From positions 1 through 64,000 of the forward strand of contig JAJDXS010000010.1 in NCBI GenBank assembly GCA_022823145.1: a DNA stretch of 64,000 nucleotides, written 5' to 3'. Below the pieces are notes generated by a model that was not told the DNA's origin, did not search any database, and saw nothing but the letters and a program-made list of their open reading frames with translations. Shown here piece by piece: positions 1 through 64,000 of this stretch (the stretch's first letter is position 1; every line of letters begins with the position of its first letter). Position numbers and translations under genes: made by a program. Source of the DNA: Gemmatimonadota bacterium (lineage in GTDB: Bacteria; Gemmatimonadota; Gemmatimonadetes; Longimicrobiales; Gaopeijiaceae).

Positions 1-141
1 GTAGAGGTACAGCCCGTTGCCGTCGGCGTGTCTGCCGGGCGGTGCGGAGCGGATGAAGGCGGCCGACAGGGCCTTGTGGGGATGGCGGCCCTTGGGCTTG
101 GTCTTCCGTGGTTTCGGGGCGGTGTTCGTTCCAGTACTCAT
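1..141 (-). CDS. N-terminus of a tyrosine-recombinase/phage-type integrase (DUF4102-like arm-binding domain), truncated by the left window edge
   Basis: Reverse-strand translation from ATG at 141: MSTGTNTAPKPRKTKPKGRHPHKALSAAFIRSAPPGRHADGNGLYLY...; the LSAAFIRSAPPGRHADGNGLYL pattern is typical of integrase N-termini. Not in the ORF track because it is open at the edge. Confidence 0.7.
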   Translation of the reverse strand, partial: MSTGTNTAPKPRKTKPKGRHPHKALSAAFIRSAPPGRHADGNGLYLY

Positions 142-284
142 CCCCACATAATATGGGGGATGGAGCCGGATTGCAAGGGACGGTGCTGGCTGATAGCGTC
201 GGTAGCTTAGTCTTATAAAGTGTTGTGAATACTGGATTATATGAACCTTCACGAACATCTTGGGACGTTTCTGGACCTCGCACG

Positions 285-518
285 GCGGTAAACGTCACCG
301 TGCTTCCCGTCGCGGCCACGGTGGCCACGCCGGGGTCGGAGGACGTCGCGGCGAAGGTCAGCACGTCTTCTTCGTTGGGGTCGCTGAAGCAGACGGTCAC
401 GGTGGCCGAGTTGCCCACGTTGATCGTCTGTTCAGGGACGGTGCCGCAAGAGGCGGGCGGCTGGGGGTTCTCGCACGCGGAGACGAGGGCCGCGGCGAGA
501 AGGGCCACGGCGCACACT
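285..518 (-). pseudogene. 5' remnant of a secreted BIG/cadherin-like lipoprotein, probably truncated at its 3' side
   Basis: Reverse-strand translation VCAVALLAAALVSACENPQPPASCGTVPEQTINVGNSATVTVCFSDPNEEDVLTFAATSSDPGVATVAATGSTVTFTAV, then sequence that no longer looks Ig-like (RGPETSQDVREGSYNPVFTTLY...) toward the integrase. Confidence 0.5.
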
Positions 519-665
519 GCTCGCCCAGATGAGTTCAATTCAGGCAAAAGGTGTCATCGACCCCAGGTGATTGAGCCACTTGACTCAAACAGAACGCCCA
601 GATGATAGGTGCCGGAGCGTCCTGGAGGCAATCCGGTGGCCGTCGGGCGTGGCCTTTCCGCGACC

Positions 666-1213
666 CTACCCTCGACCCGCCTGCCAATCGGTCCTGAAGT
701 CCAGTCTTCGCGTCAACTGGTACACATCGTGCGACCGGATCCCGAACCGCTTTGCCACGTCCGGGATCTTTCTGTTTGCTCGCTTCTTTTGGGAGCCGAG
801 ACTTCCGTCGTGACGATACGCCGGCCGGCAGGGTTTGCGAGTGCGTACGCAATCAGAAACGGGTCACGGCCCAGTCTCTCGATCTCGTGTTCATTGAGAT
901 CCGCGCCGTACCCCTCTTCCACGACCCTCCTCACGAGGACCAGGTCTGGTTGCTCATCGAGAATCAACACGTCCTTGACGGTGTCTTCCTTGAGCCAATC
1001 AAGCAGGTCATCCATGCCCTTGCGCCGTCTCCCGCCCTTCACTTCGTCGAGAATCTCGGCAGGGATTTTGACTCGTCCCGCTCCCGCGTGATGGGCGAGC
1101 CAGGTCCAGAACTCGGGGACGCGCTTCACCGGGTAGTAGTCTCGGTGCGCGGTGATCAGCACATTGGCGTCGAGCAGGTAAAGGGGTTCCGCTGATTGCG
1201 AAGGCGTGCTCAC
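666..1213 (-). pseudogene. DUF4411 PIN-like toxin with an apparent single-base frameshift near 785-790
   Basis: YLLDANVLITAHRDYYPVKRVPEFWTWLAHHA...FLIAYALANPAGRRIVTTEVSAPK, then the family-like tail KRANRKIPDVAKRFGIRSHDVYQLTRRLDFRTDWQAGRG* continues in another frame to a stop at 666-668. GTG start (1211-1213) overlaps the upstream TGA (GTGA). Confidence 0.7.
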
Positions 1214-2397
1214 GCAGCTTCCAGAATCAGGTGAGCGTTGCGCGGATTCACGCCCATCACTCGCCCCGCCTTGGTAGCGGTGAGGCATCCAGTCGACACC
1301 AGCCGGGCTGCCAACTCCAGCAGGCCGAGACCAAGACTGTAGCGGACCAGTACACCGTAGGCAGGACCTCCGTCCCTCGCTCGCTGCCGTTGCCGCTCAC
1401 GGCTCTTGCTGTCGCGCCAGCGGCGCCGAAACAGGCGATGGAGACGCCGCCAGGTCTCGTGGCCGATCACGCCTTTGCGATGGAGCCGATAGGCCACCAT
1501 GGAGGAACTGACGTTGAGCGACCCGGCGAATTCGGTAACCGCCTCCGCCCAGGCACCGATGCTGTTCGTCGCAGGCTTCCGGAAAGCACCCAACTCCTGG
1601 TCCGAGAGGAAAAACGTGGACGCTACCCTGTTGCAGAACACCTCTACAGGATCCATCGGGTCACCCCCGCTGATACCCGGCTCGCCGATCCACAGGTGCG
1701 CCAACTCGTGGAGCAAGGTGAAGCACTTCGCAGCAGCCGAGTCCTTCGGATTGACGACCACGAACGGCGCGTAGTCGTCGGCTAACGCAAATCCCCGGAA
1801 GACCCCCACTCCCAAATCAGTGTGATAGCTACCCAGATTGCCCAAAACCAGTACAAAGACGCCGGCCTGCTCCGAATGGGACCGCAGCAGGCGGAAGGCT
1901 CCGTCCGGATCCCTGGCAGCCCGATAATCCTCCAGCCGCAGCCCAAGGGTCGCGCGAATCGAGGTAACCACTTGCGCCACTGGGGTGTCGGTGGTGACCG
2001 ATGCGACGAAAGAGAGAGAGGCAAGGTCCTCGTCGTCGTCCAGCATCGCCTCGCGAAGGAGTCCCTGCCGGACCTGAACGTCTCGGACCAGTGCGTTCAG
2101 CACGGCTTCGTCCTCGCGCGAGCGATCTGCCATCGGTGCGCGGAAGTCCTTGCCCCAGTCGCCTCGGCGTGATGGCTGAGCGAGATAGAACGTCAGGAGT
2201 GGCCTGCGGTACTTCCTGGCCATCCTGGAAAGCATGGCTCGCGTCGGTGAGGCTTCCCCGTTCTCCAGCGCCGCCAGCCGGTCGACCGCGGCCATGCCCC
2301 TGGCGTCCCTGATCCCCAGCTTCTTCACCGCATCCTCCGGGCTGAGTCCGGCCGTCTCGCGGGCCCAACCGAGGATGTCCGGGTTCACCTGAGGCAC
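1210..2397 (-). CDS. XRE-type HTH / ImmA-IrrE metallopeptidase-domain protein (antitoxin/regulator of the DUF4411 module)
   Basis: VPQVNPDILGWARETAGLSPEDAVKKLGI (HTH) and HELAHLWIGEPG (HEXXH). GTG start at 2397 preceded by AAAGGA; the longer ORF reaches 2547. Confidence 0.8.
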   Translation of the reverse strand: MPQVNPDILGWARETAGLSPEDAVKKLGIRDARGMAAVDRLAALENGEASPTRAMLSRMARKYRRPLLTFYLAQPSRRGDWGKDFRAPMADRSREDEAVLNALVRDVQVRQGLLREAMLDDDEDLASLSFVASVTTDTPVAQVVTSIRATLGLRLEDYRAARDPDGAFRLLRSHSEQAGVFVLVLGNLGSYHTDLGVGVFRGFALADDYAPFVVVNPKDSAAAKCFTLLHELAHLWIGEPGISGGDPMDPVEVFCNRVASTFFLSDQELGAFRKPATNSIGAWAEAVTEFAGSLNVSSSMVAYRLHRKGVIGHETWRRLHRLFRRRWRDSKSRERQRQRARDGGPAYGVLVRYSLGLGLLELAARLVSTGCLTATKAGRVMGVNPRNAHLILEAA

Positions 2398-2619
2398 TGC
2401 TGGTCCTTTCGCTGGTCGTATGGATGGAATGAGGTGCGGGCAGTTCGTGATCGCCTGGACCCAAGTTTCGCGCGGACTTGGGGGCGCCTCCATAGCGGGA
2501 TCGGCTAAGTTACTGGTGAATGTACACTTGACTTTACATTCTGACAACCCTACTTGTCATTTCTTTGATGGACCCAATTACAAAGTCTCGCATTGCTCGA
2601 TTTCCTGTCTGGTACGGCG

Positions 2620-4050
2620 TCAGCTGATCCCCACTCGCCCCCGCACGTCTGCCAGCATGGCCGGCGAATCGTATCCGACCCCATCCTTGAACACAACCGT
2701 CACGTTGCGTATCACAGCGGGATCCGCGGTGAGGTCACCGCTCATGACGACCAGGTCGGCGATCTTCCCGGCTTCGACGGTGCCCAGATCGTCGAAGACA
2801 TCCAGCACCCGGGCGCCGTTCGCGCTCAGGATCTCGATCGCCTCGTGGGGTGCGAACCCGGCTTCCGACAGCAGCTCGTAGTTGCGCTGATCGCCGTAGC
2901 CGGGCAGGGCGCCGCCGTTCCCGGTCGGGTCGACACCCGAGGCCAACACGCCGCCGGCATCGTAGAACGCCTTCTCGTAGGCCATCGCGTTCATGAAGCC
3001 CTCCACGGGCCGCCCGATCTCGTCAATCCGGGCCTTGGCCGCCAGGTAGTCCTGGCGGACGGCAGGCGACATGGCCTCGAGCGAGCGCGCGTCGCGGGTG
3101 GGTCGGCCCTGTACGGAGAGTTCGTAGACGGCCAGCGTCGAGGTCATGGCCACGCCCGCGTCGATCATTGCCTGGAACGTCGCCTGGGCCTCGGCCCCGT
3201 GCACATCGATCGAGGTGGCCTGTCGGGAGAGATTGGTGGGACACTCGTCCTGGGCGCGGCCGGGCGAGTAGTCGCTGTTGGTCGCGAGGCCGTGTTCGAT
3301 GTTGTCGATTCCGAGCGCTACCGCCTCGGTGAAGCTGATCGAGCAGAGGTGGCCCGTGACCTTGATCCCCTGTGCGTGGGCCTCCTCGATGGCTGCCCTC
3401 AGCTCGTCGGTGCGGATGTTCGTGTAGGCCTTGATCCAGGTCGCCCCTTCCTGTGCCCAGTAGCGTACGAACCGCCGCGCCTGCTCGGGGGATTCCAGCA
3501 TGGTCATGCCGGAGATCCCGCCGCCGGCCGTGATGTAGGGCGCCGTGATGTGGATGCGCGGCCCGGGCGTCCGCCCGGCCTCGATCTCCGCCTTCAGGTT
3601 GAGCTCCGCGTACGGCTGCCGGCTACCCGTCGTCCGCACGGTCGTGACCCCGCTTCCCAGGTACAGCCTCGGCGCCGAGAAGGTGAGCTGCGCGGAGCGT
3701 CCCCCGGCCGCCGTGTAGAAGAGGTGGTTGTGCAGCCCGATCATCCCCGGAATGACCGTGTGGCCCGCCAGATCCATGACCTCGGCGCCAGCGGGGATGT
3801 CCACCGCGCCATCGGCGCCCACTGCGGTGATCCGGCTACCCTCGATCACCACCGTCCGGCCGCGCCGAGCGGGTCCGCCGCTCCCGTCGATCAGGGTCAC
3901 GCCGGTCAGTGCAACCGCGTCGCCGTTGACTACCGCGTAGCCCTCCGCAGCCGAGCCCGCCTCGGGACGCTGCGCGGCAAGGTGTGCACTGGCAGCCGCC
4001 GTCAAGGCGATGGCGGCCAGGACGGCCGCGCTGTTCCTCGTCGTCATCAT
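2620..4050 (-). CDS. Secreted metal-dependent amidohydrolase (imidazolonepropionase-like)
   Basis: Signal peptide, GVTLIDGSGGPARRGRTVVIEG, HTVIPGMIGLHNHLFY, C-terminal GTVEAGKIADLVVMSGDL. Confidence 0.85.
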   Translation of the reverse strand: MMTTRNSAAVLAAIALTAAASAHLAAQRPEAGSAAEGYAVVNGDAVALTGVTLIDGSGGPARRGRTVVIEGSRITAVGADGAVDIPAGAEVMDLAGHTVIPGMIGLHNHLFYTAAGGRSAQLTFSAPRLYLGSGVTTVRTTGSRQPYAELNLKAEIEAGRTPGPRIHITAPYITAGGGISGMTMLESPEQARRFVRYWAQEGATWIKAYTNIRTDELRAAIEEAHAQGIKVTGHLCSISFTEAVALGIDNIEHGLATNSDYSPGRAQDECPTNLSRQATSIDVHGAEAQATFQAMIDAGVAMTSTLAVYELSVQGRPTRDARSLEAMSPAVRQDYLAAKARIDEIGRPVEGFMNAMAYEKAFYDAGGVLASGVDPTGNGGALPGYGDQRNYELLSEAGFAPHEAIEILSANGARVLDVFDDLGTVEAGKIADLVVMSGDLTADPAVIRNVTVVFKDGVGYDSPAMLADVRGRVGIS

Positions 4051-4064
4051 CGCTGTTCTCTCCT

Positions 4065-5504
4065 CTAGTTGATCCCGACCCGCCCCTCGACATCCGCGAG
4101 CATGGCGACGGAGTCGTATCCGATGCCGTCCTTGAAGACCAGCGTCACGTTGCGGATCACCGACGGATCCGCGGTCAGGTCGCCGCTCATCACCACCAGG
4201 TCCGCCAGCTTGCCGGCCTCGATGGTGCCCAGGTCGTCGAACACGTCCAGCACGCGGGCCCCGTTTGCGCTCAGCACCCTGACCGCGTCCTCGGGGCTGA
4301 AGCCGGCCTCGATGAACAGTTCGTAGTTGCGCTGGTCGCCATAGCCCGCGAGCGCGCCGCCGTTTCCGGTGGGGTCGACGCCGGCCGCCAGCACCCCGCC
4401 CCGATCGTGGAACGCCTTCTCGTAGGCCATTGCGTTCAGGAAGCCTTCCGGCGGGCGCCCGATCTCGTCGATCTCGGCCTTCGCGGCCAGGTAGTCCTCG
4501 CGCACCGAGGGCGCCATCGCGCGCAGCGTGCGCTCGTCACGCGTCGGCCGCCCCTGCACGAAGAGTTCGTACACCGCCAGTGTCGAGGTCATCGCCACGT
4601 CGTTCTCGATCATCGCGTCGAAGGTGGAGGCGACCTCGGGGCCTTCCACGTCCACCGCTTCCGCGTGGTCCCACAGGTCGGGCGGACACACGTCCTCTTC
4701 CTTGCCCGGCACGTAGTCGCTGTTCGTCCCCAGCCCGTGTTCGATGTTGTCGATGCCCAGTGCGACCGCCTCGGTGAAGCTGATCGAGCACAGGTGGCCG
4801 GTCACCTTGAGCCCCTGCCTGTGCGCCTCGTCGATCGCCGCGGCCAGATCCTCGCCGCTGATCGTGGTGTACGCCTTCAGCCAGGTCGCCCCCTCCGCCG
4901 CCCAGTAGCGCACGAAGCGGCGCGCCTGCTCGGGGCTGCGAAACCGCGTCATGATGTTGAGGCTCTCGTCCCCGGTCATGTACGGCGCGGTGATATGGAT
5001 CCGCGGCCCCGGCTGCAGTCCGCGCTCGATCTCGTCCTTCAGGTTGAGCTCGGCGTAGGTCGCCAGGCTGCCGGTCGTCCGGATCGTCGTGACCCCTGAA
5101 CCCAGGTAGAGCCGCTGGCCGGTGTAGCTCATGGGGTGCATCCGGCCGCCCGCAGCCATGTAGAAAAGGTGGTTGTGAAGGCCGACCATGCCCGGCATCA
5201 GGGTGTGCCCGGAGAGGTCCATCACCTCCGCGCCGTCCGGGATGTCCACGGCGCCGTCCGCGCCCACGGCGCTGATGCGGGTGCCCTCGATCACGACCGT
5301 CTGGCCCCGGCGCGCGGGCGAGCCCGTGCCGTCCAGCAGCGTCACCCCGGTCAGCGCTACCGCGTCGCTGTCCACCGCGACGTAGGCGGCGGCCTCGGAG
5401 CCTTCCGCGGGCCGCTGCGCGATGGCGGGGTGGGCCACGGCGATCAGGAGGATCGGGAACAGGACGGCGGCCGAGGGGACGGCGCGGTGCTTCAACTTCT
5501 GCAT
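4065..5504 (-). CDS. Secreted amidohydrolase, tandem paralogue of the preceding gene
   Basis: Signal peptide MQKLKHRAVPSAAVLFPILLIAVAHPAIAQ; nearly collinear with the 2620-4050 product (VVIEGTRISAVGADGAVDIPDGAEVMDLSGHTLMPGMVGLHNHLFY). Confidence 0.85.
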   Translation of the reverse strand: MQKLKHRAVPSAAVLFPILLIAVAHPAIAQRPAEGSEAAAYVAVDSDAVALTGVTLLDGTGSPARRGQTVVIEGTRISAVGADGAVDIPDGAEVMDLSGHTLMPGMVGLHNHLFYMAAGGRMHPMSYTGQRLYLGSGVTTIRTTGSLATYAELNLKDEIERGLQPGPRIHITAPYMTGDESLNIMTRFRSPEQARRFVRYWAAEGATWLKAYTTISGEDLAAAIDEAHRQGLKVTGHLCSISFTEAVALGIDNIEHGLGTNSDYVPGKEEDVCPPDLWDHAEAVDVEGPEVASTFDAMIENDVAMTSTLAVYELFVQGRPTRDERTLRAMAPSVREDYLAAKAEIDEIGRPPEGFLNAMAYEKAFHDRGGVLAAGVDPTGNGGALAGYGDQRNYELFIEAGFSPEDAVRVLSANGARVLDVFDDLGTIEAGKLADLVVMSGDLTADPSVIRNVTLVFKDGIGYDSVAMLADVEGRVGIN

Positions 5505-5544
5505 GGCATGGGCCTCCAGGACGGGAGTACCGGACTCGGGCCCG

Positions 5545-6444
5545 TCAGGACGCGGCGGACCCTCCTTCACCCCTGCATTGTGTGCGGTGTGATGGCCCTG
5601 CGCCAGTAGTCGCAACGGCGCCTTGCGGCGATGCCCCCTCCCACACCCTCACCAGCGTGTGGAACTCGCCGTTCTCGCCAAAGGGGTCGATGTCCCCGGG
5701 GAGACGTGCCATCATCGCGCGGTCGAAGCGCTCGCCGACCGCCACGAAGCCTTCCGCCGCTCCGGTGACTGCCGAGACCTCGCAGGTGACGCCGCTCGCC
5801 TCGAGGTCGGTGATCAGGGTGTCGTAGGGCACGCCCCAGACGGGAAAGTGCAGCGCGGCGTCACGGTCGGCGGCAAACTCACGGAACGCCACGCCGCGCC
5901 ATTCGCGGATGTGCAGCAGGTGCAGATCGCCGAAGACGAGGCGGGCGATGCGTGGCACGAGTTCACAGGCCGCGCGGATCCGGTCCATGTACGTCTCGCC
6001 GGGGTGAAGCGGAACGCCGAGCAGGGGGAGGCCCAGATGCTCGGCCTGGCGGATCACCGCGTCGATGTGGATCTCCTGGTGCGCAACGGTGCGGGTGGCC
6101 ACGTCGAAGGTGGTCAGGAGCATGATGGGGTGGAGCCCCTCGCGGTGGAGCGCGCGAAGGGCGAGGAAGCTGTCCTTGCCACCGCTCCAGAAGAGAACGT
6201 CGGCGGGCGCAGCGGGCGCGGTGTCGGCAGTAAGCCACGACGGCTGCTTGCCGCGCGCCGCCCGGTCCGCCAGCGACATCGATGCGTGCTGGTAGGGACA
6301 GTGCCGGCATCCGCTGCCGCAGCAACACCCGCGCCGCTTGAGCCCGATCTCGGTGAAGACGTGGAAGCCCGTCTGCGGGTCGATGTAGGATGACTCGCCG
6401 TTCTTCAGCGCCCGCCGGTGGGCCCGCCGCCAGGGGTTGCTCAC
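5545..6444 (-). CDS. Dph6/DUF71-like ATP-PPase with N-terminal DUF5522-like Cys-rich segment
   Basis: N-term SYIDPQTGFHVFTEIGLKRRGCCCGSGCRHCPY; PP-loop VLFWSGGKDSFLAL; EIHIDAVIRQAEHLGLPLLGVPL; FGDLHLLHIREWR; GENGEFHTLV. Confidence 0.8.
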   Translation of the reverse strand: MSNPWRRAHRRALKNGESSYIDPQTGFHVFTEIGLKRRGCCCGSGCRHCPYQHASMSLADRAARGKQPSWLTADTAPAAPADVLFWSGGKDSFLALRALHREGLHPIMLLTTFDVATRTVAHQEIHIDAVIRQAEHLGLPLLGVPLHPGETYMDRIRAACELVPRIARLVFGDLHLLHIREWRGVAFREFAADRDAALHFPVWGVPYDTLITDLEASGVTCEVSAVTGAAEGFVAVGERFDRAMMARLPGDIDPFGENGEFHTLVRVWEGASPQGAVATTGAGPSHRTQCRGEGGSAAS

Positions 6445-6474
6445 GGTTCCGCGCGGGTGGCGGTCAAGCGCGCC

Positions 6475-8763
6475 TCACGGATCGACCGTGAAGAGCATCC
6501 GCATGCCCGCTTCGAGGTGCTCCGAAATGTGGCAGTGCGCCATCCACGGGCCCGGATTCGTGATTTCGAGGAGGATGTCGGTGGTCGTTCCGGTAGGGAG
6601 CAACACCGTGTCCTTCCAGGCGAGGTTCTCGTTCGGCACGCCGTTGCGCGCGAGCACGAGAAACCGCTGCCCGTGGATATGGAAGGGGTGCTGCATCGCG
6701 TGGAAGGACCGCCGCTCGTTGTGCAGGCGGATCTTCACCACGTCTCCCACCTCGAACCGCCACGCGATGTCCATGTTCTCGTCGCCGGTGGCGGGGTCGC
6801 GCACGATCCACTCCACCTCGTCCGAGGTGGCGTTCCAGTTCATCATCGGCATCGTGCCGCTCCACTCCACCGGGTGGAAGTACGCCGAATCGAAGCGCAT
6901 CAGCCGGTCGACGATGAACGGGAGCTCGTTCGTCCGGAGGGTAAACGTGAGCTCGTGGTCGATCGGGGCGTCGAAGTACTCGCGGTAGAGCGCGATCTCG
7001 CGCGCGGCGTGGAGGTTGGTGCGGAGCGTGTCGAAGGCGGCTGAAACGGGCGACGCGAGCGTTGCGTCGGGCGCCTGCCCGGACGCCGCAACGCGCACCG
7101 TACCCAGCATGTCCCTCTCCTGGAAGAACGCGCCGGCGAGGTGGTCGATCCCCTGCACGCGGTTGACCAGCGCGAACTCGCCCGGTTCGTCGAACCGCAC
7201 GTGCACGATGTACCGCTCGGCCGGGCTCAGCACGATGCTCTCGACCCACTCCTCCTGCTCAAAGGCGCCCACGTCGGTGCCCACGACCTTGATGCGCGGC
7301 GCGGCGGGCGCGGAGGCGGCAGTTGCCCCCGCAGAACCGTCCAGCCCCTCGAACGAGAGGTTGAAGGTGCGCGTGTTCGACACGTTCGTGAGGTACAGCC
7401 GCACGACCTCGCCCGCGCCGATCTCCAGTTCGTAGTCGGGCTCGCCGTTGACCAGCATCAGGTTGCCGAAGCGGCCCATGAAGGTGTGCGTGGCGCGCTC
7501 CATCCCGAAGGGCATGGGTTCGTCGCCGGACATCATGAAGTCGTCCAGCATGAGGAACTCCTCGCGGTCGGCGGGCGCGTAGTAGTCGGGCCGGCTCGGC
7601 TCGACCAGCATGTTCCCGTAGAGGCCGAGGTCCTTGAGGACGTCTTCCCGGTGGTGCGGGTGATACCAGTACAGGCCGGGGTCCGCGAAGTGGATCTCGT
7701 AACGGAAGGTGTCGCCGGGCTCGACAGGATCCTGGGTGACGCCCGGCACGCCGTCGGACGCGTTGTCGAGGCGCAGGCCATGCCAGTGGATGGTCGTCGG
7801 CCACGCGATCGAGTTGGTGAAGTTCACGGTGATCGTGGCCGCCTCGGGCACGTAGAGGAGCGGCCCAGGATACTGGCCGTTGAAGCCGTACATGACGTAA
7901 TCGCGGCTGTGGATGCGCCTCCGCACCAGCCCGGCCTCAAGGTCGACCTCGTCGCCGTCGTCGAGTTCGATCACTTCGCGCGGGCGCGCCAGCGGCAGCG
8001 TTCCCGGGTCGATCCCGGCACCGGGCAGGAACGCGCTGGCCCCGGGGGGATCGAGGGCCATGAGTGCAGGAAACATGGTGAGCCCGGGCATCATCTCGGG
8101 GTGCGGCCACGTCCCGTTGCCGCCTGTGCCCATCCCGCCGTGCTCCGCGTGGCCCGCCATCTCCATGTCGCCGGTCCCGGTCGCGCCGAGCAGGTACTCC
8201 TGCATGTCGGGTGGGGACATTCGCGCGCTGGGAGACGTGGCGCGCAGCAGCAGCCGCCCCTCCCACTCCGGAGTGTCCGGCCGCGCCTCCGCCGTCACCA
8301 GGATCATGAACTTGTTCAGGCTGATCTCGCCGATGCTCTGCGTCCCGTTCGACACGGGGCCGATCCTTGCGATCTCGTCGAAGAGGGGCGTTGCCAGCCA
8401 CGCGACGATGTGATTGTATTCGCCCAGCGTGGCCGGATCGGGGAGCCCCTCGAGCGTGAGGATTCCCTCGTAGAGGTGATTGCCCGCAGGGTTGACGGCC
8501 ACGCCGAAGGGAGAATGCGGTGTGCGCAACTCCAGACGGCCCGACATGGCCTCGAGGCCGGGCCGGGCGGTCAGGAAGATGCAGTACAGGTCGCGGCTGG
8601 GCGTGAGCGTGGCTCCGGCGGGCGGCGGCGTGTCGTCACAGGGAGACGAAACCGAAGCCGCCACAGTCTGGCCACCGACCGGAACCGGACCTGCCATCCC
8701 GGCCACCACGGCCACGGAGAGCGTCGCGGCGACGCAAGGGGCTATCTGCTTATGATATCGCAT
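6475..8763 (-). CDS. Secreted multicopper oxidase with about 230-aa N-terminal extension
   Basis: TTIHWHGLRLDN, GLYWYHPHHRED, HPFHIHGQRF and WMAHCHISEHLEAGM copper motifs; Met start of MRYHKQIAPCVAATLSVAVVAGMAG at 8763. Confidence 0.9.
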   Translation of the reverse strand: MRYHKQIAPCVAATLSVAVVAGMAGPVPVGGQTVAASVSSPCDDTPPPAGATLTPSRDLYCIFLTARPGLEAMSGRLELRTPHSPFGVAVNPAGNHLYEGILTLEGLPDPATLGEYNHIVAWLATPLFDEIARIGPVSNGTQSIGEISLNKFMILVTAEARPDTPEWEGRLLLRATSPSARMSPPDMQEYLLGATGTGDMEMAGHAEHGGMGTGGNGTWPHPEMMPGLTMFPALMALDPPGASAFLPGAGIDPGTLPLARPREVIELDDGDEVDLEAGLVRRRIHSRDYVMYGFNGQYPGPLLYVPEAATITVNFTNSIAWPTTIHWHGLRLDNASDGVPGVTQDPVEPGDTFRYEIHFADPGLYWYHPHHREDVLKDLGLYGNMLVEPSRPDYYAPADREEFLMLDDFMMSGDEPMPFGMERATHTFMGRFGNLMLVNGEPDYELEIGAGEVVRLYLTNVSNTRTFNLSFEGLDGSAGATAASAPAAPRIKVVGTDVGAFEQEEWVESIVLSPAERYIVHVRFDEPGEFALVNRVQGIDHLAGAFFQERDMLGTVRVAASGQAPDATLASPVSAAFDTLRTNLHAAREIALYREYFDAPIDHELTFTLRTNELPFIVDRLMRFDSAYFHPVEWSGTMPMMNWNATSDEVEWIVRDPATGDENMDIAWRFEVGDVVKIRLHNERRSFHAMQHPFHIHGQRFLVLARNGVPNENLAWKDTVLLPTGTTTDILLEITNPGPWMAHCHISEHLEAGMRMLFTVDP

Positions 8764-8854
8764 GATACCATTATCCACGGGCGTGGCGGAGGGCGCAACG
8801 GCACACGCTCCAGGGGCCACTCTCGACCCCCTGTACAACCGGATTTCGGCACGC

Positions 8855-8860
8855 TATAAT
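8855..8860 (+). promoter_or_regulatory. Perfect -10 hexamer TATAAT upstream of the DUF6884-like gene
   Basis: ggcacgcTATAATgaac, about 50 nt before the proposed ATG at 8912; the -35 is weak. Confidence 0.35.
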
Positions 8861-8911
8861 GAACATCTGTGGCGGAAGCAGCGCCAGGCGTTTGAAGGGA
8901 GCGGTGCCCAA

Positions 8912-9415
8912 ATGCAGGGACTTCGCGAGGGGGCAGAAAAGGGGACGCGCGCTGGCAGCGGGGGGGTGGCCCGACCGGACATCCTGCTGATCGGTTGTGT
9001 CAAGGGCAAGCTGGAGTGGGCCAGCCGCGTAGCCGCCAAGGACCTGTACGTTTCCGCCCTCTGGCGTTGCCGCCGCAAGTACGCCGAGCAGTCCGGAATC
9101 CCGTGGTTCATCCTCAGCGCCAAGTACGGTCTGGTCAATCCGGAAACCCGAATCGCCTGGTACGATCTCTCGCTGGGCGACCTTCCAGCGGCCCAGCGGC
9201 GCGCGTGGTCGCAAAGAGTCGTCGATGCCCTCGTCAGCAGGTATCCTTCGGTAGAAGGAAAGGTCGTTGAAGTCCACGCCGGCAAGGATTACGTCGACTA
9301 CGGCCTCGAATCCGGGCTCACCGACGCAGGCATGGTCGTGCAGAGGCCGCTGCTGAGAATCCCGATCGGTCGCCACCTCGGCTGGTACCGCGAAAGAGGC
9401 GCCAGCGAAGACTAG
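8912..9415 (+). CDS. DUF6884-like protein
   Basis: PDILLIGCVKGKLEWASRVAAKDLYVSALWRCRRKYAEQSGIPWFILSAKYGLVNPE; ATG at 8912 preceded by a GGGAG-type RBS. The ORF track start at 8762 is probably too far upstream. Confidence 0.55.
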   Translation: MQGLREGAEKGTRAGSGGVARPDILLIGCVKGKLEWASRVAAKDLYVSALWRCRRKYAEQSGIPWFILSAKYGLVNPETRIAWYDLSLGDLPAAQRRAWSQRVVDALVSRYPSVEGKVVEVHAGKDYVDYGLESGLTDAGMVVQRPLLRIPIGRHLGWYRERGASED

Positions 9416-9861
9416 TCTTCCTCGAGGCCGGACACGTCCGCCCACGGGTTGAACACCTTGATGTCGGTGAGGCGGAAGTCCCGTGTGTTGCGCGTGACGA
9501 GCGTCAGGCTGTGACTCGCTGCCGACGCGGCCAACATGGCGTCCGGCAGATGCCGGTCCAGCGGCGCACCCAACCGACGCCTTTTCTCCATCACACGTGC
9601 GCACTCCCGCGCATCGGCCGCCGTCCAGTGGAGAATCCTGTCCTCGAAGGTGTCGTTCAAGACTTGCTCGAAGCGGGCAGCCAGATCGGCGCGGCGCGAC
9701 TGACTGTCCAGTAGCCCAATCCCGTTGTGTATCTCCCAGATCGTGATCGCGCTGATGTGGAGCCGATTCCTCCCCGCCCTATCGAGGAATCTCGCGACCC
9801 TTGGCTCCGGGTGGCGTCGCATCATTTCCGAGACGACGTTCGTATCGAGCAACCATGCCAC
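9412..9861 (-). CDS. VapC/FitB-like PIN-domain toxin
   Basis: MAWLLDTNVVSEMMRRHPEPRVARFL...ISAITIWEI...LPDAMLAASAASHSLTLVTRNTRDF. Confidence 0.85.
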   Translation of the reverse strand: MAWLLDTNVVSEMMRRHPEPRVARFLDRAGRNRLHISAITIWEIHNGIGLLDSQSRRADLAARFEQVLNDTFEDRILHWTAADARECARVMEKRRRLGAPLDRHLPDAMLAASAASHSLTLVTRNTRDFRLTDIKVFNPWADVSGLEED

Positions 9862-9867
9862 TGGAGC

Positions 9868-10125
9868 TCACTCCTCGTCCCGGAATTCGACGGGCCTGTA
9901 GCCGTAGCTTCCGCGAGTGATCGACTCCACACCGTTCTCGGGTCCGAAGTATCGCTTGAAGGTCTCGGACGGCTTCAACCGGGCGCGCGACGACTCGCGT
10001 TTTTCGCTGATCAATCGGCGTACGAATTCCTCCATGGAAAGCCCGGCACGCCTTGCTTCGTCCTTCAGCCAGGCCTTGTCACCGGGGTTGATTCGTCGGA
10101 CCGTGATTGCTGAACTCACTGGCAT
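9868..10125 (-). CDS. RHH (FitA/VapB-like) antitoxin
   Basis: MPVSSAITVRRINPGDKAWLKDEARRAGLSMEEFVRRLI; directly upstream of the PIN toxin, 6-bp gap. Confidence 0.75.
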   Translation of the reverse strand: MPVSSAITVRRINPGDKAWLKDEARRAGLSMEEFVRRLISEKRESSRARLKPSETFKRYFGPENGVESITRGSYGYRPVEFRDEE

Positions 10126-10240
10126 AGGGCCTCCTGCTGGACGTCGCTCCCAGGAAATCTTGCGTACCGACAGTGTAATGCTAGCACCCTGTGATGGCAA
10201 TCAGGATTCGTCATCGTCCCCCCAACAGACGAGCACAGGA

Positions 10241-11689
10241 ATGGCCGAACAGAAGAGTTACCACATGTCGCCGGAGGACTTCCGCCGGCACGGGAGGGAA
10301 GTCATCGACTGGATCGCGGACTACCACGAGAACGTCGCCCGCTATCCCGTTCTGTCGCGGGCGAGACCCGGCGAGATCGGCGACTCCCTGGGCGACGAGG
10401 TTCCCGAGGATGGTGAGGATTTCACCGCCATCCTCCAGGACGCCACGGAGCGGATCCTCCCCGGCATGACGCACTGGCAATCGCCCGGATTCCACGCCTA
10501 TTTCCCCAGTAACGCGTCGGGCCCCGCCATCCTGGGCGAACTGCTGTCGGCCGGTCTCGGGGTCCAGGGCATGCTCTGGTCGACCGGTCCCGCCTGCACC
10601 GAGGTCGAGACCCGGGTGCTGGACATGCTTGCCGACCTCCTGGGCCTGCCGGAGGCGTACCGCTCCACCGGCAGCGGCGGTGGAGTCATCCAGGACTCCG
10701 CTTCCAGCGCCGTTCTGTGTGCCCTGATCGCGGCGCGGGAGCGGGATTCCGGGCTGCGCACCAACCGGGCAGGCTGCGACGGCACACAGGTCGCCTACTG
10801 CTCGACGCAGGCGCACTCGTCTCTCGAGAAGGCGATGGGCGTCGCCGGCCTCGGGCGCGCCAACCTGCGGCAGATCGCAGTGAACGAGCGGTTCGCTCTC
10901 GATCCAGCCAGACTTGCGGCGCAGATCAAGGCCGACAGAGCCGGCGGGCTGCGGCCCATCTTCGCCTGCGCCACGCTCGGCACGACTTCGTCCAACGCGA
11001 TCGACCCGATTGCCGCCATCGGCAGGATCTGTCGAGACGAGGGCCTCTGGTTCCACGTCGACGCGGCCATGTCGGGCACGGCGGCGATCTGCCCGGAACA
11101 CCGCCACCTTCACGATGGCATCGAATACTCCGACAGCTACTGCTTCAATCCCCACAAGTGGATGTTCACGAACTTCGATTGCAGCTGTTTCTGGGTGGCC
11201 GACCGCGCGGCGCTGATCGGCGCACTGTCGATTCTCCCGGAGTACCTGATGAACGAAGCGACCAGGAGCGGTGCCGTCTTCGACTACAGGGACTGGCAGG
11301 TGCCGCTGGGCCGTCGCTTCAGGGCGCTGAAGCTCTGGTTCGTCCTGCGCTACTATGGTGTCGAAGGCCTCCGGCACCACATCCGCCGGCACATCGAGCT
11401 GGCCCGGCGATTGGTGGGGTGGATCGAGGCCGACCATCACTTTGAAATCGTGGCTCCGACGCCGCTCAACCTCGTCTGTTTCCGCCACTTGGGGAGCGAC
11501 GAACTGAACGAGCGCATCATGAACGAGATCAACGGCGGCGGCAAGATCTTCCTCACCCACACCAGGCTGAATGGCCGCTTCGTGTTGCGCCTGTGCGTCG
11601 GCCAGTCCCACACGGAGGCTGAACACGTCGAAAGGGCATGGGAGCTGATCGTCGACGCGGCGCAGGGGATCCGCGAGCGCGGGATGTGA
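10241..11689 (+). CDS. PLP-dependent group II decarboxylase (aromatic-L-amino-acid decarboxylase-like)
   Basis: MTHWQSPGFHAYFPSNASGPAILGELL; VDAAMSGTAAICPEHRH; SYCFNPHKWMFTNFDCSCFWV (PLP Lys motif). Confidence 0.9.
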   Translation: MAEQKSYHMSPEDFRRHGREVIDWIADYHENVARYPVLSRARPGEIGDSLGDEVPEDGEDFTAILQDATERILPGMTHWQSPGFHAYFPSNASGPAILGELLSAGLGVQGMLWSTGPACTEVETRVLDMLADLLGLPEAYRSTGSGGGVIQDSASSAVLCALIAARERDSGLRTNRAGCDGTQVAYCSTQAHSSLEKAMGVAGLGRANLRQIAVNERFALDPARLAAQIKADRAGGLRPIFACATLGTTSSNAIDPIAAIGRICRDEGLWFHVDAAMSGTAAICPEHRHLHDGIEYSDSYCFNPHKWMFTNFDCSCFWVADRAALIGALSILPEYLMNEATRSGAVFDYRDWQVPLGRRFRALKLWFVLRYYGVEGLRHHIRRHIELARRLVGWIEADHHFEIVAPTPLNLVCFRHLGSDELNERIMNEINGGGKIFLTHTRLNGRFVLRLCVGQSHTEAEHVERAWELIVDAAQGIRERGM

Positions 11690-11731
11690 GGCGCGTCGAA
11701 GGCCCCGGGAGTTGCCTGCGGGTGCCCCGGC

Positions 11732-12691
11732 CTACAGCCCGGCCTGCTCCTTCACGTACTCGGCCGCCTCGAGGTGGGTTGCGAACCACACGTCCTCGTG
11801 GCCCTTGATGTACTCGATCAGCTCCTCGAGGACGACGATGCGCGACCTGTGGCCGATCACATGCGGGTGCATGGTGAGCAGAAACATGGTGCCCTCCGCG
11901 TAGGCGCCGTCGAAGTCGTCCTTCCAGACCTCGAGCACGTCGCGCGGGTGCGAGTAGCTGGCGCCGCGCGGGTTGAAGACCGGCGCGTCGTCCATGATCC
12001 ACTCGACGGGCAGCTCGACCATGCCGGTGGGCTCGCCGTGGGCGTTGATCTCGTACGGGCGGTCGTCGGCCATGAGTGAGGAGTCGTAGAGGAAGCCCAT
12101 CTCGTGGATGATGTCCAGCGTGTTGGGACTGAAGTTCCAGGACGGGGCGCGGTAGCCGAGCGGACGCACGCCGGTGACGTCCGTCATGTAGTCGACGGCT
12201 CGCTCCAGGAGGGCGCGCTCGGTTTCGGCGTCGAGACTGGAGTTGAGCTCGTGGATCCAGCCGTGAATCGCGAACTCGTGGTGGCCTGCCGCCTGGATCA
12301 CGTCGATCTGGTGAGGATTGAGGATGAGGCTGACGGCGGGGACGAAGAACGAGGCGGGGATGCCTTCGTGGTCCAGGAGGTCGACTACGCGGGGGAGCGC
12401 GACGCGGGCGCCGTACTGTCCCTGCGACAGGGAGCCGACGGTGGCGTCGCCGTAGCGGAGACCGAGGACGGTCTCGTTGTCGACATCGAAGGAGAGAAGG
12501 ACGGCCACGCGGGCGCCACCGGGCCATTCGTCCGGCTGGAGGCTGCGGCCCGCGCGCACCGCGTTGACGGTCTCCATGACCCGCTCGTCGGACCAGAGCC
12601 AGCCGGGTTCGTTCTCCGCACTCTCCGGGGGAGCGGGCTGGCAGGCCCATACGGCGAGGGTTGCCGCGGCGAGGACGGCGCGCTTTTTCAC
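11732..12691 (-). CDS. Secreted polysaccharide deacetylase (NodB-like)
   Basis: VKKRAVLAAATLAVWACQPAP lipoprotein signal; VAVLLSFDVDNET, HEFAIHGWIHE, GYRAPSWNFSPNT, MFLLTMHPHVIG. GTG start overlaps the upstream TGA. Confidence 0.85.
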   Translation of the reverse strand: MKKRAVLAAATLAVWACQPAPPESAENEPGWLWSDERVMETVNAVRAGRSLQPDEWPGGARVAVLLSFDVDNETVLGLRYGDATVGSLSQGQYGARVALPRVVDLLDHEGIPASFFVPAVSLILNPHQIDVIQAAGHHEFAIHGWIHELNSSLDAETERALLERAVDYMTDVTGVRPLGYRAPSWNFSPNTLDIIHEMGFLYDSSLMADDRPYEINAHGEPTGMVELPVEWIMDDAPVFNPRGASYSHPRDVLEVWKDDFDGAYAEGTMFLLTMHPHVIGHRSRIVVLEELIEYIKGHEDVWFATHLEAAEYVKEQAGL

Positions 12692-13782
12692 CCTTCCATC
12701 TTCCATAGGACGATTCCTCCGGCCTGTTTGCCGATCTGCGCGGACGCGACGCGGGCGCCCGCTTCGATGTCGATGACTTCCACGGTGCCCGGGTCGCCGC
12801 CGATGCCCTCGACGGTCACGATGGCGTAGCGGCCGTCCGGGGTGACGACGACGCCGTGGGTGACGGGGATGAGCGAGTCGATGAAGTGCAGCGGTTCGCC
12901 GGTTTCGACGTCCCAGATCCCGAGCTTCGCGCTGCCCTTGAGGGTGGCGAGGAGCTTCTTGCCGTCGGGCGTGAGATCGAGGTTGTAGGGCGCGCCGGGG
13001 GCTTCGATGCGGCGGGTGACCCGCCATGACGCGAGATCGACCTCGAGGATGGCGTCGCCGCGGTTGCAGGGGACGAAGACGCGGTCGCCGTCCGGGTGGG
13101 GCGTGGTCCACGTGGGCGAGCAGTTGGCACCGGCGGGCGGGGGCATGGCCATGTGCCCGTCCATCGGGGCGGGGGCGGGCTCGTTGGCGATGAGGTCGAG
13201 GCGCCGGGTGACGTCGAGGGTGGCGCCGTCGATCTCGACGAGCTGGTTGTCCATCATGCACGCGGAATAGTGCTTCGAGCCGTCGGCGTTGAAGCGGGAG
13301 CCGTGGGGCATGGTGCAGGTGACGACATCGGCGATCGGGAACATGGTCTCGAGGTCGACGATGGTCACGGTCGAGGGGACGTGGTCGCCGTGAAAGTTGG
13401 CGTTGACGGCGAGCGCGAGGGTGCCGTGCGGCGGGACGGCGATCGTAGCGGGGAACATCCCGAGGTCGGCGACGCCCACGATGGTGTCGGATCCGGTCTC
13501 GTACTTGACCAGGCGGCCGTTGGGGAAGCCGTGGCCCAGGGTGAGGTACCAGTACTCGCCCGCGGGATCGATGGCGAGCCCGTGGGGCGCTTCGATCTCG
13601 GCCGCGAGCCATCCGGTGGTGACGGTCTTCTCCACGACGAGGTCGCCGCCCGCGTCGTAGCGGAGCAGGGCGACCTCGTCCTCGGACTCGGCGGCGACGT
13701 AGGCCCAGTAGGACTGGGCGGCCGCCTTGCCGCCCGTCGCGGCGCAGGCGAGGGCGGCAAGGAGCGCGAACGGCGCCCTCAC
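12688..13782 (-). CDS. Secreted YVTN-type beta-propeller protein
   Basis: Repeated LDLTPDGKKLLATLKGSAKLGIWDVETG / VVTPDGRYAIVTVEGIGGDPGTVEVID; GTG start 13782 in a GTGA overlap with the upstream stop. Confidence 0.8.
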   Translation of the reverse strand: MRAPFALLAALACAATGGKAAAQSYWAYVAAESEDEVALLRYDAGGDLVVEKTVTTGWLAAEIEAPHGLAIDPAGEYWYLTLGHGFPNGRLVKYETGSDTIVGVADLGMFPATIAVPPHGTLALAVNANFHGDHVPSTVTIVDLETMFPIADVVTCTMPHGSRFNADGSKHYSACMMDNQLVEIDGATLDVTRRLDLIANEPAPAPMDGHMAMPPPAGANCSPTWTTPHPDGDRVFVPCNRGDAILEVDLASWRVTRRIEAPGAPYNLDLTPDGKKLLATLKGSAKLGIWDVETGEPLHFIDSLIPVTHGVVVTPDGRYAIVTVEGIGGDPGTVEVIDIEAGARVASAQIGKQAGGIVLWKMEG

Positions 13783-15770
13783 GGAATCAGCGTGCGCCGC
13801 GGCTGCAGCTTCACCGTCCACATCCCCGAGAAATACTCGGAGAAGAACAGGTTGCCCTTGTGCATCTGCGGGCCCCAGGTGAAGGGCGCGTTCGCCACGA
13901 AGCCGTCGGGATCGTACGACTTGTACACCGCGATCTCGCGGCCCTGGTGGTACAGGTTGCCCTTGAGCTCGCCCGAGATGTCGAGCACGCGCAGGCCGCC
14001 CTGGTAGAATGCGGCGTAGAGGCGGTCGTCCTCGATCCACATGTTGTGCGAGCCGGCCTCGGGGATCTCGTAGCGGGCCACCTCTTCAGGGTTCTCGGGG
14101 TCGGTGAAATCGACCACGTGGATGTAGCCGGACATGAACTCGGGCGTGCGCCCGTCCTCCTGGCCGTCGAACGCAGGTGCCCCGATCTCGTCGCCCATGA
14201 AGATGTAGAACCTGCCAGTGGGGCTCCGGTACGGGAACGCTGCGTGGGTGGCGCCGCCGATGTCGCGGAAGCGCGCGATCTCGACCGGGTTGGCGGGGCT
14301 GCCCCCTCTGTTGCCCCCGCCCACATCGATCACCGCAACGCCGTCGTTCCAGTTCGACGTGTAGGCGATCCCGTCCACGATCCAGATGTCGTGAATGGCG
14401 TGCCCGGGCGTGTCGAGCTCGAAGCGTCCCACGCGGTGCGGGTTGGCCGGGTCCTCGATGTTGATCACGTCGAAGCGGATCCCGTTGTTCACCGCGTACA
14501 CGTGGTCGTCGTGGATGAAGAGGTTGTGCACGCCCCCGGTGAGTTCGTCGTCGTAGGTCGAGATGATCTCGATGTTGCGCGGATCGGTGCAGTCGATGAT
14601 GACGATCCCGTTGCGCCGGTTGGACGCGCCCTCCCGGGAGATCACGCAGAGTTCGCCGTCTTCCGAGACCTTCACGTCGTTGGTCGTGCGGGCATCGACG
14701 ATGAGCGAATCGGTCAGCACCGGGCTGGCCGGGTCGGTCACGTCCCACCAGTACGTGCTGCCATGCCCGTTGTGCGTGCCGGTGATCGCGTAGTCCCGGC
14801 CATCGACGCCCTCCCACACCCAGAGATCGGAGGTGGCGACGTTGCTGACCGGTGCGTGGCCGACGAGCTCCACCTCTTCCACGACATGGCGCGGCAGGAT
14901 CTCGACGGTCGAGTGGGTGGTGCGGCCCGGGACGCTCGCGGTCACGGTGTAGATGCCCGGCCTGTAGGCGACGAAGCGCCCCTGCTCGTCGACTTCGGCG
15001 GGCGGGATGTCGGCGGTCGCGATCACGTCGGGGTCGGACATGAGCCCGAAGGTGACGGGGATGTCGTCGACGGTGCCGCCCGCGCTCGACGCGGTGGCCG
15101 TGAAGTGGATGACGTCGCCGGTGCGGCCCCGGGACTGGCTTGCCTCGACGGCCATCGCCGTGACAGGATTGTCCGCCACTTCGTACGTGATTTCGCCGAC
15201 TACGCCTTCCGCGGAAGCCGAAAGCGTCACCTGACCCGGCGCGTGGGCAGTGAAGACGCCGAACCGGTCGACGCTGGCCACGTTTTCGTCCGAGGTGCTC
15301 CACGTCACCGCTACGTCGTCGCGCGCATCGTCTGCCCGGTCGATCACGGTTGCCTTGTGGCGCATGGTGACGCCGACGTAGTAGCGGCCGCCATCACGCG
15401 AGATCTCCACGCGGTCGAGCGGCGGGAAGGCGACGGTCACGGTCATCGTGCCGCTGATCCGCGTCGGGCCCAGCACCCGCGCCAGGACCTCGAACTCGCC
15501 GCCCCTGAACGCCTCGATCTCGCCCGTGGTCCGGTTGATGGCCAGACTCCCGCGGCCGTCCCGGGAGAAGTAGACAAAGGGCACCTCGATGACGTTGCCG
15601 GCGGCGTCGTAGGCGGTGGCCGAAACGGTTGCCGTCTCCCCGACTGCGAGGGAGAGCGTGGCGGGCGAGACTTGCACCCGCGCTACTTCCTGCGCGGCAG
15701 CCTGCGTTATGGCGACGGCGGTCAGCGCCAGGATCAGGGCGGCGAGCCGGATGGTGCTGTGTGTCTTCAT
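13779..15770 (-). CDS. Secreted Ig-like (BIG2) + LVIVD-repeat protein
   Basis: Signal MKTHSTIRLAALILALTAVAITQAAAQ; VTWSTSDENVASVDRFGVFTAHAPGQVTLSA; DVINIEDPANPHRVGRFELDTPGHAIHDIWIVDGIAYTSNWNDGVAVIDV. Confidence 0.85.
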   Translation of the reverse strand: MKTHSTIRLAALILALTAVAITQAAAQEVARVQVSPATLSLAVGETATVSATAYDAAGNVIEVPFVYFSRDGRGSLAINRTTGEIEAFRGGEFEVLARVLGPTRISGTMTVTVAFPPLDRVEISRDGGRYYVGVTMRHKATVIDRADDARDDVAVTWSTSDENVASVDRFGVFTAHAPGQVTLSASAEGVVGEITYEVADNPVTAMAVEASQSRGRTGDVIHFTATASSAGGTVDDIPVTFGLMSDPDVIATADIPPAEVDEQGRFVAYRPGIYTVTASVPGRTTHSTVEILPRHVVEEVELVGHAPVSNVATSDLWVWEGVDGRDYAITGTHNGHGSTYWWDVTDPASPVLTDSLIVDARTTNDVKVSEDGELCVISREGASNRRNGIVIIDCTDPRNIEIISTYDDELTGGVHNLFIHDDHVYAVNNGIRFDVINIEDPANPHRVGRFELDTPGHAIHDIWIVDGIAYTSNWNDGVAVIDVGGGNRGGSPANPVEIARFRDIGGATHAAFPYRSPTGRFYIFMGDEIGAPAFDGQEDGRTPEFMSGYIHVVDFTDPENPEEVARYEIPEAGSHNMWIEDDRLYAAFYQGGLRVLDISGELKGNLYHQGREIAVYKSYDPDGFVANAPFTWGPQMHKGNLFFSEYFSGMWTVKLQPRRTLIP

Positions 15771-15899
15771 TGCGTGATCTTCCTTACTGCGGTGTTGCGT
15801 TCCTGCGGCGCCAGGTCGGGGCCGTGGATGAGTGGACACGGTGGATGGAAAGATTGCCGCCGGCGGGCTGGAGGCGCAACGGACGTCAGGGCTTCTGCG

Positions 15900-17417
15900 T
15901 CACGCGGACATCGCATGTCGTACCGCGTCTTCCATCGCAACCACCTCGTCATCGGTCAACTCCGCGAATCGAGCGCGCTTTCTTGCGGCGAGCCTCCCAC
16001 CATTCTGCATGCACAGCCGCACCAGCAGTGACGCCCGACGATCCGGCATATCGACGACCTCACGGACCCCGCTGAGGGCCTGGTCGAAAACGGTGACGAA
16101 ATCCAGCTCTTCCCTCAGATCGCGGCGCACCGCGTCTGCCGCCTGATCGTACAGATACTCGGCCATGGCGGTGGCGTCGAAGTAGCGGTAGAGGTGCGCG
16201 CTGTCGCTCTTGACGACCATCCGACGGCCCGGTGCGTGCGCTGCCCCGCCTCTCCATTCCCACCGAATGAGGTCCAGAAGCGGTCGCGAGAAGCTGGCCA
16301 GAACGTCGTCATAGCGCTGGCGGTCGCGCAGAATCGCTGCGGACACCGGCAGAATAACGCCGGGTGGTCCGTAGCCCCTCCGGGCGAGCACGTGGTGCAT
16401 CAGGAAACGGTGAATCCGGCCGTTGCCGTCCTCGAAGGGATGGATGAACACAAATGCGAATGACGAAACCGCCGCGCCGACGACTGGATCCACACCGCCG
16501 CTGACGATCCGCCCGGTCAGGGCCATCCATGAATCCATGAGGTCCGTCACATCCTCCGGTCGCGGACAGATGAAATGGACCTTTTCCCGGTACCTACCGA
16601 GGGTCTCGCCGACGAAGTTCTGGATGTCTCGCCAGCCATCCGTTGCATAACGTGGATCGACGATGGTGCGTTGCAGAGCTACGAGCGCGTTTTCGTCGGA
16701 GGGGTCGAATGTGGGTGCGGACTGTAGAGCCGCCACAAACCGTTCGGCTCGGCGGGCGCTCGGAGTCTCGCCTTCGAGGGCGAACGAGGAACGTGTCTCC
16801 TTTGTGTACAGGTAGTACACTGCACGGGCGAGAAGTTGTGGATCGTACCCTTCGGTGAGCGAACGAGCCTCCCTGTCGAGGTTCGATTCCATCGCTTCAC
16901 GCACCTTCGGGGTCAATCTCACGGTGGGGCACAGGCCACGTTCTCCCAGGAGGTTGTCCGCCACCCGGTGGCGTCTGGAGTTGCGCCGCGCGGCGACCAC
17001 GTGCCGCCCAGGGTCGAGGGCCCCGACGTAATTGCCGGCACTCGCATCGGCGAGGTCCAGCGTCTGCCCGGTGAAGGTCTCGTACAGGAACCACGCCCGG
17101 CGGCTGAACGCGCCCGTAGGCTGTGCCCGGACCCAGGCCTCGATCTCTCCGGGGTCGATCGCCTTGAGCGCGGCTACCAGGACGCCCAGGTCGAAGGCTT
17201 CGTGGCGCAGCGCGAAGCGGAGGTGCGAGATCACCGATTCCTTCGGCGCGTATCGCATCGGGTACGACTCGAGGGTTCGCGCCCCGTGCATCTCGGTTCG
17301 CCGGGCACCGGCTACGCAGTAGCTCTCGATGGCGGGCGGGGACACCGCCAAACCCAGTTCCCGGATCAGCCAGGCTTGGCCGATGGGACTTCGAGTGGTG
17401 TTGCTCACGGACGCCAT
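15900..17417 (-). CDS. Fic-domain protein (putative AMPylase) with internal inhibitory motif
   Basis: HPFEDGNGRIHRFLMHH Fic motif; upstream SFALEG fits the [ST]xxxE[GN] inhibitory motif. Confidence 0.9.
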   Translation of the reverse strand: MASVSNTTRSPIGQAWLIRELGLAVSPPAIESYCVAGARRTEMHGARTLESYPMRYAPKESVISHLRFALRHEAFDLGVLVAALKAIDPGEIEAWVRAQPTGAFSRRAWFLYETFTGQTLDLADASAGNYVGALDPGRHVVAARRNSRRHRVADNLLGERGLCPTVRLTPKVREAMESNLDREARSLTEGYDPQLLARAVYYLYTKETRSSFALEGETPSARRAERFVAALQSAPTFDPSDENALVALQRTIVDPRYATDGWRDIQNFVGETLGRYREKVHFICPRPEDVTDLMDSWMALTGRIVSGGVDPVVGAAVSSFAFVFIHPFEDGNGRIHRFLMHHVLARRGYGPPGVILPVSAAILRDRQRYDDVLASFSRPLLDLIRWEWRGGAAHAPGRRMVVKSDSAHLYRYFDATAMAEYLYDQAADAVRRDLREELDFVTVFDQALSGVREVVDMPDRRASLLVRLCMQNGGRLAARKRARFAELTDDEVVAMEDAVRHAMSA

Positions 17418-17483
17418 GGTGGAAAAACGGTTAGAAGGGGTGGGGAAACGATTAAGTTACCCGGGTTCGGTGGAAAATCAATT
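17418..17483 (+). repeat. Three direct repeats GGTGG[AG][AG]AANC[AG]NTT in front of the Fic gene
   Basis: 17418 GGTGGAAAAACGGTT; 17439 GGTGGGGAAACGATT; 17469 GGTGGAAAATCAATT; spacing 21 and 30 bp. Confidence 0.6.
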
Positions 17484-17556
17484 CCTCCAACCCTTCCAAG
17501 CTCTCGCAGGCTCACATAGCCCTGCGCCCAAGCCCTCCCTGGCGAGCAGGTGCTCC

Positions 17557-18372
17557 CTACAGCGGCCTGTTCGGAAACGCGATCGTGCGCCACATGTGCG
17601 CGACCGGGCTGTTGTCGTAGCCCAACCCTTCCTTCGGCTGCTTGAACTGGCGCCCGATGATGTCGGTGAACTCGTTGATGTCGACGTCCATGTCGTCCTG
17701 GAACGCGTAGGTGTCGTTCACCGTGATCAGGCGCGCCTCGCCGTACCAGCGGTGGTTGCGCGCGTACTCGTAGGCCTGCTTGATGTAGGGCTCCGGCACG
17801 TAGTCGTGCCCGAAGATGCGGTTGTACATCTCCGGATACTCGTACCCGTACTCCTCGTCCGGGTAGAAGCGCAGGGCCGCGTGGTAGCGAATGCCCCAGG
17901 CGACGCGCTCGTCCACGTAGGGCTCGACCAGCTGGGCGCCCCACCAGCCGTGGTCCACCTTGATCAGGTTCAGGACCACATCGTGCATCAGGCAGGCGAA
18001 GACGGTGCGCTCGGGCTGCCCGGTCCTGAGCGCGTGGGTGGCGCTCTGAAGGACGTGATTGGCCGGCGCAAAACGCAGCTTGAAGAAGTCGAGCACCGTC
18101 GGCTTGTCGGGCAGCGGCGGGAACTCGTCCTCGCGCGGCATGAAGAGGCGGCCGGTGCCGCGAGGAGACCGGGCTTCCTGCTCCTCCAGCTCCTCGAGGG
18201 TGATGATCGATCCGGCCTCTCCGTCCACTTCCCCGCGCCGGGCGGCGATCTTCTTGTCCAGCTCCTCTTCCATGTAGTGCTCGAGTTCCTCCGCCTTGTC
18301 CTCGTGCGACATGACGGCGAGAGCACCTGCGGGAATGCTTGCGAGAAAGGTCTTGCGATCGACTTCCACCAT
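17557..18372 (-). CDS. HD-domain-like protein, possible mixed-valent diiron oxygenase (PhnZ/MIOX clan-like)
   Basis: NHVLQSATHALRTGQPERTVFACLMHDVVLNLIKVDHGWWGAQLVEPYVDERVAWGIRYHAALRF gives an ordered His / HD / His / His pattern. Confidence 0.55.
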   Translation of the reverse strand: MVEVDRKTFLASIPAGALAVMSHEDKAEELEHYMEEELDKKIAARRGEVDGEAGSIITLEELEEQEARSPRGTGRLFMPREDEFPPLPDKPTVLDFFKLRFAPANHVLQSATHALRTGQPERTVFACLMHDVVLNLIKVDHGWWGAQLVEPYVDERVAWGIRYHAALRFYPDEEYGYEYPEMYNRIFGHDYVPEPYIKQAYEYARNHRWYGEARLITVNDTYAFQDDMDVDINEFTDIIGRQFKQPKEGLGYDNSPVAHMWRTIAFPNRPL

Positions 18373-18580
18373 CTTGACCTCCGGGCAGGGGCCGGTGGTC
18401 CTGGTCCCGCCACCGATCCCCGGCGGCGTCAAGAGCCCAGGATCCTGCAGTCACTGTACGGCGCGTGGTTGGGTGCGGCAAGTGGCGGGATCGGCCCGAA
18501 CGGCGATACGATGGTCCGGTGGTGATTGGCCGCATGCGCGACACGGCAGACGAACATGGAATGACGAGGACAGGATCAAC

Positions 18581-19720
18581 ATGTGGAAGCAGACGCGACG
18601 TGATTTTCTGAAGAGTTCAGTGCGTACGGGTGGGGCGCTGGGCGTCCTGGGCGCGTTCGGTCCCCTGGCCTGCGCGCCCGCGGATGAAGGTGGAGCGGGG
18701 TCGCCCGGCCCCCAGCGCATCCTCATCCTCGGGGGCACCCGCTTCATCGGCCCCTATCAGGTCAAGTACGCACTCGACCGCGGCCACGAGGTCTCGATCT
18801 TCACGCGGGGCCGCACGGAACCGCCGTTCTTCCACGACTACTTCGACCGCGTCGAGCACCTGATCGGCGACCGCGACAACGACCTGGGCGCGCTCGAAGG
18901 GCGCGAATGGGACGCCGTGATCGACAATTCGGCGTCGATCCCGCGCTGGGTGGCCATGACCACGGATGTGCTGCGCGGCAACGTCGACCGGTACCTGTTC
19001 GTCTCGTCCATCTCCGCCTACGCCGACTTCGGGGCGGTGGGGATCGACGAGAGCTATCCGGTGGGGCAGCTCTCGGCGCCGGATGTGGAGGACATGAGCG
19101 AATACGGTCCGATGAAGGCGAGGTGCGAAGCAATCAACACCGAGGTCTTCGGCGAGGGTGCGATCAATGTGCGGCCGGGACTGATCGTCGGAGCCGGGGA
19201 CAACACCGACCGGTGGACCTACTGGCCCGTTCGCGTCGCGCGAGGCGGCGAGATGATGGCACCGAACTCGCCCACCGATCCAGTACAGAACATCGACGCC
19301 CGCGACCTGTCGGAGTGGATCGTGCGGCTGGTCGAGACGCCCGGCAACGCGGGGACCTACAACGCCACGGGCGAAGTGCAGCAGTTCGGCGCCATGCTCG
19401 AAGAGATCCGCGCGGCTCTGGGTTCGGACGCCACCTTCACTTGGGTGCCGGCGGAGTTCATGAACGAGCACCAGATCCGGCCCTGGGGCCACATGACCAA
19501 CTGGGTGCCCCCCGAGGGCGAGACGGTCGGGATGAACCAGGTCTCCGTGGCTGCCGCGGTGGAGGCTGGGCTGACCTTCCGCCCGATCGGCGACACGGCC
19601 CGCGAGACCGTCGAGTGGTGGAACTCGCTGCCCGAGGAACGGCGCGCGGAGCCGAGGGCGGGTTTGCCGGCCGAGATCGAGGCGGAGGTGCTGGCGGCCT
19701 GGGCGGCGCAGGCCGGCTGA
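18581..19720 (+). CDS. Tat-exported NAD-dependent epimerase/dehydratase-like protein
   Basis: MWKQTRRDFLKSSVRTGGALGVLGAFGPLAC Tat-type signal followed by Rossmann ILILGGTRFIGPYQVKYALDRGHEVSIFTRG. Confidence 0.85.
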   Translation: MWKQTRRDFLKSSVRTGGALGVLGAFGPLACAPADEGGAGSPGPQRILILGGTRFIGPYQVKYALDRGHEVSIFTRGRTEPPFFHDYFDRVEHLIGDRDNDLGALEGREWDAVIDNSASIPRWVAMTTDVLRGNVDRYLFVSSISAYADFGAVGIDESYPVGQLSAPDVEDMSEYGPMKARCEAINTEVFGEGAINVRPGLIVGAGDNTDRWTYWPVRVARGGEMMAPNSPTDPVQNIDARDLSEWIVRLVETPGNAGTYNATGEVQQFGAMLEEIRAALGSDATFTWVPAEFMNEHQIRPWGHMTNWVPPEGETVGMNQVSVAAAVEAGLTFRPIGDTARETVEWWNSLPEERRAEPRAGLPAEIEAEVLAAWAAQAG

Positions 19721-19825
19721 CTTGAACGGACTACAGATTTAGCTAGTTTTCTAGGTGAGTGGGCTGTGACAACGCGGGCGTGCAATGTCGCAGGCGCCGC
19801 TTTCCGCTTCCCTGCCGACCGGTGG

Positions 19826-21772
19826 CTAACGCCGGTAGTGAGGCTCCGGCAGAAGCTCCCTCTCCAGCAGCCCAAGGTCGCGCGTGGCTTCGACCATCCG
19901 GATGAACTCGCCACGGTAGCCGCGCGGGTCGTCGCCCTTCCCCTTTTCCGCGAGACGCACTACGTCGTTCAGGGTCAGGTCGCCCGCGTGCTCGGACTCG
20001 CGCAGGAGCATGCCGAAGCCCGCCACCGCGGTGGCAAAACGGAAGTCGGACGATGGGGAGCGGGGGCGGTCGGCGACCGGCTGTTGCAGGAGCCTGGACT
20101 GCGTGCCGTCCGGGTCCTTGTAGCGGACCTTCACGAACATGAGTTCGTCGTTGAAGCCGCTAAGCGGCGGGTCGTCGGGCCGGGGTTGGTAGCGTAGCGG
20201 GTCGACCTCGCCACGCGGCACCTGCGCACCCGCCGGGACCACCTCGTAGAGAGCGGTGACCGTGTGGCCGGCGCCGAGTTCGCCCGCGTCCTTCGTGTCG
20301 TCGTTGAAGTCCTCGTCGGCGAGCAACCGGTTCTCGTAACCGATCAACCGGTAGCCTGCCACACGTGCGGGGTTGAACTCGACCTGGAGCTTGACGTCCT
20401 TCGCGAGGGTCAGCAGCGTGCCGCCCATCTCCTCGACCAGCACCTTGCGGGTTTCGAGCAGGCCGTCGACGTAGTGGAAGTTGCCGTTCCCGTGGTCGGC
20501 GATCTGCTCCATCTTCGAGTCCTTCAGGTTGCCGGTTCCGAAGCCGAGGACCGTCAGGAAGGTGCCGCTTTCGCGCTCCCTCTCGATGAGGCGCACCATC
20601 TCGGCGTCGCTCGACGCGCCCACGTTGAAGTCGCCGTCGGTGGCGAGGATGACCCGGTTGTTGCCATCGTCGCGGTGGTATTTGCGCGCCACCTCGTAGG
20701 CCAGCCTGAGCCCGGCGCCGCCCGCAGTGCTGCCGCCAGCCTGCAAGTCTTCGAGCGCCGCGAGGATCTCGGCCTTCTCGCTGCCCGGGGTGGACGGGAG
20801 CACGAGGCCGGCGGCACCCGCGTACACGACGATCGCCACGCGGTCCTCGGGGCGGAGCTGGTCGACCAGCAGCGCGAGAGCCTTCTTGAGGAGCGGCAGC
20901 TTGTTGTCCGGCATCATCGATCCGGACACGTCGAGCAGGAAGACCAGGTTGCCGGGCGGCAGATCCCCGGTGTCGATCGACTCGGCGTGCAGCCCGATCC
21001 TGACCAGCCGGTGTTCGGGCTTCCAGGGGGCCTCCCACACCTCGGTGGTGACCGCGAAGGGGTGCTCGCCCGACACGTTGCCCCAGTCGTACGGGAAGTA
21101 GTTGATCATCTCCTCGATGCGCACGGCGTCGATGGGCGGGCGGTCGCCGGACTGGATGAAGCGGCGGATGTTCGCGTAGGACGCGCGGTCGACGTCGATC
21201 GAGAAGGTGGAGAGCGGCGATGCGCTGACGAGCCGGAAGTCGTTTTCGTCGATGCGCGCGTAGGACTCGGTGTTGAAGTCGACCAGTCTGGAAAAGCTGT
21301 AACCGACCTGGTCGCCGGCGAGTCGGGCCCGCGGTGCCGCAGGCTCTGCCTGAACTCCCGACACGATCAGTTCATCGATCGACAGGGTGCGCGGTACCAT
21401 TACGACATCCAGCACGGTCGTCTGCCCCGCCACGACCATCACCTGTATCCGCTGACTGGCAAAGCCAATCAGCTCGATGGCCACCGTGCGCGGGCCGGCG
21501 GGTACGCTCTGCAACTGGTAGCGCCCCGCCTCGTTGGTCAGCGTCAGGCGGGTCGTGCCCTCCACGGCCACCTGGACGCCGGGGAGCGCCTGGCCCGAGG
21601 CGGCGTCGGTGACCTGTCCCGCGATGGCGCCCACCTGTGCGTGGATCTGCGGGACGGTCGCGAGTTCGACGGCGAGGAGCGCCAGGAATGCGAGGATCGC
21701 CGCGCGGGCCATGTGACGGGCTATTCGCGAGCCGAGGGTCGGTTTCCGGAGGGCGGTTGTGACGGATCGCAT
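19826..21772 (-). CDS. vWA domain protein (YfbK-like, DUF3520-type C-terminus) with N-terminal carboxypeptidase-regulatory-like domain
   Basis: GQVTDAASGQALPGVQVAVEGTTRLTLTNEAGRYQL; MIDAS NLVFLLDVSGSMMPDNKLPLLKKAL; ATDGDFNVG. Confidence 0.9.
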   Translation of the reverse strand: MRSVTTALRKPTLGSRIARHMARAAILAFLALLAVELATVPQIHAQVGAIAGQVTDAASGQALPGVQVAVEGTTRLTLTNEAGRYQLQSVPAGPRTVAIELIGFASQRIQVMVVAGQTTVLDVVMVPRTLSIDELIVSGVQAEPAAPRARLAGDQVGYSFSRLVDFNTESYARIDENDFRLVSASPLSTFSIDVDRASYANIRRFIQSGDRPPIDAVRIEEMINYFPYDWGNVSGEHPFAVTTEVWEAPWKPEHRLVRIGLHAESIDTGDLPPGNLVFLLDVSGSMMPDNKLPLLKKALALLVDQLRPEDRVAIVVYAGAAGLVLPSTPGSEKAEILAALEDLQAGGSTAGGAGLRLAYEVARKYHRDDGNNRVILATDGDFNVGASSDAEMVRLIERERESGTFLTVLGFGTGNLKDSKMEQIADHGNGNFHYVDGLLETRKVLVEEMGGTLLTLAKDVKLQVEFNPARVAGYRLIGYENRLLADEDFNDDTKDAGELGAGHTVTALYEVVPAGAQVPRGEVDPLRYQPRPDDPPLSGFNDELMFVKVRYKDPDGTQSRLLQQPVADRPRSPSSDFRFATAVAGFGMLLRESEHAGDLTLNDVVRLAEKGKGDDPRGYRGEFIRMVEATRDLGLLERELLPEPHYRR

Positions 21773-21832
21773 CGGTTGGTCCTATCGTGCCACGGCTGAG
21801 GTTCGAAGGGCGGCATGGCCGCCCCGTCTGCC

Positions 21833-22597
21833 TTAATTGGCACCCCGCTGACGCGATAAGGTTGCCTTGGCGGATCTCCTTGCCTTGTAGTCCCCGTGTT
21901 CGGGCAGGTACCGGGTGTGCCGCCGGATCACCTCGGTGGAGAGGTCGTCGAAGTGGCGCTCCACCAACGCGGCGGCCCGGGTGGGGTGGGCTTTCGACAG
22001 GTCGCTGATGACCCAGCCGATCCCTGTCTGAATGAAGCGCTCGCGCTCCTTGACGAGGGTCGCGATGGTCGCCTCGATGAGGGCGTGGTACGCCTCCTGC
22101 CGGACGACGGCCCGGAACGGCACGATCGAGGATCGGCGCTGCCAGAGGTCGGTGGTCCCGCGCCATCCCGCGATGCGCTCGGCCGCACGGCTCCCGTGAC
22201 GCTTGATGAGCGGTCCCAGCACCCGCACGCTGAACCAGTCGGAAGTGGACCAGTCGAAGAAGGCGCCGCGGGCGAACAGATCCTCGGTCGTCGTCAGGAT
22301 CGCTTCGGCGTCGACGCGCCTTAGGAGGTACCTCTGGATGTACAGGGTGCCCACGAACTTGTCTTCCGCGTGATCCTGGCGAATGAGTGCGGCGGCCAGG
22401 CCGAGCTGGTCGCGGTCGGAAAGGCGGTGCAATTCGTGTGCGCTTCGCCACGCGGCCACGGTTTTGGCGACGGCAGGAGTCTTCACTCCCCGATAGGAGA
22501 TGGCCTGCTTCAGGTAGTTCTCGAACCACGCCTTCGTCCCGCGGTCCGCGACCTCGTCGAGACGGCGCTGCAGGTCGGCAATGAGCGCGCTACCCAC
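21833..22597 (-). CDS. DNA alkylation repair (AlkD-like, HEAT repeat) protein
   Basis: DKFVGTLYIQRYLLRRVDAEAILTTTEDLFARGAFFDWSTSDWFSVRVLGPLIKRHG; WQRRSSIVPFR; FIQTGIGWVISDLSKAHP. Confidence 0.8.
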   Translation of the reverse strand: MGSALIADLQRRLDEVADRGTKAWFENYLKQAISYRGVKTPAVAKTVAAWRSAHELHRLSDRDQLGLAAALIRQDHAEDKFVGTLYIQRYLLRRVDAEAILTTTEDLFARGAFFDWSTSDWFSVRVLGPLIKRHGSRAAERIAGWRGTTDLWQRRSSIVPFRAVVRQEAYHALIEATIATLVKERERFIQTGIGWVISDLSKAHPTRAAALVERHFDDLSTEVIRRHTRYLPEHGDYKARRSAKATLSRQRGAN

Positions 22598-23774
22598 CCG
22601 GCTCGAAGAACCGGTAGTGCTCGAGCATGAACTTCCGGATCACCCGCGCGGCCTTGTTGGAATAGTCGAGCCGGCTCTGGAAGGTGTCGCGGATGCCGCC
22701 GTAGTGATGTTCGAGCTGGATGCCGCTGACGACGTCGGCGTCGTTGACGGACCCGTGTTCGCGCGTGTTGTAGCCCCCGCGGAAGTAGGGCGCGTCACCG
22801 GGGCCGGGAGTGTCGGGGCTCGGCACGGAGGGGATGCCTTCGTCGGCCAGAAGACCCCCGAACGAGGTCGGGCCGCGCAGCAACTGCGAGAACGGAATCG
22901 GCGAAGTGCGGCCCAGGTCCCGGATGCTCGTCCGCGCCACGACCTCAAGCGAATTGAGCGCAATGTCGGGCCGGTTGAGTTCTTCGGCGGTCAGCAGGTA
23001 CCCCAGCTCCACCTGGTCGATGTCGTGGCCGTGGCCGTGGATGTCGAAGTACAGCCCCTTTCCGTATTCTCCCGCGACAGCCGCGCGTGCCACCCTGATC
23101 CACTCCTGGAACTCGGTCCAGGACTGCTCGGCGTACGGGTTCTCCTGGGCGGCTTCCACGATCTCGCGGTTGGCGTCGAGCTTGCTGCGGTGCAGGTGGG
23201 ACAGAATGACATGCGGGGCATGGCCGGTGAGATTGACCAGCGCCCGGCTCATCGCGAGGGTCAGCTCCAGCGAGTTCCGGTCGTTGATGACGACGCCGAA
23301 GGTGCGGTTGGGGATCTCGCCCGGCTGGAGTGCACCGCCGTGCGCGCTGGACAGGATCACCGGCAGCTCGCCGGGGATGTACTCGACATAGTCATTGCGG
23401 CCGAAGTAGCTCCTGCCGGGCTCGAAGCTGCCGATGTGCGGAGGGATGTACACCTCCAGCCGTGCCGAGCCGCTCGCGCCGCCAGCCGTCGCGGTCACGG
23501 TGGCGAGTCCGCCCGAGATCGCGGTGACGAAGCCGTCGGCCGTGATCGAGGCAACCGAGGATTCGTCAATGGACCACTCGGGCGTGATCGAAACGATCGT
23601 GCCCTCGGCGTCGCGTCCTCTGGCCAGGTACCGATCTCCGTCGCCCTCGCCGACGAGGAGCATTTCGCCCGGCACCACCTCGATGCTGGCGACGCTCGGC
23701 TCGGTCGGTGAGTCGCCGCCGCAGCCGAGGGTGACGAAGGCCGACAGCATGCAGACACGGAGGCGCTTCGGCAT
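22590..23774 (-). CDS. Lipoprotein: BIG2 domain fused to N-formylglutamate amidohydrolase-like domain
   Basis: LSAFVTLGCGGDSPTEP lipobox; PEWSIDESSVASITADGFVTAISGGLATVTATAGG; ILSSAHGGALQPGEIPNR, LYFDIHGHGHDIDQVELGYLL. Confidence 0.75.
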   Translation of the reverse strand: MPKRLRVCMLSAFVTLGCGGDSPTEPSVASIEVVPGEMLLVGEGDGDRYLARGRDAEGTIVSITPEWSIDESSVASITADGFVTAISGGLATVTATAGGASGSARLEVYIPPHIGSFEPGRSYFGRNDYVEYIPGELPVILSSAHGGALQPGEIPNRTFGVVINDRNSLELTLAMSRALVNLTGHAPHVILSHLHRSKLDANREIVEAAQENPYAEQSWTEFQEWIRVARAAVAGEYGKGLYFDIHGHGHDIDQVELGYLLTAEELNRPDIALNSLEVVARTSIRDLGRTSPIPFSQLLRGPTSFGGLLADEGIPSVPSPDTPGPGDAPYFRGGYNTREHGSVNDADVVSGIQLEHHYGGIRDTFQSRLDYSNKAARVIRKFMLEHYRFFEPGG

Positions 23775-23781
23775 AGTCCGA

Positions 23782-25722
23782 CTACCCCGGCAGTCCGAAG
23801 GCGACCAGCGTTCCACCTTCCCGGCCGCCCGTGGCGACTACCACCAGCTGGCGCCCGTCCCGCGTCCGGAAGGTCATGGGGTTCGCATAGCCGGGCGCCG
23901 GAAGGCGGCCCTCCCAGAGCACTTCGCCGTCACTGGCGTCGAAGGCGTACAGTACGTCGGAGCCGCCGGTGAGGAAAACCAGACCGCCCGCGGTGACGAA
24001 GGGTCCGGGCGGCGCCACCACGCCGAGCCGGGCAGGCAACGCGATGCCCTCGAGCGCGGGATTGTCCCTGACCTCGGGCCGCTCGCCGACCGCTTCCTGC
24101 CAGACGATCTCTCCCGCGTTCATGTCGATGGCGGTCAGCGTGCCCCACGGCGGGTTCGAGATCGGGAGGCCGGAGACGCGCAGCGTGCGGGGTGCGCCCC
24201 GGTCGATGCCGTAGTCCGCGACGGTGGTTTCCGGGTCGGCGGGTGCGATCTTGAGCAGGCTGGGCTCCTCCGACGACTTGACGTAGAGGAAGCCGGAGCG
24301 GGGGTCGAAGGCGGCGCCCCCCCAGTTGCCCCCACCCAGGATCCCCGGCATCGCAATGGTGCCCTCGAGCGAGGGAGGCTCGAAGAGGGGGCCGAAGCGG
24401 TACGCCGCCGTGAGTTGCTCGGCCTGGCGGCGCAGTTCGGGAGTCAGGTCGATCAGGTCGTCGGGCGTGAAGCCTTGCTTCGCGAAGGGAGGCGGGCGGG
24501 TGGGGAAGGGCTGGGTGGCGGCGGAGACCTCGCCGGGCACGTCGCTCACCGGGACCGGACGTTCCACGATGGGCCACACGGGCTCGCCGGTCCCGCGGTC
24601 GAAGGTGTAGACGAATCCGGTCTTTCCCGCGACCACGACCGCGTCCACCGCCTCGCCGTCGCGCTCCACCGTCAGGAGCACGGGGGCGCCCGGAAGGTCG
24701 AAGTCCCAGAGCCCGTGATGGATGGTCTGGAAGTGCCAGGCCAGGTCGCCGGTGCGGGCGTCCAGAGCGACGAGCGCCTCAGCGTAGAGGTTGTCCCCCT
24801 TCCGGTGGCCTCCGTAGTAGTCGTTGGACGGAGTGCCGATGCCCGCGTAGAGCAGCCCGCGCTCCTCGTCCACCACCATCGGCGCCCACGCGTTGGTGTG
24901 CCCGGTGTAGTCCCAGCTCCCGTCCTCCCAGGTCTCGTTGCCTGGTTCGCCGGGCTGCGGGATCAGGTTGAAGGACCATGCCAGTTCGCCGGTGCGGACA
25001 TCGAAGGCCTGGATGTTGCCAGGCGGATCGCGCGGGTACACGAAGCCGTCCCACACCCCGTTGCCGATGATCAGCAGATCCTCGAAGACCACCGGCGGCG
25101 AAGTCTGCGTGTAGTGGAGCCGGTTGGTGCGCCACAACAGCTTCTCGGTGAGGTCGATCTCGCCGCGATGCCCGAAGGACTCGATCGGCTCGCCGGTGGC
25201 GCCGTCGATCGCGATCAGCCGCCACCGCGTGTTCAGGAAGATCCGCCGCCCGTCGGATCCGTTCCAGACCGCGACGCCGCGATGCACGAATCCCGTTCCG
25301 TTGGGAGGCTGTCCCCATTCGACCGTCCGCGGGTCGAAGTCCCAGATCACCTCGCCGCTGCTGCCGTCCAGGGCGATGACGCGGTTGTAGGGGGTGGTGA
25401 AGTAGAGGGTGTCGTTGAAGGCCAACGGAGTCGCCTCGAAGTTGCCGGGGCGCACCTGCTGGCCGCGAATGGGAGCGATCGGTCCCGGGATTGGGGATTC
25501 ACCCGTCTCCCACTGCCACGCAACCTCGAGCCCACCGACATTCTCCGGCGTGATGCGGTCGAGGGGGGAGAACTTGCTGCCGCCGGCGTCGCGGCCGTAG
25601 GCGGGCCAGTCGCCATCGCCGTACCCGTCCGGCGCGGCGGGTGCGCAAACGGTGATCGCGACCACCGAGGCGAGACTCAGGAGCGGCGGGAACCACGTCG
25701 CCGTGCGCGGTGTGGGCGCCAT
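23782..25722 (-). CDS. PQQ-dependent dehydrogenase (quinoprotein)
   Basis: WPAYGRDAGGSKFSPLDRITPENVGGLEVAWQWETGE; repeated beta-propeller blades; GGLVFLTGGSDVLYAFDASDGEVLWEGRLPAPGYANPMTF. Confidence 0.9.
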   Translation of the reverse strand: MAPTPRTATWFPPLLSLASVVAITVCAPAAPDGYGDGDWPAYGRDAGGSKFSPLDRITPENVGGLEVAWQWETGESPIPGPIAPIRGQQVRPGNFEATPLAFNDTLYFTTPYNRVIALDGSSGEVIWDFDPRTVEWGQPPNGTGFVHRGVAVWNGSDGRRIFLNTRWRLIAIDGATGEPIESFGHRGEIDLTEKLLWRTNRLHYTQTSPPVVFEDLLIIGNGVWDGFVYPRDPPGNIQAFDVRTGELAWSFNLIPQPGEPGNETWEDGSWDYTGHTNAWAPMVVDEERGLLYAGIGTPSNDYYGGHRKGDNLYAEALVALDARTGDLAWHFQTIHHGLWDFDLPGAPVLLTVERDGEAVDAVVVAGKTGFVYTFDRGTGEPVWPIVERPVPVSDVPGEVSAATQPFPTRPPPFAKQGFTPDDLIDLTPELRRQAEQLTAAYRFGPLFEPPSLEGTIAMPGILGGGNWGGAAFDPRSGFLYVKSSEEPSLLKIAPADPETTVADYGIDRGAPRTLRVSGLPISNPPWGTLTAIDMNAGEIVWQEAVGERPEVRDNPALEGIALPARLGVVAPPGPFVTAGGLVFLTGGSDVLYAFDASDGEVLWEGRLPAPGYANPMTFRTRDGRQLVVVATGGREGGTLVAFGLPG

Positions 25723-25888
25723 GGGGCCTTTCCGTTGCAGTAGGAGTCGACGGCCATGCACCAATAGCCCGATGGGCCCACGATGGTCAAACTGTTGTCG
25801 CCCGGTGACCCCGGTGACCGGGGATTCTACCGGAACCACTTCCCGGAGCTCGCCGGGCGCATGCCTGCCGGCGGGAAAGAGCGCCGGC

Positions 25889-27772
25889 CTACCGATCGCG
25901 CTCCTCTCTGATTTCGCTCAGTTCCTGGCGAATCGAAGCCAGCGTGGTTCGCATGTAGCCCACGTCGAGCGCCTCGTCCACCGCCTCGATCAGGCGGTTC
26001 CGCTCGCGCATGAGCACCGGCACCGCAAAGCCGCGCCGGTCGCTGTCGGCTTCTTCGTCCACCAGAATCCGGGCCGGGGCCAGGCCGGGAAGCGGCCCCA
26101 GGCTGACGCCGGGATCGGGGTGGTAGTCGTTCAGGGGCACGTACATGACCCGGTGCAGCGGCCGCACGAAGGCCACCTGGTCGACGGCTCCGATCTCGCC
26201 CGCGTTGGCCCGTTCGTCCAGATCTGCCGCGACCCTCCGCAGGCGCTCCATGCGGTTCCCCAGGTGGCGGTCCAGTTGCAGCGCACCGCCGGCCGCCTCT
26301 TCGCGGACCGTGATCGCGGCCGCCAGCGCCTCGACCTGCGCGGCCAGGCTGACCGGGTAGCGCGCCCCGGCCAGCATCTCGGCCAGGGCATGGGCGTAGA
26401 TGTCGGTGTCGGTCTTCAGGACGTCGCCGTCGATCTTGTCGTAGGTGTCCTCGTTGGTGTGCCACCACCAGTAGCCGCCGTCCTCGGCGAGGCGCGTGTG
26501 ATTGAACTGCAGCAGTGGCAGTCCGACCCCGTTGAAGGCCTGGTCCGAATTGCGGCCCGGCCGCGACGGCGAGATCTCTACGCCCTGCGTCTCCGCCATC
26601 ACGCGGCTGGCAAAGGGCTGGAAGGCCTCGGACGCGGAGGCGCCGAAGCGCCTGGCGCCGATCTGCCCGACGCCATCGATGTTCATGTAGGCGAGGCCGC
26701 GGGCACGCAACTCGGTGAAGAACTCGTCGGCGAACCAGGTCGACCCGGCGTAGCGCGCGTTGCTGTGGCCGGGCCACCACGCGACCACCAGGCCGTGCCG
26801 CAACCGGTCGCGCACGTCGTGGAAGGCCAGCGCCATCGCCAGCATGGCCGCGTTCGACGCGGCCTCGTCGGTCGCGCCGTGGTACCACCCGTCGATGTGG
26901 CCGCCCAGCACCACGTACGGTGCGTTCTCCACGCCGGCCGGCTCGATCGTCGCAAGCGCGAGGCGCATCGTCTTCCACCCCGTCGCGACCTCGGTCTCGA
27001 CGCGCAGCTCGACCGGCCCCTCCGCCATCAGGGCGCGCAACTCCTCTCCCGCGCCGCGCATGATCTGCGCCACCGGGATCCGCGGCAGCCGGTGGTGGTT
27101 CATCAGCGACGGGCTGCCCCACGTGGAGGTCACGATGAGCTCGTTGAGGCGCTCCTCGGGGTTGACGAAGACGACCGCCGCCGCGCCCATGCGTTCCAGC
27201 GCGATCGTGGGGACGTTGCGGGGCTGGCCGTCCACGATGGCGACCCTGCCGCCCAGGTCGGGGAGGTCGGCGCCGAACTCCTCGCCCTCGATGACGAGAC
27301 GCTCCCCGGTGCCGGTCTCGAGCCGCGGCAGGTCCGCGAGCGTGCCCATGTCGACGACCTCGGCGACGGTGCCCTGCGACGAAGCCGAATAGGCCATGGT
27401 GATCGCAGGCGGGGAAAAGTCGGTGCCGGGGACGGTGACGGTGGCCGAGACGGGGTCGCTCGCGTAGGCGGCGAGCTCGTGCACGAGGACCGGAACGCCT
27501 CGCGCCTCCAGCGTGGCCACGATCGTGTCGATCGCGGCGTTCTCGCCGGGTCCCCCCGACGGGCGCTCGTGCTCGGCGATCATGGCGGAGTACGTCATGA
27601 GCGCGTCGGTGGTGATCGCGTCCTTGACCGACTGCGCGAGGGCTTCGACCTCGGCGGTGGTGGGCGCGGGGGCGTCGGCGGTGCAGGAGGCGAGGAAGAG
27701 CAGTCCGTGGACTGCCAGGACTGCAGGCGCCGCCGTCAGGGCCGCTCTTGAGGCCGGAGGTCCTTTTCTCAT
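25889..27772 (-). CDS. Secreted M28-family peptidase
   Basis: YVVLGGHIDGWYHGATDEAASNAAMLAMA; YAGSTWFADEFF; ATG overlaps the upstream stop (ATGA). Confidence 0.8.
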   Translation of the reverse strand: MRKGPPASRAALTAAPAVLAVHGLLFLASCTADAPAPTTAEVEALAQSVKDAITTDALMTYSAMIAEHERPSGGPGENAAIDTIVATLEARGVPVLVHELAAYASDPVSATVTVPGTDFSPPAITMAYSASSQGTVAEVVDMGTLADLPRLETGTGERLVIEGEEFGADLPDLGGRVAIVDGQPRNVPTIALERMGAAAVVFVNPEERLNELIVTSTWGSPSLMNHHRLPRIPVAQIMRGAGEELRALMAEGPVELRVETEVATGWKTMRLALATIEPAGVENAPYVVLGGHIDGWYHGATDEAASNAAMLAMALAFHDVRDRLRHGLVVAWWPGHSNARYAGSTWFADEFFTELRARGLAYMNIDGVGQIGARRFGASASEAFQPFASRVMAETQGVEISPSRPGRNSDQAFNGVGLPLLQFNHTRLAEDGGYWWWHTNEDTYDKIDGDVLKTDTDIYAHALAEMLAGARYPVSLAAQVEALAAAITVREEAAGGALQLDRHLGNRMERLRRVAADLDERANAGEIGAVDQVAFVRPLHRVMYVPLNDYHPDPGVSLGPLPGLAPARILVDEEADSDRRGFAVPVLMRERNRLIEAVDEALDVGYMRTTLASIRQELSEIREERDR

Positions 27773-28323
27773 ATGCCATCGGACTCCTGCGCGGGCTCGC
27801 GTCCAGGGGGATAGAAGCAGTCCTCGCGGTGCATCGTGTCAATGAGCTGGGTGATCTGCCAGCCGGTGTCGCTCCTGTAGAGCTGGAATCCCTCCCAGCC
27901 GCAGTGCGAGAACTCCTCGTCGCGGTAGAAGGCGTAACGGGTCCACATCTGGGCGAGGCGACCGTCGATCTGCACGGTCCAGTCCCAGACGGGCTCATCG
28001 TAGACCTCGTCGCGGGGCTGACCGATCATCTCGATGAAGCCGTCGGCGGGCCGGAAGCTGATTCCGTCCTCGCCGGCGCGGCCGAGTCGGGCGTCGGGGT
28101 GGAAAACCGCCCTTGCCATCTCGCTGTCGCCGACACGCATGGCCTCGAAGAGCTGTTCGACCGCGGCCACGACGGCGACTTCCTCGGGGTGGGGCGCCGG
28201 AGTGGCGGTTTCGCTACCGGCGACGGTTGCGTCCGCGTCCGGCGATTCGGCGGCCGGGGTGCAGGCTGCCGCGAGCAGCAGTCCGGCGGTGACGGCAGTG
28301 ATGGCCATGGTCTCGAATGTCAT
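27769..28323 (-). CDS. Secreted SnoaL/NTF2-like protein
   Basis: VEQLFEAMRVGDSEMARAVFHPDARLGR...VWDWTVQIDGRLAQMWTRYAFYRDEEFSHCGWEGFQLYRSDTGWQITQLIDT. Confidence 0.75.
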   Translation of the reverse strand: MTFETMAITAVTAGLLLAAACTPAAESPDADATVAGSETATPAPHPEEVAVVAAVEQLFEAMRVGDSEMARAVFHPDARLGRAGEDGISFRPADGFIEMIGQPRDEVYDEPVWDWTVQIDGRLAQMWTRYAFYRDEEFSHCGWEGFQLYRSDTGWQITQLIDTMHREDCFYPPGREPAQESDGI

Positions 28324-28579
28324 CGGGTGTGCCTCCTTGGGGGGGATCGGAATCGGTCACGGGGTCGTTGTCCGGTCAATATCTGGGCAACAGGGGGAGG
28401 GGACCAGAGTGCAAGCCACAGCAACCAGTGTCGGATGACGACGCAAGATGCCGGATTGCCGCACGGAATGAACCGCGACTCTTGCGAAGAAGCCGGTTCG
28501 CACCTTCTGTTGGAGGATGAGCCCAATCCTTTTCGCTACAGCCCCCGCGACGGCGGGGCGCGTCCATGGAGGTATACCC

Positions 28580-30295
28580 ATGACGGCGATCCACCGCGCT
28601 TCAAGGCTCCGCTCCGGAGCGCTGGCCGTTCTCGGACTTCTCTTCCTGGTACAGCCAGCCTCACCACAGAACGTCAGGATGCCCAGCACGCTTCGCTACG
28701 GCTCGGGTCTGCTGGACATCCCCGTGGCGTCCGTGCTGCCGCACATGACCTTCACCGCCACCTATTCGGGCTTCACCGCGTCGATCCCCGACTTTGTGAT
28801 CGTGGACCCGATGGGCAACTTCATCACGGTGGGACCGTCATACGAGAAGTGGTTGTCGGACGCATCCGTGGCGATCGGACTCTTCGACCGGGTCGAGTTG
28901 GGTGCGTCGCTCCAGCACTTCGCGGCGGCCGAGGACGGGGGCAATCTCTTCGGAGGCTTCGCGCGCGTGTCGCTCATGCCGAGTTCGGTCAACAACTTCG
29001 ACCTGGCCGTCGGGGCGCGCTACACGAATTCCCCGACCTTCGGTGACCGGTACGCGTACGACTTCCAGCCCAACCGCCTTGGCTACCCCGATTCGCGGCT
29101 CCATGCGGATGTGGGCGACGAGGAGTACAGCGCGAACCTGAGCCCGTACGCCGTAGCAACGGCGCATCTGCCGGTTTCGGACGCCAGCGCGATCAGCCTG
29201 ACCGGGGGATGGGGCTCCGGGGTATTCTCTGCCGGGGGCGGCCAGGAACTGGACAGTTTTCACCATGACGGCAGTTCGGGCGGAATCTTTGCCGGGGCCG
29301 GGATTCACATCGGCATGGGCGGACGCCGCCAACTGAACCTGGTGGGTGAATACAACGGATTCGACATGAATGCGGGCGTGCAGCTCGACCTCGGCTACGT
29401 CCGGGTCGGCGGTTTTGCGCTCGGCGTCGCGCACGACGGCTCATCCACCTTCCGCTCCCGCAAGTTCGGGGTGATGGGCACGATCGCCCTGCCGTCGAAC
29501 AAGGCCGACACCGTGATCACCCCGTACACGGTCACCGTGGTCGACACGACCGTGACCATGCGCGCGGTCATCACGGCCGACACCACGGTCGAGGGCCGTG
29601 CGCTTGCCGCCAGCGACCGCGCGACCCTCGATGCAATGATCCTCTTCGAGTTCGACCAGGCCGACCTGACCGAGACGGGACAGTCCCAGGTGCAGGCCAA
29701 ATCGGCCATCCTGAGGAACAACCCGGGCGTGGAAATCAGCATCGAGGGGCATGCCGACGAGATCGGGACCGAGCAGTACAACATCGACCTGGGCATGGAG
29801 CGCGCCAACGCCGTGGTGGAGGCCCTGACGGGAGGCGGGATCGGGTCGGGACGCCTCTCCGCCATGTCGCACGGCGAGAGCATGCCGCTGACGCCGGGCC
29901 GCAGCGCCGAGGCCCGGACGCAGAACCGGCGCGTGGAATTCACCATCACGCGCGAGACGACTCCGGAAACGGTGATCACGGCAGACACGACCATGGTTCC
30001 CGATACGACGTTCACGGAACGGCAGATCGAGATGGCGGATACCGTGGTCACGCCGGCGCGGTGGAGCTACAACGGCGATGCCGGCAGCGCCGATGAGCCG
30101 GGTGCCGGGCTCGACCTCGAGCAGGGGGTCCAGGTCGCGATGCTGGGCTCGGGAGCCGGATTGCCGGCGGCTTCGGCACGTGGGGTCGCTGCGTTCCGCG
30201 GCGGGCCCGAGAGCGGCGTGGCTGTGAAGGCAGGATTCGCACCGGTCGCTCGTGGGGTAACGCCGTTCCCGGCGCCGAGGAGGGCGATGGGCTAG
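28580..30295 (+). CDS. OmpA-family outer-membrane protein
   Basis: Signal peptide; C-terminal ILFEFDQADLTETGQSQVQAKSAILRNNPGVEISIEGHADEIGTEQYNIDLGMERANAVVEAL; RBS GGAGG before ATG 28580. Confidence 0.9.
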   Translation: MTAIHRASRLRSGALAVLGLLFLVQPASPQNVRMPSTLRYGSGLLDIPVASVLPHMTFTATYSGFTASIPDFVIVDPMGNFITVGPSYEKWLSDASVAIGLFDRVELGASLQHFAAAEDGGNLFGGFARVSLMPSSVNNFDLAVGARYTNSPTFGDRYAYDFQPNRLGYPDSRLHADVGDEEYSANLSPYAVATAHLPVSDASAISLTGGWGSGVFSAGGGQELDSFHHDGSSGGIFAGAGIHIGMGGRRQLNLVGEYNGFDMNAGVQLDLGYVRVGGFALGVAHDGSSTFRSRKFGVMGTIALPSNKADTVITPYTVTVVDTTVTMRAVITADTTVEGRALAASDRATLDAMILFEFDQADLTETGQSQVQAKSAILRNNPGVEISIEGHADEIGTEQYNIDLGMERANAVVEALTGGGIGSGRLSAMSHGESMPLTPGRSAEARTQNRRVEFTITRETTPETVITADTTMVPDTTFTERQIEMADTVVTPARWSYNGDAGSADEPGAGLDLEQGVQVAMLGSGAGLPAASARGVAAFRGGPESGVAVKAGFAPVARGVTPFPAPRRAMG

Positions 30296-30321
30296 CAGTC
30301 CGTGGCCGGCCCGAACGAGCC

Positions 30322-30363
30322 ACAAGGGCCCGGGGCGCTGCGGAGCGCGCCCCGGGCCCTTGT
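30322..30363. terminator. Very strong hairpin between convergent genes, possible bidirectional terminator
   Basis: acaagggcccggggcgc (30322-30338) perfectly complementary to gcgccccgggcccttgt (30347-30363), 8-nt loop; no clear U tract. Confidence 0.65.
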
Positions 30364-30386
30364 TCGTTGTCGGGTGTGTGCGGCTG

Positions 30387-32414
30387 CTAAGCGATCGGCT
30401 TGTCCCTGTACCTGTCGAACCAGGCCTTCAGGTAGAGCTGCGTCATGATGCGGTGCGACACCGAGCGCGAACCGTGGTACTCGTCCGGGATCTTGACGTG
30501 CATCGTCTCCTGGCCGAGCACCTTGAGCGCACGGTAGAACTCCTCGGCCTGGGGCATCGGGGTGCGCAGATCCTCGACGCCGGAGAGCAGCATCGTCGGA
30601 GTGGTCACGTTGCCGACGTAGTGCAGCGGCGACCGCTCCGCGTACTCCATCGGGTCCTCCCAGGGGAAGGAACGGAAGCGGCGGTACCAGCCTGACCCGT
30701 CGGTGGTGCCGACGAAGGAGTGCCAGTTGATCACCGGGCGCTGGGACACGGCAGCCCGGAAGCGATCCGTGTGGCCGACGATCCAGGCCGTGAGGACTCC
30801 GCCCCCGCTGCTCCCGGTGACGAACATGTTGTCCTCGTCGATGAAGCCGCGGTCAATGGCGGCGTCGACGCTCGCCATGAGGTCGTGGAAGTCGTTGCCG
30901 GGGTACAGGTAGTTGATGCCGTTGACGAAGTCCTGACCGTATCCGGTACTGCCGCGCGGGTTCATCCACAGTACGGCGTAACCGTCTGCCGCGAAGTTCT
31001 GCCAGTTCCAGTTCCAGCGCACGGTGTACATCGAGACGGGCCCGCCGTGGATCCAGAGCAGCAGCGGGTACTTCTGGCCGGGCTCGTAGTCGGCCGGTTT
31101 CATGAGCCAGCCCTGCACCGGCCAGCCGTCGAAGGACTCGGTCCAGACCTCCTCGACCTCGCCGAGCTTGATGTCGGCCAGGATGTCGTCGTTGTAGTCG
31201 ACCAGGGTCTCGAGGTTGCCCGGGTTGTCCAGGTCGAAGGTGATCAGGTAGTTGGGCCGGTAGAAGGTCGAATTGGTCGCCGCCACGCGCCCGTTGTTCG
31301 CGATCGAGACGCCCGTGATGTAGTGGACCCCCTCGGTGACCTGCTCCATCTGCCCGTCGGTCGATACGAAGTGAAGGTTGGACGAGCCCTCCTTGCCCAG
31401 CGTGAAGTAGACTCCCGAACCGTCGGGCGCCCAGGTCACGCCGCTCGGGGAATTCGCGAGGTCCCCGGCGATCATGCGGCTGTTGCGGCCGTCGGCGTCC
31501 ATCAGGTACAGGTTGGACAGGTTGCTGTAGTTCTCGTTCTGGTCGTAGCCGGTGTAGGCGATCATGCGGCCGTCGGGCGACGGGTTCGGGCCGTTGTCGG
31601 GGCCGAGCCGGTCGGTCAGCGTGGTGATATCGAGGGTTGCGAGGTCGATGGCGTGCACTTCGGAGTTGCCGCGCTCGTAGCCCTCGTCGGGGATCAGGTC
31701 GGCGCTGAAGTAGAGCCTGGTGCCGTCGGGTGCCCAGCGCGGGTTGTTGTGGGAGTTCTCGCCGGAGGTGATCTGGCGGGGAGTCCCGCCCAATCCCGCG
31801 TCGACGATGAAGATCTGGGTGTTCCCCTTGGGCGTGTAGCCGCGCCCGTCGCGTGCCCAGGCGATCCGGTCCTCGACCACGGCCGGCGCGGCGACATTCG
31901 CGCCCCGCGGGAAGGCCGGCATACTGATCGGCAGCGGCGACCCCGTCTCGGGCAGGAACATCGTGAACGAGATCTGCGTCCCGTCAGGCGACCAGTTGAT
32001 GCCGCCCGGCGCCCGGTCGAGGTTGGTGAGCTGCACCGTCTCGCGCGTGTCAAGCCACATCATGTGGATCTGGTTCGTGCCGCTCTTGTCGGAGAGAAAC
32101 GCGATCCGCGTGCCGTCCGGAGACCAGATCGGCGACGACACCTCGAAACTCCCGGTCTCGAGCTCACGGATCCGCCGCGTAGCCAGGTCCATGATCATGA
32201 GGTTGCTCTGGTTCCGGTCGTTCATCTTGTCCACGCTGCCCCGGGTGAACAGGATGTGGTTCCCGTCGGGCGAGATGCGCGGATTGCCCACGGACTCCAT
32301 TTCCATGTAGGTATCCATGTCGAGGAGGCCGGAGGCGTCCTGTGCGGCGGCCGAGGCCGCGGAGGCAAGGGCGAGGAGCAGGGGTGCGGAGAGGAGGGAG
32401 TACCGCGTCTTCAT
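30387..32414 (-). CDS. S9-family prolyl oligopeptidase/dipeptidyl aminopeptidase
   Basis: WD40-like PD40 repeats (WSPDGTRIAFLSDKSGTNQI); catalytic MFVTGSSGGGVLTAWIVGHTDRF; LLSGVEDLRTPMPQAEEFY; HGSRSVSHR. Confidence 0.9.
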   Translation of the reverse strand: MKTRYSLLSAPLLLALASAASAAAQDASGLLDMDTYMEMESVGNPRISPDGNHILFTRGSVDKMNDRNQSNLMIMDLATRRIRELETGSFEVSSPIWSPDGTRIAFLSDKSGTNQIHMMWLDTRETVQLTNLDRAPGGINWSPDGTQISFTMFLPETGSPLPISMPAFPRGANVAAPAVVEDRIAWARDGRGYTPKGNTQIFIVDAGLGGTPRQITSGENSHNNPRWAPDGTRLYFSADLIPDEGYERGNSEVHAIDLATLDITTLTDRLGPDNGPNPSPDGRMIAYTGYDQNENYSNLSNLYLMDADGRNSRMIAGDLANSPSGVTWAPDGSGVYFTLGKEGSSNLHFVSTDGQMEQVTEGVHYITGVSIANNGRVAATNSTFYRPNYLITFDLDNPGNLETLVDYNDDILADIKLGEVEEVWTESFDGWPVQGWLMKPADYEPGQKYPLLLWIHGGPVSMYTVRWNWNWQNFAADGYAVLWMNPRGSTGYGQDFVNGINYLYPGNDFHDLMASVDAAIDRGFIDEDNMFVTGSSGGGVLTAWIVGHTDRFRAAVSQRPVINWHSFVGTTDGSGWYRRFRSFPWEDPMEYAERSPLHYVGNVTTPTMLLSGVEDLRTPMPQAEEFYRALKVLGQETMHVKIPDEYHGSRSVSHRIMTQLYLKAWFDRYRDKPIA

Positions 32415-32548
32415 GAAGACCTCCTTGGGCGTGTCAAATCGCGCTCGACCGTGCGTCTGGCGTGCGATGGCGCCAATATCAGCGCGAGTCCGGGGGAAAT
32501 CAAACGGCGCGCCCGGTCGCGGGGCACCGGTACAGCGAGGAGGAGCAT

Positions 32549-32566
32549 TGTGAAAAGATTCACAAC
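32549..32566. promoter_or_regulatory. CRP/FNR-type palindrome TTGTGA-AAAGAT-TCACAA overlapping the GTG start of the serine hydrolase
   Basis: Exact TGTGA-N6-TCACA. Confidence 0.4.
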
Positions 32567-34058
32567 CGTCGGCACGGTTCTGTCTGCGGCCATCTGGACG
32601 ATCGCATGCGCGCCACCCGAGGCGCCCGTTGAAGAGACGGCCGACGGCTCGTCCGCCGAGCCCAACGTCACCCCGCCGCCCGAGATCGCCCTGAACGGCT
32701 CGGCCAAGCGCTTCTGCTCGGCGATCTGGGTCTCGGAGCGTGATCGCCGCGACGCGCTGTACCAGAGTATCCTCCTCACCGGGGACGAGGTGCGTGACTA
32801 CGAGGACGGCCGACTCACCTTCGATGTCGACGAGGAGCGCCGCGTGGTCACCGCATCGCACGACGGCGCGGCGGGCCGCGCGCGGCACATCGGCGACCAG
32901 GGGTGCGTGATTCTGCCGCCCTACACCGACAACGTGTTCTTTACGCCGCGCCGGGTGGTGAGCACGCTTCCCGACGCGGCCACGACTCCCTGGCCCATGG
33001 GCGATCTGCTCCCGGACGGGCCGCTCCCGAACGATGTGGACGCCGAACTCGTCGCGGAAGCGGTGCGGCTGATGTTCACGCCCGGTGACAACCGCGCCGC
33101 CTTCGTGGCGGTGCACCGCAGACGGATCATCGCCGAGGAGTACGGTCCCGGCGTGCACAAGGACACGCAGCTCGAAAGCTGGTCGATGGGGAAGAGCATG
33201 ACGGCCACGCTCATCGGCCGACTCATCCAGATGGGGCACCTCGACCTCTGGCAGGCGGCGCCGGTGCCCGAATGGCAGAACTCCGCTGACGATCCGCGCG
33301 CCGCGATCCGGATCGCCGACCTGCTTCGCATGTCCTCCGGCCTTCGCTTCACCAACTCGGGAGCCACCCCGGAGCAGATGGCCAGGTCGTTCATTCCGGG
33401 ACAGTGGGACCACTGGCTGGGGTACGGAGCGCCGATCGACGTGTTCCGGTTCTCGACTACGCGGGAGGCCGAGTTCCCACCCAACACCGTCGGCCGCTAC
33501 CGGAACTCGGATCCGTGGACGCTGGGGTACATCGTGCGGCGCACGGTCGAGAACGAGCTTGGCGAGGAATACCTGTCGTGGCCGCAGCGGGCGCTGTTCG
33601 ACAAGGTGGGGATCCGCCGCTTCATCATGGAGACCGACGCGCACGGCAACTTCATACTGACCGGGTACAACTACGGCACGCCGCGCAACTGGGCGCGGAT
33701 CGGGTTGCTCTATCTGCAGCGGGGGATGTGGAACGGCGAGCGGCTGTTGCCCGAGGAGTTCGTGGACTTTGTGAGTTCACCGGCGCCGGCGTGGGATCCG
33801 CCGGTCTATGGCGGCCAGTTCTGGGTAAATCCGGCCGGCGAGGATGGGGTGGGGATTCGTATTCCGACGCTGCCGACCGACGCCTACAACGCGGCGGGGG
33901 CGGGGGAGCAGCGGACCTACATCATCCCATCGCGCGATCTGGTGATGGTGGTGCAGAGCCACCGGTCGCCGGCTGCCCACGCGCCCGACCGCACGGGTCG
34001 GGAGTACGAGGCGCTCGGGATGGTCGTGAAGGCGGTGGATCCCGGGTGGAGCTGGTAG
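32550..34058 (+). CDS. Beta-lactamase-family serine hydrolase lipoprotein
   Basis: VKRFTTVGTVLSAAIWTIACAPPE lipobox; LESWSMGKSMTATLIGRLIQMGHLDL (SxxK); YRNSDPWTLGYIVRRTVE. Confidence 0.85.
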   Translation: MKRFTTVGTVLSAAIWTIACAPPEAPVEETADGSSAEPNVTPPPEIALNGSAKRFCSAIWVSERDRRDALYQSILLTGDEVRDYEDGRLTFDVDEERRVVTASHDGAAGRARHIGDQGCVILPPYTDNVFFTPRRVVSTLPDAATTPWPMGDLLPDGPLPNDVDAELVAEAVRLMFTPGDNRAAFVAVHRRRIIAEEYGPGVHKDTQLESWSMGKSMTATLIGRLIQMGHLDLWQAAPVPEWQNSADDPRAAIRIADLLRMSSGLRFTNSGATPEQMARSFIPGQWDHWLGYGAPIDVFRFSTTREAEFPPNTVGRYRNSDPWTLGYIVRRTVENELGEEYLSWPQRALFDKVGIRRFIMETDAHGNFILTGYNYGTPRNWARIGLLYLQRGMWNGERLLPEEFVDFVSSPAPAWDPPVYGGQFWVNPAGEDGVGIRIPTLPTDAYNAAGAGEQRTYIIPSRDLVMVVQSHRSPAAHAPDRTGREYEALGMVVKAVDPGWSW

Positions 34059-34071
34059 GGGCGCCCCGCTC

Positions 34072-35079
34072 CTACCCTCCGACCAGCCTGCGAAACTCCG
34101 GGTCGTCGCGGATACCGTCGAAGTCGCGCTGGGTTGCGGCCAGCTCCCGCCAGCGCACGTTTCGCTCGATGGCATCCCGCAGCGCCGCGACGGCGTCCGC
34201 GACATCGCCCGCGCGTGCGTGCAGCCGCGCCAGCCCGTAGATCATCTGGTCTTCGTCGGGGACGATCGCGATGGCTTCCCGCTGTTTCTCGATCGCCTCG
34301 CCGAAACGCCCCTCCGCGGCCAGTGACCGCGCCTCGCTGGCGTGAATGCGCGACACGGACATGTTCACCAGGCGGCGAAGCTCCCTGAAGGGCTCCGTGT
34401 GATCGTCCACCCGCACGTCGACCCAGCGGTCGGTGGTGCGGCCCGAGTCTCCGATCGGCTTGACGACCAGGACACCGCCGGCCTGCTTTCCGCGTGCGTC
34501 TCCGCCGGCCGCCTCACCGGCGTCGAGCGCGTCCATCAGCCGCAACGCCAGCGCCCCGCGCGAAGACTCGAACGCGGCTGCCATCGCCTGCACGACGGCC
34601 TCGCCGGCGAGGATGTTGCCCTGCACGGAGTAGTTCTCGCCCTCGATATGGCCCGCCCAGGCGCTGGTGCCCGACCCCGTGTAGGCACGCACCCGGCCCT
34701 GCGCGTCGATCACGGCGAGCTGGCGCCGATCCCGGCCCGGATCGGACCCGGTGAGATGCTCCACCACCTCGTCCGGCGACAACCCGAGTTCGAGCAGTTC
34801 GAGGCCGCGCGGCCCGTACGTCTGGTTGGCCGCGGCCTGCGTAGCGACGGCGCCTACGCCCGCCTTTGCGTAGCTGACGATCGCTCCCGCTCGGAAGGCG
34901 CGCGACTGCACGGCCACCCCCAGTTCGCCGGTCGCGGGATCACGCGCCACGATGGAGAAGGTGGCCACGATCTCCTCATCCGTGTCGAGTGGGGTCGCGG
35001 TCTTCTCCTGGGCGCCGAGCGGAAGCGCACACGCGGCGAGCGCGACGAGCGGCAGCGCGGTTCTGGTCGTCCTTCTCAT
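34072..35079 (-). CDS. DUF1028 (Ntn-hydrolase-like) secreted protein
   Basis: TFSIVARDPATGELGVAVQSRAFRAGAIVSYAKAGVGAVATQAAANQTYGPRGLELLELGLSPDEVVEHL. Confidence 0.9.
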   Translation of the reverse strand: MRRTTRTALPLVALAACALPLGAQEKTATPLDTDEEIVATFSIVARDPATGELGVAVQSRAFRAGAIVSYAKAGVGAVATQAAANQTYGPRGLELLELGLSPDEVVEHLTGSDPGRDRRQLAVIDAQGRVRAYTGSGTSAWAGHIEGENYSVQGNILAGEAVVQAMAAAFESSRGALALRLMDALDAGEAAGGDARGKQAGGVLVVKPIGDSGRTTDRWVDVRVDDHTEPFRELRRLVNMSVSRIHASEARSLAAEGRFGEAIEKQREAIAIVPDEDQMIYGLARLHARAGDVADAVAALRDAIERNVRWRELAATQRDFDGIRDDPEFRRLVGG

Positions 35080-35209
35080 CACCTCATCTCCTTGCACGGT
35101 TTGGCGCTCCGCGCGCCACGGATTGCGCGAGTTCGCCTGCAATGTGGCTCACCGGGAGGCCGCTGGCTATGCTGTCCCGAGCTACCACCCCGTTTGCAGG
35201 AGGATCCCG

Positions 35210-36715
35210 ATGCGCAGCTTCCCGTTTACTGCCGCTCTCGTGGCGACCGCCGCACTCACTTCCATGCCCCCACAGCCGGCCGCTACCCAGTCCCAACCAG
35301 CCATTGCCATCGTCGGGGCGACCATCATCGACGGAAACGGCGGCCCGCCCCTCACCGACGGCACACTCGTCACCCGGGGCGACCGCATCGCCGCCGTCGG
35401 CCCGCGCGCGTCGGTCGAAATCCCCGAGGGCGCCACCGTCATCGACGGCGCCGGCAGGTACGTGACCCCCGGATTCATCGACACCAACGTGCACCTGTCG
35501 CTGTATTCCGGTCACGAAACGCTTGTCCGCTACGAGGACCGGAACGCCGCGCTGACTCTCGAGGCGGCCCAGATGCAGCTCAAGCACGGGTTCACGACGG
35601 TGCGCGACAGCTACGGATCGCTGCTCCCGCTCATGGAGATCCGCGACGCCATCGCGCGTGGCGACACCATCGGCCCGCGCATGCTGGTGGCCGGCAACAT
35701 CGTGGGCTGGGGCGGTCCGTACACGGTCTCGTTCTCGCTGATCCGGCCGCAGGGGCTGACGCTCTTCCAGGAGCAGTTCAACGACTTCATCACGCAGGGG
35801 TCGGGCGAGGAATGGATGGAGATGGAGCCCGAGGACCTGCGCGTCGCGGTCAACCGGTACCTCGACCTGGGACCCGACTTCCTCAAGTACGGCGGCACCG
35901 GCCACTTCTCCAATCCGGTCATGATCGGGTTCTCGCCGGCGGCCCAGCGCGTGTTGGTCGAGGAGACACGGAAGCGCGGGCTGATTGCCGAAACGCACTC
36001 CACTTCGCCCGAAGGCTTACGGATGTCGGTGGAAGCGGGCCTCGACCTGATCCAGCACCCCGAGGTGCTCACCGCCGAAATGTCCGACGCGCTGGTCAGG
36101 GAGATTGCGGACCGCGGAATCGTCTGCTCCATGCTGACCAACACGATCACCGGCAAGGTGTGGCAGGAGCACGTGGAATCGCGGGAGAAGGCGCTTGCGG
36201 GGGATGGGGGGGAGGATGAGAACCGCCGTGACGGCCTGGCGAAGACATCGGTCGAACTGCGGGCCGAGCGCCGCGCGGCGGGCGAATCCATGGAGATCCG
36301 GCGCCGCAACGCGGAGAAGCTGATCGCGGGGGGCTGTATCTCCACGATCGGGACGGACAACTACCTCGGCGCGGCCCCCGAATTCAGGCGCGAGAAGAAG
36401 GCCGAGAACCAGTCGTTCGGCATCGGGAGCGTGATCGCCACCGAGGGGCTTGTCGAACTCGGCATGACCCCGATGGAGGCGATCACCGCGGTTACGCGCA
36501 ACGGCGCAATCGCGAGCGGGATGCTCGACATACTCGGCACCCTCGAAGCCGGCAAGTACGCCGACGTGCTCGTGCTCGACGCCGATCCACTGGCGGACAT
36601 CGGCAACATCCGGGCACTCGGAGTGGTTGTCCGGGACGGGAAGATCGTGGATCTGGACACGCTGCCGTACGAGAGGATCTTCTCGTCTCCGGGAAAGGGT
36701 CACGCGTGGGAGTGA
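35210..36715 (+). CDS. Secreted amidohydrolase
   Basis: IAIVGATIIDGNGGPPLTDGTLVTRGDRIAAVGPRASVEIPEGATVIDGAGRYVTPGFIDTNVHL; GTLEAGKYADVLVLDADPLADI; RBS AGGAGG. Confidence 0.9.
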   Translation: MRSFPFTAALVATAALTSMPPQPAATQSQPAIAIVGATIIDGNGGPPLTDGTLVTRGDRIAAVGPRASVEIPEGATVIDGAGRYVTPGFIDTNVHLSLYSGHETLVRYEDRNAALTLEAAQMQLKHGFTTVRDSYGSLLPLMEIRDAIARGDTIGPRMLVAGNIVGWGGPYTVSFSLIRPQGLTLFQEQFNDFITQGSGEEWMEMEPEDLRVAVNRYLDLGPDFLKYGGTGHFSNPVMIGFSPAAQRVLVEETRKRGLIAETHSTSPEGLRMSVEAGLDLIQHPEVLTAEMSDALVREIADRGIVCSMLTNTITGKVWQEHVESREKALAGDGGEDENRRDGLAKTSVELRAERRAAGESMEIRRRNAEKLIAGGCISTIGTDNYLGAAPEFRREKKAENQSFGIGSVIATEGLVELGMTPMEAITAVTRNGAIASGMLDILGTLEAGKYADVLVLDADPLADIGNIRALGVVVRDGKIVDLDTLPYERIFSSPGKGHAWE

Positions 36716-36842
36716 AGGATCCCGGGCGGTGCGAGTACACCTGCCTGCGTCCGGGGTTACTGTTGATAGGGGCCCGACCAGCCCTTTGGGGGCCGCCCCC
36801 GGGGCGACTCCCGTGGAACCTCTCGGCACCAAGGGGGATGCA

Positions 36843-38003
36843 ATGCCTGGACCCGCGCCGTGGCGGGACCGACTCGCCTTCGCCGCGCTGGCCCTGATCG
36901 CCCCGGCCGTCACGCTACCGGCCCTCACCACCGCCTGCGGGGGCGACGAACCGACGGAGCCCCCCGTCGCTACCACCGTCAGCATCTCGCCGGCCTCCGT
37001 GGACATGTCATCGTTCGGTGAGACGGCCCAGTTGACCGCCACCGTCCTTGACCAGAACGGCCAGCCGATCGCTGGCGCCTCCGTCAACTGGACCATCGAC
37101 GACAATTCCGTCGCGACCGTGAGCACAGGGGGGCTGGTAACCGCCGTCCAGAACGGGAGCGCCACCGTGACCGCCACCTCCGGCGGGGCATCGGGGACCG
37201 TAGCCGTGACCGTCGCCCAGCGGCCCGCACGGATCGAGGTATCCCCGTCCGCGGACACCCTGGTTGCCATCGGCGACACCGTGCAGCTGGCCGCGCAGCC
37301 GTTGGACGCCAACGGCAACGACGTGCCGGGCGTGACCATCGGGTGGTCGTCGGCGGACGAGGGAGTCGCCACCGTCGATGCCAACGGGCTGGTCACCGCG
37401 GCCGGGAACGGCACCGCGAACATCACCGCGTCGGCGGGCGGCGCCACCGGAGCCGCCGCGGTAACCGTCTCCCAGGTGATCGTCGGGATGGACGTGCTGC
37501 CGGCCGCGACCACATTGTTCTCGCTCGGCGACACCGTCCGGCTGGTCGCAGCGGGTGTCGACGCCAACGGCCACCCCGGCTCGGCCCTACGAGTCACGTG
37601 GATGTCGGAAGACGACGCCGTCGCAGCCGTCGATACGACCGGGCTGGTCACGGCGGTGCGCACCGGCAGCACGGACGTATTCGCAACCTTCGGAGAACTG
37701 CGCGATTCCGCCGGGGTGTCGGTCACTCAGCTCGCGTCGGAGGTGCGGGTGACTCCGGCCGTCGACACGCTGGGTGCGGTCGGCGACACCGTCCACCTGA
37801 GCGCCGTGGCGCTGGACAGGAACGGACACGAGGTGGAGGACACCGACTACATCTGGTCCGCGCCCCACCCCTGGGTGGTGACCGTAGACGACAGCGGACT
37901 GGTCACGGCCAGGGGGCCCGGCACGGGCGAGATCCGCGTCAAGGCGACACGGGCCGGAGCGAACTACATCGGCGTTGCCACCATCACGGTGGTCGAATCC
38001 TGA
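36843..38003 (+). CDS. Lipoprotein with four BIG2 Ig-like repeats
   Basis: LTTACGGDEPTEP lipobox; four repeats of (ISPASVDMSSFGETAQLTATVLDQNG...VATVSTGGLVTAVQNGSATVTATSGG). Confidence 0.85.
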   Translation: MPGPAPWRDRLAFAALALIAPAVTLPALTTACGGDEPTEPPVATTVSISPASVDMSSFGETAQLTATVLDQNGQPIAGASVNWTIDDNSVATVSTGGLVTAVQNGSATVTATSGGASGTVAVTVAQRPARIEVSPSADTLVAIGDTVQLAAQPLDANGNDVPGVTIGWSSADEGVATVDANGLVTAAGNGTANITASAGGATGAAAVTVSQVIVGMDVLPAATTLFSLGDTVRLVAAGVDANGHPGSALRVTWMSEDDAVAAVDTTGLVTAVRTGSTDVFATFGELRDSAGVSVTQLASEVRVTPAVDTLGAVGDTVHLSAVALDRNGHEVEDTDYIWSAPHPWVVTVDDSGLVTARGPGTGEIRVKATRAGANYIGVATITVVES

Positions 38004-38785
38004 CCCGTAACGGACACCTCGGCGACCCAATCCTGAAACCTGCCCTGGACCATCGCCGGTTCGCGGCTCGCCGCGGTGAGAGTGCACCCGGCGAGATTTG
38101 AAGCATGGCGTTCGAGCGTGCGGCGGCGCACGCCTGCCTCATCCGCGATGGCGTCCCATTTTGCCCGGGGCCGCTGGCGCACCGCCCAGAGCAGCAATGC
38201 CCAGGACAACAGCCTCTTGGGAGGGCAGCGCAGCGGCATCTGCTCCCGCCAATAGCGCCGGAAAGTGTCCGGAGGCACGGTCGCGTGCTGTCGAGCGAGA
38301 ACGTCGACCGAGGCTGCGGGTGGACCGGGATCTTCGTCTTCCGAGAGCCTGCAGATGTGCTCGATGGCGCTGACGAGGCACGGGTGCAGCGGATGATCCC
38401 GGACCAGCCTCCGACCCAGAAGGAGCAGTGGATCGTGGTGCCAGGGGTTGATCTGCGCGAGCACCCTTCCCAGCCGGTCTCCGGCTTCTTCGGCCCACAC
38501 CACGTGGAAGCGGGTCGATTCGATCTGTCGTAGCCGTTGAAGGCGCTTCAGGGACAAGGGCGTCACCACGACGCACGACGGCCCCACGAGACCGTGCGAG
38601 ACCGTCTTTCGGAGCCACGCGACATCCGCGTCGGAGCACTGCAGCAACCCTGCGATGCCGACGCTCGCACTGCCGAGCAGCCGCTCGAACCCGTCTCGGG
38701 AGTCTGCGGGATGCAGCTTGGAAGCCGAAAGAGAATCTTCGATGCGGTCGCGAATATCGTGGGTGTCGCAATAGAGCGCGATCAT
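37964..38785 (-). CDS. Putative HTH (AraC-like) transcriptional regulator
   Basis: C-terminal PPDTFRRYWREQMPLRCPPKRLLSWALLLWAVRQRPRAKWDAIADEAGVRRRTLERHASNLAGCTL resembles a two-HTH AraC layout. 3' end overlaps the BIG2 gene convergently; ORF may start at 38842. Confidence 0.5.
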   Translation of the reverse strand: MIALYCDTHDIRDRIEDSLSASKLHPADSRDGFERLLGSASVGIAGLLQCSDADVAWLRKTVSHGLVGPSCVVVTPLSLKRLQRLRQIESTRFHVVWAEEAGDRLGRVLAQINPWHHDPLLLLGRRLVRDHPLHPCLVSAIEHICRLSEDEDPGPPAASVDVLARQHATVPPDTFRRYWREQMPLRCPPKRLLSWALLLWAVRQRPRAKWDAIADEAGVRRRTLERHASNLAGCTLTAASREPAMVQGRFQDWVAEVSVTGQDSTTVMVATPM

Positions 38786-38911
38786 GTCAACGGTTGGTGT
38801 ATTGAACCGGCAGGGACGGGCCAGGATAAAGAGCACAGTCACAACCAGTGATTTTAGTACAGCAAAGAGCCGGCGGGCAAGCTTGCCGGGTCTCCTACAA
38901 CCGGTTCACAC

Positions 38912-41740
38912 CTACCGCTGTTCCATCCAGATGTCCTCCAGCACCCGCACCGTCTGCGTGTATTCCTGACCGTCCACCGTCAGCGTCACGCGGTACAGCC
39001 CCGGCTCCGCCATCGGGCCCTGGCCACCGCCGCCGAACTGGAAGCCGCCGCCCGGCGGCCCCTCGCGACGATTCCCGCGCAGGTTCCACCGCACCCTGTT
39101 GATCCCGCTGTTGCCGATCGGCTCCAGGTCCCGGAACAGCTCGCCCGTGGCCAGATCCGTCACCGTCAGCTGCACATCGCCCGACGCCTCGCGCAGCCAG
39201 TAGTGGATCGCGGTTCCCGGCGGCGCGTTCTCGCCGCGCAGCACCTTGTCCCCGGTGATCGATCGGGACTTGCGCGGGTCCTGTTTCCACCGCACGGCCT
39301 CCCTCGGCTCGAAGAGGAAGACGTCCTCGGCCATCACTTCGTCGGTCAGGTGCTGCAGGGGCGTCACATCGTCGGCGATCAGGACGCTGCGCCCGTGCGT
39401 CGCGAGCACAAGGTCACCGTCGCGCGGATGCACGACGACGTCGTCGATGCGTACGACCGGCAGTCCGCTCATGAACGGCCGCCAGGTGCCGCCCTCGTCC
39501 AGTGAGACGAAGAACCCGAACTCGGTTCCCGCGTACAGCAGACGCGCGTTGCGCGGGTCCTGGCGCACCGTGTTGACGTTCCCGTACTCCGGCAGGTTGG
39601 ACGTGATGTCCTCCCAGCTTTCGCCATAGTCACGCGTCACGTACACGTATGGCCGCAGGTCGTCACTCTTGTGACCGTCCACCGATGCATAGGCTGTCCC
39701 GGCATCGAAGTGCGACGCCTCGACGCGCGACACGTAGTAGCCTTTCGTGCCTCCGGGGATGTTCCGGCCGACCTCGGTCCACGTCGCGCCACCGTCGCGG
39801 CTTACCTGGAGGTTCCCGTCGTCGGTGCCCACCCACAACAGGCCGGGCACCAGCGGCGACTCCGCCACCGAGATGCCGGTGCTGAAGGCGCTCACACCGT
39901 CGTTGCGCGACAGGATGCATTCCTCGCCGCGGTCCATCCGGTTGCAGCGGGGCAGGCTGTTCGCCTGGCCCATGACCTCGACGCGGTCGCGGTCGAGGTT
40001 CGTGGTCAAATCCTCGCTCATCGTCCACGTGTCGCCCCGGTCCATCGATCGGAAGAGCCGGTTGCCGGCGGCATAGATCACGTCGGGGTTGTGCGGCGAG
40101 AGAATGAACGGCGTGTTCCAGTTCCAGCGGATCGGGCTGTTCACCTCGGGCGTGGGCACGATGTTCGAAGCCGGCCGGTTGTCCGTCGGCGCCCGCGGGC
40201 GGATGCTGCCGCCCTGCCCGGTCGCCAGGCTCAGCCGCCGGAGGTTGCCGTTCTGCGACTCGGCGTACACGACCGTGTGGTCGGTGGGGTCCACGGCCGT
40301 GTAGAAGCCATCGCCGCCGCCGACGCGGTACCAGTCCTCGCTGAGCACGTCGCCGCCCCGAATGCCGCTCGGGCCGCACCAGCTTCCGTTGTCCTGCAGG
40401 CCGGTGCACACGTAGTAGGGACGGCGCATGTCCACCGACGCGTGGTACGGCTGCCCCATGGCCCAGCGTCGGTGCGATTCCCAGGTCTCGCCCCGGTCGT
40501 AGCTCACGTCGACCCCACCGTCGTTGCCGATCAACACGTGGTTGCTGTTGGCCGGATTGATCCACATGGCGTGCTGATCGACGTGCCCGTACCCGTCTAG
40601 CCGCTCGAACGTCCGGGCGCCGTCCACGGACTTGTGCACGCGCTGGTCGACCACGTACACGGTCTCCGGATCGTTCGGATCGACGCGGATCTGGCTGAAG
40701 TACATCGGCCGCCCGTTTTCGTTGCTGCGGAATTCCCAGGACGCGCCTCCGTCGGTCGAACGCCAGATCCCGTTGTACTGGTCGTCGGGGGGCAGGGGCT
40801 CGTCGCGGTCGTCGAGGGCGTCGAGCTCGGCCCGCTCCTCCTGCGTGAGCGGCTCCTCGCGGTCCGCCGCGACCTCGATTTGCGCGTAAACGACGTCCGG
40901 ATCGGCCGGTGTCACCGCCAGTGCAACGCGTCCCATGGTTCCGCGGGGCAGCCCGTTGCCGCTGAGCCGCGTCCACGTCTCCCCACCGTCGTCGGAGCGC
41001 CAGATGCCGCTGCCGGGCCCTCCGCCGACGAAGCAGCAGCGGGTGCGCCGCCGCTGGTAGGTGGCCGCAAAGAGGGTGTTGGGGTTGGTGGGATGAAGGA
41101 CCAGGTCCGTCGCGCCGGTGTCGTCGTCCACGCTGAGCACGTGGTTCCAGGTGCGGCCCCCGTCGGTGGTCTTGAAGACGCCGCGTTCGGGGTTGGCCCC
41201 GAAGAGGTGCCCGTTGGCCGCTGCCCACGCCACGTCCGCATCGTCCGGGTGCGCGATCACCCGCGAAATCGTCTGGGTCTGGCGCAGCCCCACGTGTGTG
41301 AACGTCTCGCCGCCGTCGGTGGACTTGTACATGCCGTCGCCGAACGACGAGCTCTGCCGATTGTTGGCCTCGCCCGTCCCGACCCAGACGATGTCGGGGT
41401 TGGCCGACGAGATCGCGATGTCCCCCACGGAGTGCGTGCCGTAGCTGTCGAAGACGGGCCGGAAGGTCGTGCCGTTGTTCGTGGTCTTCCAGAGCCCGCC
41501 CGTCGCGAAGCCGGCGAAGTAAGTGTGGGGGTCCGCCGGGTGGACCGCGAGGTCATTCACCCGGCCGCCCTGTCCATACGGTCCGATCTGCCGCCATGAG
41601 AACGCCCGGAGGATGGGGTCGTCGCTCTGGTTCACCAAAGGCTCTTCGGCCTCCTGGGCGATTGCGGCGCGGGGCGTGAGGGCGATGGCGGCGAGGAGCG
41701 TGAGCGCGAAGGCGGCGGGGGTGACGCGGACGGCGTACAT
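38912..41740 (-). CDS. Secreted BNR/sortilin (VPS10)-like beta-propeller protein
   Basis: Signal peptide; repeated Asp-box-like KSTDGGETFTHVG, KTTDGGRTWNHV, RSDDGGETWTRL, RSTDGGASWEF. Confidence 0.85.
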   Translation of the reverse strand: MYAVRVTPAAFALTLLAAIALTPRAAIAQEAEEPLVNQSDDPILRAFSWRQIGPYGQGGRVNDLAVHPADPHTYFAGFATGGLWKTTNNGTTFRPVFDSYGTHSVGDIAISSANPDIVWVGTGEANNRQSSSFGDGMYKSTDGGETFTHVGLRQTQTISRVIAHPDDADVAWAAANGHLFGANPERGVFKTTDGGRTWNHVLSVDDDTGATDLVLHPTNPNTLFAATYQRRRTRCCFVGGGPGSGIWRSDDGGETWTRLSGNGLPRGTMGRVALAVTPADPDVVYAQIEVAADREEPLTQEERAELDALDDRDEPLPPDDQYNGIWRSTDGGASWEFRSNENGRPMYFSQIRVDPNDPETVYVVDQRVHKSVDGARTFERLDGYGHVDQHAMWINPANSNHVLIGNDGGVDVSYDRGETWESHRRWAMGQPYHASVDMRRPYYVCTGLQDNGSWCGPSGIRGGDVLSEDWYRVGGGDGFYTAVDPTDHTVVYAESQNGNLRRLSLATGQGGSIRPRAPTDNRPASNIVPTPEVNSPIRWNWNTPFILSPHNPDVIYAAGNRLFRSMDRGDTWTMSEDLTTNLDRDRVEVMGQANSLPRCNRMDRGEECILSRNDGVSAFSTGISVAESPLVPGLLWVGTDDGNLQVSRDGGATWTEVGRNIPGGTKGYYVSRVEASHFDAGTAYASVDGHKSDDLRPYVYVTRDYGESWEDITSNLPEYGNVNTVRQDPRNARLLYAGTEFGFFVSLDEGGTWRPFMSGLPVVRIDDVVVHPRDGDLVLATHGRSVLIADDVTPLQHLTDEVMAEDVFLFEPREAVRWKQDPRKSRSITGDKVLRGENAPPGTAIHYWLREASGDVQLTVTDLATGELFRDLEPIGNSGINRVRWNLRGNRREGPPGGGFQFGGGGQGPMAEPGLYRVTLTVDGQEYTQTVRVLEDIWMEQR

Positions 41741-41887
41741 GGGAACCTCTCGGACCTGATGGTGACAAGCTGCTGATGCCGGGAGGTAGTGTAGATCGGT
41801 CGCGGTCGCTTCGCCATTGCGAGCAGCCATGCTTGTGGTGCCCGACGGGTCTCAGGACGCAGGAAGAAGTACCGTTGTGAATGATGT

Positions 41888-41893
41888 TATAGT
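41888..41893 (+). promoter_or_regulatory. -10-like TATAGT only 6 nt before the ATG of the HicB-MNT gene
   Basis: gttTATAGT... context 'gatgttatagtaccatATG' in an AT-rich patch; no convincing -35. Confidence 0.3.
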
Positions 41894-41898
41894 ACCAT

Positions 41899-42483
41899 AT
41901 GCGAAAACAACATGATACCAACAAGAGCCGGTCCCTCCCCTCGGGCCGGTTCAACCTCCGGATCGAACCGGCGTTGCATGCATCCCTGCGCGGCGCTGCC
42001 CGGGCGGCCGGTACTTCGCTGAACGACCTGTGTGCCCGCAAGCTGGCGTCGCCCGGTGGCCTCATGGACCCGGCCGCGGGCGCGGTCGTGGATCGCGCGG
42101 GTTCGATTCTGGGCGAATTCCTGATGGGTGTCGTCGCCTTCGGCTCGTGGGCGCGCGGGGATGAGTCCGCGAGTTCGGACCTCGACGTGCTGTTGGTTGT
42201 CGGCGAGGAGGTGTCAATCGCTCGTGGGCTCTATCGAAGCTGGGACGAAGGATCGGCGCTTGCCTGGGACGGTCACGAGGTCACGCCGCACTTCGTTCAT
42301 CTACCGTCGGGTTCCGAAGGAGTTTCAGGGCTATGGGCCGAGGTGGCCCTCGACGGTCTGGTGCTGTTCGAACGCGAACTTACGGTGTCAAGGTATCTGG
42401 CCCATGTTCGGCGGCGCGTTCTCCGTGGCGAGCTCTCCTACCGGGTCGCCGGCGGACACCCCTATTGGGTTCACGAGCCGTGA
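41899..42483 (+). CDS. MNT-type nucleotidyltransferase antitoxin with N-terminal HicB/RHH-like segment
   Basis: SGRFNLRIEPALHASLRGAARAAGTSLNDLCARKLASPG (HicB/RHH-like); VVAFGSWARGDESASSDLDVLLVV = GSx10DxD. Confidence 0.8.
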   Translation: MRKQHDTNKSRSLPSGRFNLRIEPALHASLRGAARAAGTSLNDLCARKLASPGGLMDPAAGAVVDRAGSILGEFLMGVVAFGSWARGDESASSDLDVLLVVGEEVSIARGLYRSWDEGSALAWDGHEVTPHFVHLPSGSEGVSGLWAEVALDGLVLFERELTVSRYLAHVRRRVLRGELSYRVAGGHPYWVHEP

Positions 42484-42887
42484 GGAACAGAGCACTCGCC
42501 CGCGATTACCTGCGGCGGGCGAGGATCCGGCTGGACGCACTGGACGTGCTCTTCGACGCCGAAAGCTGGGCGGACGTGGTGCGCGAGTCCCAGGAGGTCG
42601 TCGAGTTGGCCCTGAAGGGGCTGCTGCGCTCCTGTGGTGTCGAGCCGCCCCGGATTCACGACGTTTCGCCGATTCTTCTGGCGGAGAAGCACCGCTTGCC
42701 TACAGGTCTTCAGTGCGACGTGGACTGGCTGGCCGATGTATCGCGTCAACTGCGCCGGGACCGTGAACTCGCGTTCTACGGTGCGGAGGATTTGACCCCA
42801 ACAGACTTCTACTCGCGGGCGGATGCCTCGGCGGCCAAGGAGAGAGCGCGCCGTGTGGTGAAGTTGGTGTATCCGCAGGTCGGCTGA
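42480..42887 (+). CDS. HEPN-domain protein (toxin partner)
   Basis: VRNRALARDYLRRARIRLDALDVLFDAESWADVVRESQEVVELALKGLLRSCGVEPPRIHDVSPIL...RRDRELAFYGAEDLTP; GTG overlaps the upstream TGA (GTGA). Confidence 0.8.
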   Translation: MRNRALARDYLRRARIRLDALDVLFDAESWADVVRESQEVVELALKGLLRSCGVEPPRIHDVSPILLAEKHRLPTGLQCDVDWLADVSRQLRRDRELAFYGAEDLTPTDFYSRADASAAKERARRVVKLVYPQVG

Positions 42888-42896
42888 GATTCCGCC

Positions 42897-45038
42897 CTAC
42901 CGCATCATCGCTGCTACCGTCCGCATCCGCTCCGCAAGGTCACCGATCGCGTTCACATACACGCGCTCCCAGCCCGGCAGGTCGGCGCGGTCGTCGGTCT
43001 CGATTTCGTAGCGCAGCCCCGGCAGCATCCACGACGCGTAGCCGCTGAACGGATCCGGTGACACGTAAATCGAGCGGCTCCACGGGCGTCCCTGCAGCCC
43101 GCGGTCGTTCAGCCACGCCTTCTCCAGCCCGATCAGTGCCCGGTTCACGGCTTCGGCGGCTTCGGGGTCGACGTCACCGGATCGGATCCAACGGTCCCGG
43201 GCGGCCACGAGTTCGGCGGCCGCCTCGTCCAGTTCGCGGCTCGCCTCGACCAGAGCCGAGAGGTCCACTTCGAGTCGGCGCGAATCGGCGACGCGGTACA
43301 GGGTCTCCACATGCGTCCGGGTGTCCGTGGCGTAGCGTGCTGCGTCGTAGGGCAGCAGGTCGGCGTTGGCGAAGCGCAGAGCCAGGATCCCGTCAACGCG
43401 GGCGACCATCGGCCCGTAGACGAACGTGCTGTCCCCGAAGCGCTCGTACCAGGCGAAGTTGTCGTAGTTCGAGTGGTAGACGCCGCTGGGGTTGCCGGAG
43501 GAAAGGCCCGCCGAGGGCACGCCGGCGTGGGTGTAGAAGGCGACGTGGTCCGACCCGCCGCCGAGGTTGCCGAGTGCCGGCTCGTCGGTGCCGGCGGGTG
43601 CCCGTTCGAACCACCAGTCGTAGAGTGGCTCGCCGGTTTCGGGGTAGGTGACCGCCTTCGTCGCCTCGAGAATCTGCCCTTTGAGCGACGGCGACGACGA
43701 CCCCCCGAAGTTGGACCCGGAGACCGCCGCGTCGGCGTTGATGTAGGCGATTGCGTTGGCTTCCAGCTCGTCCCTGAACTCCTCCACCCACTCGGTGGAC
43801 CCGATGATTCCGTATTCCTCGGCGTCCCAGTGGGCGATCATGATCGAGCGGCGGGGAGCGCACTCGCCGTCCTGCACCAGTTCGCCCAGCGCCTCGGCGA
43901 GGGTGAGGAGCATGGCCGTGCCGCCGTTGGGGTCGATCGCCCCGAATCCCCACGGGTCGTAGTGCGCGCCCAGGATGAACCACTCGTCGGGGAACTCGGT
44001 GCCTCGCACGGTGCCGACCACGTTGGTCGCGCGTGTCAGCCGCTTGGGCTGGTTGACGCGCACGCGTACGGTGAGGTCCGGGCCGCCGGTCAGGCGGTGG
44101 TCCAGCTCCATCCCGGTGTCCCATCCGGGCGGAACCTCGCTGCCCTTCATGCGCGACAGGATCTCGCTCGCCGCCTCGTAGCCGACGGGCAGCACGGGGA
44201 TGGTGTGGAGGGGGACTTCGGACGGATCGAGGCGCTCGACCTGTACGTCCCCGTCGATGGGCAGGGCGGGGATGAATGGGGTCAGCGGGTCGCCGGTCCA
44301 CGGGAGGGTCAGAACGGAGCCCCGCTGAATCGTCTGCCCGTTCATCATCGGGCCTTCCGGGTAGGCGTCGAGTTGCGAGAATCCGGGGTCGTTGAACATG
44401 ACCACGCCAGCCGCGCCGCGCTCTTCGGCGAACTTGACCTTGTAGCCGCGGAAGTTCCCCCCGTAGCGGGCGATCACGACCTTGCCGGCGACGGAAACGC
44501 CCATCGAGTCGAGCGCCAGGTAGTCCTCGCGGCGCCCGAAGTTGGCGTAGACGACTTCCCCGGTCACGTCGCCCGACCCGGAGAAGGCATTCCAGCCGTT
44601 GAGCAGGTCGGGGTGGCCCGAGAAGCGGTCGTCGGGGAGCGCGGGTTCGCGGTTGGAGAGCTGCATCGCGACGGGTGTGACGATGTGGACCTCGACGTCG
44701 TCGGTGAGCTCGGGGAGGTACACGTCGTAGGGATGACTGGTGACCTCCAGGCCCGCGCGTTCCATGGCTTCGGCGATGTACTCCCCGACGCGCGCCTGTG
44801 CGGCGGAACCCGCCGGATGGGGCTCCGCGGTGACCGTGCGGAGGTGCTCGCGGAAGGACTCGCTGCGCGGCAGTTCGAGGAAACGGGCCTCGCAGGCCAG
44901 TTGCCATTCGGCGCGGTCGCCGGTGAAGCCGGTCAGGGCGGGCTCCTGGGGCAGCGCAAAGGCAAGGACCGCGACGAGTGTCAGCAGTGATCCGAGGACG
45001 GTGAGCGATCTGGCGGGACCGGCGAGGGGTAGGCGCAT
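42897..45038 (-). CDS. M28B glutamate carboxypeptidase II/PSMA-like peptidase
   Basis: DEWFILGAHYDPWGFGAIDPNGGTAMLLTLAEALG; IMIAHWDAEEYGIIGSTEWVEEF; LGGGSDHVAFYTHAGVPSAGL; C-terminal dimerisation-like region. Confidence 0.9.
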   Translation of the reverse strand: MRLPLAGPARSLTVLGSLLTLVAVLAFALPQEPALTGFTGDRAEWQLACEARFLELPRSESFREHLRTVTAEPHPAGSAAQARVGEYIAEAMERAGLEVTSHPYDVYLPELTDDVEVHIVTPVAMQLSNREPALPDDRFSGHPDLLNGWNAFSGSGDVTGEVVYANFGRREDYLALDSMGVSVAGKVVIARYGGNFRGYKVKFAEERGAAGVVMFNDPGFSQLDAYPEGPMMNGQTIQRGSVLTLPWTGDPLTPFIPALPIDGDVQVERLDPSEVPLHTIPVLPVGYEAASEILSRMKGSEVPPGWDTGMELDHRLTGGPDLTVRVRVNQPKRLTRATNVVGTVRGTEFPDEWFILGAHYDPWGFGAIDPNGGTAMLLTLAEALGELVQDGECAPRRSIMIAHWDAEEYGIIGSTEWVEEFRDELEANAIAYINADAAVSGSNFGGSSSPSLKGQILEATKAVTYPETGEPLYDWWFERAPAGTDEPALGNLGGGSDHVAFYTHAGVPSAGLSSGNPSGVYHSNYDNFAWYERFGDSTFVYGPMVARVDGILALRFANADLLPYDAARYATDTRTHVETLYRVADSRRLEVDLSALVEASRELDEAAAELVAARDRWIRSGDVDPEAAEAVNRALIGLEKAWLNDRGLQGRPWSRSIYVSPDPFSGYASWMLPGLRYEIETDDRADLPGWERVYVNAIGDLAERMRTVAAMMR

Positions 45039-45167
45039 GAGTGGGGCCGTTTGCGTGGGTGGTGACGTGGGCGTGGTGGGTATATGCCGCCGTGACACGG
45101 TTCGCGCTAGCTTTCGCAGTGCGCGCGATGCCGGCGCCGGACCTGAAAGACCCGATGTGAAGTTAGC

Positions 45168-46472
45168 ATGAAGCAATATCGATTATCCGCCTGTCCTGCG
45201 CGCGAGCGACTCGCCGGAACCGCATCCAGCCTGGCCCCGTGCCTCCTCGTAGTGGCTCTCGCTGCGCTTGCCGCCTGCCTCGACGAGGAGGGGCTCCCCG
45301 AAATCGAGCCGTCGCGCCCCACCGCGATCACGGTCACGCCGTCCTCGGCGACGCTGTCCTCCCTGGGCGAGACCGCGACGTTCAGGGCGCAGATCACGGA
45401 CCAGAACGGGGTCTCGTACCCCGGGACGGTCACGTGGTCGAGCAGCGACATGGGCGTCTTCACCGTGGCTTCGGGCGTGGTCACCGCCGCCGCGAACGGT
45501 TCGGGGACGTTGACCGCGTCGTACGAGAGCATCAGCGGTACGGCATCGGTGACGGTCCGACAGGTTCCGGCCTCGGTTTCGGTGATTTCGGGCGGCAGCC
45601 AGCAGGGGATGGCTGGCCGGCAGCTCGCCGAGACGGTCGTGGTACGCGTGGACGACGCCGGCGGTTCGGCCGTCGAGGGGGTCACGGTGACGTTTTCGGC
45701 CGCCGAGGGCCATGGTGCGGCCGATCCGGGCATGGCCGTGACCGATTCCGAAGGGCTGGCAGCGACATCCTGGACCCTGGGCAGCGTACCGGGGGTGCAG
45801 ACCCTGACCGCATCGGCTGCGGACGGGGTCTCCGCGGAGATCAGCGCCGCAGTCGGCGAGATCGAACCTGCATCGGACACCGCGCTCTATAGCGTCACCT
45901 TCAGCGCGACGTGGAGCGCGCAGACGCACCCGACCGATTTTCCGTCGGGCAGCCAACATTTCTCGCCCCTCATCGGCGCCGTTCACAACGAAAGCGTGAC
46001 TTTCTGGGCGTCGGGCGACACCGCCTCCCCGGGCATCGAGCAGATGGCCGAGACGGGCGGGACCGGTTCGCTTACGCGCGAGATCCGGGACGAAATACCG
46101 GGCGATGTCATCTCCGTCATCAACGGCCGCCAACTCGGAACCAGTCCCGCGAGCACGACTATCAGTGAAGTTCTCGTCACACTCGATCACCCGCGCATCA
46201 CGCTCGTTACGATGATCGCCCCCAGTCCGGACTGGTTCGTGGGGGTAGCGGGCCAATCGCTGCAGAACGAGTTCGGGCAGTGGCTCGACGAGGTGGCGGT
46301 CGTGCTCTATCCATACGATTCCGGCACGGACGATGGCACGTCGTACCGTTCGGCGAATGCGGATTCGTCGCCCAGGCAGCCGATCAGGAGCCTAAGGGGG
46401 GTGAGTCCATTCTCGGACGAGCCGATCGGCACCTACACCTTCACGAGAATCGACGCCGGCGGGAGCCGGTGA
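45168..46472 (+). CDS. Lipoprotein: BIG-type Ig domains + C-terminal Spondin_N domain
   Basis: LAALAACLDEEGLP lipobox; Ig repeats; YSVTFSATWSAQTHPTDFPSGSQHFSPLIGAVHNESVTFWASGDTASPGIEQMAETGGTGSL...APSPDWFVGVAGQSL...VVLYPYDSGTDDGTSY. Confidence 0.8.
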   Translation: MKQYRLSACPARERLAGTASSLAPCLLVVALAALAACLDEEGLPEIEPSRPTAITVTPSSATLSSLGETATFRAQITDQNGVSYPGTVTWSSSDMGVFTVASGVVTAAANGSGTLTASYESISGTASVTVRQVPASVSVISGGSQQGMAGRQLAETVVVRVDDAGGSAVEGVTVTFSAAEGHGAADPGMAVTDSEGLAATSWTLGSVPGVQTLTASAADGVSAEISAAVGEIEPASDTALYSVTFSATWSAQTHPTDFPSGSQHFSPLIGAVHNESVTFWASGDTASPGIEQMAETGGTGSLTREIRDEIPGDVISVINGRQLGTSPASTTISEVLVTLDHPRITLVTMIAPSPDWFVGVAGQSLQNEFGQWLDEVAVVLYPYDSGTDDGTSYRSANADSSPRQPIRSLRGVSPFSDEPIGTYTFTRIDAGGSR

Positions 46473-46503
46473 CCGAACCCAGCCAACGCCGGGCGACCCA
46501 CTG

Positions 46504-48333
46504 ATGCAGCTGCGCAACATCGCGATCATCGCGCACGTGGATCACGGCAAGACGACGCTGGTGGACCAGATGTTCCGGCAGGCCGGGGTCTTTCGGGCGG
46601 GACAGGAGGTGGTGGAGAGGGTGCTGGATTCGAACCCGTTGGAACGCGAGCGCGGAATCACGATCCTGGCCAAGAACACCGCGGTGGAGTGGGGACACAC
46701 CAAGATCAACATCGTCGACACGCCTGGTCACGCGGACTTCGGCGGCGAGGTCGAGCGCATTCTGCGCATGGTCGACGGCGTGCTCCTCCTGGTGGACGCC
46801 GCCGAGGGGCCGATGCCGCAGACGCGCTTCGTCACGCGCAAGGCGCTGGCGCTCGGGCTGGTGCCGGTGATCGTGATCAACAAGGTGGACCGCTCGGACG
46901 CGCGCCCGGACGAGGTGCACGACGAGGTGCTGGAGCTGCTGATGGACCTGGAGGCCAGCGACGAGCAACTCGACGCGCCCTTCCTCTACGGGGTGGGACG
47001 GGAGGGCTGGGTCACGGGGGAACCCGGCGTGCGCGGGGAGGACCTGACGCCGCTCTTCGAGGCGGTGGTCGACCACATCCCGGCGCCGCCGGTCGACCCG
47101 GAAGGACCGTTCCAGATGCTGGTGTCGACGCTGGACCACTCGGCCTACGTCGGGCGGATCGCGATCGGGCGGGTGGAGCGGGGTGGGGTGAGGGTGGGGC
47201 AGAGGGTGTTGCGGGTGTCGGCGAATGCCACCGACGCGGACCCCCAGGAAGCAACGCGAGTGATCGGCCTCTACACCTTCAACGGCCTCGATCGCGTCGA
47301 TATCGAGGAAGCCGGCGCCGGCGACATCATCGGGCTGGCCGGGAGCGACGGTGTCGAAATCGGCGACACGCTGACGGATCCGCGCCATCCGGAGCGGCTG
47401 AGCGGGATTACGGTGGAGGAGCCAACGATCTCGGTGGACTTCGTGGTGAACGATTCCCCGTTTTCGGGGCGGTCCGGGAAGTACGTGACCACCCGGCAGC
47501 TGCGGGACCGGTTGCGGCGGGAGCTGGAGCGCAACGTGGCGCTGCGGGTCGAGGCGACGGACCGTCCCGACACCTTCGCGGTGAGCGGCCGCGGCGAACT
47601 GCACCTGACGATACTGATGGAGACGATGCGGCGCGAAGGCTACGAGTTCCAGGTGTCGCGTCCACGCGTGATTACGCGTCAGGCTGGCAACGGGACGCGT
47701 CTTGAGCCCTTCGAGGAAGTCGTGGCAGAGGTCCCGTCGGGGCTCTCCGGGACGGTGATCGACAAGCTCGCCCGCCGCCGGGGCGAACTGGTCTCGATGA
47801 AGCCGGTGGGCGACTCGGGAACGACCCGCCTCGAGTTCAGCGTTCCCGCGCGGGGGCTCTTCGGTTACCGCACCGAGTTCCTCACCGACACCAGGGGCGA
47901 AGGCGTCCTACATCACCGATTCGACCGGTGGAACGCGTGGGCGGGCGAGATTCGCGGGCGCGGGCGCGGGGCGATGGTCGCGGACCGGGCGGGCAAGGCG
48001 GTGAGCTTCGCCATCTTCGGGCTGCAGGAACGGGGCACGATGTTCGTGGAGCCCGGGCTGGACTGCTACGGCGGCATGATCGTGGGCAAGTGCGCCCGTC
48101 CCGGCGACATGGACGTGAACATCGGCCGCACCAAGAAGCTCACCAATATGCGCGCGGCCGCAGCCGACGAGAACGTGCGCCTCGAGCCGCCGCTGCGCAT
48201 GACGCTGGAACAGGCACTCGACTTCATCGACGACGATGAACTGATCGAGGTCACCCCGGACGCGATCCGGCTCCGGAAGCGGGAGCTGGACGCGAGCAGG
48301 CGGCGAAAGGCGGCGCGGACAAGGCGCTTGTGA
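46504..48333 (+). CDS. typA: GTP-binding protein TypA/BipA
   Basis: [62 protein letters not shown]-terminal [44 protein letters not shown]. Confidence 0.97.
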
Positions 48334-48347
48334 AGCGGTTCACAAGC
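48326..48347. promoter_or_regulatory. Palindrome GCTTGTGAA-GCGG-TTCACAAGC (contains TGTGA-N6-TCACA) overlapping the typA stop
   Basis: 9-bp perfect arms, 4-nt centre; also a short hairpin candidate. Confidence 0.45.
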
Positions 48348-48378
48348 ATGCGGAACCGGGATTGTCGTGGGGCGGCGG

Positions 48379-49305
48379 TCAGCCCATGAACAGCGCCGTG
48401 AACGCGTCCGTCAGCGCGGGGGGGACTGTCGTGACGTGCGTGGCGTCGGGGTACACCTTCGACGTCACGGTCAGGTTTTCCGCCGGGTTTGCCTCGAAGA
48501 TGTCGAGAAGCCGCCGCGTCCCTACCGCGAGATCGTTGTAGATGCCGACGGCCCCGGTCTCCTCCAGTTCGCCCATGGTGATGAAAACCCGGGTGTCACG
48601 CTCGAACCCCTGCGCGATCGCGGCGGGGAGCCCGTCCAGAAGCTCGTCGGCCGGCAGCAGCCCCGGACTGCCCATCCAGTAGCGGTCGAAGACGGGAGAT
48701 CTCTGCTGGAAGGCGAAGGCGGTAAACAGCCCGCCGAAGGAGTCCCCCAGGAAGCCCGTGCCCTCGGTCTCGACGCGGTAGTCCGCCACGATGCGAGGGT
48801 GCAGTTCGTCTTCGATGAAACTGAGGAACTCGGCCGCCCCGCCGTGCCCCTCGTACACCTCTGCCGACTGCAGGGCCTCCACGATGTCGTCGGACAGCGA
48901 GCCGGCCGGGGTGAGGTCGCGCGCCCGCAGGATTCCGGCCATCGGGGGCTCGGGGTAGCCGATGCCGACGAGAACCATCTCGGGCATCCCTGGACGAATG
49001 AGGTCCACCTGGAAGAGGCGGGCGATCTCGACCGTCATGCCGAACGAGATGTTGGCGTCCAGGACATACACCAGCCTGTACAACTGCTCGCCTGTTCCGT
49101 AGCTCGCCGGCAGACCGACCGCGACGAGGAAATCGTCGCCGACGCTGGCCGAGTTCATGACGAAGGTCTCGGTCTCGTAGATCTCGAAGGGACGCCTTTC
49201 CGGGACAGGTGCCTGTGCCTCGCCCCCGTCCCCCGCGCCGCGGCAGGCCAGCAGGGGCGCCGTGGCGGTGGCCGTCGCCGTTCCTACGAAGCGTCGCCTG
49301 TTCAT
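48379..49305 (-). CDS. Secreted alpha/beta-hydrolase putative esterase (IroE/Fes-like)
   Basis: MNRRRFVGTATATATAPLLAC; YRLVYVLDANISFG; GFLGDSFGGLFTAFAFQQRSPVFDRYWMGSPGLL. Confidence 0.8.
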   Translation of the reverse strand: MNRRRFVGTATATATAPLLACRGAGDGGEAQAPVPERRPFEIYETETFVMNSASVGDDFLVAVGLPASYGTGEQLYRLVYVLDANISFGMTVEIARLFQVDLIRPGMPEMVLVGIGYPEPPMAGILRARDLTPAGSLSDDIVEALQSAEVYEGHGGAAEFLSFIEDELHPRIVADYRVETEGTGFLGDSFGGLFTAFAFQQRSPVFDRYWMGSPGLLPADELLDGLPAAIAQGFERDTRVFITMGELEETGAVGIYNDLAVGTRRLLDIFEANPAENLTVTSKVYPDATHVTTVPPALTDAFTALFMG

Positions 49306-49342
49306 GTCGACTCCTTGTCTCCGGTGACTGGTCAAGTGCTCC

Positions 49343-51067
49343 TCAATACCCGACGGCCCGGCCTCCCAGCGCAAGCCCGCGGATCGACGCGCCGTGCAGT
49401 TCCCCTGACTCCGGGTCGATCATGATCGCGATCCAGTAGCCGCGTGTGGCGTCGTCTTCGTCGATCGGCTGACCCATCGCCTCGACCTCGGCGATAAACT
49501 CGGCCGGGTAGTCGCCGACACCCACCCCCTGCGCGGCAGGCCCCGATCCGTCCTCGGCCAGCGCACTGAACGAGAACGAGCCCAGCGCGGGCTTGTCCAC
49601 CGCCTCGCTCGGGGTGAGCCCGAAGTCGAGTACGCTGATCAGCCCGCCAATGGTGCGCTGGTGCAGCCCCGAGCCGATCGAGCTGAATCCCATGAACGGC
49701 TTGCCATCCCTGAGGACCAGGCCCGGGTTGGTGGGGTCGGGCAGGCGCGTGCCGGGCTCGATCTGCGCCATCATGCCCTGCTGGAAGATCCCGGAGTCGG
49801 GGATCGAGATACCGTCGACGAAGATGCCGGTGGTGCCCCAGGACACCGTGTTGATGGAGTGCACGACCGCGGCGATGTTGCCCCACTGGTCGATGGCGAC
49901 GACCGCGTCCGAGTGCGGGGCGGCGCCGTCCTCCGGGACGACCACGCCCGGGAAGGACCCGTCTTGGATCGCGCCCCAGAGCTTCGCCGAAGTCTCCTTC
50001 TCGACGCGCGTCTCGTGGGTGAGGTCGGCGCCGATCATCGCCGCGATTCCGTCCGCGGCCTCCTTGCCGCCGATCGCGAAGGTGAGGCCCGGCCGCGAGA
50101 TCTGGGTCAGCCAGAAGAGTGCCTCCGGCGAGTCGCCATAGTGGCCGTATTCGGACACGCCGGCCAGCTCGGCCAGGTTCATCGCCTCGATCAGGCCGAT
50201 GCCGCCCTCCGCCGGGCTGCCGTGCGCGTACAGGTCGAAGCCGTGGTAGCTGCCGCGGGCGGGCTCGCTCCAGATGACTTCGTAGCTGGCGAGGTCCTCG
50301 ACGGTCATCCGGCCGCCGATGTCGCCGACCAGCTCGACGAGTTTCTCGGCCCAGGGACCCCGGTACATGTAGTCCGTGCCCTGTTCGGCCACCATGCGCA
50401 GCGTGCGGGCCAGCGCGGGCTGGGTGAACATGTCGCCCGCCTGATAGGGCGATCCGTCCGCCTTCGTAAAGACCGCCTTCGTCTCGGGCAGACGGCTCAA
50501 CACTTGTTCCCTGTAGGCGTACTGCGCCGCGTTGCCCTCCTGATACTCGAATCCGTCCTCGGCGCAGGCGATGGCGGGCGCGAACAGGTCCCGGAAAGGG
50601 AGCTTGCCGAAGCGTTCGTTGGCGGCCTCCACGCCCTTCATGAACCCGGGAACGAGGACCGTGCGGCCGTTTGGCTCGGCCTCGAAGCCTCCGAATCCGG
50701 CGCTGAGGTCGATTCCGGGGATGGTCAGGGGGTCGGTCTCGGCGGCCACGGTGTTGTAGGCCGCGTTCATGTTGTGGACCTCGCCGCTCTCGGCGTCGTA
50801 GTAGACCATCGTCATGAGGCCGGCGTAGCTGACCCACGAGCCGGCGGCCATGCAGATCTGGGTGAGGGCGGTGGACATGGCGGCGTCGGCGGCGCTGCCT
50901 CCGGCCTTGAGGACCTCGACGCCGCCTTCGATGGCCTGGGCTCCGGTGGTGCCGGTTACCATGCCGCGGGGCGTGGGGGTCTCGGGCGCCGGGCCGCAGG
51001 CCGCAAGGGCGAGCGTCGCGAGCGCCGCGAACGGGGTGAGCGGGGTGATTCGGCCTGGATGGTTCAT
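49343..51067 (-). CDS. Gamma-glutamyltransferase-family lipoprotein
   Basis: GGVEVLKAGGSAADAAMSTALTQ; DLASYEVIWSEP; DQWGNIAAVVHSINTVSWGTTGIFVDGISIPDSG. Canonical catalytic Thr not evident. Confidence 0.8.
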   Translation of the reverse strand: MNHPGRITPLTPFAALATLALAACGPAPETPTPRGMVTGTTGAQAIEGGVEVLKAGGSAADAAMSTALTQICMAAGSWVSYAGLMTMVYYDAESGEVHNMNAAYNTVAAETDPLTIPGIDLSAGFGGFEAEPNGRTVLVPGFMKGVEAANERFGKLPFRDLFAPAIACAEDGFEYQEGNAAQYAYREQVLSRLPETKAVFTKADGSPYQAGDMFTQPALARTLRMVAEQGTDYMYRGPWAEKLVELVGDIGGRMTVEDLASYEVIWSEPARGSYHGFDLYAHGSPAEGGIGLIEAMNLAELAGVSEYGHYGDSPEALFWLTQISRPGLTFAIGGKEAADGIAAMIGADLTHETRVEKETSAKLWGAIQDGSFPGVVVPEDGAAPHSDAVVAIDQWGNIAAVVHSINTVSWGTTGIFVDGISIPDSGIFQQGMMAQIEPGTRLPDPTNPGLVLRDGKPFMGFSSIGSGLHQRTIGGLISVLDFGLTPSEAVDKPALGSFSFSALAEDGSGPAAQGVGVGDYPAEFIAEVEAMGQPIDEDDATRGYWIAIMIDPESGELHGASIRGLALGGRAVGY

Positions 51068-52308
51068 GGGATGTTCGGGTTGTTGTCGCGCTCGACGTTG
51101 GGCAGCGGGAAGCAGGTGGCCGGTCCGTGGACGCCGCCCCAGCGGTAGGGTGATCCAGCCGCGGGGTAGAGCGGCAGCCCGTAGCGGGCACGATCATAGG
51201 CGCGATGACCTTCCAGGAACAACTCCCGGCGCCGTTCCTCGATCACCTGCTCCATGATCTGTGCATCGCTGAGCCCGGTGGCGTCGAAGGGCGGGATCCC
51301 GGCGCGCTCGTGCAACGCGTTGATGATGTCGACGGCGGTCTGGCCCCCGGCGACCTCGGCCAGGATCAGCTGTGCCTCGGCCCAGCGGGCGATCGGTATC
51401 GGGGAGGTGACGGCGGGGTACTTCAGCTGTAGCACGTGCTCGACGCCAAGGGTGGTAAGCCCGCGGCTTTCGGACGCGACGCGCGGGTCCGGGACGCCCT
51501 GCCATTCGACGTTCCAGAAGGCGGGGTCGAGGCCGGTCCCGGCGACCAGATGCATATTGTAAGCCAGTTCGTTGCGGCGTTGCGCATTGGTGGGCGTGGC
51601 GCCGTCGTAGGTGGCCATGTAGGCGAAGCCGGCCGGTACCTGGGCGGCGTCGGAGGCGGCTCCCGAGGTGTTGCCCATGTTGATGCGCGCGCGTGCCCGG
51701 CCCAGCGTTGCCAGGTTCTGGATGTCGCCTCGTCCCGAAGATGTCGCTGCCGTGACGGCCTCGTTGAAGCGCTCCTCGGCGAGCGTGAAGAGGTCGTTCT
51801 GGCTCAGTTCGGGTCCTTCGTCGATCGCGGCGGAACACATGCTCTCGCCCAGCAGCACCAGGCTGTAGCCGGAGTAGGCCGCGGTGGACGCCAGCAGTCC
51901 CATACGTCCCGGGACGTCGCCGTCGGACCAGCTGCGCAGCTTTTCGGAGACGTTGTCGGCGAACCAGCGCGCCGACGACAGGGGCTTGTAGAGCCCGGGC
52001 GACGCACAGTCTCCGTCGGCGTAGACCCCCACGAACCCGCCCGCGGGAGACGGGTCGCGGCGGTCGTAGGAGTAGATGACCGTGTTCCCCATGCTGTTGA
52101 GCTCGTCGCCAAAGAGCCCCATGGCGTGATTGTATCCCGAGTAGGCGCACTCGAAGGTGGCCTGGACGCTGGCAGCCAGCAGGGCGGCGGCGTCGGGACC
52201 CTCGAGAGTGCTCTCCTCGACCCGGTCGCCGAGCCTCACTTCTATGATCGAGTCGCAGGCGGCGGTTGCGAGCGCGAGGAGGAGGGCGGTTGCGATCCTC
52301 TTGTTCAT
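51064..52308 (-). CDS. RagB/SusD-like lipoprotein
   Basis: MNKRIATALLLALATAACDS; IPIARWAEAQLILAEV...VDIINALHERAGIPPF...IMEQVIEERRRELFLEGHRAYDRARYG. Stop overlaps the downstream GGT start (ATGA). Confidence 0.85.
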   Translation of the reverse strand: MNKRIATALLLALATAACDSIIEVRLGDRVEESTLEGPDAAALLAASVQATFECAYSGYNHAMGLFGDELNSMGNTVIYSYDRRDPSPAGGFVGVYADGDCASPGLYKPLSSARWFADNVSEKLRSWSDGDVPGRMGLLASTAAYSGYSLVLLGESMCSAAIDEGPELSQNDLFTLAEERFNEAVTAATSSGRGDIQNLATLGRARARINMGNTSGAASDAAQVPAGFAYMATYDGATPTNAQRRNELAYNMHLVAGTGLDPAFWNVEWQGVPDPRVASESRGLTTLGVEHVLQLKYPAVTSPIPIARWAEAQLILAEVAGGQTAVDIINALHERAGIPPFDATGLSDAQIMEQVIEERRRELFLEGHRAYDRARYGLPLYPAAGSPYRWGGVHGPATCFPLPNVERDNNPNIP

Positions 52309-52368
52309 CGTATTCTCCGTCATTTCGTCGTTCTCCATTCGTTCGGTGTGATCGGGCGGTGCGCCGGG

Positions 52369-55296
52369 CTAGAAGCTGAGGCGGACGGTGGTGAGGAATT
52401 CGAACGGATGGGGTACGGAATTGAAGGCGGGCTGGTACACGCTGTTTCCACCGAAGACCACGGCGAGTTCAGGCTCGGGACTGCGGTCGTAGTCGGTGAA
52501 GGTGTAGAGGTTCCGCGCGGACACGGTGACGGTGGCACCGGAGCCCCCGATGTTGCGTGCCCAGGATTCGGGCACGTGGTAGGTCGCCGCCACCTGCCGG
52601 AACTTGGCAAAGCTGGTTTCGGGCGTGACGTAGGGGCCGAAGACGAACTGGGCCATCTCGCCGGCTGCGGCCGGGTTGGAAGCGGGATCGATATTGGGCT
52701 CGCACAACCTGAGGATCGTGCACTGGATGGCGAGGTCGGCGCTGAAGATGCTCTGGCCGATCTTGAAGTCGAGGAGCCCGCTGATCGTCAGCCGGTTCCA
52801 GAGGGTGATGTCGGAGGTGATCGCTCCCTCGTACTCGGGCAGGACCTGTCCGATGTACAGCCGGTCGGCTTCGGCGCAGGGCACGGTGGGGCCGCCCTGC
52901 CGGCCGTCGATGCCGGCGTCGCACATGAGGTCGATCACCGCCCCGGTGGTGGGATCGACCGAGGAGCTCACGGTGACCTTCTCGAAGTATGCGCTCACGG
53001 GGAAGCCGACGCGGTGGTACTGGTTGACCGGGCCGGCGATCTCGTCGCCGATTCCGAGGTGGAGGATCTCGTTGGTGTTCCGGGCGAACGAAACGCCGAC
53101 GTTCCAGCGCAGGAAGTCGGTTTCCACGGGCAACCCGCTGAGGAAGACCTCGTAACCGGTGTTCTGGATCTCGCCGAGATTGACGAACTGGTTCGCGATG
53201 AAGCCGCTCGAGGGTGCCACGGGCTTGGCCACGATCGCGTCCCTGGCGCGCTTGTCGTACCAGGTGAACTCAAGGTTCAGGCGGTCGTCGAGGGCGCTTG
53301 CGTCGAAGCCCAGTTCGACCTCGGTGCCGCGTTCCGGTCCCAGGTCCGGGTTGCCCACGAACTGCGGCCGTACTGCGGCGCCGCCGCCGGGACCGGTGAT
53401 GGGCTGATAGGACCGAAGGGCTGCGAAGGCGTCGGGCTGCTGGCCGGATTGGCCGAAGGCGCCACGGACCCGGAACGTCCCGATCGTGCTGGCGGGCCAG
53501 AACGACTCCTCGCTGAGGACCCAGGTGCCGCTCACCTTCGGGTAGACCACGGCTTCGAAGTCGCGTCCGAAGGCCGAGTTGTCGTCGATGCGGAACGCCA
53601 CGGTCAGGTAGGCCCGGTCGTTGAACCCGACCTGCTGTTGCAGGAAACCGCCGAAGGTGATGTTCTCGACGAAGTTCTCCGTGCCGCTCTGAACCGCCGC
53701 GCTGGAGATTGTGGTGATACCGGGAGCGGGGAACTGCTGTCCCGAGATCGTCGCAACCTTCTCGTACTTCCGGAAATACTGGACCCCGAACGAAGTCGTG
53801 GAGCTGAGGGACTCGGTGATGTCGGTCGTCGCAGTCGACGCGTAGTCCACCGTCGTCGTGGTCCGGTCGCGAGTGTTGACGGTCTTCGACCCGAGGATGG
53901 CGTTGGGGCCGAAGAACACGGCCAGGGAGTCGGGCAGCCGCGGCACCAGGGTGTTGGCCTCCTCGTTGACCTCGTCGATGCCGACGCTGAACCGCTGGGT
54001 CAGCCAGGAAGTCGGCCGGTGCTCCAGCCGGATCCCCGAGGTGAAGCGCGAGACGTCCTCGGTCTGGTGGTAGGCGGCCCGCAGTGCCTCGGGCGGGGCC
54101 ACGAGAAAGCCACGGTTGGGGGTGTCCAGCTGGTAGGGCGAGGGATTGAAGGGTCCTCGCAGCAGTTCGTGGTAGGGGACTTCGATGCTGGACGAGACGT
54201 ACGCGGCGTTGGCGGCGATGGTCAGATTCTCGCTGGCGGTGGCCTCGAAGTTGGCGCGACCGTTCCACCGGTCCGCCACGTTGGGCTCCATGATCCCTTC
54301 CTGGGAGTCGAAGGACCCCGTGACGAAGTAGCGAAAGACGTCCGTGCCTCCCGCCACCTCCATCCCGTAGCGCTGCGTCTGTCCGGTGCGGAAGAGCGGG
54401 CGTCCCTCCTCCTCCTCCTTTTGCACGAGATTGAGCGTCGAGACCTCGCCCGACGGCAGGTAGTAGTAGCTCTTCGTGCTCTCGAACTTCTCGGCGACGT
54501 TGAGGATCTTCGACATTCCCCGGCTGGCGAACGCCGTAAAGCGCGCGGCCCCGGGCGTCCCCTTCTTGGTGAAGATCTGGATGACGCCGTTCGAGGCCTC
54601 GGTGCCGTACAGGGTGGCGGCCGCCGGTCCCTTGATGACCTCGATCGACTCGATGCTGTTGGGATCGATGTCGTTGAGCCGCGATGTGGGGCCCCAGCTG
54701 AATCCCCGGCCCGTCTCGTTGTCCACGCGGACCCCGTCCACGTAGATCAGCGGTTCGTTGTTCAGCGAGATGCTGTTCGTCCCTCGGATGCGAATGCGGC
54801 CGCCGCCTCCCGCGACCCCCTGGCTCGCCTGGAACACGACGCCGGGGGCGCGCGCGTTGAGCATGGTGCTGAGGTCCAGCGACGGCGTGAGCAGCTGCTG
54901 GTCGGCCGCGTTGATGGTGGCGACGGCGTTGCCGATCGAACGGCGCTCGGTCGCGATCGACTGACCGGTGACCACGATTTCGTCCAGCGCGATGGCCGAT
55001 TCGCCCATGACCACTCTGAGCCCGACCGTCCCGACCTGTGTGGTGACGGACTGCGTGCGGTATCCGATGAGATCGAACTGCAACGTCACTTCCGTGCCGG
55101 AGAGTCCTGCCAGTTCGAAACGCCCGTCCGCGTTGGTCACGGTCGACAATCCCTCGCCGGCGGTGACAAAGACATCGGCCAGCCCGGCCAGCGAGCGCCC
55201 GGACACGACCGTTCCGGTGACGGTGCCTGTCTGGGCGTGCCCTGCGACCGGAATGGTCAACACGAGGAGCAGCCCCGCGAGTGCGAGTCTGGCCAT
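52369..55296 (-). CDS. SusC/RagA-like TonB-dependent outer-membrane protein
   Basis: GTVVSGRSLAGLADVFVTAGEGLSTVTNADGRFELAGL; GGGGRIRIRGTNSISLNNEPLIYVDGVRVDNE; SIEVIKGPAAATLYGTEASNGVIQIFTKKG. Confidence 0.93.
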   Translation of the reverse strand: MARLALAGLLLVLTIPVAGHAQTGTVTGTVVSGRSLAGLADVFVTAGEGLSTVTNADGRFELAGLSGTEVTLQFDLIGYRTQSVTTQVGTVGLRVVMGESAIALDEIVVTGQSIATERRSIGNAVATINAADQQLLTPSLDLSTMLNARAPGVVFQASQGVAGGGGRIRIRGTNSISLNNEPLIYVDGVRVDNETGRGFSWGPTSRLNDIDPNSIESIEVIKGPAAATLYGTEASNGVIQIFTKKGTPGAARFTAFASRGMSKILNVAEKFESTKSYYYLPSGEVSTLNLVQKEEEEGRPLFRTGQTQRYGMEVAGGTDVFRYFVTGSFDSQEGIMEPNVADRWNGRANFEATASENLTIAANAAYVSSSIEVPYHELLRGPFNPSPYQLDTPNRGFLVAPPEALRAAYHQTEDVSRFTSGIRLEHRPTSWLTQRFSVGIDEVNEEANTLVPRLPDSLAVFFGPNAILGSKTVNTRDRTTTTVDYASTATTDITESLSSTTSFGVQYFRKYEKVATISGQQFPAPGITTISSAAVQSGTENFVENITFGGFLQQQVGFNDRAYLTVAFRIDDNSAFGRDFEAVVYPKVSGTWVLSEESFWPASTIGTFRVRGAFGQSGQQPDAFAALRSYQPITGPGGGAAVRPQFVGNPDLGPERGTEVELGFDASALDDRLNLEFTWYDKRARDAIVAKPVAPSSGFIANQFVNLGEIQNTGYEVFLSGLPVETDFLRWNVGVSFARNTNEILHLGIGDEIAGPVNQYHRVGFPVSAYFEKVTVSSSVDPTTGAVIDLMCDAGIDGRQGGPTVPCAEADRLYIGQVLPEYEGAITSDITLWNRLTISGLLDFKIGQSIFSADLAIQCTILRLCEPNIDPASNPAAAGEMAQFVFGPYVTPETSFAKFRQVAATYHVPESWARNIGGSGATVTVSARNLYTFTDYDRSPEPELAVVFGGNSVYQPAFNSVPHPFEFLTTVRLSF

Positions 55297-55457
55297 GGGA
55301 TCCTCCTTCCAGATGTGAATCAGCTACGATCGTTTTCGATCATTGTACACATATGTGGACGCGACACCGGAGGCAAATCGGGTCCGGCAATCGCGGTCAC
55401 GGATGCGGCCGATCCTCACTCTCGCCCGGCTCCGGGCGATCCGGTAACTTCCGCACC

Positions 55458-57032
55458 ATGAGCCAACACACCCACCCCACCCGGCGCCCCACCGTCCCCG
55501 CCGCCGAAGAGATCCTGGGCGGCTACTTCCCCGTGCTCGACCACGGCTTCGTCGCGCTGGTCGACTACATGGGGACCGACGATTCGGTGGAGCGGGCGGC
55601 CCGCGTCAGCTATGGGTACGGCACGCGGAAGGTCTCGGCGACGCGCGGGCTGATCCGGTACCTGCGCCGGCACCTGCATACGACCCCGTCCGAGATGGTC
55701 GAGTTCAAGTTCCACTGCGCGATGCCGATGTTCGTGGCGCGCCAGTGGATACGGCATCGGACGGCCTGTCTGGCCGAAGGCACCGAAGTCTACTTCGACT
55801 TGCCGGGTGCCGAGGCGAGGGGGCGTCGCAAGCTGTACAAGCTGCCCATCGGGGAGATCTGGCGACGCTTCCAGCCGACTCGCAACAAGCGTTCGGACAA
55901 GCAGCGCAATCCACTCTTTCGCCGCGACCGCGTCAAGCGAATGAGGCTGAGACAAGTCGACGAAAACACGCTCGCTTTACAGCACACGCGCGTCGTGGAT
56001 GTCTACCGAAATGGTGTGAAGCCGGTCTTCCGGATGGTGCTCGAAGACGGCAAGTCGATCGAGGCGACGGCGGATCACCGGTTTCTGTTTGCCGGGGGCT
56101 GGGACACGCTACGGGGGGCCACCGAGGTGCGGGAGACACGCGGACGCGCGGTTTGGCGGCATGCTGACTACTTCGTGCACGTGAATGGGGCCGCGGAGAA
56201 GCTGCATCGGGACCAGTTGCGCTACAGCACCAAACTCGTCCGCGTCGCCCGCTTCGAGTACGTGGGCAAACGCGAGACCTACGACCTCGAGGTGGAGGGT
56301 CCTCACCACAACTTCGTCGCCAACGGCATCGTGACGCACAACTCCGTGAACGAATACAGCGGCAGGTACAGCCTGATGCCGCTCCTCTTCTACAGCCCCG
56401 AGCAGGACCAGTTCTCGCTGCAGAGTGCGACAAGCAACCAGGGGCGCGCGCCGGGGTCCGTCAGCCCCGAGTTCTACCGCGAAGCGATGCGCCGGTGGGA
56501 GGACGTGCGGTCGCGCGCCGCGGACGACTACGGCTGGCTGGTCGGCGAAAACGTGGCCCGCGAGTTGGCCCGCATCGACCTGCCGCTCTCCACCTACACG
56601 CAGTGGTACTGGAAGATTGACCTGCACAACCTGCTGCACTTCCTCACGCTGCGCGTCGACGACCACGCCCAGTGGGAGATCCAGGAATACGGCCGGGTCA
56701 TGGCGGGGATGGTCAAGCGCGTCGCTCCCCTCAGCTACGAGGCGTGGATCGATTACCAGGTCATGGGCGACAAGCTGTCCGGGGGCGAGATCGCCGCGTT
56801 GTCGCGGCTGGTGTCGGTCGACGCGGATGGGTTGGCCGCGCGCGGCGGTGCCGGGCTGACGAATGCCGAACTCGCCGGGCTGGGCCTGTCGGGCCGCGAG
56901 ATCCGCGAGCTCAAGGAGAAGCTCGTGCTGCGCGAGGTGCCGGACTACGACCTCGACCTGACGCAGATGCGCGATCCGCAGGCCGTGGCGGCCGAAATGG
57001 ACAAGGCCGTGCCGGAGGTCGACAGGGGCTGA
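55458..57032 (+). CDS. thyX: Flavin-dependent thymidylate synthase ThyX, intein-interrupted
   Basis: MVEFKFHCAMPMFVARQWIRHRTA | intein | SVNEYSGRYSLMP; exteins join to RHRTASVNEYSGRYS, the ThyX motif. Confidence 0.95.
   Translation: MSQHTHPTRRPTVPAAEEILGGYFPVLDHGFVALVDYMGTDDSVERAARVSYGYGTRKVSATRGLIRYLRRHLHTTPSEMVEFKFHCAMPMFVARQWIRHRTACLAEGTEVYFDLPGAEARGRRKLYKLPIGEIWRRFQPTRNKRSDKQRNPLFRRDRVKRMRLRQVDENTLALQHTRVVDVYRNGVKPVFRMVLEDGKSIEATADHRFLFAGGWDTLRGATEVRETRGRAVWRHADYFVHVNGAAEKLHRDQLRYSTKLVRVARFEYVGKRETYDLEVEGPHHNFVANGIVTHNSVNEYSGRYSLMPLLFYSPEQDQFSLQSATSNQGRAPGSVSPEFYREAMRRWEDVRSRAADDYGWLVGENVARELARIDLPLSTYTQWYWKIDLHNLLHFLTLRVDDHAQWEIQEYGRVMAGMVKRVAPLSYEAWIDYQVMGDKLSGGEIAALSRLVSVDADGLAARGGAGLTNAELAGLGLSGREIRELKEKLVLREVPDYDLDLTQMRDPQAVAAEMDKAVPEVDRG
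55767..56342 (+). other. Mini-intein (192 aa) within thyX
   Basis: Cys1 CLAEGTEVYF (block A), EATADHRFLFAGG (block B TxxH), YDLEVEGPHHNFVANGIVTHN (F/G) followed by Ser+1. Confidence 0.93.
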
Positions 57033-57095
57033 AACACCGGTACTGCCAGCTGGATGTAAACAACAGCTTACAAATTGTAATGTAGAGACGACATT

Positions 57096-58742
57096 GTGAT
57101 GAGTAGTGAGGGCGTTGAAGACCGCGCGGCGGCGGTCCCGGTCAATGAGGGCGACTTGGTGAGGCACTGCCTCGGGAGAAAGGACCGCCGCCCCCGCACG
57201 GCCCTGTTGCTCGCCGCGTGGCTCGCGTTCCTGCTCGGCTGCGCCGACACGGCCGCGCCCCCCGCCGCCGGGTCGTTCCTGGTCCGGGGCGCCACGATCG
57301 TGGACGGTACGGGGAGTCCCGGCTTCATCGGTTCCCTGCGTGTGACGGGCGGCGTCATCGCGGAAGTGGCCGCCGACGACGGGAACGACGCCCTCTCACC
57401 CACCGACAACGAACCGGTCCACGATGGCAGCGGACTGGTGCTGGCACCCGGCTTCATCGACACGCACAGCCACCACGACAGCGGCCTGCAGTGGGAGCCG
57501 ACGGCGCTGGCGGCGGTCAGCCAGGGAATCACGACCATCGTCGCCGGGCAGGACGGGGGCTCGCGGTTCCCGTTGGCCGATTTCTTCGCGGCGCTGGAAG
57601 CGGCCCCGGCTGCGGTCAACGTGGCGTCGTACGCGGGGCACGGGCCGCTGCGGCTGCGGGTCATGGGCGACGATTTCAGGCGCGAGGCGACGGACGGCGA
57701 GGTCGCGGCGATGCAGGCGCTGCTCGAGACCGAACTCGCGAATGGCGCACTGGGGCTTTCGACGGGGCTGGAGTACGACCCGGGGATCTACTCGTCAACG
57801 GACGAGGTGATCGCGCTCGCGCAGACGGCGGCGGCGAACGGCGGCCGCTACATCTCGCACATGCGCAGTGAGGATCGGGCGCTGCATGATGCGGTCGAGG
57901 AGACGATCGAGATTGCGGAGCGCGCCGGGCTTCCGGTGCAGATCTCCCACTTCAAGCTGGCGGCGCGGGGACTGTGGGGGCAGGCGGTCGATCTCCTGGC
58001 GCGGCTCGACGAAGCGCGTGCCGCCGGCCTCGACATCACGGCGGACGTCTACCCGTACGAGTACTGGCAGTCGACGATGACGGTGCTGTTTCCAGAGCGG
58101 GATTTCAACGATCGGGAAGCCGCCCGGTACGCTCTCGACGAGCTGGTCGCGCCCGAGGGGATGCTGATCGGCCGCTACGGTCCCGATTCCGCGCTGGAAG
58201 GGAAGACGCTGGCGGAGATTTCGGCCGAGCGCGGGACGGATCCGGTCACGACCTATCTGGACCTCATCCAGGTGTCGCAGGCCGCGCGCGCGGACAGCAC
58301 GCTGGATGGGAGCGAGAGCATCGTCGCGACGTCCATGACCTTCGACGACATCGCGACGCTGATGGCCTGGCCGCACACGAACGTGTCGAGCGACGGCGGG
58401 CTGCGGGGCGCGCACCCGCGCGGCTTCGGTGCCTACCCGAGGGTGCTTGGGCGATACGTGCGCGAGGAAGGGCGGCTCGGTCTTGAGGCGGCGATCCACA
58501 AGATGACCGGGCTGGCGGCGGCCCACATGGGGCTGTCGGGCAGGGGCACGCTGCGTGCCGGGGCGCCCGCGGACCTGGTGCTGTTTGATCCGGCCACCGT
58601 GATCGACCGCTCGACCACCGTCGAGCCGCATCTCACGGCTGCCGGGATCGAGCGCGTCTGGGTGGCGGGTGTGGTGGTGTACGAGAACGGCGCGGTAACC
58701 GGGGAGCGGCCAGGAGTAGTGCTGCGGAGGGAAGCCCGCTAG
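57096..58742 (+). CDS. D-aminoacylase/N-acyl-D-amino-acid deacylase-family amidohydrolase
   Basis: FLVRGATIVDGTGSPGFIGSLRVTGG; GFIDTHSHHDSGLQW; GQDGGSRFPLADFF; YDPGIYSSTDEVIALAQ; YISHMRSE. Confidence 0.9.
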   Translation: MMSSEGVEDRAAAVPVNEGDLVRHCLGRKDRRPRTALLLAAWLAFLLGCADTAAPPAAGSFLVRGATIVDGTGSPGFIGSLRVTGGVIAEVAADDGNDALSPTDNEPVHDGSGLVLAPGFIDTHSHHDSGLQWEPTALAAVSQGITTIVAGQDGGSRFPLADFFAALEAAPAAVNVASYAGHGPLRLRVMGDDFRREATDGEVAAMQALLETELANGALGLSTGLEYDPGIYSSTDEVIALAQTAAANGGRYISHMRSEDRALHDAVEETIEIAERAGLPVQISHFKLAARGLWGQAVDLLARLDEARAAGLDITADVYPYEYWQSTMTVLFPERDFNDREAARYALDELVAPEGMLIGRYGPDSALEGKTLAEISAERGTDPVTTYLDLIQVSQAARADSTLDGSESIVATSMTFDDIATLMAWPHTNVSSDGGLRGAHPRGFGAYPRVLGRYVREEGRLGLEAAIHKMTGLAAAHMGLSGRGTLRAGAPADLVLFDPATVIDRSTTVEPHLTAAGIERVWVAGVVVYENGAVTGERPGVVLRREAR

Positions 58743-58891
58743 CACCGGCACTCTTGCGGCCCGGACCCCCGGGGTGCGGCGAGCCCTCCGGCTCCTCCGC
58801 GCGCTGCCTCCTCCGCCCGCCGCCGGTGATCCCGCAGAAACGGGCAGGGACAAACACATGCCCGGATGGGACAAGGAGGCGCGGGGTGTTT

Positions 58892-60262
58892 CTACCTTTC
58901 CACCAGCACGGTCTTCACATTCACGAACGCCCGGATACCGTCTTCGGATAGCTCACGTCCGAAGCCGCTCGACTTGACCCCGCCGAACGGCAGCCGCGGG
59001 TCGGATTTCACGAAGTCGTTGACGAAGCAGGCCCCCGCCTCGATTTCGGTGCGGGCGATTCGCTCACCGCGCTCCAGGTCCTGCGTGAACACGGCGGCGC
59101 CCAGTCCGTAGGCGGTGTCGTTGGCCACGCGGAGCGCCTCCTCCTCCGAATCCACGCGGATGATGCACGCGACCGGACCGAACATCTCCTCGTCGTAGGC
59201 GGGCATCCCCGGGCGCACCCCGGTCAGCACGGTGGCGGGATAGTACCAGCCGGACACGTCCGGCACCTTGCCGCCGAGACGGCACTCGGCCCCCGCCGCG
59301 ATGCTGCGCGCGACCTGGTCGGCCAGGTGGTCTCGCAGATCCTCGCGCGCGAGCGGCCCCACGTCGGTCATCTCGGCCATCGGGTCGCCGACGCGCACGC
59401 CCGCCATGCGCTGCACGACCGCCTCGGTGAAGGCGTCGGCGACCGCCTCGTGCACGATCATGCGCTTGGCTGCGATGCAGCTCTGCCCCCCGTTGATCAG
59501 CCGACCGGTGACGCACGCCTCGACGGTGCGCGGAAGGTCCGCGTCCTCCAGCACGACATAAGGATCGCTGCCGCCGAGCTCCAGCACGCACGTCTTGATG
59601 TGCGACCCGGCGATCTCCGCCACCTGCCGCCCCGCCCTCGTGCTCCCGGTCAGGGTCACGGCCTGGACTCGCGCGTCGCGGATCAGGGCGCCGGCGGCGG
59701 GCAAATCGATGAAGAGGTTGGTGAAGATACCCTCGGGAAAGCCGGCCGCGCGGAAGAGGTTCACCAGTTCGAGCGCACAACAGGGGACACTCGGGGCATG
59801 TTTGAGGAGGATGCCGTTGCCGGCGATCAGGGCCGGAATCGAGGCGCGCATCACCTGCCAGAACGGGAAGTTCCACGGCATGATGGCGAGCACCAGGCCC
59901 AGCGGCTGAAAGGTCACGTAGCTGCGCAGCGCCTCGGTATCGACCACACGGTCCTCGAGAAAGCCCGGGCCGTGGCGACTGAAATACTCGCACCCCAGCG
60001 CGCACTTCTCGACCTCGGCGGCCGCCTCGCCCAGGGGTTTGCCCATCTCCATGCTCATGATCTGGGCGAGGTGGCGCTGGCGCCGACGCAGCTGCGCGGC
60101 GAGGGCCGTGACCCGCTCGGCGCGTTCCTCGGCCGGCACCCGCCTCCAGGCCTGCTGGGCGTTGCGCGCCGCCCCGACGGCCGCATCGAGGGCCTCCGGC
60201 GCCATGAAGGGGTATCTGCGGAGCAGGGTGCCGTCGGCCGGGTTGATTGTGGTGAATTCCAC
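58892..60262 (-). CDS. NAD(P)-dependent aldehyde dehydrogenase (succinate-semialdehyde dehydrogenase-like)
   Basis: VEFTTINPADGTLLRRYPF; IMPWNFPFWQVMRASIPALIAGNGILLKHAPS; VLELGGSDPYVVLEDAD; NGGQSCIAAKRMIV; EMFGPVACI. GTG start at 60262. Confidence 0.92.
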   Translation of the reverse strand: MEFTTINPADGTLLRRYPFMAPEALDAAVGAARNAQQAWRRVPAEERAERVTALAAQLRRRQRHLAQIMSMEMGKPLGEAAAEVEKCALGCEYFSRHGPGFLEDRVVDTEALRSYVTFQPLGLVLAIMPWNFPFWQVMRASIPALIAGNGILLKHAPSVPCCALELVNLFRAAGFPEGIFTNLFIDLPAAGALIRDARVQAVTLTGSTRAGRQVAEIAGSHIKTCVLELGGSDPYVVLEDADLPRTVEACVTGRLINGGQSCIAAKRMIVHEAVADAFTEAVVQRMAGVRVGDPMAEMTDVGPLAREDLRDHLADQVARSIAAGAECRLGGKVPDVSGWYYPATVLTGVRPGMPAYDEEMFGPVACIIRVDSEEEALRVANDTAYGLGAAVFTQDLERGERIARTEIEAGACFVNDFVKSDPRLPFGGVKSSGFGRELSEDGIRAFVNVKTVLVER

Positions 60263-60458
60263 GATTCCCTCTTGTTGGGGGTTGTCCTGCCCGGGTTGCA
60301 ACTCGGGTTGTAGCACTAGCGCACGCCGGGGATTGCGGTCAAGATACCGGGTTCCCGCGCCCGGAACCGCGTGCGGGATCCGGTGGTATGGCCCCATGTG
60401 CGGCACTCGGGATCGTGCTCGAGGGCCAGACCATTCATCCTGCCGGCAAGGACGACTC

Positions 60459-61478
60459 ATGATCGCACCGAGATTCCCCAGCGTCCCCCTCGCCGCCCTC
60501 GATCAACTCTGGTTCCAGGTGAGCGGAACGGTCTGCAACCTGCGGTGCCGGCACTGCTTCATTTCCTGCTCGCCCGACAACCACTCGTTCTGGTTCATGA
60601 CGCGTGAAATGGTGCGTTCGGCGCTGGAGGAATCGACCGGCATGCACGTGAAGGAGTACTACTTCACCGGTGGCGAGCCCTTCATGAACACCGAAATGGA
60701 AGGGATCCTGGAGGACACGCTGGCCTTCGGCCCGGCGACCGTCCTGACCAACGCCACGCTCTTTCCGCCGCGGCGGGTGGCAGCGCTGCGGGATGTGCAG
60801 GACCGCAGCGCGCACGTGCTGACGTTCAGGGTGAGCATCGACGGGTACTCGCCGGAGACCAACGACCCGATCCGTGGCGAGGGCACCTTCGAGCGGGCCA
60901 TGGAGGGGGTCGGCAACCTGGTCGCTGCCGGGTTCCGCCCGATCATTACGGCCATGCAGAGCTGGCCCTGCGACGAGATGGCGTGCACGCTGCGGGCGTT
61001 CCGGAATGCACTTGAGGCTGTGGGGTACGACGAGCCGCGGCTGAAGATCCTGCCCCCGCTGCTGATCGGCGAGGAGGCCCGGCGGAACCGCGGCTACCAG
61101 CCCTGCGAGCGCGTCACCCACGAGATGCTGCACGGCTACGATCTGGACCAGCTGTTGTGCAGTCGTGCCCGGCTGGTGACCGCCAGCGGCGTCTACGCCT
61201 GCCCGATCCTGCTCGACTATCCCAGCGCGCGTCTTGCAGACACGCTGTCTGAGGCGGTCACGATCGACGCACCGCTTGCCGAGGCGGCGTGCTACACCTG
61301 CTACACGAACGGAGCGATCTGCTCGAACGCAACGACGGGGGTGGACAGCGCCGTCGCTGCCGCCGAAACGGGCGGGTGCGATGCGGCTCCGAGTCGGTCG
61401 GGCGCGGAGCCCGCCGAGTGCGGCGGGAGCACCGGTGCTACAGGCCGGAGGGATCGTACGGCAGCAGCTCCAGCCTGA
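60459..61478 (+). CDS. Radical SAM protein with C-terminal Cys cluster
   Basis: VSGTVCNLRCRHCFISC (CxxxCxxC); YYFTGGEPFMN; C-terminal YACPILLDYPSARLAD...ACYTCYTNGAICSN. Confidence 0.85.
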   Translation: MIAPRFPSVPLAALDQLWFQVSGTVCNLRCRHCFISCSPDNHSFWFMTREMVRSALEESTGMHVKEYYFTGGEPFMNTEMEGILEDTLAFGPATVLTNATLFPPRRVAALRDVQDRSAHVLTFRVSIDGYSPETNDPIRGEGTFERAMEGVGNLVAAGFRPIITAMQSWPCDEMACTLRAFRNALEAVGYDEPRLKILPPLLIGEEARRNRGYQPCERVTHEMLHGYDLDQLLCSRARLVTASGVYACPILLDYPSARLADTLSEAVTIDAPLAEAACYTCYTNGAICSNATTGVDSAVAAAETGGCDAAPSRSGAEPAECGGSTGATGRRDRTAAAPA

Positions 61479-62148
61479 CCTCCGCCCGATCGACGGCGAG
61501 CGCTGCCGTCGCGCCCGCCGTGCACGGGACACCTCCGAGGTGCCAGGACGACGGCTCCTCCGGGAGATCTCCGGCGTCCAGGAGCCCTTGCGGCGCGCCG
61601 GGGGTGGGGTCGACCGAGAACGATCGGAGCGGATGCCTCAGACCGAAGCCGAGCGCCTTGAGGAACGCTTCCTTGCGGGTCCATAAGCGGAAGAACAGGC
61701 TCAGCCGCTCGCGCTCGGGGACGGCGTGGAGGCGGGCGGACTCGTCGCCGGCGAAGTTCTTGTCGGCCAGGGCGAGAAGGTACTTCACCGGCCGGATCTC
61801 CTCGACGTCGACCCCCAACCGCCCCTCCCGCGCGACGGCGATCATGATCCGCTCCTCGGAGTGTGACTGATTGAAGGCCGGACCGTGGGGCAGGAACGGC
61901 TTTCCGTGCTCGCCGAAATGGAATCGGATGTCCTGTGGGGCCATGCCGATCAGCTGCGAGAGGACGCGGCGCAGGTGGGCCTGTGCGACGGTGTACCGGC
62001 GCCGGTGGCGGTCGTAGACGAAGCGGTCGGCGCGCGCCTTCTCGCGATCGGTGAGCAGGGTCCGGGCGGCCCGGGTGATCTTGTCGGGCACGTCCAGGCT
62101 TCCCTCCCAGATGTAGACCGCGCCGGCCTCCAGTGTTGGGAGTGTCAT
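61438..62148 (-). CDS. 4'-phosphopantetheinyl transferase (Sfp-like)
   Basis: FNQSHSEERIMIAVAREGRLGVDVEEIRPVKY; FFRLWTRKEAFLKALGFGL. Confidence 0.9.
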   Translation of the reverse strand: MTLPTLEAGAVYIWEGSLDVPDKITRAARTLLTDREKARADRFVYDRHRRRYTVAQAHLRRVLSQLIGMAPQDIRFHFGEHGKPFLPHGPAFNQSHSEERIMIAVAREGRLGVDVEEIRPVKYLLALADKNFAGDESARLHAVPERERLSLFFRLWTRKEAFLKALGFGLRHPLRSFSVDPTPGAPQGLLDAGDLPEEPSSWHLGGVPCTAGATAALAVDRAEVRLELLPYDPSGL

Positions 62149-62226
62149 ATCTGTTGCGCGCCAGGGGGATGCCGTACCGTGAACCCAGCGTTCGCCGGGA
62201 TGGGCCTGAGTCTGGAGTGTAACGCC

Positions 62227-64000
62227 ATGCCCGACAGGTGTAGAATCGCCTATGTGGACGGACCGCGCCTGAGGCGGGCCTTCCTCGCGGCCTGTGCGCA
62301 CGCGCGGGCTTTCAAGGCGGAGCTCAACCGCATCAACGTCTTCCCGGTGCCCGATGGAGACACGGGCACCAACCTGGCGCTTACCCTCGACGCGATCGCA
62401 GGGGATCTCGCGGCCTCGCGCGAAAGGCGGGTGGACCGGGTGGCCGCGGGGGTGGCCCGGTCCGCGGTGATGGGTGCCCGGGGGAACTGCGGGATGATGC
62501 TGTCCCAGTTCCTCATCGGCTTCGCCAGCGGGTTGGAGGGACGCGCGCGCGCTTCCGCGGACGAGTTCGGCGCGGCCCTCGTGGCGGGATCGCGCTCGCT
62601 GGATGCCGCGGTGGAGAAGCCGGTAGAGGGCACGATCCTCACGGTCGTGCGCGACTCCGCGTCGGCGGCGACGAGCGGGGTGGACGGTGAGGGCAACGGC
62701 GGCGGGGCCGTGGACTTCACGGACCTGATGGCGCGACTCTTCGATGCGGCCCGGGACTCGCTCGAGCGGACGCCGGACCTCCTCCCCGTTCTGGCACAGG
62801 CGGGCGTCGTGGACGCAGGTGCAAAGGGATTCGTGCAGATGGTGGAGGGGGTGGTCGGGCTGATCGAGCACGGGGACGACGCTGCCGCTGCGCGGGCCAC
62901 CGCGGCGTCCGCCCGGGATGCCGATCCCGACCGTCCCGAGTGGTCGCCCATCGGAGCCATGGACCACCCGCTGGGGCAGGGAACCAGGCGCTACTGCACG
63001 GAGATCCTGGTGGAGGGAACGGATCTGCCCTCCGAGAAGACCGTGCGTGCGGCGCTCGCAGAGGGCTCTGAAGAGCTGCTGGTGATCCGCAGCGGCGAGA
63101 TCCTCAAGATCCATCTGCACACCGACCACCCCCGGGAGGCGATCGACTACTGCGGAACCCTGGGGATGGTGGCGGCGCACAAGGCGGAGGACATGTTCGC
63201 CCAGTTCGAGGCGGCGCGCGGCGCGGCCGAGGGCGCAGTTCGCCGCCCGGTGGGCGTCCTGGTCGACTCGGGCTCGGATCTGCCGGACGCGGTGATGCGG
63301 GCGCACGGGATCCACATGGTCCCCCTTCTTCTCATCGACGGCGACAGGACGTTGCGAGACCGGATCGACGTGAGTGCCGAGGAGTTCCATGCGCGCCTCG
63401 ACGGCGGCGGACCCCTTCCGACCACCTCACAACCGCCGCCGGGCCAGTTCAGGGACGCGTTCGCGAAGGCCTCGGGCGATTCCGAGGTGGTCGTGGCGAT
63501 CCTGGTGGCGTCATCGCTGTCGGGGATCTTCCGGTCGGCCGAGCACGGCGCGCAGCTGGCGCCGGAGCTGGATGTCCGCCTCGTCGATTCGCGCGCGGCT
63601 TCGATTCTGATCGGCCTCCTCGCCCTGAAGGCGGCCGAGCTCGCCGAGTCGGGCATGCCGCCGGCCGAGATCGTCGCGGAAGTGGAGCGGATCCGGGGCC
63701 AGTCCGGAATCGCGTTCACCGTGCGCAACCTGGAACGCCTGATCGCTTCCGGGCGGCTGAGCAATTTCGCGGGCTGGCTGGGGGGGCTCCTCGACCTCAA
63801 GCCGGTGCTGGCACTGGGGCCCGACGGCACGATCCGCGCGCTGGGAAAGGCGCGGGGATCGCGGCGCGTGAGGAAGCTCCTGGTCGACAGGGTCCTGGCC
63901 GAGATACCCGGAGGCGCGGGCAAGGTTCGCTTCGGGATCGTGCACGCCGGAGCTCCCGACGTGGTGGCGCCCGTCCGCGCCCGGCTGGAGGCTCACTACC
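62227..64000 (+). CDS. DAK2 (FakA-like) + DegV (FakB-like) fusion protein, 3' end beyond window
   Basis: Manual translation: MPDRCRIAYVDGPRLRRAFLAACAHARAFKAELNRINVFPVPDGDTGTNLALTL...GARGNCGMMLSQFL...RRPVGVLVDSGSDLPDAV...LPTTSQPPPGQFRDAF. Open to the window edge, hence missing from the ORF track. Confidence 0.9.
   Translation, partial: MPDRCRIAYVDGPRLRRAFLAACAHARAFKAELNRINVFPVPDGDTGTNLALTLDAIAGDLAASRERRVDRVAAGVARSAVMGARGNCGMMLSQFLIGFASGLEGRARASADEFGAALVAGSRSLDAAVEKPVEGTILTVVRDSASAATSGVDGEGNGGGAVDFTDLMARLFDAARDSLERTPDLLPVLAQAGVVDAGAKGFVQMVEGVVGLIEHGDDAAAARATAASARDADPDRPEWSPIGAMDHPLGQGTRRYCTEILVEGTDLPSEKTVRAALAEGSEELLVIRSGEILKIHLHTDHPREAIDYCGTLGMVAAHKAEDMFAQFEAARGAAEGAVRRPVGVLVDSGSDLPDAVMRAHGIHMVPLLLIDGDRTLRDRIDVSAEEFHARLDGGGPLPTTSQPPPGQFRDAFAKASGDSEVVVAILVASSLSGIFRSAEHGAQLAPELDVRLVDSRAASILIGLLALKAAELAESGMPPAEIVAEVERIRGQSGIAFTVRNLERLIASGRLSNFAGWLGGLLDLKPVLALGPDGTIRALGKARGSRRVRKLLVDRVLAEIPGGAGKVRFGIVHAGAPDVVAPVRARLEAHY

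Follow-up and report, generated by a model that had tools for sequence, protein, structure and literature searches.

Sponges maintain a stable bacterial community that they do not digest, and how they do so is an open question. In the sections of two papers drawn on here (PMC9531527, PMC8163846), animal-type domains are enriched in sponge symbionts, and Spondin_N is not among the eukaryotic-like classes that those sections name; a search of the open literature gave nothing relevant on Spondin_N in sponge symbionts. The domain itself has been described in human F-spondin, where D325, D354, and D358 of the PSPDW and DAGTD motifs coordinate Ca2+, and the published identity between the human F-spondin and mindin domains is 35.9% (PMC3117680). 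Here we describe a Spondin_N lipoprotein gene from a 64,000-nucleotide stretch of Gemmatimonadota DNA, referred to as the window; the coordinates of its features are collected in Table 1.

Table 1. Features of the Spondin_N lipoprotein gene and its neighbors, in window positions
Feature	Positions	Strand	Basis
Gene for a 434-aa lipoprotein with a signal peptide, a pair of Ig-like domains, and Spondin_N at the C terminus	45168..46472	+	
Type II signal peptide, residues 1–36	45168..45275	+	Read from sequence
Lipobox L34-A35-A36 (LAAC, residues 34–37, followed by LDEE); predicted lipidated Cys37	45276–45278 (Cys37)	+	Sequence
Acidic stretch C-L-D-E-E after cysteine	45276..45290	+	Sequence only
Ig-like domain 1, about residues 51–130	45318..45557	+	AlphaFold model; Big_2 match in orthologue L052
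Ig-like domain 2, Big_1 (Pfam residues 149–225, above cut-off)	45573..45854	+	Pfam; model
Spondin_N (F-spondin) domain; Pfam residues 239–414, last strand about 421–427	45882..46469	+	Pfam, NCBIfam, PDB, Foldseek
PSPDW motif, predicted Ca2+ ligand D355 (= D325 of human F-spondin)	46221..46235	+	Alignment; PMC3117680
DSGTD motif, predicted Ca2+ ligands D384, D388 (= D354, D358 of human F-spondin)	46317..46331	+	Alignment; PMC3117680
Upstream, divergently oriented M28 peptidase carrying PA and TFR-dimer domains	42897..45176	−	
bipA/typA translation GTPase, 31 bp downstream	46504..48333	+	Conserved neighbor

The reading frame is a genuine gene as judged by its normal codon-position GC, and it evolves under purifying selection (dN/dS 0.13–0.22 against the three orthologues L043–L045). 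Its C-terminal domain matched Pfam PF06468 (Spond_N) at 165.1 bits (cut-off 24; E 2.7e-48; model positions 1–177 of 194) and the NCBIfam model NF038123, "spondin domain-containing," at 93.9 bits (cut-off 40), in agreement with the C-terminal Spondin_N domain proposed by the first-pass annotation. The only PDB sequences matched by the domain were human Spondin-1 (E 2e-31; 35% identity) and Spondin-2 (E 1.7e-25; 32% identity), and 14 well-known control genomes gave no Spondin_N match.

Structure prediction led to the same family. The AlphaFold model, built from 56 aligned sequences (mean pLDDT 92.3, pTM 0.69), folds the domain into a C2-like sandwich of eight strands, two helices (254–262 and 266–273, model numbering) lying between the second strand and the third. 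The three best-ranked Foldseek matches were all FS domains of mindin or F-spondin (E from 4e-18 to 2e-17; TM 0.76–0.86 on target), the best being mindin/Spondin-2 (3d34; E 4e-18, TM 0.86 on target), with Spondin-1 (3q13) at TM 0.76. In the alignment all three Ca2+ ligand residues are kept in the window protein (D355, D384, and D388). The D325- and D354-equivalent aspartates are invariant in 74 aligned bacterial domains and both human ones, an invariance that is partly biased in that part of the set was picked by a scan using these motifs; an HMM-selected set free of motif selection gave the same result, apart from one DAGSD. By residue correspondence, the window domain is predicted to bind Ca2+ and to act in a Ca2+-dependent manner. 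Cysteines are missing from nearly all bacterial Spondin_N domains.

Upstream of this domain, the protein has the build of an anchored stalk, and here the lipobox and the Ig-like spacers read by the first-pass annotation were both recovered. LAAC stands at residues 34–37, most orthologues have their lipobox at the same place, and lipidation at Cys37 is marked as predicted in Table 1. The acidic stretch after the cysteine resembles Bacteroidota surface-export signals and may direct the lipoprotein to the cell surface; we regard the protein as a putative surface-exposed outer-membrane lipoprotein. The second Ig-like domain matches Big_1, and the first, which in the window protein scores under the Pfam cut-offs, is visible in the structural model and coincides in position with a Big_2 match in orthologue L052. 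The domain order is thus BIG-BIG-Spondin_N, and the Ig part structurally resembles InvE, intimin, LigA, and S-layer structures in a Foldseek search with the AlphaFold model. An LRR block lies between the Ig-like domains and Spondin_N in L052 (BIG-BIG-LRR-Spondin_N; Pfam) and likewise, by sequence, in L054, L055, and L067. Elsewhere in the window, the frame at 36627–38003 (+) combines a lipobox-like TTAC motif with three Big_2 domains and has no recognizable terminal domain.

Spondin_N is not exotic in bacteria; the special feature is its distribution. Within the window's genus, every one of the 23 genomes has a full-length domain. Outside that genus, the window's family (121 genomes) has it in 10 of 11 genomes of genus g18, the sole exception being 67% complete, in one genome of g17, and in one of two of g40; the remaining genera gave weak partial matches only. 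In Palauibacteraceae, with habitats assigned per genus from the literature, the full domain was found in 14 of 17 Palauibacter genomes (genus g72) and in 0 of 18 genomes from six other genera, which, weak partial matches apart, have no Spondin_N; such lineage counts lack phylogenetic independence, and only a few clades underlie the contrasts. In Palauibacter's order, all sponge MAGs fall in one genus and the soil and sediment MAGs in eight others (PMC10469786). Across a phylum sample of 346 genomes, which is not habitat-labeled, 61 gave any Spond_N match, and several other genera outside the window's family also carry full-length copies. Weak partial matches occur phylum-wide (e.g., G274, G338, and G146) at model positions of about 27–151, with 24–43 bits, in proteins of about 260–360 aa, and are probably a distinct related family.

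The traceable genomes of the window's genus are MAGs from sponge metagenomes. The jk18x relatives come from Caribbean Ircinia (PMC9531527), the RHO, COS, and CAR relatives are read as Rhopaloeides, Coscinoderma, and Carteriospongia (PMC8163846), and the 277c relative is from Petrosia ficiformis (PMC8941161). The SB06xx relatives are taken as sponge-derived because SB0661_bin_40 is Palauibacter, and the p16x, OX6383xx, bin94, and APA relatives are presumably from sponges as well. The first-pass annotation had tied its suggestion of adhesion to host association and had named homologues common only in free-living relatives as the outcome that would tell against it; the genus proves host-associated as far as it can be traced, and among close relatives that outcome did not occur.

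Because the traceable same-genus relatives come from sponges, and among close relatives homologues are not confined to free-living bacteria, adhesion is plausible. Our preferred reading, with a probability of about one half, is a host-directed role at the cell surface, in adhesion within the sponge or recognition by it. For this role we count the domain and fold match, the ligand residues, the distribution and the traceable sponge sources, the fixed locus, purifying selection, and the secretion or anchoring parts and fusion partners present in bacterial Spondin_N proteins; against it we count the free-living carriers, the small number of clades behind the contrasts, and the lack of conservation at the mindin integrin motif and the F-spondin sulfate-binding arginines. 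The F-spondin domain, C2-like and predicted to bind Ca2+, would be kept at a distance from the cell by the lipid anchor and the two Ig-like domains. Its Ca2+-bearing top face would bind a ligand of the sponge mesohyl (a matrix glycan, a glycoprotein, or a membrane lipid), and the cell would then adhere in host tissue or be recognized as a resident. Both the ligand binding and a benefit in the host are inferred.

A possible alternative, at odds well short of even, is that Spondin_N serves as a general Ca2+-dependent module for polysaccharide or any extracellular matrix (the cell's own biofilm, detritus, or algal glycans), comparable to a CBM, with the sponge link reflecting a particle-rich marine life. 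Reference genomes contain at least 555 matching stretches across many phyla, and the domain is not specific to animal hosts because free-living bacteria such as Gilvibacter sediminis carry it too. In bacteria, Spondin_N proteins come with parts for secretion or anchoring, and their fusions, to cadherin-type repeats, LRR, GH5 with CBM, and subtilase, include partners that would suit such a module: L099 joins Spondin_N to a GH5 cellulase, CBM6/CBM35, and a T9SS tail; L077 to a subtilase with a P-domain and Calx-beta; and L079 to a glucose/sorbosone dehydrogenase. A module of general use fits poorly, however, with how sharply Palauibacter differs from its sister genera of sediment and soil, and with the universal presence of the domain in the window's genus.

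The window's genus also has a second Spondin_N type, found in ten genomes, in which the domain is N-terminal (complete frames) and the proteins mostly exceed 900 aa. L123 (661–5385, −) is very long and follows its N-terminal Spondin_N with Big_9, Cadherin_4, and Cadherin_5 repeats; L124 and L125 are also very long, with N-terminal Spondin_N and cadherin-like repeats. The C-terminal 400 aa of these cadherin-type proteins match no Pfam family and no PDB chain; their sequence pattern looks barrel-like, and they are at most a putative autotransporter barrel. In the tree, the second-form domains belong to a clade of 16 rows (support 100/99) that spans four phyla or more: besides Gemmatimonadota it holds Acidobacteriota, Alpha- and Gammaproteobacteria, Rhodothermales, and Aminicenantes, and L077, L079, L098, L104, L107, L118, and L122 are among its members. 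Most of the clade, which is drawn from the best 80 matches, carries sponge-project codes, four of them unconfirmed (L071, L079, L091, and L107), a pattern that suggests exchange of Spondin_N among sponge symbionts.

The Gemmatimonadota lipoprotein-type domains form a single clade of 25 rows (support 100/98). L051 and L069, recorded as Gammaproteobacteria, have their Spondin_N within it, and these labels look wrong. The animal side of the tree consisted of two human sequences, both long-branched, and AU tests neither rejected nor supported either placement tried for them (p 0.36, 0.31). The comparison of bacterial with metazoan domains proposed at first pass places the window sequence in a bacterial clade. 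Recent transfer from an animal is not supported, the closest sequences being all bacterial; with AU results that favor none of the tried placements and reject none, we claim no direction of animal–bacteria transfer. A phage or plasmid origin was rejected: viral contigs and phages gave nothing that matched the domain, and plasmids gave only Persicobacter.

We consider it improbable that the domain imitates the sponge's own spondin, engaging integrins or pattern-recognition pathways and lowering phagocytosis, although its identity to human Spondin-1 comes near that between F-spondin and mindin (PMC3117680) and such a mode of action has been suggested for other sponge-symbiont proteins of eukaryotic-like type (PMC9531527). 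The mindin integrin-binding triplet LEV is not kept in the alignment, where the window protein has VLV; its clade is bacterial, and the animal comparison consists of human sequences. In the same alignment, conservation is also lacking at the F-spondin arginines that bind sulfate, and the window protein ends after Spondin_N, the Pfam scan giving no thrombospondin type 1 repeats. With the domain widespread in bacteria, the matrix mimicry put forward in the first-pass annotation goes beyond the evidence.

The gene sits at one conserved locus, next to bipA in 20 of the 23 genomes of the window's genus, with tandem copies in G003, G014, G018, and G021; the copies of g18 and Palauibacter occupy different loci. 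The listed TTG start of the divergent M28 peptidase overlaps the lipoprotein gene, and a start near 45038 is likelier. An envelope or housekeeping lipoprotein that has no ligand outside the cell and is tied to one of its neighbors, bipA or the M28 peptidase, would account for the conserved locus but is very improbable, given that the related g18 and Palauibacter genes lack these neighbors and that most other genera in the family lack the gene. Also in the window, a Sortilin/VPS10-like BNR-repeat protein (38912–41830, −) adjoins the M28 peptidase, which itself has a transferrin-receptor-like dimerization domain, and thyX (thymidylate synthase complementing protein; 55281–57032, +) is split by an intein splicing domain.

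More broadly, and only tentatively, Spondin_N may be an unrecognized class of eukaryotic-like surface module of sponge symbionts, spread over several phyla partly by horizontal transfer, present in the window's genus in two forms (the lipoprotein and a giant cadherin-type stalk protein), and serving Ca2+-dependent attachment or recognition; animal F-spondin might share its ancestry. Under the sponge-directed reading, this conserved, probably extracellular Ca2+-binding domain of animal type, which uncultured symbiont genera have fixed and their sister genera of sediment and soil lack, makes a small and easily tested candidate for the means by which such symbionts attach to their sponge or are recognized by it. 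It would also offer a bacterial counterpart to animal F-spondin, and the ligand of that counterpart may show what the domain originally did.

The window protein can be compared with several known systems. Like the ankyrin, LRR, fn3, and cadherin proteins of sponge symbionts, it carries an animal-type domain, and some of its orthologues also have LRR; unlike other eukaryotic-like symbiont proteins, it is predicted to be extracellular, not injected. It passes the NF038123 cut-off, and known members of that family are likewise secreted or surface proteins, whereas the type described here is a BIG-BIG-Spondin_N lipoprotein fixed in one sponge-associated genus. With human Spondin-1 (3Q13) and mindin/Spondin-2 (3D34) it has in common the fold, PSPDW, D-x-G-T-D, the Ca2+ ligand residues, and the top aromatic W215; in contrast to both, its domain is without disulfides, the N-glycosylation site, and the integrin LEV, and it is a bacterial lipoprotein with Ig-like spacers in place of thrombospondin or reelin domains. 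Finally, Pfam and the model give it an Ig-like stalk and a terminal domain, and the stalk, structurally similar to the BIG-domain adhesins (intimin, invasin-type InvE, and Leptospira LigA), could display a ligand-binding tip at the cell surface; it differs from them in having a lipid anchor, not an intimin barrel, and an F-spondin domain at its tip.
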